Part shown: one piece after another, positions 1-11,421 of the stretch | Numbering within the stretch: position 1 is the stretch's first letter | How the letters are laid out: each line of letters starts with the position of its first letter | Source of the DNA: Accumulibacter sp. | GTDB lineage: Bacteria; Pseudomonadota; Gammaproteobacteria; Burkholderiales; Rhodocyclaceae | Length of the DNA: 11,421 nucleotides | NCBI GenBank assembly: GCA_031274075.1 | Contig: JAISQQ010000037.1 | Location: forward strand, 1 to 11,421 | Direction: 5' to 3' | Translations under genes and position numbers: made by a program | Notes under the pieces: generated by a model | Databases searched by the model: none | What the model saw: only the letters and a program-made list of their open reading frames with translations | What the model was told of the DNA's origin: nothing

Positions 1-20
1 ACTGAAACTTTCATTTTCAT
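1..20 (-). CDS. 5' end of a truncated gene running off the left edge
   Basis: Only the first six codons are visible, reading Met-Lys-Met-Lys-Val-Ser on the minus strand. The case for a gene is the context: a GAGGAG Shine-Dalgarno sequence lies six bases before the ATG at 20, and a sigma-70-like promoter lies about 45 bases upstream (64-92). Nothing can be said about the product. The second ATG at codon 3 is too close to separate from the first. Confidence 0.45.
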
Positions 21-38
21 ACGGGTCTCCTCGAAATT

Positions 39-57
39 CCTCAGTCTTACGCTGAGG
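39..57 (-). other. Leader hairpin before the left-edge gene
   Basis: CCTCAG at 39-44 and CTGAGG at 52-57 form a 6 bp stem with a 7-base loop. It sits about where the transcript from the promoter at 64-92 would begin and ends about ten bases before the Shine-Dalgarno sequence. It may stabilise the 5' end of the mRNA; a regulatory role is only a guess. Confidence 0.35.
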
Positions 58-63
58 TGTCTA

Positions 64-92
64 TTAATACGGGGTATGGATAAAGAAGTCAA
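64..92 (-). promoter_or_regulatory. Sigma-70-like promoter for the left-edge gene
   Basis: On the minus strand TTGACT (92-87, 5 of 6 to the -35 consensus) is followed after exactly 17 bases by TATTAA (69-64, 4 of 6 to the -10 consensus). Transcription would start near 57, leaving a leader of about 37 bases that holds the 39-57 hairpin and a GAGGAG ribosome binding site. Confidence 0.5.
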
Positions 93-199
93 GATTTTCC
101 TTGAATCGATCACTACTTGATATGAACTGTTCACGGAAATTTGCAACATGATCTTGAGACAACGGCCATCCGCTGATGATGATGCGCTGAGGCTGCGCT

Positions 200-234
200 C
201 ATTTTAGAGCATTTTTTGCATTTTGGAGCATTTT
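200..234. repeat. Four phased CATTTT / AAAATG A-tracts
   Basis: CATTTT occurs at 200-205, 210-215, 219-224 and 229-234, so the tracts are spaced 10, 9 and 10 bases, close to one helical turn. Spacing of this kind gives intrinsically bent DNA. The array lies about 110 bases upstream of the -35 element of the left-edge promoter, where a bend or nucleoid-protein site could act. That role is inferred. Confidence 0.55.
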
Positions 235-337
235 CGTGCCAGATATCAACACATTTCGTTACATGAAGTTGGTTTGAACAATCGCTGCGTCGTCCCTTTG
301 ATCGCCTGGACCAGGTTCGTTTCCGAAAATTCCTAGA

Positions 338-355
338 TTCCGGCTTCCGCCGGGA
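338..355. repeat. REP-like GC hairpin
   Basis: CCGGC (340-344) and GCCGG (349-353) form a 5 bp stem with a TTCC loop, extended by T-G and T-A pairs outward. The pattern GATTCCGGC-loop-GCCGG resembles the short palindromic intergenic repeats common in betaproteobacteria. Only one copy is seen in the window, so membership of a repeat family is inferred. Confidence 0.4.
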
Positions 356-414
356 CGATAATAGTTCACTGTCCGCACTAAAGCGTAAAATGCTCTCATA
401 TCGCCAAGCTGGAG

Positions 415-445
415 ATGTTCGTAAATGTTCGTAAATGTTCAGTAA
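415..445. repeat. Tandem ATGTTCGTAA repeat, 2 exact copies plus 1 variant
   Basis: ATGTTCGTAA occurs at 415-424 and 425-434, followed by ATGTTCAGTAA at 435-445. This is a short direct repeat at one helical turn, about 105 bases downstream of the tctA stop. It could be slippage-derived or a protein-binding array. No gene overlaps it convincingly. Confidence 0.6.
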
Positions 446-548
446 TTACACTTCATGTCCGCGACTTTCCCGATGACAGAAGAAGGCGAAAGACAGATGA
501 CAATAATATAGCGCCTACTGACTGGACTGTCTTCCGTCCTTTGTCCCG

Positions 549-2054
549 TCAATCATCGCCCTGGAAGGCTTCCTCGCGCTTCCTGGTCAGCGCGGGTAGG
601 CTGGCGACGACGACCGCTAGCACGCCGATCGCCAGCAGGGTGGCGCTGATCGGGCGCTGCAGGAAGACCATCGGATCGCCGCGCGAGAGCAGCAGGGCGC
701 GGCGCATGTATTCTTCCATCAAGGGGCCGAGAATGAAGGCCAGCAGCATCGGCGCCGGTTCGCAGTCCAGCTTGACGAAGACGTAGCCCAGCACGCCGAA
801 GATGGCCATCAGGAAAACGTCGAACTCGGTGTTGTTCAGGCTGAACACGCCGATGCAGCAGAACACCAGGATCGCGGGGAAGAGAAGTTGGTACGGCACG
901 CTGACCAGCCTCACCCACATGCCGATCATCGGCAGGTTGAGCACGATCAGGAACAGGTTGCCGATCCACATCGAGACGATGATTCCCCAAAAGAGCGCCG
1001 GCTGTTCGGTGATCACCGACGGTCCGGGCTGGATGCCCTGGATGATCATCGCGCCGATCATCAGCGCCATCACCGGATTGGCCGGGATGCCGAGCGTCAG
1101 CATCGGGATGAACGAGGTTTGCGCGCCGGCGTTGTTCGCCGATTCGGGAGCCGCCACGCCCTCGATCGCGCCGTGGCCGAATTCGGCCGAGTTCTTGGAG
1201 ACTTTCTTTTCGATCGCGTAGGCCGCGAACGAGCCGAGGATCGAACCGCTGCCCGGAAGGATTCCCAGGAAGGAGCCGATGGCCGTGCCGCGGGCGATCG
1301 GGCCGAGCATGCGCTTCCAGTCCTCGCGCGAAGGCATCAGCTTGGTGATCTTGCCGATGGTCACCGAGCGGGCTTCCTCGTTTTCGAGGTTGCGCACCAC
1401 CTCGGCAATCCCGAACATGCCCATGGCGACCACCACGAAGCCGATGCCGTCGGCGAGCCGCGGGTTGTCGAAGGTGAAGCGCTGCGCGCCGGTATTCACG
1501 TCGGAGCCGATCATCCCGAGCAGCAGGCCGAGAACGATCATCCCGAAGGCGTGCAGCAGCGATCCGCGGGCGAGGACCATCGACGCCAGCAGGCCCAGCA
1601 CCATCAGGGAAAAGAATTCGGCGGGTCCGAATTTCAGCGCCAGCGCCGCCATCGGCGGGGCGAACAGCGCCAGCAGCACGGTGGCTACCGTGCCGGCGAT
1701 GAACGAACCGATCGCCGACGTCGCCAGCGCCACGCCGGCGCGGCCCCGGCGAGCCATCTGGTAACCGTCGAGCGCGGTCACCACCGAGGCCGCCTCGCCG
1801 GGCAGGTTGACCAGGATCGAAGTGGTCGAGCCGCCGTACTGGGAACCGTAGTAGATGCCGGCCAGCATGATCAGCGCCGAGACCGAAGGCAGGCCGAAGG
1901 TGATCGGCAGCAGCATGGCGATGGTCGCCGTCGGCCCCAGGCCGGGCAGCACGCCGACCATCGTGCCCAAAAAAACGCCGATCAGGCAGTACAGCAGGTT
2001 GAGCGGCGACGCCGCCGTGGCCAGCCCGATGCCGAGATTGGTGATCAGATCCAT
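549..2054 (-). CDS. tctA: TctA-family large membrane subunit of a tripartite tricarboxylate transporter
   Basis: This is the large permease subunit (501 aa, the usual family length) of a secondary importer that works with a periplasmic binding protein (TctC) and a small membrane subunit (TctB). It is hydrophobic throughout, with roughly 10-12 likely membrane segments. The two family half-motifs are visible: GVLPGLGPTATIAMLLP at 34-50 and GILPGSG at 264-270. They are followed by conserved stretches YGGSTTSILVNLPGE (73-87) and GAIEGVAAPESANNA (295-309). The ATG at 2054 has a GGAGGAGG Shine-Dalgarno sequence five bases upstream. It is the last gene of tctC-tctB-tctA and lies 24 bases after tctB. 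The carboxylate transported cannot be read from the sequence. No obvious intrinsic terminator follows. Confidence 0.95.
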   Translation of the reverse strand: MDLITNLGIGLATAASPLNLLYCLIGVFLGTMVGVLPGLGPTATIAMLLPITFGLPSVSALIMLAGIYYGSQYGGSTTSILVNLPGEAASVVTALDGYQMARRGRAGVALATSAIGSFIAGTVATVLLALFAPPMAALALKFGPAEFFSLMVLGLLASMVLARGSLLHAFGMIVLGLLLGMIGSDVNTGAQRFTFDNPRLADGIGFVVVAMGMFGIAEVVRNLENEEARSVTIGKITKLMPSREDWKRMLGPIARGTAIGSFLGILPGSGSILGSFAAYAIEKKVSKNSAEFGHGAIEGVAAPESANNAGAQTSFIPMLTLGIPANPVMALMIGAMIIQGIQPGPSVITEQPALFWGIIVSMWIGNLFLIVLNLPMIGMWVRLVSVPYQLLFPAILVFCCIGVFSLNNTEFDVFLMAIFGVLGYVFVKLDCEPAPMLLAFILGPLMEEYMRRALLLSRGDPMVFLQRPISATLLAIGVLAVVVASLPALTRKREEAFQGDD

Positions 2055-2078
2055 ATTTCCTCCTCCGTCAAGCGCCGG

Positions 2079-2540
2079 TCACAGCCCGAACCACGGCCCG
2101 AAGACCGGCAGCGGGATGCCAAGCCCCTTCAGGAACACCAGCACGCAGAAAACGGTGATGCCCACGGCCATGAGCGCCGTGCTTTTCCAGCGGAATTTGA
2201 CGCTGGCGCGGGAACTGACGAAGACCAGCGCGACCAGCGCCACCGCCAGGCCCGCGCCACGCGCGAGCACGCCGAACAGGACGATGGACAGGATGACCAG
2301 CACCATTCCGCGGATGGCCAGGCGGTCTATCGGCGCCCCGGCGCGGAGGAAGGAGCGCAGCAGCGAGACGACGCCGACGCCGACCAGCAGGACGCTCAGG
2401 ATAGTTGGAAAATAGGCCGGTCCCATTTCTCCGGCCCGGCCCATTTCGAGCTCCCGGCCCAGATAAAGCGCCGCCGACCCAATGGCGATATAGATGATCC
2501 CAACCCAGAATTCCTTGGGATTGCGAACGAAACGCTCCAA
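2079..2540 (-). CDS. tctB: TctB-family small membrane subunit of a tripartite tricarboxylate transporter
   Basis: A small integral membrane protein of 153 aa with about four hydrophobic segments (roughly 11-28, 44-64, 77-109, 121-139). GPAYFP at 40-45 matches the conserved GP-aromatic-P motif of TctB. I start it at a TTG codon at 2540, because AAGGAG lies six bases upstream and the family normally begins near the MERFVRNPKEFWVG segment. The frame is open 26 codons further to an ATG at 2618, but that extension is polar, Arg/Pro/Gly-rich and has no good ribosome binding site. The role of TctB is poorly understood; it is required with TctA for transport in characterised systems. It sits 129 bases after tctC and 24 before tctA. 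Confidence 0.9.
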   Translation of the reverse strand: MERFVRNPKEFWVGIIYIAIGSAALYLGRELEMGRAGEMGPAYFPTILSVLLVGVGVVSLLRSFLRAGAPIDRLAIRGMVLVILSIVLFGVLARGAGLAVALVALVFVSSRASVKFRWKSTALMAVGITVFCVLVFLKGLGIPLPVFGPWFGL

Positions 2541-2589
2541 GGCTCTCTCCTTGTCGCTAAGCAACGAAACCGCCGCCCCGCCTGGAGGA

Positions 2590-2661
2590 CGGGAGCGGCG
2601 CGTCCCGGTATCGAACACGCGAATTCCCGGCCGCCCCGGAAAAAACGGAGCCTTGGCCGGG
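2590..2661 (-). other. Inverted repeats in the tctC-tctB gap
   Basis: The 129-base gap (2541-2669) holds two inverted repeats. CCCGGCC (2626-2632) pairs with GGCCGGG (2655-2661) over a 22-base loop that contains a run of six T residues on the minus strand. CGGGA (2590-2594) pairs with TCCCG (2603-2607). Structures at this position between a binding-protein gene and its permease genes can protect the upstream mRNA and raise binding-protein levels; that role is inferred here. It is not a classical terminator, because the T-run lies inside the loop. Confidence 0.4.
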
Positions 2662-2669
2662 AGGAAACA

Positions 2670-3644
2670 TCAGTTGACGGTCACTCCGGCCTTCTTGATG
2701 ATCGGACCCCAGCGGTCGATTTCCGATTTCAGATGCGCGGCCAGCGCTTCGGGCGTCGCTCTTTCCTGCGGCACCGCTTCCGCGCCGAGGTCGGCGTAGC
2801 GCTGCATCAGGTTGGCGTCCTTCAACGCGGTCTGCAGCGCCTTGACCAAGGTTTCGATAACCGGCTTCGGCGTGCCCTTGGGCGCGTACAGCGCGTGCCA
2901 GGTGGACATCGAGAAGCCCGGCAGACCCGCTTCATCCGCCGTCGGCACGTCGGGCATCGAGCCGAGCCGTTTCGTCAGCGTCACGGCATAGACCTTGATC
3001 TTCCCGCCCTTGATGTGCGGCGTGGTGTTGGTCGACTGGTCGCACATGATGTCCACCGTTCCGCCCAGCATGTCGTTCATCGCCGGGCCGGTGCCCTTGT
3101 ACGGGATCAGCGTGACCTTGGTCTGGAGGGCTTCCTGGAACAGCAGGTCGCAGAGGTGCGAAGACGAACCGACCCCGGCGTTGGCCATGTTGACCTTGTC
3201 CTTGTTGGTCTTGACGTATTCCAGGAACTCCTTGAAATCCTTGAAGACCAGGTCGTTGCGGGAAACGAAGGTCGAAGCGCCGTCGTTGATGATGCCGATC
3301 GGCTCGAAATCGGCGATCGGATCGTAAGTCAGCTTGCTGTAGAGCGCCGGCGCGGTCGAATGGCCGATGTGATGCACGAACAGCGTATAGCCGTCCGGGT
3401 CGGACTTGGCCGCCCGCGCCGCGCCGATCGTTCCCCCGGCGCCGCCGACGTTTTCGATGATGATCTGCTGCTTGAGCGAGGCGCTCATGGTCTGGGCGAG
3501 AATACGGGCAATCGTATCCGACGGCCCCCCCGCGGCAAACGGCACAATCATGGTGATGACTTTTTCAGGATACTGAGCCCCCGCCGCCGAGGCTCCGAAA
3601 GCCACAAGAATACACACGATCGATTTGACAATTCTGCGCAACAT
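2670..3644 (-). CDS. tctC: TctC/Bug-family periplasmic substrate-binding protein
   Basis: A 324-aa extracytoplasmic solute receptor that captures a carboxylate-type substrate and delivers it to TctBA. The N-terminus is a classical Sec signal peptide: basic MLRRIVK, a hydrophobic core, and a probable cleavage site after AGA at residue 23, giving a mature start QYPEKVITMIVPFAAGG. The family segment PFAAGGPSDTIAR (35-47) and a later NVGGAGGTIGAARAAKSDPDGYTL stretch are typical of Bug proteins, which are strongly expanded in Burkholderiales. The start is the ATG at 3644, with AGGAGG six bases upstream. An in-frame TTG two codons earlier abuts the Shine-Dalgarno sequence and is rejected. It is first in the operon, after a hairpin-rich 318-base gap. 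The ligand cannot be deduced. Confidence 0.95.
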   Translation of the reverse strand: MLRRIVKSIVCILVAFGASAAGAQYPEKVITMIVPFAAGGPSDTIARILAQTMSASLKQQIIIENVGGAGGTIGAARAAKSDPDGYTLFVHHIGHSTAPALYSKLTYDPIADFEPIGIINDGASTFVSRNDLVFKDFKEFLEYVKTNKDKVNMANAGVGSSSHLCDLLFQEALQTKVTLIPYKGTGPAMNDMLGGTVDIMCDQSTNTTPHIKGGKIKVYAVTLTKRLGSMPDVPTADEAGLPGFSMSTWHALYAPKGTPKPVIETLVKALQTALKDANLMQRYADLGAEAVPQERATPEALAAHLKSEIDRWGPIIKKAGVTVN

Positions 3645-3695
3645 ACCCAACCTCCTGTAGAAATGAAAAGGGGTGTTCCCTCGACGCCTTTCGAT

Positions 3696-3726
3696 GTTTC
3701 AATCCACGTCCGGCAGGCCGGACGAA
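3696..3726 (-). repeat. Solitary unit resembling a type I-C CRISPR repeat
   Basis: On the minus strand a stem CGTCCGG-CCTG-CCGGACG (3724-3707) is followed directly by TGGATTGAAAC, so that GTGGATTGAAAC spans 3707-3696 plus the stem-closing G. Type I-C repeats have the same layout: a short GC stem-loop and then GTGGATTGAAAC as the crRNA handle. No second copy lies one repeat-plus-spacer length away on either side and no cas gene is present, so this is not an array. It may be a relic or a coincidence in a hairpin-rich leader. Confidence 0.35.
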
Positions 3727-3852
3727 AGCACGGAAGAGCTTACGCCCCTCCCGTGCAAGATTATCCCCCTGAAGGGGGAGGTTTCCAACCGGCGTCGGTT
3801 TTCGATGAATCCGTTCTTCCGACCCGTGCGAACCCGGCGTGGGTCCGCACGG
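3707..3852 (-). promoter_or_regulatory. Hairpin cluster in the tctC upstream region (candidate structured leader RNA)
   Basis: Five consecutive stem-loops lie between hisD and tctC. In minus-strand order they are: CCGTGCG with CGCACGG plus a G-U pair and ACCC/GGGT (3852-3824, 12 pairs, 5-base loop); AACCG/CGGTT (3800-3787); TCCCCC/GGGGGA (3779-3764, TTCA loop); GCACGG/CCGTGC enclosing six more pairs and a GUAA tetraloop (3756-3728, one bulged G); and CGTCCGG/CCGGACG (3724-3707). Three pairs are G-U in the minus-strand RNA but would be A-C mismatches in a plus-strand RNA, which favours a minus-strand transcript leading into tctC. No known riboswitch family was recognised. Confidence 0.45.
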
Positions 3853-3855
3853 CTC

Positions 3856-3884
3856 ATTACACACCCAATCGGGATTTTCCACAA
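3856..3884 (-). promoter_or_regulatory. Possible tctC operon promoter
   Basis: TTGTGG (3884-3879, 3 of 6 to the -35 consensus), 17 bases, then TGTAAT (3861-3856, 5 of 6 to the -10 consensus) on the minus strand. Transcription would begin near 3849, at the base of the first leader hairpin, giving an untranslated leader of about 205 bases before tctC. The -35 box is weak, so an activator or a different start is possible. Confidence 0.28.
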
Positions 3885-3926
3885 TCATGTCCGCATACCG
3901 ATGACCCGCTATCAGTGATTTTCTTG

Positions 3927-3943
3927 CGGGCGCAAAGCGCCCG
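3927..3943 (-). terminator. GC hairpin after hisD, weak terminator candidate
   Basis: CGGGCGC (3927-3933) and GCGCCCG (3937-3943) form a perfect 7 bp stem with a 3-base loop, about 20 bases after the hisD stop on the minus strand. The expected U-tract is absent (the following bases are CAAGAAAATC), so it may only be a 3' barrier or a pause site. Confidence 0.3.
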
Positions 3944-3950
3944 GTAATCG

Positions 3951-3983
3951 ATCCGATCCCTGTCATCCGATCCCTGATCCCTG
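3951..3983. repeat. Direct repeat ATCCGATCCCTG spanning the hisD stop
   Basis: ATCCGATCCCTG occurs at 3951-3962 and again at 3965-3976, with a partial third copy ATCCCTG at 3977-3983. The hisD stop codon (3965-3963) lies at the junction of the two full copies. The repeat therefore encodes the last residues of HisD (about QGSGIG) and continues into the untranslated DNA, suggesting slippage at the gene end. Confidence 0.6.
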
Positions 3984-5288
3984 AACGCGGTACTCGGCGG
4001 CCCGCGCGTGCGCGGACAATCCTTCGCCCGTGGCCAGGATCGACGCCACCTGCCCGAGCGTCCTGGCGGCTTGCCGGGAAACCCGGATCAGGCTGCTGCG
4101 CTTCTGGAAATCGTAAACTCCCAGCGGCGAGGAAAAACGCGCGCTGCCGGAGGTCGGCAGGACGTGGTTGGGACCCGCGCAATAGTCGCCCAGCGCTTCC
4201 GAGCTGTAGGGGCCGATGAAAATGGCGCCGGCATTATGGATGCGGTCGACCCAGCGTTCGGCGTCGGCGACCGACAATTCGAGGTGTTCGGGAGCGATGC
4301 GGTCGGCCACCGCGCAGGCCTCGTCGAGATCGCGCACGGTGATCAGCGCGCCGCGGTTCTCCAGGGCGCCGCGGATGATTTCCCGGCGCGGCATCGCCGG
4401 CAGCAGCCGGTTGATCGATTCGGCGACGCGCTCGATATAGGCGGCGTCGGGAGACAGCAGGATCGCCTGCGCCAGCTCGTCGTGCTCGGCCTGCGAAAAC
4501 AGGTCCATCGCCACCCAGTCGGGATCGGTGCCGCCGTCGCAGACGATCAGGATTTCGGAAGGGCCCGCGACCATATCGATTCCGACCACCCCGAAAACCT
4601 GGCGCTTGGCCGCGGCGACATAGGCGTTGCCGGGACCGACGATCTTGTCGACCTGGGGAATCGTTTGCGTGCCGTAGGCCAGGGCGCCGACCGCCTGCGC
4701 GCCGCCGACGCAGAACACGCGGTTTACGCCGGCGATCGCCGCCGCCGCCAAGACCAGCGGATTGCGCTCTCCGTCCGGCGTCGGCACGACCATGATCAAC
4801 TCGCCGACCCCGGCGACCCGCGCCGGAATGGCGTTCATCAACACCGAGGAAGGGTAGGCGGCCTTGCCGCCCGGAACGTACAGGCCGACCCGGTCGAGCG
4901 GCGTCACCTTCTGGCCGAGCACGGTTCCCGCCAGCGCGCCCTGCGTTTCCTCGTAGTGCCAGCTTTGCAGCGGCTGGCGTTGATGGTAGGCGCGGATACG
5001 CTGCGCCGCCGTCTCGAGCGCCGTCTTTTGGGATTCCGGCAAAGCCTCCAGCGCGCGCTCCAGCGCTTCGCGGGGCAGTTCGAGTTCGGCCAGCGAACCC
5101 GCGGACAGCCGGTCGAAACGACGGGTGTAGGCCAGCACCGCCGCGTCGCCCCGTTCGCGCACGTCGGCCAGGATGGCGGCCACGGCCTGGTCGATCGACG
5201 CGTCCCGCGTTCCGCCGAAAGCGCGCAAGGCCGCGAGCTTTTGCGCGAAATCCGCGTCGCTGCTGGAAAAGCGCCTGACGGCGATCAT
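3963..5288 (-). CDS. hisD: Histidinol dehydrogenase
   Basis: Oxidises L-histidinol to L-histidine in two NAD-dependent steps, the end of histidine biosynthesis; a zinc enzyme acting as a cytoplasmic dimer. At 441 aa it has normal length. Zinc ligands are present: Q266 and H269 in SQAEHD, D368 in [15 protein letters not shown], and H427 in LSAHARAA. The catalytic Glu-His pair lies in APEHLEL (E334, H335). The segment [17 protein letters not shown] (217-233) is also typical. The ATG at 5288 overlaps the hisG stop by four bases (ATGA), so translation is coupled. The frame stays open further upstream inside hisG, but nothing there belongs to HisD. The C-terminus (QGSGIG) is built from a short direct repeat. 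Unusually, hisC does not follow. Confidence 0.97.
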
Positions 5289-5929
5289 CGCCCCACCGCC
5301 CGCGCGATGGCGTCCATGATCGGCGCGAGCTTCTCGCGCTTCAACTTGAGCGCCGCCTGGTTGACGATCAGGCGCGCCGAGATGTCGACGATGTGCTCGA
5401 TGGCCACCAGCCTGTTGGCCTTCAGCGTGCCGCCGGTCGAAACCAGATCGACGATGGCGTCGGCCAGCCCGGCCAGCGGCGCCAGTTCCATCGATCCGTA
5501 GAGCTTGATCAGATCGACATGGACGCCCTTGGCCGCGAAATGCTCGCGAGCGATGTTGATGTATTTGGTCGCCACCCTGAGACGGGCGCCCTGGCGCACC
5601 GCGTGTCCGTAATCGAAGCCCGCCGGAACGGCGACCATCATCCGGCATTGGGCGATCTTCAGGTCGAGCGGCTGGTAAAGCCCGTCGCCGCCATTTTCGA
5701 TCAGCACGTCCTTACCCGCCACGCCAACGTCGGCCGCCCCGTACTGCACGTAGGTCGGCGCGTCGGTGGCGCGCACGATGACCACGCGCACGTCGTCGCG
5801 GTTGGTCGGAATGATCAGCTTGCGCGAGGTTTCCGGATTCTCCCGCGGCTCGATGCCGGCCGCCGTCAGCAACGGCAAGGTCTCTTCAAAGATTCTGCCC
5901 TTCGACAGGGCGATGGTGATGCCATCCAC
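5285..5929 (-). CDS. hisG: ATP phosphoribosyltransferase, short form
   Basis: Catalyses the first committed step of histidine synthesis, joining ATP and PRPP to give phosphoribosyl-ATP. At 214 aa it is the short form, which lacks the C-terminal histidine-binding domain and normally works with HisZ; no hisZ is visible here. The N-terminal [17 protein letters not shown] and the signature [16 protein letters not shown] (157-172, PRPP-binding region) are clear. I start it at GTG 5929, so the protein begins just before ITIALSKGR as in relatives, with a weak GGAAAG sequence six bases upstream. The frame is open 59 codons further (to 6106), but that extension has no family match that I recognise and no ribosome binding site. 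It overlaps hisD by ATGA and starts 200 bases after res. Confidence 0.93.
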
Positions 5930-5966
5930 GACATGCTTTCCGAGCAAAAGGAAGGATTCTATTCCG

Positions 5967-5995
5967 TTTATGAGTGCTTGGTGACGTGGAGACAA
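5967..5995 (-). promoter_or_regulatory. Possible hisG promoter
   Basis: On the minus strand TTGTCT (5995-5990, 4 of 6), 17 bases, then CATAAA (5972-5967, 4 of 6). Transcription would begin about 30 bases before the GTG start of hisG. Both boxes are mediocre. It matters because it supports the GTG start and would let hisGD be expressed independently of the restriction genes upstream. Confidence 0.3.
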
Positions 5996-6078
5996 ACCGT
6001 CCAGGGCGATCATGGCGCGAGCGCTTGCCGTTTGCTTTTTCCGCTGACGAGAGGGGGCAAGAGGGTTTTCAGCGCTTG

Positions 6079-6111
6079 TTGGGGCAGGCTTTGCCTGTTT
6101 CAGCACCCCAA
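6079..6111. other. Nested inverted repeat in the res-hisG gap
   Basis: TTGGGG (6079-6084) pairs with CCCCAA (6106-6111) and encloses a second stem, CAGGC (6085-6089) with GCCTG (6093-6097). It begins about 20 bases after the res stop. There is no U-tract, so a classical terminator is not supported. The rest of the 200-base gap (5930-6129) holds only the possible hisG promoter. Confidence 0.35.
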
Positions 6112-6129
6112 GCCATCACCCCCACCTTG

Positions 6130-8859
6130 TCACGTCCGTTCCCCGGATTCAAAACGGAGGAAATCACTCAAGCGTTTCGACTCCTTGACTTCGTCATGCG
6201 GTACCAGCAGGTAGCGCCACGGCTTGCCGCCAACGGTTGCGGCGTATTCCGAGGCATATTCGCACCAGCGCGCGGCGGCGGCTGCCTTGGCCTTCACCTC
6301 GTCGGTTTTCAGGTCGTCCCGCTTTTTGGTTTCCGCCATGATGATCGTCGCATCGGTTTCCACCACGAAATCGGGGATGTATTCCGGCTGTCCGGCGCCC
6401 AGTTTGTAGTAAATCTGGAATTGTCCCTTCGCGGGCTTGAGCCATTTCAGGGCGTCGCGTTCAAGGATGACGGAAAAGCGGCGCTCCGAATCCGAATCAA
6501 ATTTCTGGAGCGGGTACAGGCACTTCCTGAAGCCGCCGAACAGCATCTGCCTGATGCGGCGCACATCCTCCACGGTTTCGCGGTAGTGGCGCGGAGCCTG
6601 TCCTGCCGTGACGGTGTAATGGCAGGGCTTGAGTTCCGTGAAGCCGCGACTGACCTGCACCTCGAATTCGCTCGCTTCTTCAAAAAAATGCGCCATCATT
6701 TGCGCGTGGATTTCTTTGGCAAGGGTCTTGCGTTGCCCGTCCAGAACATTGAGCGCATCGGCTTCCGAAAGGTAGCCGCGCAGGTGCCGCACCATCTGCC
6801 CGGCAAGGTCGTAGAGCAGATTGGCGTGGGTGAAGTAGTCAATGTCGTCGAAATCCACCAGGGCGTGGACGATGTAATCCTCCGGGCGTTGCTCCTTCAG
6901 GCCGATTTCGGCGGCCAGCGTGAACTGCTCGTTGGTGCGCAGCATCTGGCCGACGATTTCACGCTCGCCCGGTTGCAGGTGAAGCTGGCTCACGTCCAGC
7001 GTGAACGGATGAAAACCTGTCGTGACCTCACCTTTCGGCACCACGGCGATGCGCGGGATGTCGATGGTCTGTTGCACCACGATTTCGGTGGTCTTCGCCA
7101 CCACGGCGGACAGATCAAACGCCTGAGCCGATTCATCCACGCCCGCCAGCAGATTGCCCTGCATGGGCTGCAACCGTTCCGCAACTTCTGCCAGAATTTC
7201 TCTTTGCGCCTCTGGCTTCAAGAGCGCGCCACGGGTCGGCGTCAGATCGCGCCTGATCTCGTATTGGCCGATCACCTCCAGAACCACGCGCGCCGCCTGC
7301 TTTTCCGCTTCGGTCGTGAATACGGGTGTCGGCGCGGGCACGGCCTCACCGCCATTCGCGGCTGCCGACGCGGGGGCGACCGTCGGAGCGTCCGCAAGCC
7401 CAAGGCAAACCGCCGCGCCCGGCCCGACCTGCACGCTCTCTTTCCGGTCATCCGCGCCGGGCGTATCGAGAATGACCTGCTTTAAGCGAATCGGCGAATC
7501 GCCCCGGTTGGCCTCGTCGATGATCTCCTGAAACTTGTCGTGGGCGACAATGTTCAGCCGATCCACCGCCGCTACGCCCGTGCGTTTGCCGTAGGGCAGG
7601 CGCAGGCCGCGACCGATGCTCTGCTCGATCAGCGTTCGCGCGTTCGCCGCCCGCAAGGGCACGATGGTGTAGAGGTTGGTCACGTCCCAGCCTTCCTTCA
7701 GCATATTGACGTGAATCACGATCTCGGTCGGCTCGTCTACGCTCTCCACCGCCAGCAGGCGCGTAATCATTGCTTCCTCTTCCGCGCCGGTGCGGCTGGA
7801 ATCCACCTGAATCACCTTGCCCGCGTAGCGCCCCTCATAAAACGCTTCCGATTCCAGCAGCGCCAGCAATTGCCCGGCGTGCGTGGTATCGCGCGCAATG
7901 ACGAGCATGAAAGGCTTCACCGGCTTGACGCCGTTCTCGCGGGCGTAGGTGAGCAGTTCCACTTTCGTTATCTCGTGCAGGCGCGCGCCATCTTCCAGCT
8001 TGATTTTTTCCACTTCCTCCGGCGTATGCGCTTTGGCGTCGAAATTGCGCTGGGTGACCGCCGCCGGTTCCTTGACAAAGCCGTCCGCCATCGCCCGCGC
8101 CAGGGGGTAATCCATCACCACGTTCCTGAACGGCGTCGGCCCCTTGCCGGATTCCACAAACGGCGTTGCCGTCAGTTCCAGGCCGAACAACGGTTTCAAT
8201 TCATTGATCGCCCGCACTCCGGCGCTGGCGCGGTAGCGGTGCGATTCGTCCATCAGCAGCACGAGGTCGGGCAGATTCGCCAGATGGTTGAAGTAGCTGT
8301 CGCCCAGCACTTCTTTCATGCGCTTGATGCGCGGCTCCTTGCCGCCGCGCACTTCGGAATTGATTTTGGAGATGTTGAAGATGTTGACGCGAATCTCGTC
8401 CAGCAACGTTCCCCCGGTCATGTTCTGCTGGTCGTAGTTATCTCCGGTAATCACGCGCGGCGGATTCAGGGCGAATTCGCCGATGCCCTTGAACACATAT
8501 TTGGGCGTATTGGGGGTGAAGTCCGCAATCAGCTTGTTATAGATGGTAAGATTGGGCGCGAGCACGAAGAAATTGTTGAGTCCATGCGCCAGATGCAAAT
8601 AGGCAATGAAAGCCCCCATCAGGCGCGTTTTGCCCACGCCGGTGGCAAGCGCGAAGCAGAGCGAAGGAAAGTCACGCTCAAAATCCGCCAGCGTCGGGAA
8701 CTCGGCTTTCAACGTGGAAAGAATGGCGGCAACATCGCGCTCATGCCCCAGCATTTCCGGCGCGGCATCCAGCGCCTGCTTCAAACGGGCAAGTGATTCC
8801 GCCTGCGGCGGGCGCAGGGAAAGACGACCCGTGACGTGGTTTTGCGCGCGGGCGTTCAT
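6130..8859 (-). CDS. res: Type III restriction enzyme Res subunit (helicase plus PD-(D/E)XK nuclease)
   Basis: The restriction subunit of a type III-like system: an ATP-driven superfamily 2 motor that acts with Mod and cleaves DNA lacking proper methylation. All core motifs are visible: Walker A ATGVGKTR (72-79), DESH (204-207), TAT (230-232), a motif V-like NMLKEGWDVTN (385-395) and motif VI QSIGRGLR (413-420). Near the C-terminus PD at 829-830 and E843-T-K845 form a complete PD-x12-ExK nuclease site, so the enzyme looks catalytically intact. At 909 aa it is within the family range. The ATG at 8859 overlaps the rhuM stop by four bases, with GGGAG eight bases upstream. The segment around 470-520 is rich in Ala/Pro/Val and looks like a linker. 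It is the last gene of the restriction cluster. Confidence 0.93.
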   Translation of the reverse strand: MNARAQNHVTGRLSLRPPQAESLARLKQALDAAPEMLGHERDVAAILSTLKAEFPTLADFERDFPSLCFALATGVGKTRLMGAFIAYLHLAHGLNNFFVLAPNLTIYNKLIADFTPNTPKYVFKGIGEFALNPPRVITGDNYDQQNMTGGTLLDEIRVNIFNISKINSEVRGGKEPRIKRMKEVLGDSYFNHLANLPDLVLLMDESHRYRASAGVRAINELKPLFGLELTATPFVESGKGPTPFRNVVMDYPLARAMADGFVKEPAAVTQRNFDAKAHTPEEVEKIKLEDGARLHEITKVELLTYARENGVKPVKPFMLVIARDTTHAGQLLALLESEAFYEGRYAGKVIQVDSSRTGAEEEAMITRLLAVESVDEPTEIVIHVNMLKEGWDVTNLYTIVPLRAANARTLIEQSIGRGLRLPYGKRTGVAAVDRLNIVAHDKFQEIIDEANRGDSPIRLKQVILDTPGADDRKESVQVGPGAAVCLGLADAPTVAPASAAANGGEAVPAPTPVFTTEAEKQAARVVLEVIGQYEIRRDLTPTRGALLKPEAQREILAEVAERLQPMQGNLLAGVDESAQAFDLSAVVAKTTEIVVQQTIDIPRIAVVPKGEVTTGFHPFTLDVSQLHLQPGEREIVGQMLRTNEQFTLAAEIGLKEQRPEDYIVHALVDFDDIDYFTHANLLYDLAGQMVRHLRGYLSEADALNVLDGQRKTLAKEIHAQMMAHFFEEASEFEVQVSRGFTELKPCHYTVTAGQAPRHYRETVEDVRRIRQMLFGGFRKCLYPLQKFDSDSERRFSVILERDALKWLKPAKGQFQIYYKLGAGQPEYIPDFVVETDATIIMAETKKRDDLKTDEVKAKAAAAARWCEYASEYAATVGGKPWRYLLVPHDEVKESKRLSDFLRFESGERT

Positions 8860-9923
8860 GGTTTTTCTCCCTTTTCCTTCTTGCCGCTGCCTGCCGGACG
8901 CTCGCCTTCAAGCCGCTTTACCACGCGGTCGAAATCGCTCTCAAACAACCTGTCCTGCACGATGCGATATTTCTCGAATTCGCTTTCAGCGTGGGCGCGG
9001 GCGATTTCCGCCGTCACTTTGCCCGCATCCTGCAATATTTCGCGGTCTGTCGCGGCAAGAAAACGATTCAGGCGCGTTTCCCAATCCTGCATGGTCATTG
9101 GAATCTTGCGCAGCGCCATGTCTTCGGCCACGTCCAGATAGGCGGATACCAGCCGGGTGAGCTGCGCCATTTCGTACTCGTTCAGGTAGTTCTTGGCAAC
9201 GGTCACGTCGAACTTCTGGATTTTTCCTTGCGGCGCATCCTGCCAGGTGGTCAGCCCCATGTTTTCCCTGTCAGCATCGGCGCGGTGATAGACGACTTCC
9301 GCCGCCGTCTGGCCGTGAATGGCCCAGTGCAGCTTGTTCTGCACTGTGGCGAAAAAGCGTTTGGTGGCCTGTGCCGTTACATCGTAGTCAATGGCGGTAG
9401 CGTAGATATCGGTGATTTTCTGGTAGAACTTGCGTTCGGACAGGCGTATTTCGCGGACGCGCTGAAGTTGTTCCTCAAAGTATTTTTCCGTCAGAATGGA
9501 GCCGCCGCTTTTCAGGCGCTCGTCATCCATCGCATAACCCTTGATGGTGAATTCCTCGACGATGGTCGTCGCCCATTTGCGGAACTGCACCGCGCGCTCA
9601 GAGTTGACCTTGTAGCCCACCGCAATGATGGCGGCCAGGTTGTAATGCCTGGTGTCATAGCTTTTGCCGTCGGCGGCAGTTATTCGAAAATTTCGAATAA
9701 CTGCTTCTTCCTGTAATTCGCTGTCCGAAAAAACCTTTTTCAGGTGGTAATTGATGGTGTGCGTTTCCACGTCGTAGAGAACACCCATCATCTTCTGGGT
9801 GAGCCAGACGTTTTCATCGGCGTACACCGCCTCCACACCTCCCGCGCCGCTGGCGGCCACAAAGGTCAGATATTCCGCCGCCGAGGAACGGACAAGGGAG
9901 ACTGCCTGCTTTTTCTTCGTCAT
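8856..9923 (-). CDS. rhuM: RhuM-family protein
   Basis: A 355-aa member of the RhuM (virulence protein RhuM) family, named from a Salmonella pathogenicity island gene; its biochemical function is not established. The recognisable core is VWLTQKMMGVLYDVETHTIN (39-58), which could be a helix-turn-helix-like segment, then FRITAADGKSYDTRHYNLAAI (79-99), VGYKVNSERAVQFRKWAT and KGYAMDDERLK. The C-terminal part is helical and charged, ending in a Lys/Glu tail. RhuM genes are often seen inside restriction loci, between methylase and restriction genes, so a defence accessory or regulatory role is likely by context only. Start ATG 9923 overlaps the nuclease gene stop by ATGA, and its own stop overlaps the res start by ATGA. 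A perfect 29-base palindrome lies in codons 74-83. Confidence 0.92.
   Translation of the reverse strand: MTKKKQAVSLVRSSAAEYLTFVAASGAGGVEAVYADENVWLTQKMMGVLYDVETHTINYHLKKVFSDSELQEEAVIRNFRITAADGKSYDTRHYNLAAIIAVGYKVNSERAVQFRKWATTIVEEFTIKGYAMDDERLKSGGSILTEKYFEEQLQRVREIRLSERKFYQKITDIYATAIDYDVTAQATKRFFATVQNKLHWAIHGQTAAEVVYHRADADRENMGLTTWQDAPQGKIQKFDVTVAKNYLNEYEMAQLTRLVSAYLDVAEDMALRKIPMTMQDWETRLNRFLAATDREILQDAGKVTAEIARAHAESEFEKYRIVQDRLFESDFDRVVKRLEGERPAGSGKKEKGEKP
9676..9704. repeat. Perfect 29-base odd palindrome inside rhuM
   Basis: GCAGTTATTCGAAA at 9676-9689 is the exact reverse complement of 9691-9704, with a single central A at 9690. It covers rhuM codons 74-83 (AVIRNFRITA) and so must also code. 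It is more AT-rich than its surroundings. It could be a protein-binding site, an mRNA hairpin or a remnant of an inserted element. Confidence 0.9.
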
Positions 9924-10963
9924 GGCGTATGTTTCTCCTTTTCGTCCTCCATTGCTCCCAACTCGCGCTCCAATTCCTCCACTGTGGGCAGACTGGTAAC
10001 AAACGGCTCCGGCAAGGCGCGTACCAATTCATATTCCGCTACGCCAATCGGCTTGTCGATGCCCGACAACGCATATTCGGCGACCAAGCGGTTTTTGGTT
10101 TTACACAACAATAAACCGATGGTGGGTTTGTCATCGGAAGATTTCACCTGTCGATCTACGGCGGCGAGGTAAAAATTTAACTGCCCGGCGTGTTCGGGTT
10201 TGAACGCGGTGGCTTTCAACTCTACGACGACATAGCATTTGAGCCGCGTGTGATAGAAAAGCAAGTCGATGAAAAACTCGTCGCCATTGACTTCCAGGCG
10301 GAACTGACGGCCTACATACGCAAAGCCTGCGCCCAACTCCAACAGAAAGCGTGTAATGTGCCGCACCAGCGCGTTTTCGATTTCACGCTCGTGCGCATCG
10401 TCACCCAGACCGAGAAAGTCAAACAGGTATGGGTCTTTCAGCGTTTCATGCGCCAGTTGCGAATGGGAAGTGGGCAGGCGATCCTTGAAATTGCTCACTG
10501 CCTTTCCTTGTCGCTCATGTTGTCGGTTACGGATATTCAGTTCCAGCGTGGCTCGCGACCAGCCCTCTGTGGCGGCTCTTTGGGCATACCATTTGCGTGC
10601 GTGATCGTCCTTCAGGCGTGTGATCAGGACGACGTTGTGAAACCAAGGCAATTGTCCAGCAAGCTGCTGGACAATTTGCTCATCCCGCCAGACTTCCGCA
10701 AAGGCTCGCATGTAAAGCAGGTTGGTGCGGGAAAACCCTTTCATGTCTGGAAAAGTTTCGCGCAAATCACGCGCCAGCCGTTCGATGACTTTGCTACCCC
10801 AGTCCTGCCGCGCTTGCCGCTCCAGAATGTCGCGGCCAATCTGCCAATACAGCTTTACCAATTCGCTATTGACCGCCAGCGCAGCGCGGCTGCGAGCCGC
10901 TACCACGCGCCGCTTGATGTCGGTCAGCCAGTTGGCATAATCGGCGGGAAGCGTCTCACGCAT
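9920..10963 (-). CDS. DUF1016/YhcG-family PD-(D/E)XK nuclease
   Basis: A 347-aa predicted nuclease. The N-terminal half is the DUF1016 helical domain, with LVKLYWQIGRDILERQ (35-50), GFSRTNLLYMRAFAE (76-90) and LPWFHNVVLITRLKD (105-119). The C-terminal half is the nuclease domain, with D233 in EFFIDLLFY, E248 and K250 in VVVELKA, and Q261 in GQLNFYL, so the active site looks intact. Target and partner are unknown; the family often sits in defence and restriction loci. I prefer the ATG at 10963, because AAGGAG lies six bases upstream; it starts 14 bases after the mod stop. A GTG at 10981 would overlap that stop by four bases but has a weaker ribosome binding site. Its stop overlaps the rhuM start by ATGA. 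Confidence 0.92.
   Translation of the reverse strand: MRETLPADYANWLTDIKRRVVAARSRAALAVNSELVKLYWQIGRDILERQARQDWGSKVIERLARDLRETFPDMKGFSRTNLLYMRAFAEVWRDEQIVQQLAGQLPWFHNVVLITRLKDDHARKWYAQRAATEGWSRATLELNIRNRQHERQGKAVSNFKDRLPTSHSQLAHETLKDPYLFDFLGLGDDAHEREIENALVRHITRFLLELGAGFAYVGRQFRLEVNGDEFFIDLLFYHTRLKCYVVVELKATAFKPEHAGQLNFYLAAVDRQVKSSDDKPTIGLLLCKTKNRLVAEYALSGIDKPIGVAEYELVRALPEPFVTSLPTVEELERELGAMEDEKEKHTP
10650..10676. repeat. Inverted repeat inside the DUF1016 nuclease gene
   Basis: AATTGTCCAGCA (10650-10661) is the exact reverse complement of TGCTGGACAATT (10665-10676), with the three central bases AGC unpaired. It covers codons of about residues 97-105 (IVQQLAGQL). The repeat Gln/Leu codons contribute to the symmetry, so coding constraint may explain part of it. 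Confidence 0.85.
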
Positions 10964-10977
10964 CGCGGTCTCCTTGC

Positions 10978-11421
10978 TCACGTATTCTCTCTTTTCCCAT
11001 CGTCAAACAATTCCCCCGTTTGCGTGTCCCTTTTATTCTTTCTACCGGGTTGTACAGGCTCGGGCGCAGCCAGCGGCAGATTCGCCACATTGAGGCTGTA
11101 ATCATCGTGCCCCCATTCGCAGCGGGCCAGCACCATTTTGGGAATCTTTTTCAAGGTCAGATTCGGCCAGCGTTCAGACGCTTGCGCGGCAGTCACGCCC
11201 CGGAAGGCCGCGCAGCACACCAGCAGGCTTTGTTCGGTTCCCACTTCCTCGGACAGCGCCTGCAACTGATCGGCGGAAAGATTCTGCGTGGTGACGTAGA
11301 GAAAATCGCGCTCGCTGGAATGGCCGTGTTGCCACCAGCGGGTTTCCGAAGGCGCGTAGGTAAAACCCTCCAGCTTCGCCAGCGCCTCGGCCAGTTGCGC
11401 GGCGTTGTATTCCGGGTTGAT
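10978..11421 (-). CDS. mod: Type III-like site-specific DNA methyltransferase, C-terminal part
   Basis: The frame is open from the right edge to a TGA at 10980-10978, giving 147 residues; the start and the catalytic motifs lie outside the window. The visible part reads INPEYNAAQLAEALAKLEGF, then YAPSETRWWQHGHSSERDFLYVTT, LLVCCAAFRG, LTLKKIPKMVLARCEWGHDDYSLN. This matches the C-terminal region I know from adenine-specific methyltransferases paired with type III Res subunits. The last 30 residues (PEPVQPGRKNKRDTQTGELFDD) are polar and probably disordered. Mod would supply DNA recognition and protective methylation for the complex. It is the most upstream gene seen in the restriction cluster, whose promoter must lie beyond the window. 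No internal start is needed: a TTG at 11265 is not a real start. Confidence 0.85.
   Translation of the reverse strand: MNPEYNAAQLAEALAKLEGFTYAPSETRWWQHGHSSERDFLYVTTQNLSADQLQALSEEVGTEQSLLVCCAAFRGVTAAQASERWPNLTLKKIPKMVLARCEWGHDDYSLNVANLPLAAPEPVQPGRKNKRDTQTGELFDDGKRENT

Follow-up and report, generated by a model that had tools for sequence, protein, structure and literature searches.

A DUF1016/YhcG nuclease and a RhuM protein in a probable variable accessory slot at the mod-res junction of a type III-like operon

A subgroup of type III RM systems carries an extra SF2 helicase gene 5' of mod and includes Eco86II and BspHIV; the accessible part of its description reports m4C methylation for other members of this SNF2-associated subgroup and lists EcoF9792I of E. 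coli strain F9792 (Murray et al. 2021, PMC8259958). Hma, in the available text of its report, combines the m5C methylase HmaB, the helicase HmaA and the ATPase HmaC (PMC8565338). Genes embedded in RM loci have also been described. PrrC lies within EcoprrI (PMC12707154), DarTG2 between hsdS and hsdR (PMC12255303) and TgvAB inside a type I locus (PMC11411939), and a preprint is cited for "guilt by embedding" of defence genes (Payne et al. 2024). RhuM was proposed as a toxin acting with RM and PrrC in the available part of a 2013 paper (Biol Direct 2013, PMC3710099). A 2005 survey, in the sections at hand, gives a type I association of YhcG solely for Methanosarcina acetivorans (PMC1189080). Annotation of RM systems usually stops at two or three genes and disregards what lies beside them.

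The stretch of DNA analysed here, referred to as the window, is one whole contig of 11,421 nucleotides (G000:C325) from Accumulibacter sp. Four ORFs on the minus strand (Table 1) and their family matches agree with the original prediction of a mod, DUF1016, RhuM and res cluster. The mod ORF is open at the contig end and comprises the last 147 codons. This fragment aligns to positions 449-559 of the 575 positions of the PADLOC MTase_III model and is 89% identical to the Mod of locus L017 over query positions 430-556; the full-length Mod of a relative, L023 (Nitrosomonas europaea ATCC 25978), scored 162 bits with N6_N4_Mtase and 724 bits with MTase_III. Searches of the window's own assembly (88.7% complete) returned distant homologues only for the remainder of mod, and weak matches or distant homologues only for the SNF2 gene that precedes mod in relatives (see below). 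We attribute both gaps to the contig cut and the incomplete assembly, and infer that an SNF2 gene is located at this locus beyond the contig end.

Table 1. Features of the mod-res locus in the window
Feature	Position	Strand	Basis
mod C-terminus, type III-like DNA methyltransferase	10978..11421	-	PADLOC MTase_III, 137 bits
GTGA overlap, mod stop/DUF1016 start	10978..10981	-	read directly
Slot gene 1, DUF1016/YhcG PD-(D/E)XK nuclease	9920..10981	-	Pfam PF17761 + PF06250; PADLOC PDC-S02
ATGA overlap, DUF1016 stop/RhuM start	9920..9923	-	read directly
Slot gene 2, RhuM	8856..9923	-	Pfam PF13310; PADLOC PDC-S05
ATGA overlap, RhuM stop/res start	8856..8859	-	read directly
res, SF2 helicase with C-terminal PD-(D/E)XK nuclease motif	6130..8859	-	PADLOC REase_III; Pfam ResIII

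The helicase and nuclease sites of Res and the D-ExK site of the DUF1016 protein were found intact, as had been claimed. Res (REase_III, 698 bits; ResIII, 82 bits) contains GVGKT at 74, DESH at 204 and PD...ETK from 829, and thus both the helicase motifs and the C-terminal PD-(D/E)XK motif of a type III enzyme. It matched EcoP15I weakly among solved structures. No match to Res was obtained in phages at 1e-100; PHROG models do match Res and the DUF1016 protein. The latter (DUF1016_N, 159 bits; YhcG_C, 216 bits; candidate PDC-S02, 537 bits) combines the DUF1016_N and YhcG_C domains with a D...(E/D)xK site, D239...E254-L-K256. D239 and K256 were unchanged in all 37 DUF1016 proteins compared, and position 254 can be D, as in L063. 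Its comparison with solved structures gave two chance-level matches only. The RhuM protein scored 358 bits with its Pfam model, against a gathering cut-off of 33.7, and 507 bits as candidate PDC-S05.

Direct reading of the junctions bore out the two ATGA overlaps and the two options for the third. In addition to the GTGA start, DUF1016 has an ATG at 10963, 14 bases past the mod stop, with AAGGAG, a ribosome-binding site, 6 bases ahead of it. Judged from the sequence, such overlaps would couple translation of the genes. The overlap with the res start is exactly 4 bases in 28 of 34 RhuM or YhcG (DUF1016) inserts of related loci.

Occupancy of the mod-res junction was scored in 86 complete mod-res pairs, and neighbourhoods were compared in 80 related loci. 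The junction was empty in 36 pairs; in 46 its insert could be assigned to a family or kind, and 4 had a gap left unassigned. Assigned inserts were of about ten kinds, among them RhuM, YhcG, zeta, Fic, Mnt-HepT and Schlafen; DUF4258+DUF2283 and DUF559 also occurred. RhuM alone filled 14 junctions and DUF1016 alone 10. Across the 80 loci, 33 RhuM or DUF1016 matches lay in the mod-res slot versus 3 in 1.05 Mb of flanking sequence, one of the latter (L083) in a second slot described below. Thus, these genes are placed between mod and res more often than by chance. The view that a type III system normally consists of mod and res alone, with accessory genes of this kind better known from type I loci, was not supported by this selected sample, where 50 of 86 junctions were not empty, nor by a distant family, where 11 of 17 were filled; yet in a less selected sample 14 of 16 were empty.

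When insert contents were mapped on a Res tree of 100 rows, the 12 content states required 44 changes over the 93 labelled rows (minimum possible, 11; shuffled mean, 51.9), indicating that the slot is often swapped. The nuclease and RhuM of the window thus resemble a single choice among many exchangeable add-ons. We therefore regard the window as probably showing one of the alternative contents of a variable accessory position (slot 2) in a type III-like operon.

An SNF2 helicase gene was found upstream of mod in 54 of the 60 related loci with at least 6 kb of sequence there, and the minimal operons (L200, L208-L210) consist of SNF2, mod and res back to back. In relatives, mod and res thus form a three-gene core with the SNF2 helicase gene, an arrangement already published. 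Between SNF2 and mod, relatives have another slot (slot 1), which carries whole defence systems; its contents include IetAS, Septu PtuA, AIPR/AbiU, TrlF and SIR2. In the searchable literature, as far as its text was accessible, we found no description of accessory genes between mod and res or of such slots.

The distant second type III family has RhuM, Doc, Fic, NTase+HEPN, Schlafen, Bro-N and an NTase with a DUF3368 protein in its junction, a repertoire much the same as in the window's family. RhuM adjoins Doc in L181. In a phylum sample of 398 genomes, the long RhuM and DUF1016 rows contained four RhuM-DUF1016 neighbour pairs, all with RM-type genes within 6 kb. Other RhuM genes stood beside type I-like methylases, occupied slot 1, or occurred on their own.

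A structure model of RhuM has a wHTH/Bro-N-like N-terminal domain and a helical C-terminal domain, and no enzyme fold was recognised in it. By fold comparison, the model may resemble DdrC in both halves. When the C-terminal half was searched alone with Foldseek, no match reached E <= 0.001; DdrC chains ranked 9 and 20 (E 2.9 and 4.2) and came first for this half only after re-alignment. The RhuM profile gave no sequence match to solved structures. On the basis of the model, RhuM is predicted to be a DNA-binding protein, perhaps a DdrC-like one.

The original prediction had treated the four genes as a possible composite defence system and proposed that recurrence of their order be checked. The order is not unique to one strain: L023 has all four genes with 4-base overlaps, and a Zoogloeaceae MAG (L014) has DUF1016-RhuM-res, with mod off the contig. 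The nearest relatives of the window's Res include those of L014 and L011, and L011, whose contig begins inside RhuM, may carry the DUF1016-RhuM pair too. These loci are what speaks for a dedicated system in which mod, YhcG, RhuM and res work only together. However, the complete copy and the contig-cut one are all that the 80 related loci contain, and single RhuM or DUF1016 genes are far commoner. In the phylum sample, both genes of the long rows stood together in a mod-res operon only in the window, and across 399 genomes of the order no clear RhuM lay within about 1.5 kb of any of the 15 further close matches to DUF1016. The RhuM tree (in which L144 and L093 represent one gene, and the "elsewhere" rows L121, L132, L133, L137 and L143 come from type III loci of other families) placed the window with good support beside the RhuM-only loci L086 and L042, apart from L023 and L014. 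RhuM and Res trees disagree, since L014 is close by Res and apart by RhuM; thus, partners have been exchanged. Placements in the DUF1016 tree, where row L112 is the window itself, were less well resolved. The slot recurs rather than the quartet, its genes are separate in many loci, and a four-component system is very unlikely. A backup or toxin-like role, the other part of the composite proposal, is still plausible. We also consider it unlikely that slot proteins regulate Mod-Res or act as specificity factors, with RhuM controlling expression or steering the enzyme and YhcG adding cutting. The wHTH/Bro-N-like domain of modelled RhuM and a Bro-N protein in the mod-res slot of L278 are in line with this role, which the original prediction had entertained in part as a specificity factor. 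The many empty slots, the differing contents among close Res relatives and the occurrence of RhuM outside slot 2 speak against it. Mod and Res remain in place as slot contents vary, evidence against an obligatory subunit.

The turnover could also mean that selfish or addiction modules settle in the slot, where they benefit from a promoter and from an RM operon that is hard to lose, and bring little gain in defence. Many inserts are of TA type (zeta, Mnt-HepT/HEPN, Fic/Doc, DUF4258+DUF2283), broken copies exist (L043), and DUF559 and, in L075, an ORF that reads on inspection as transposase-like have entered the slot. This explanation is nevertheless doubtful: the 4-base overlap with res is mostly kept, the same repertoire returns in a distant type III family, and slot 1 of the same operons holds systems from defence libraries (IetAS, Septu).

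In the accessory-slot reading that we prefer, Mod would mark self DNA, and unmarked DNA would be found and then cut by Res, joined by the SNF2 motor in operons that have one. Slot 1 takes larger modules or whole defence systems and slot 2 mostly small effectors. The slot genes would act in defence, their products serving as interchangeable second-line effectors produced in step with Res. YhcG may act as a DNA-cutting enzyme, perhaps on intermediates that are branched or broken. RhuM may use its wHTH, and possibly a DdrC-like body, to bind DNA that is broken or foreign, and could block repair or replication of the bound DNA. More tentatively, type III operons of several families may form a modular immune chassis, with a constant Mod-Res core (with or without SNF2), two docking positions for large modules and small effectors, and swapped effectors that attack DNA, RNA or protein. 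Recognition of unmarked DNA by the core, or its failure, would license the effector; RhuM would be the commonest small effector, a DdrC-like protein gripping broken ends made by Res. If the mod-res junction is a permanent effector slot, it is a catalogue of defence candidates, namely anything coupled with res, and offers a direct test of joining constant recognition machinery to changing effectors. RhuM, a widespread family with no known activity in the literature searched, would gain a context and a DNA-binding model.

The SNF2 of L200 had DrmD as its best PADLOC model (623 bits), but SNF2 proteins of L023 and L227 scored 663 and 697 bits with NCBIfam DrmD_b, below its cut-off of 950, and the minimal operons differ from class 1 DISARM in being SNF2-mod-res. 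Hma, as described in the text available, does not fit, since the methylase here is of the MTase_III/N6_N4 class, not m5C. For MADS, the HTH protein before SNF2 in E. coli matched MAD1 (81 bits, cut-off 80), but among ten proteins the scores with all other MAD models stayed below the cut-offs (MAD3, 106 versus 420), and we do not assign the operon to MADS.

The SNF2-associated subgroup has the same order as relatives of the window, SNF2/SF2 helicase, mod and res. The SNF2 of L023 shares 43-45% identity with its counterparts from L183 and E. coli ET729 (L231), whose Mod and Res have relatives in E. coli F9792 (L229), namely in the SNF2-mod-res operon that stood in for Eco86II in this comparison. 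Mod is about 1040 aa in that subgroup, whereas it is about 580 aa in the window's family, which has a different Res; accessory slots are not mentioned in the accessible part of PMC8259958. YhcG/DUF1016 nucleases (PMC1189080, available sections; PADLOC PDC-S02) have DUF1016_N, YhcG_C and the catalytic residues in common with the window's protein, which lies inside a type III slot, unlike the type I case reported there. The RhuM of the 2013 proposal, in the portion available, likewise occurs in RM neighbourhoods and beside Doc, as here in L181. It was seen as a protein-modifying enzyme, whereas our model suggests a DNA-binding protein, perhaps like DdrC of Deinococcus radiodurans. Like PrrC, DarTG2 and TgvAB, the slot genes would be accessory defence genes within an RM operon, as a second line or complement. 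Those hosts are type I loci; the host here belongs to the type III-like operons and has two slots, with a large common repertoire.

The window spans one entire contig (C325) of assembly G000, which has 474 contigs and is 88.7% complete. On its minus strand lie, in order, a type III-like mod gene (last 147 codons only), a DUF1016/YhcG nuclease gene, rhuM and res. The four-gene observation of the original prediction was confirmed: the order, the three joints (see the table) and the motifs of Res and the nuclease are all present. Res carries Walker A, DESH and PD...ETK motifs. In the nuclease, D239 and K256 are invariant across 37 relatives, and position 254 is E or D. Genes for hisG, hisD and a TctCBA set lie 3' of res, with 23 bases between the res end and the start of the longest hisG ORF. 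Elsewhere in the assembly, contigs C340 and C135 carry further N6_N4 methylase genes whose frames span 564-582 aa; C340 has two of these in tandem.

Features with coordinates or joints in the window and in loci from other genomes (L-numbers)
Source	Position	Strand	Feature
Window, mod/DUF1016 joint		-	GTGA, or alternatively ATG 14 bases past the mod stop, preceded by AAGGAG
Window, DUF1016/rhuM joint		-	ATGA
Window, rhuM/res joint		-	ATGA
Window	549-6106		hisG, hisD and tripartite tricarboxylate transporter set (TctC, TctB, TctA), downstream of res
G000:C200	3556-4548		Another, distant DUF1016 gene of the window's own assembly (35% identity)
L069	6725-9983		Tandem pair of mod genes ahead of res, window's family
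L201	6576-9940		Tandem pair of mod genes ahead of res, window's family
L181	5292-5738		Doc-like gene in mod-res slot, directly before RhuM
L272	4860-5306		Doc-like gene in mod-res slot
L278	3415-4296		Bro-N protein filling mod-res slot
L227	4115-4315		Small HTH gene, annotated MAD1, before SNF2 in E. coli operon copy
L228	3980-4180		Small HTH gene, annotated MAD1, before SNF2 in E. coli operon copy

The mod-res junction, or slot, was classified in two sets. Set A comprised the 80 genome loci with the Res proteins closest to that of the window; the less selected set B came from a sample of 398 phylum genomes and comprised the Res loci of the 21 (window's included) that matched at E <= 1e-60. 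Without those of the window itself, the two sets gave 100 classified loci, of which 86 had a complete mod-res pair; duplicate rows were L083/L096 (both empty) and L080/L095 (both DUF1016, incomplete). The junction was empty in 36 of the 86 pairs. It contained RhuM alone in 14, DUF1016 alone in 10, Schlafen/AlbA_2 in six, zeta in five, Fic in three, and Mnt-HepT and DUF4258 in two each. Single pairs held DUF1016+RhuM (L023), a truncated RhuM, PDDEXK_3 and a putative transposase-like gene; four had a gap without a called gene. Inserts other than RhuM and DUF1016 were identified by Pfam for representatives and by phmmer (109 to 688 bits) for the others. At the 14 further loci, in which the mod end lies outside the locus, we found RhuM in five (among them L093, which has part of a second copy), DUF1016 in two, DUF559 in two, DUF1016+RhuM in one (L014) and nothing assignable in four. 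Thus, the predicted four-gene order does recur (L023, and L014 without its mod end) and is rare, and a filled slot is not rare. Since 14 of the 16 complete pairs in set B were empty, occupancy is concentrated among nearer relatives.

Across set A, 33 RhuM/DUF1016 matches fell inside the slot vs three in 1.05 Mb of flanks, a contrast of counts and not a rate test, because slot lengths include the inserts. Inserts adjoining res overlapped it by exactly 4 bases in 28 of 34 cases, the other distances being -1, 3, 30, 88, 103 and 147 bases; the 36 empty junctions included 15 at -4 and 14 at -1.

Slot content is weakly inherited, because the 12 contents required 44 changes on the Res tree (93 labelled rows; quick method; least possible 11) vs a mean of 51.9 for shuffled labels, which reached 44 in 1 of 200 shuffles. 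Empty junctions grouped clearly on the tree, needing 15 changes against 28.9 on average after shuffling (as low in 0 of 500), and DUF1016+RhuM required three changes for its three rows (quick method). Close Res proteins had differing contents (L031 RhuM vs L033 DUF1016; L086 RhuM vs L089 Fic). The window RhuM clusters with those of the RhuM-only loci L086 and L042, separate from RhuM of L023 and L014, despite L014 Res being among the nearest to the window Res. The window DUF1016 is nearest to the DUF1016-only loci L019 and L033, at a poorly resolved fork. By path, the nearest Res is that of L011, whose contig begins inside RhuM; therefore, DUF1016 may precede RhuM there as well.

In type III families whose Res proteins differ from the window's, several RhuM genes likewise sit between mod and res: in L180 (its 992-aa Res has RE_endonuc), in L181 (Doc gene ahead of RhuM) and in L183 (long Mod and long Res). 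With L180 Res as query against 239 genomes, matches were obtained in 23, and the mod end was at hand in 17, five of them first noticed via RhuM and all among the 23. Of these junctions, four were empty, another two had only a short gap (of 183 or 289 bases) without an assignment, and 11 were filled. The filled ones contained RhuM, Doc, Fic, NTase+HEPN, Schlafen, Bro-N and NTase with a DUF3368 protein. L180 Res shows only 27% identity to the window Res, over 160 residues; the junction repertoire is largely common to the window family and this distant family. The Doc-RhuM order at L181 recalls RhuM-Doc fusions (PMC3710099), and the Bro-N protein of L278 agrees with the RhuM model, in which the N-terminal domain is Bro-N-like.

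A same-strand SNF2 gene was present upstream of mod in 54 of the 60 loci having at least 6 kb there (set A 45/49, set B 9/11; one locus counted twice), and in all five inspected annotated plasmids of 23 records found (Salmonella, Deinococcus, Aeromonas, Sphingopyxis and Paracoccus). A search of the window's own assembly did not find its SNF2 gene, so that the presence of this gene upstream of the window mod is only inferred. Between SNF2 and mod, 66 loci show a second slot, whose length ranges from -93 to 7004 bases. It was empty in L183, L200 and L208-L210, and elsewhere contained AIPR/AbiU, TrlF, IetAS, SIR2, an ATPase with a partner protein, RhuM, a HATPase-like protein, or Septu PtuA with a PtuB-like HNH protein (57 bits, under its cut-off). 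In PADLOC names, PDC stands for phage defence candidate. In E. coli O104:H4, the order SNF2-AAA-S8 peptidase-mod-res is an IetAS arrangement. Large modules upstream of mod (TrlF ATPase, IetAS, Septu PtuA, SIR2, AIPR/AbiU) were seen in L023, L048, L031, L046 and others.

Among the 398 phylum genomes, 75 long RhuM and 72 DUF1016 rows were retained. Methylases were looked for in 80 of 87 chosen genomes using part of the rows, so neighbor counts are lower bounds. Within 6 kb of RhuM, we found a type I-like N6_Mtase in at least 20 of 75 rows, a long N6_N4 methylase in at least six and a window-type Res in at least three; for DUF1016, the corresponding counts were at least 21, one and three of 72. 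Four RhuM-DUF1016 neighbor pairs were seen among these rows, the window and three with N6_Mtase nearby.

YhcG and RhuM are probably interchangeable effectors of a second line, produced along with Res. That they are selfish modules harboring in a restriction-modification operon is a less likely explanation, and a role of slot proteins as regulators or specificity factors is doubtful. Slightly less likely still is a dedicated mod/YhcG/RhuM/res quartet: of the 86 pairs only L023 holds both inserts, whereas RhuM alone is found in 14 and DUF1016 alone in 10. The reading of a two-slot type III chassis is open to direct test.

Embedding of defence genes is already an accepted idea, and PrrC (PMC12707154), DarTG2 (PMC12255303) and TgvAB (PMC11411939) are known from type I loci. 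RhuM was proposed earlier as a toxin beside restriction-modification genes (PMC3710099), and YhcG was noted beside a type I locus (PMC1189080). In the literature searched, to which the Payne et al. 2024 preprint (the likeliest source on embedding) did not belong, we found the mod-res slot nowhere described. To most readers, a type III chassis that swaps the contents of two slots, from a repertoire that distant families share, would be a novelty. The SNF2-mod-res core is already known, because Murray et al. 2021 describe m4C-methylating type III systems, of which some have a further helicase gene 5' of mod, the latter in >500 genomes and with a helicase role unknown in that study (PMC8259958). 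EcoF9792I is among their systems and most likely corresponds to L229, the operon in strain F9792 that carries SNF2, mod and res; L229 Res is 62% identical to L183 Res. The family to which the window belongs appears to be a relative with a short Mod and with the SNF2 protein in common.
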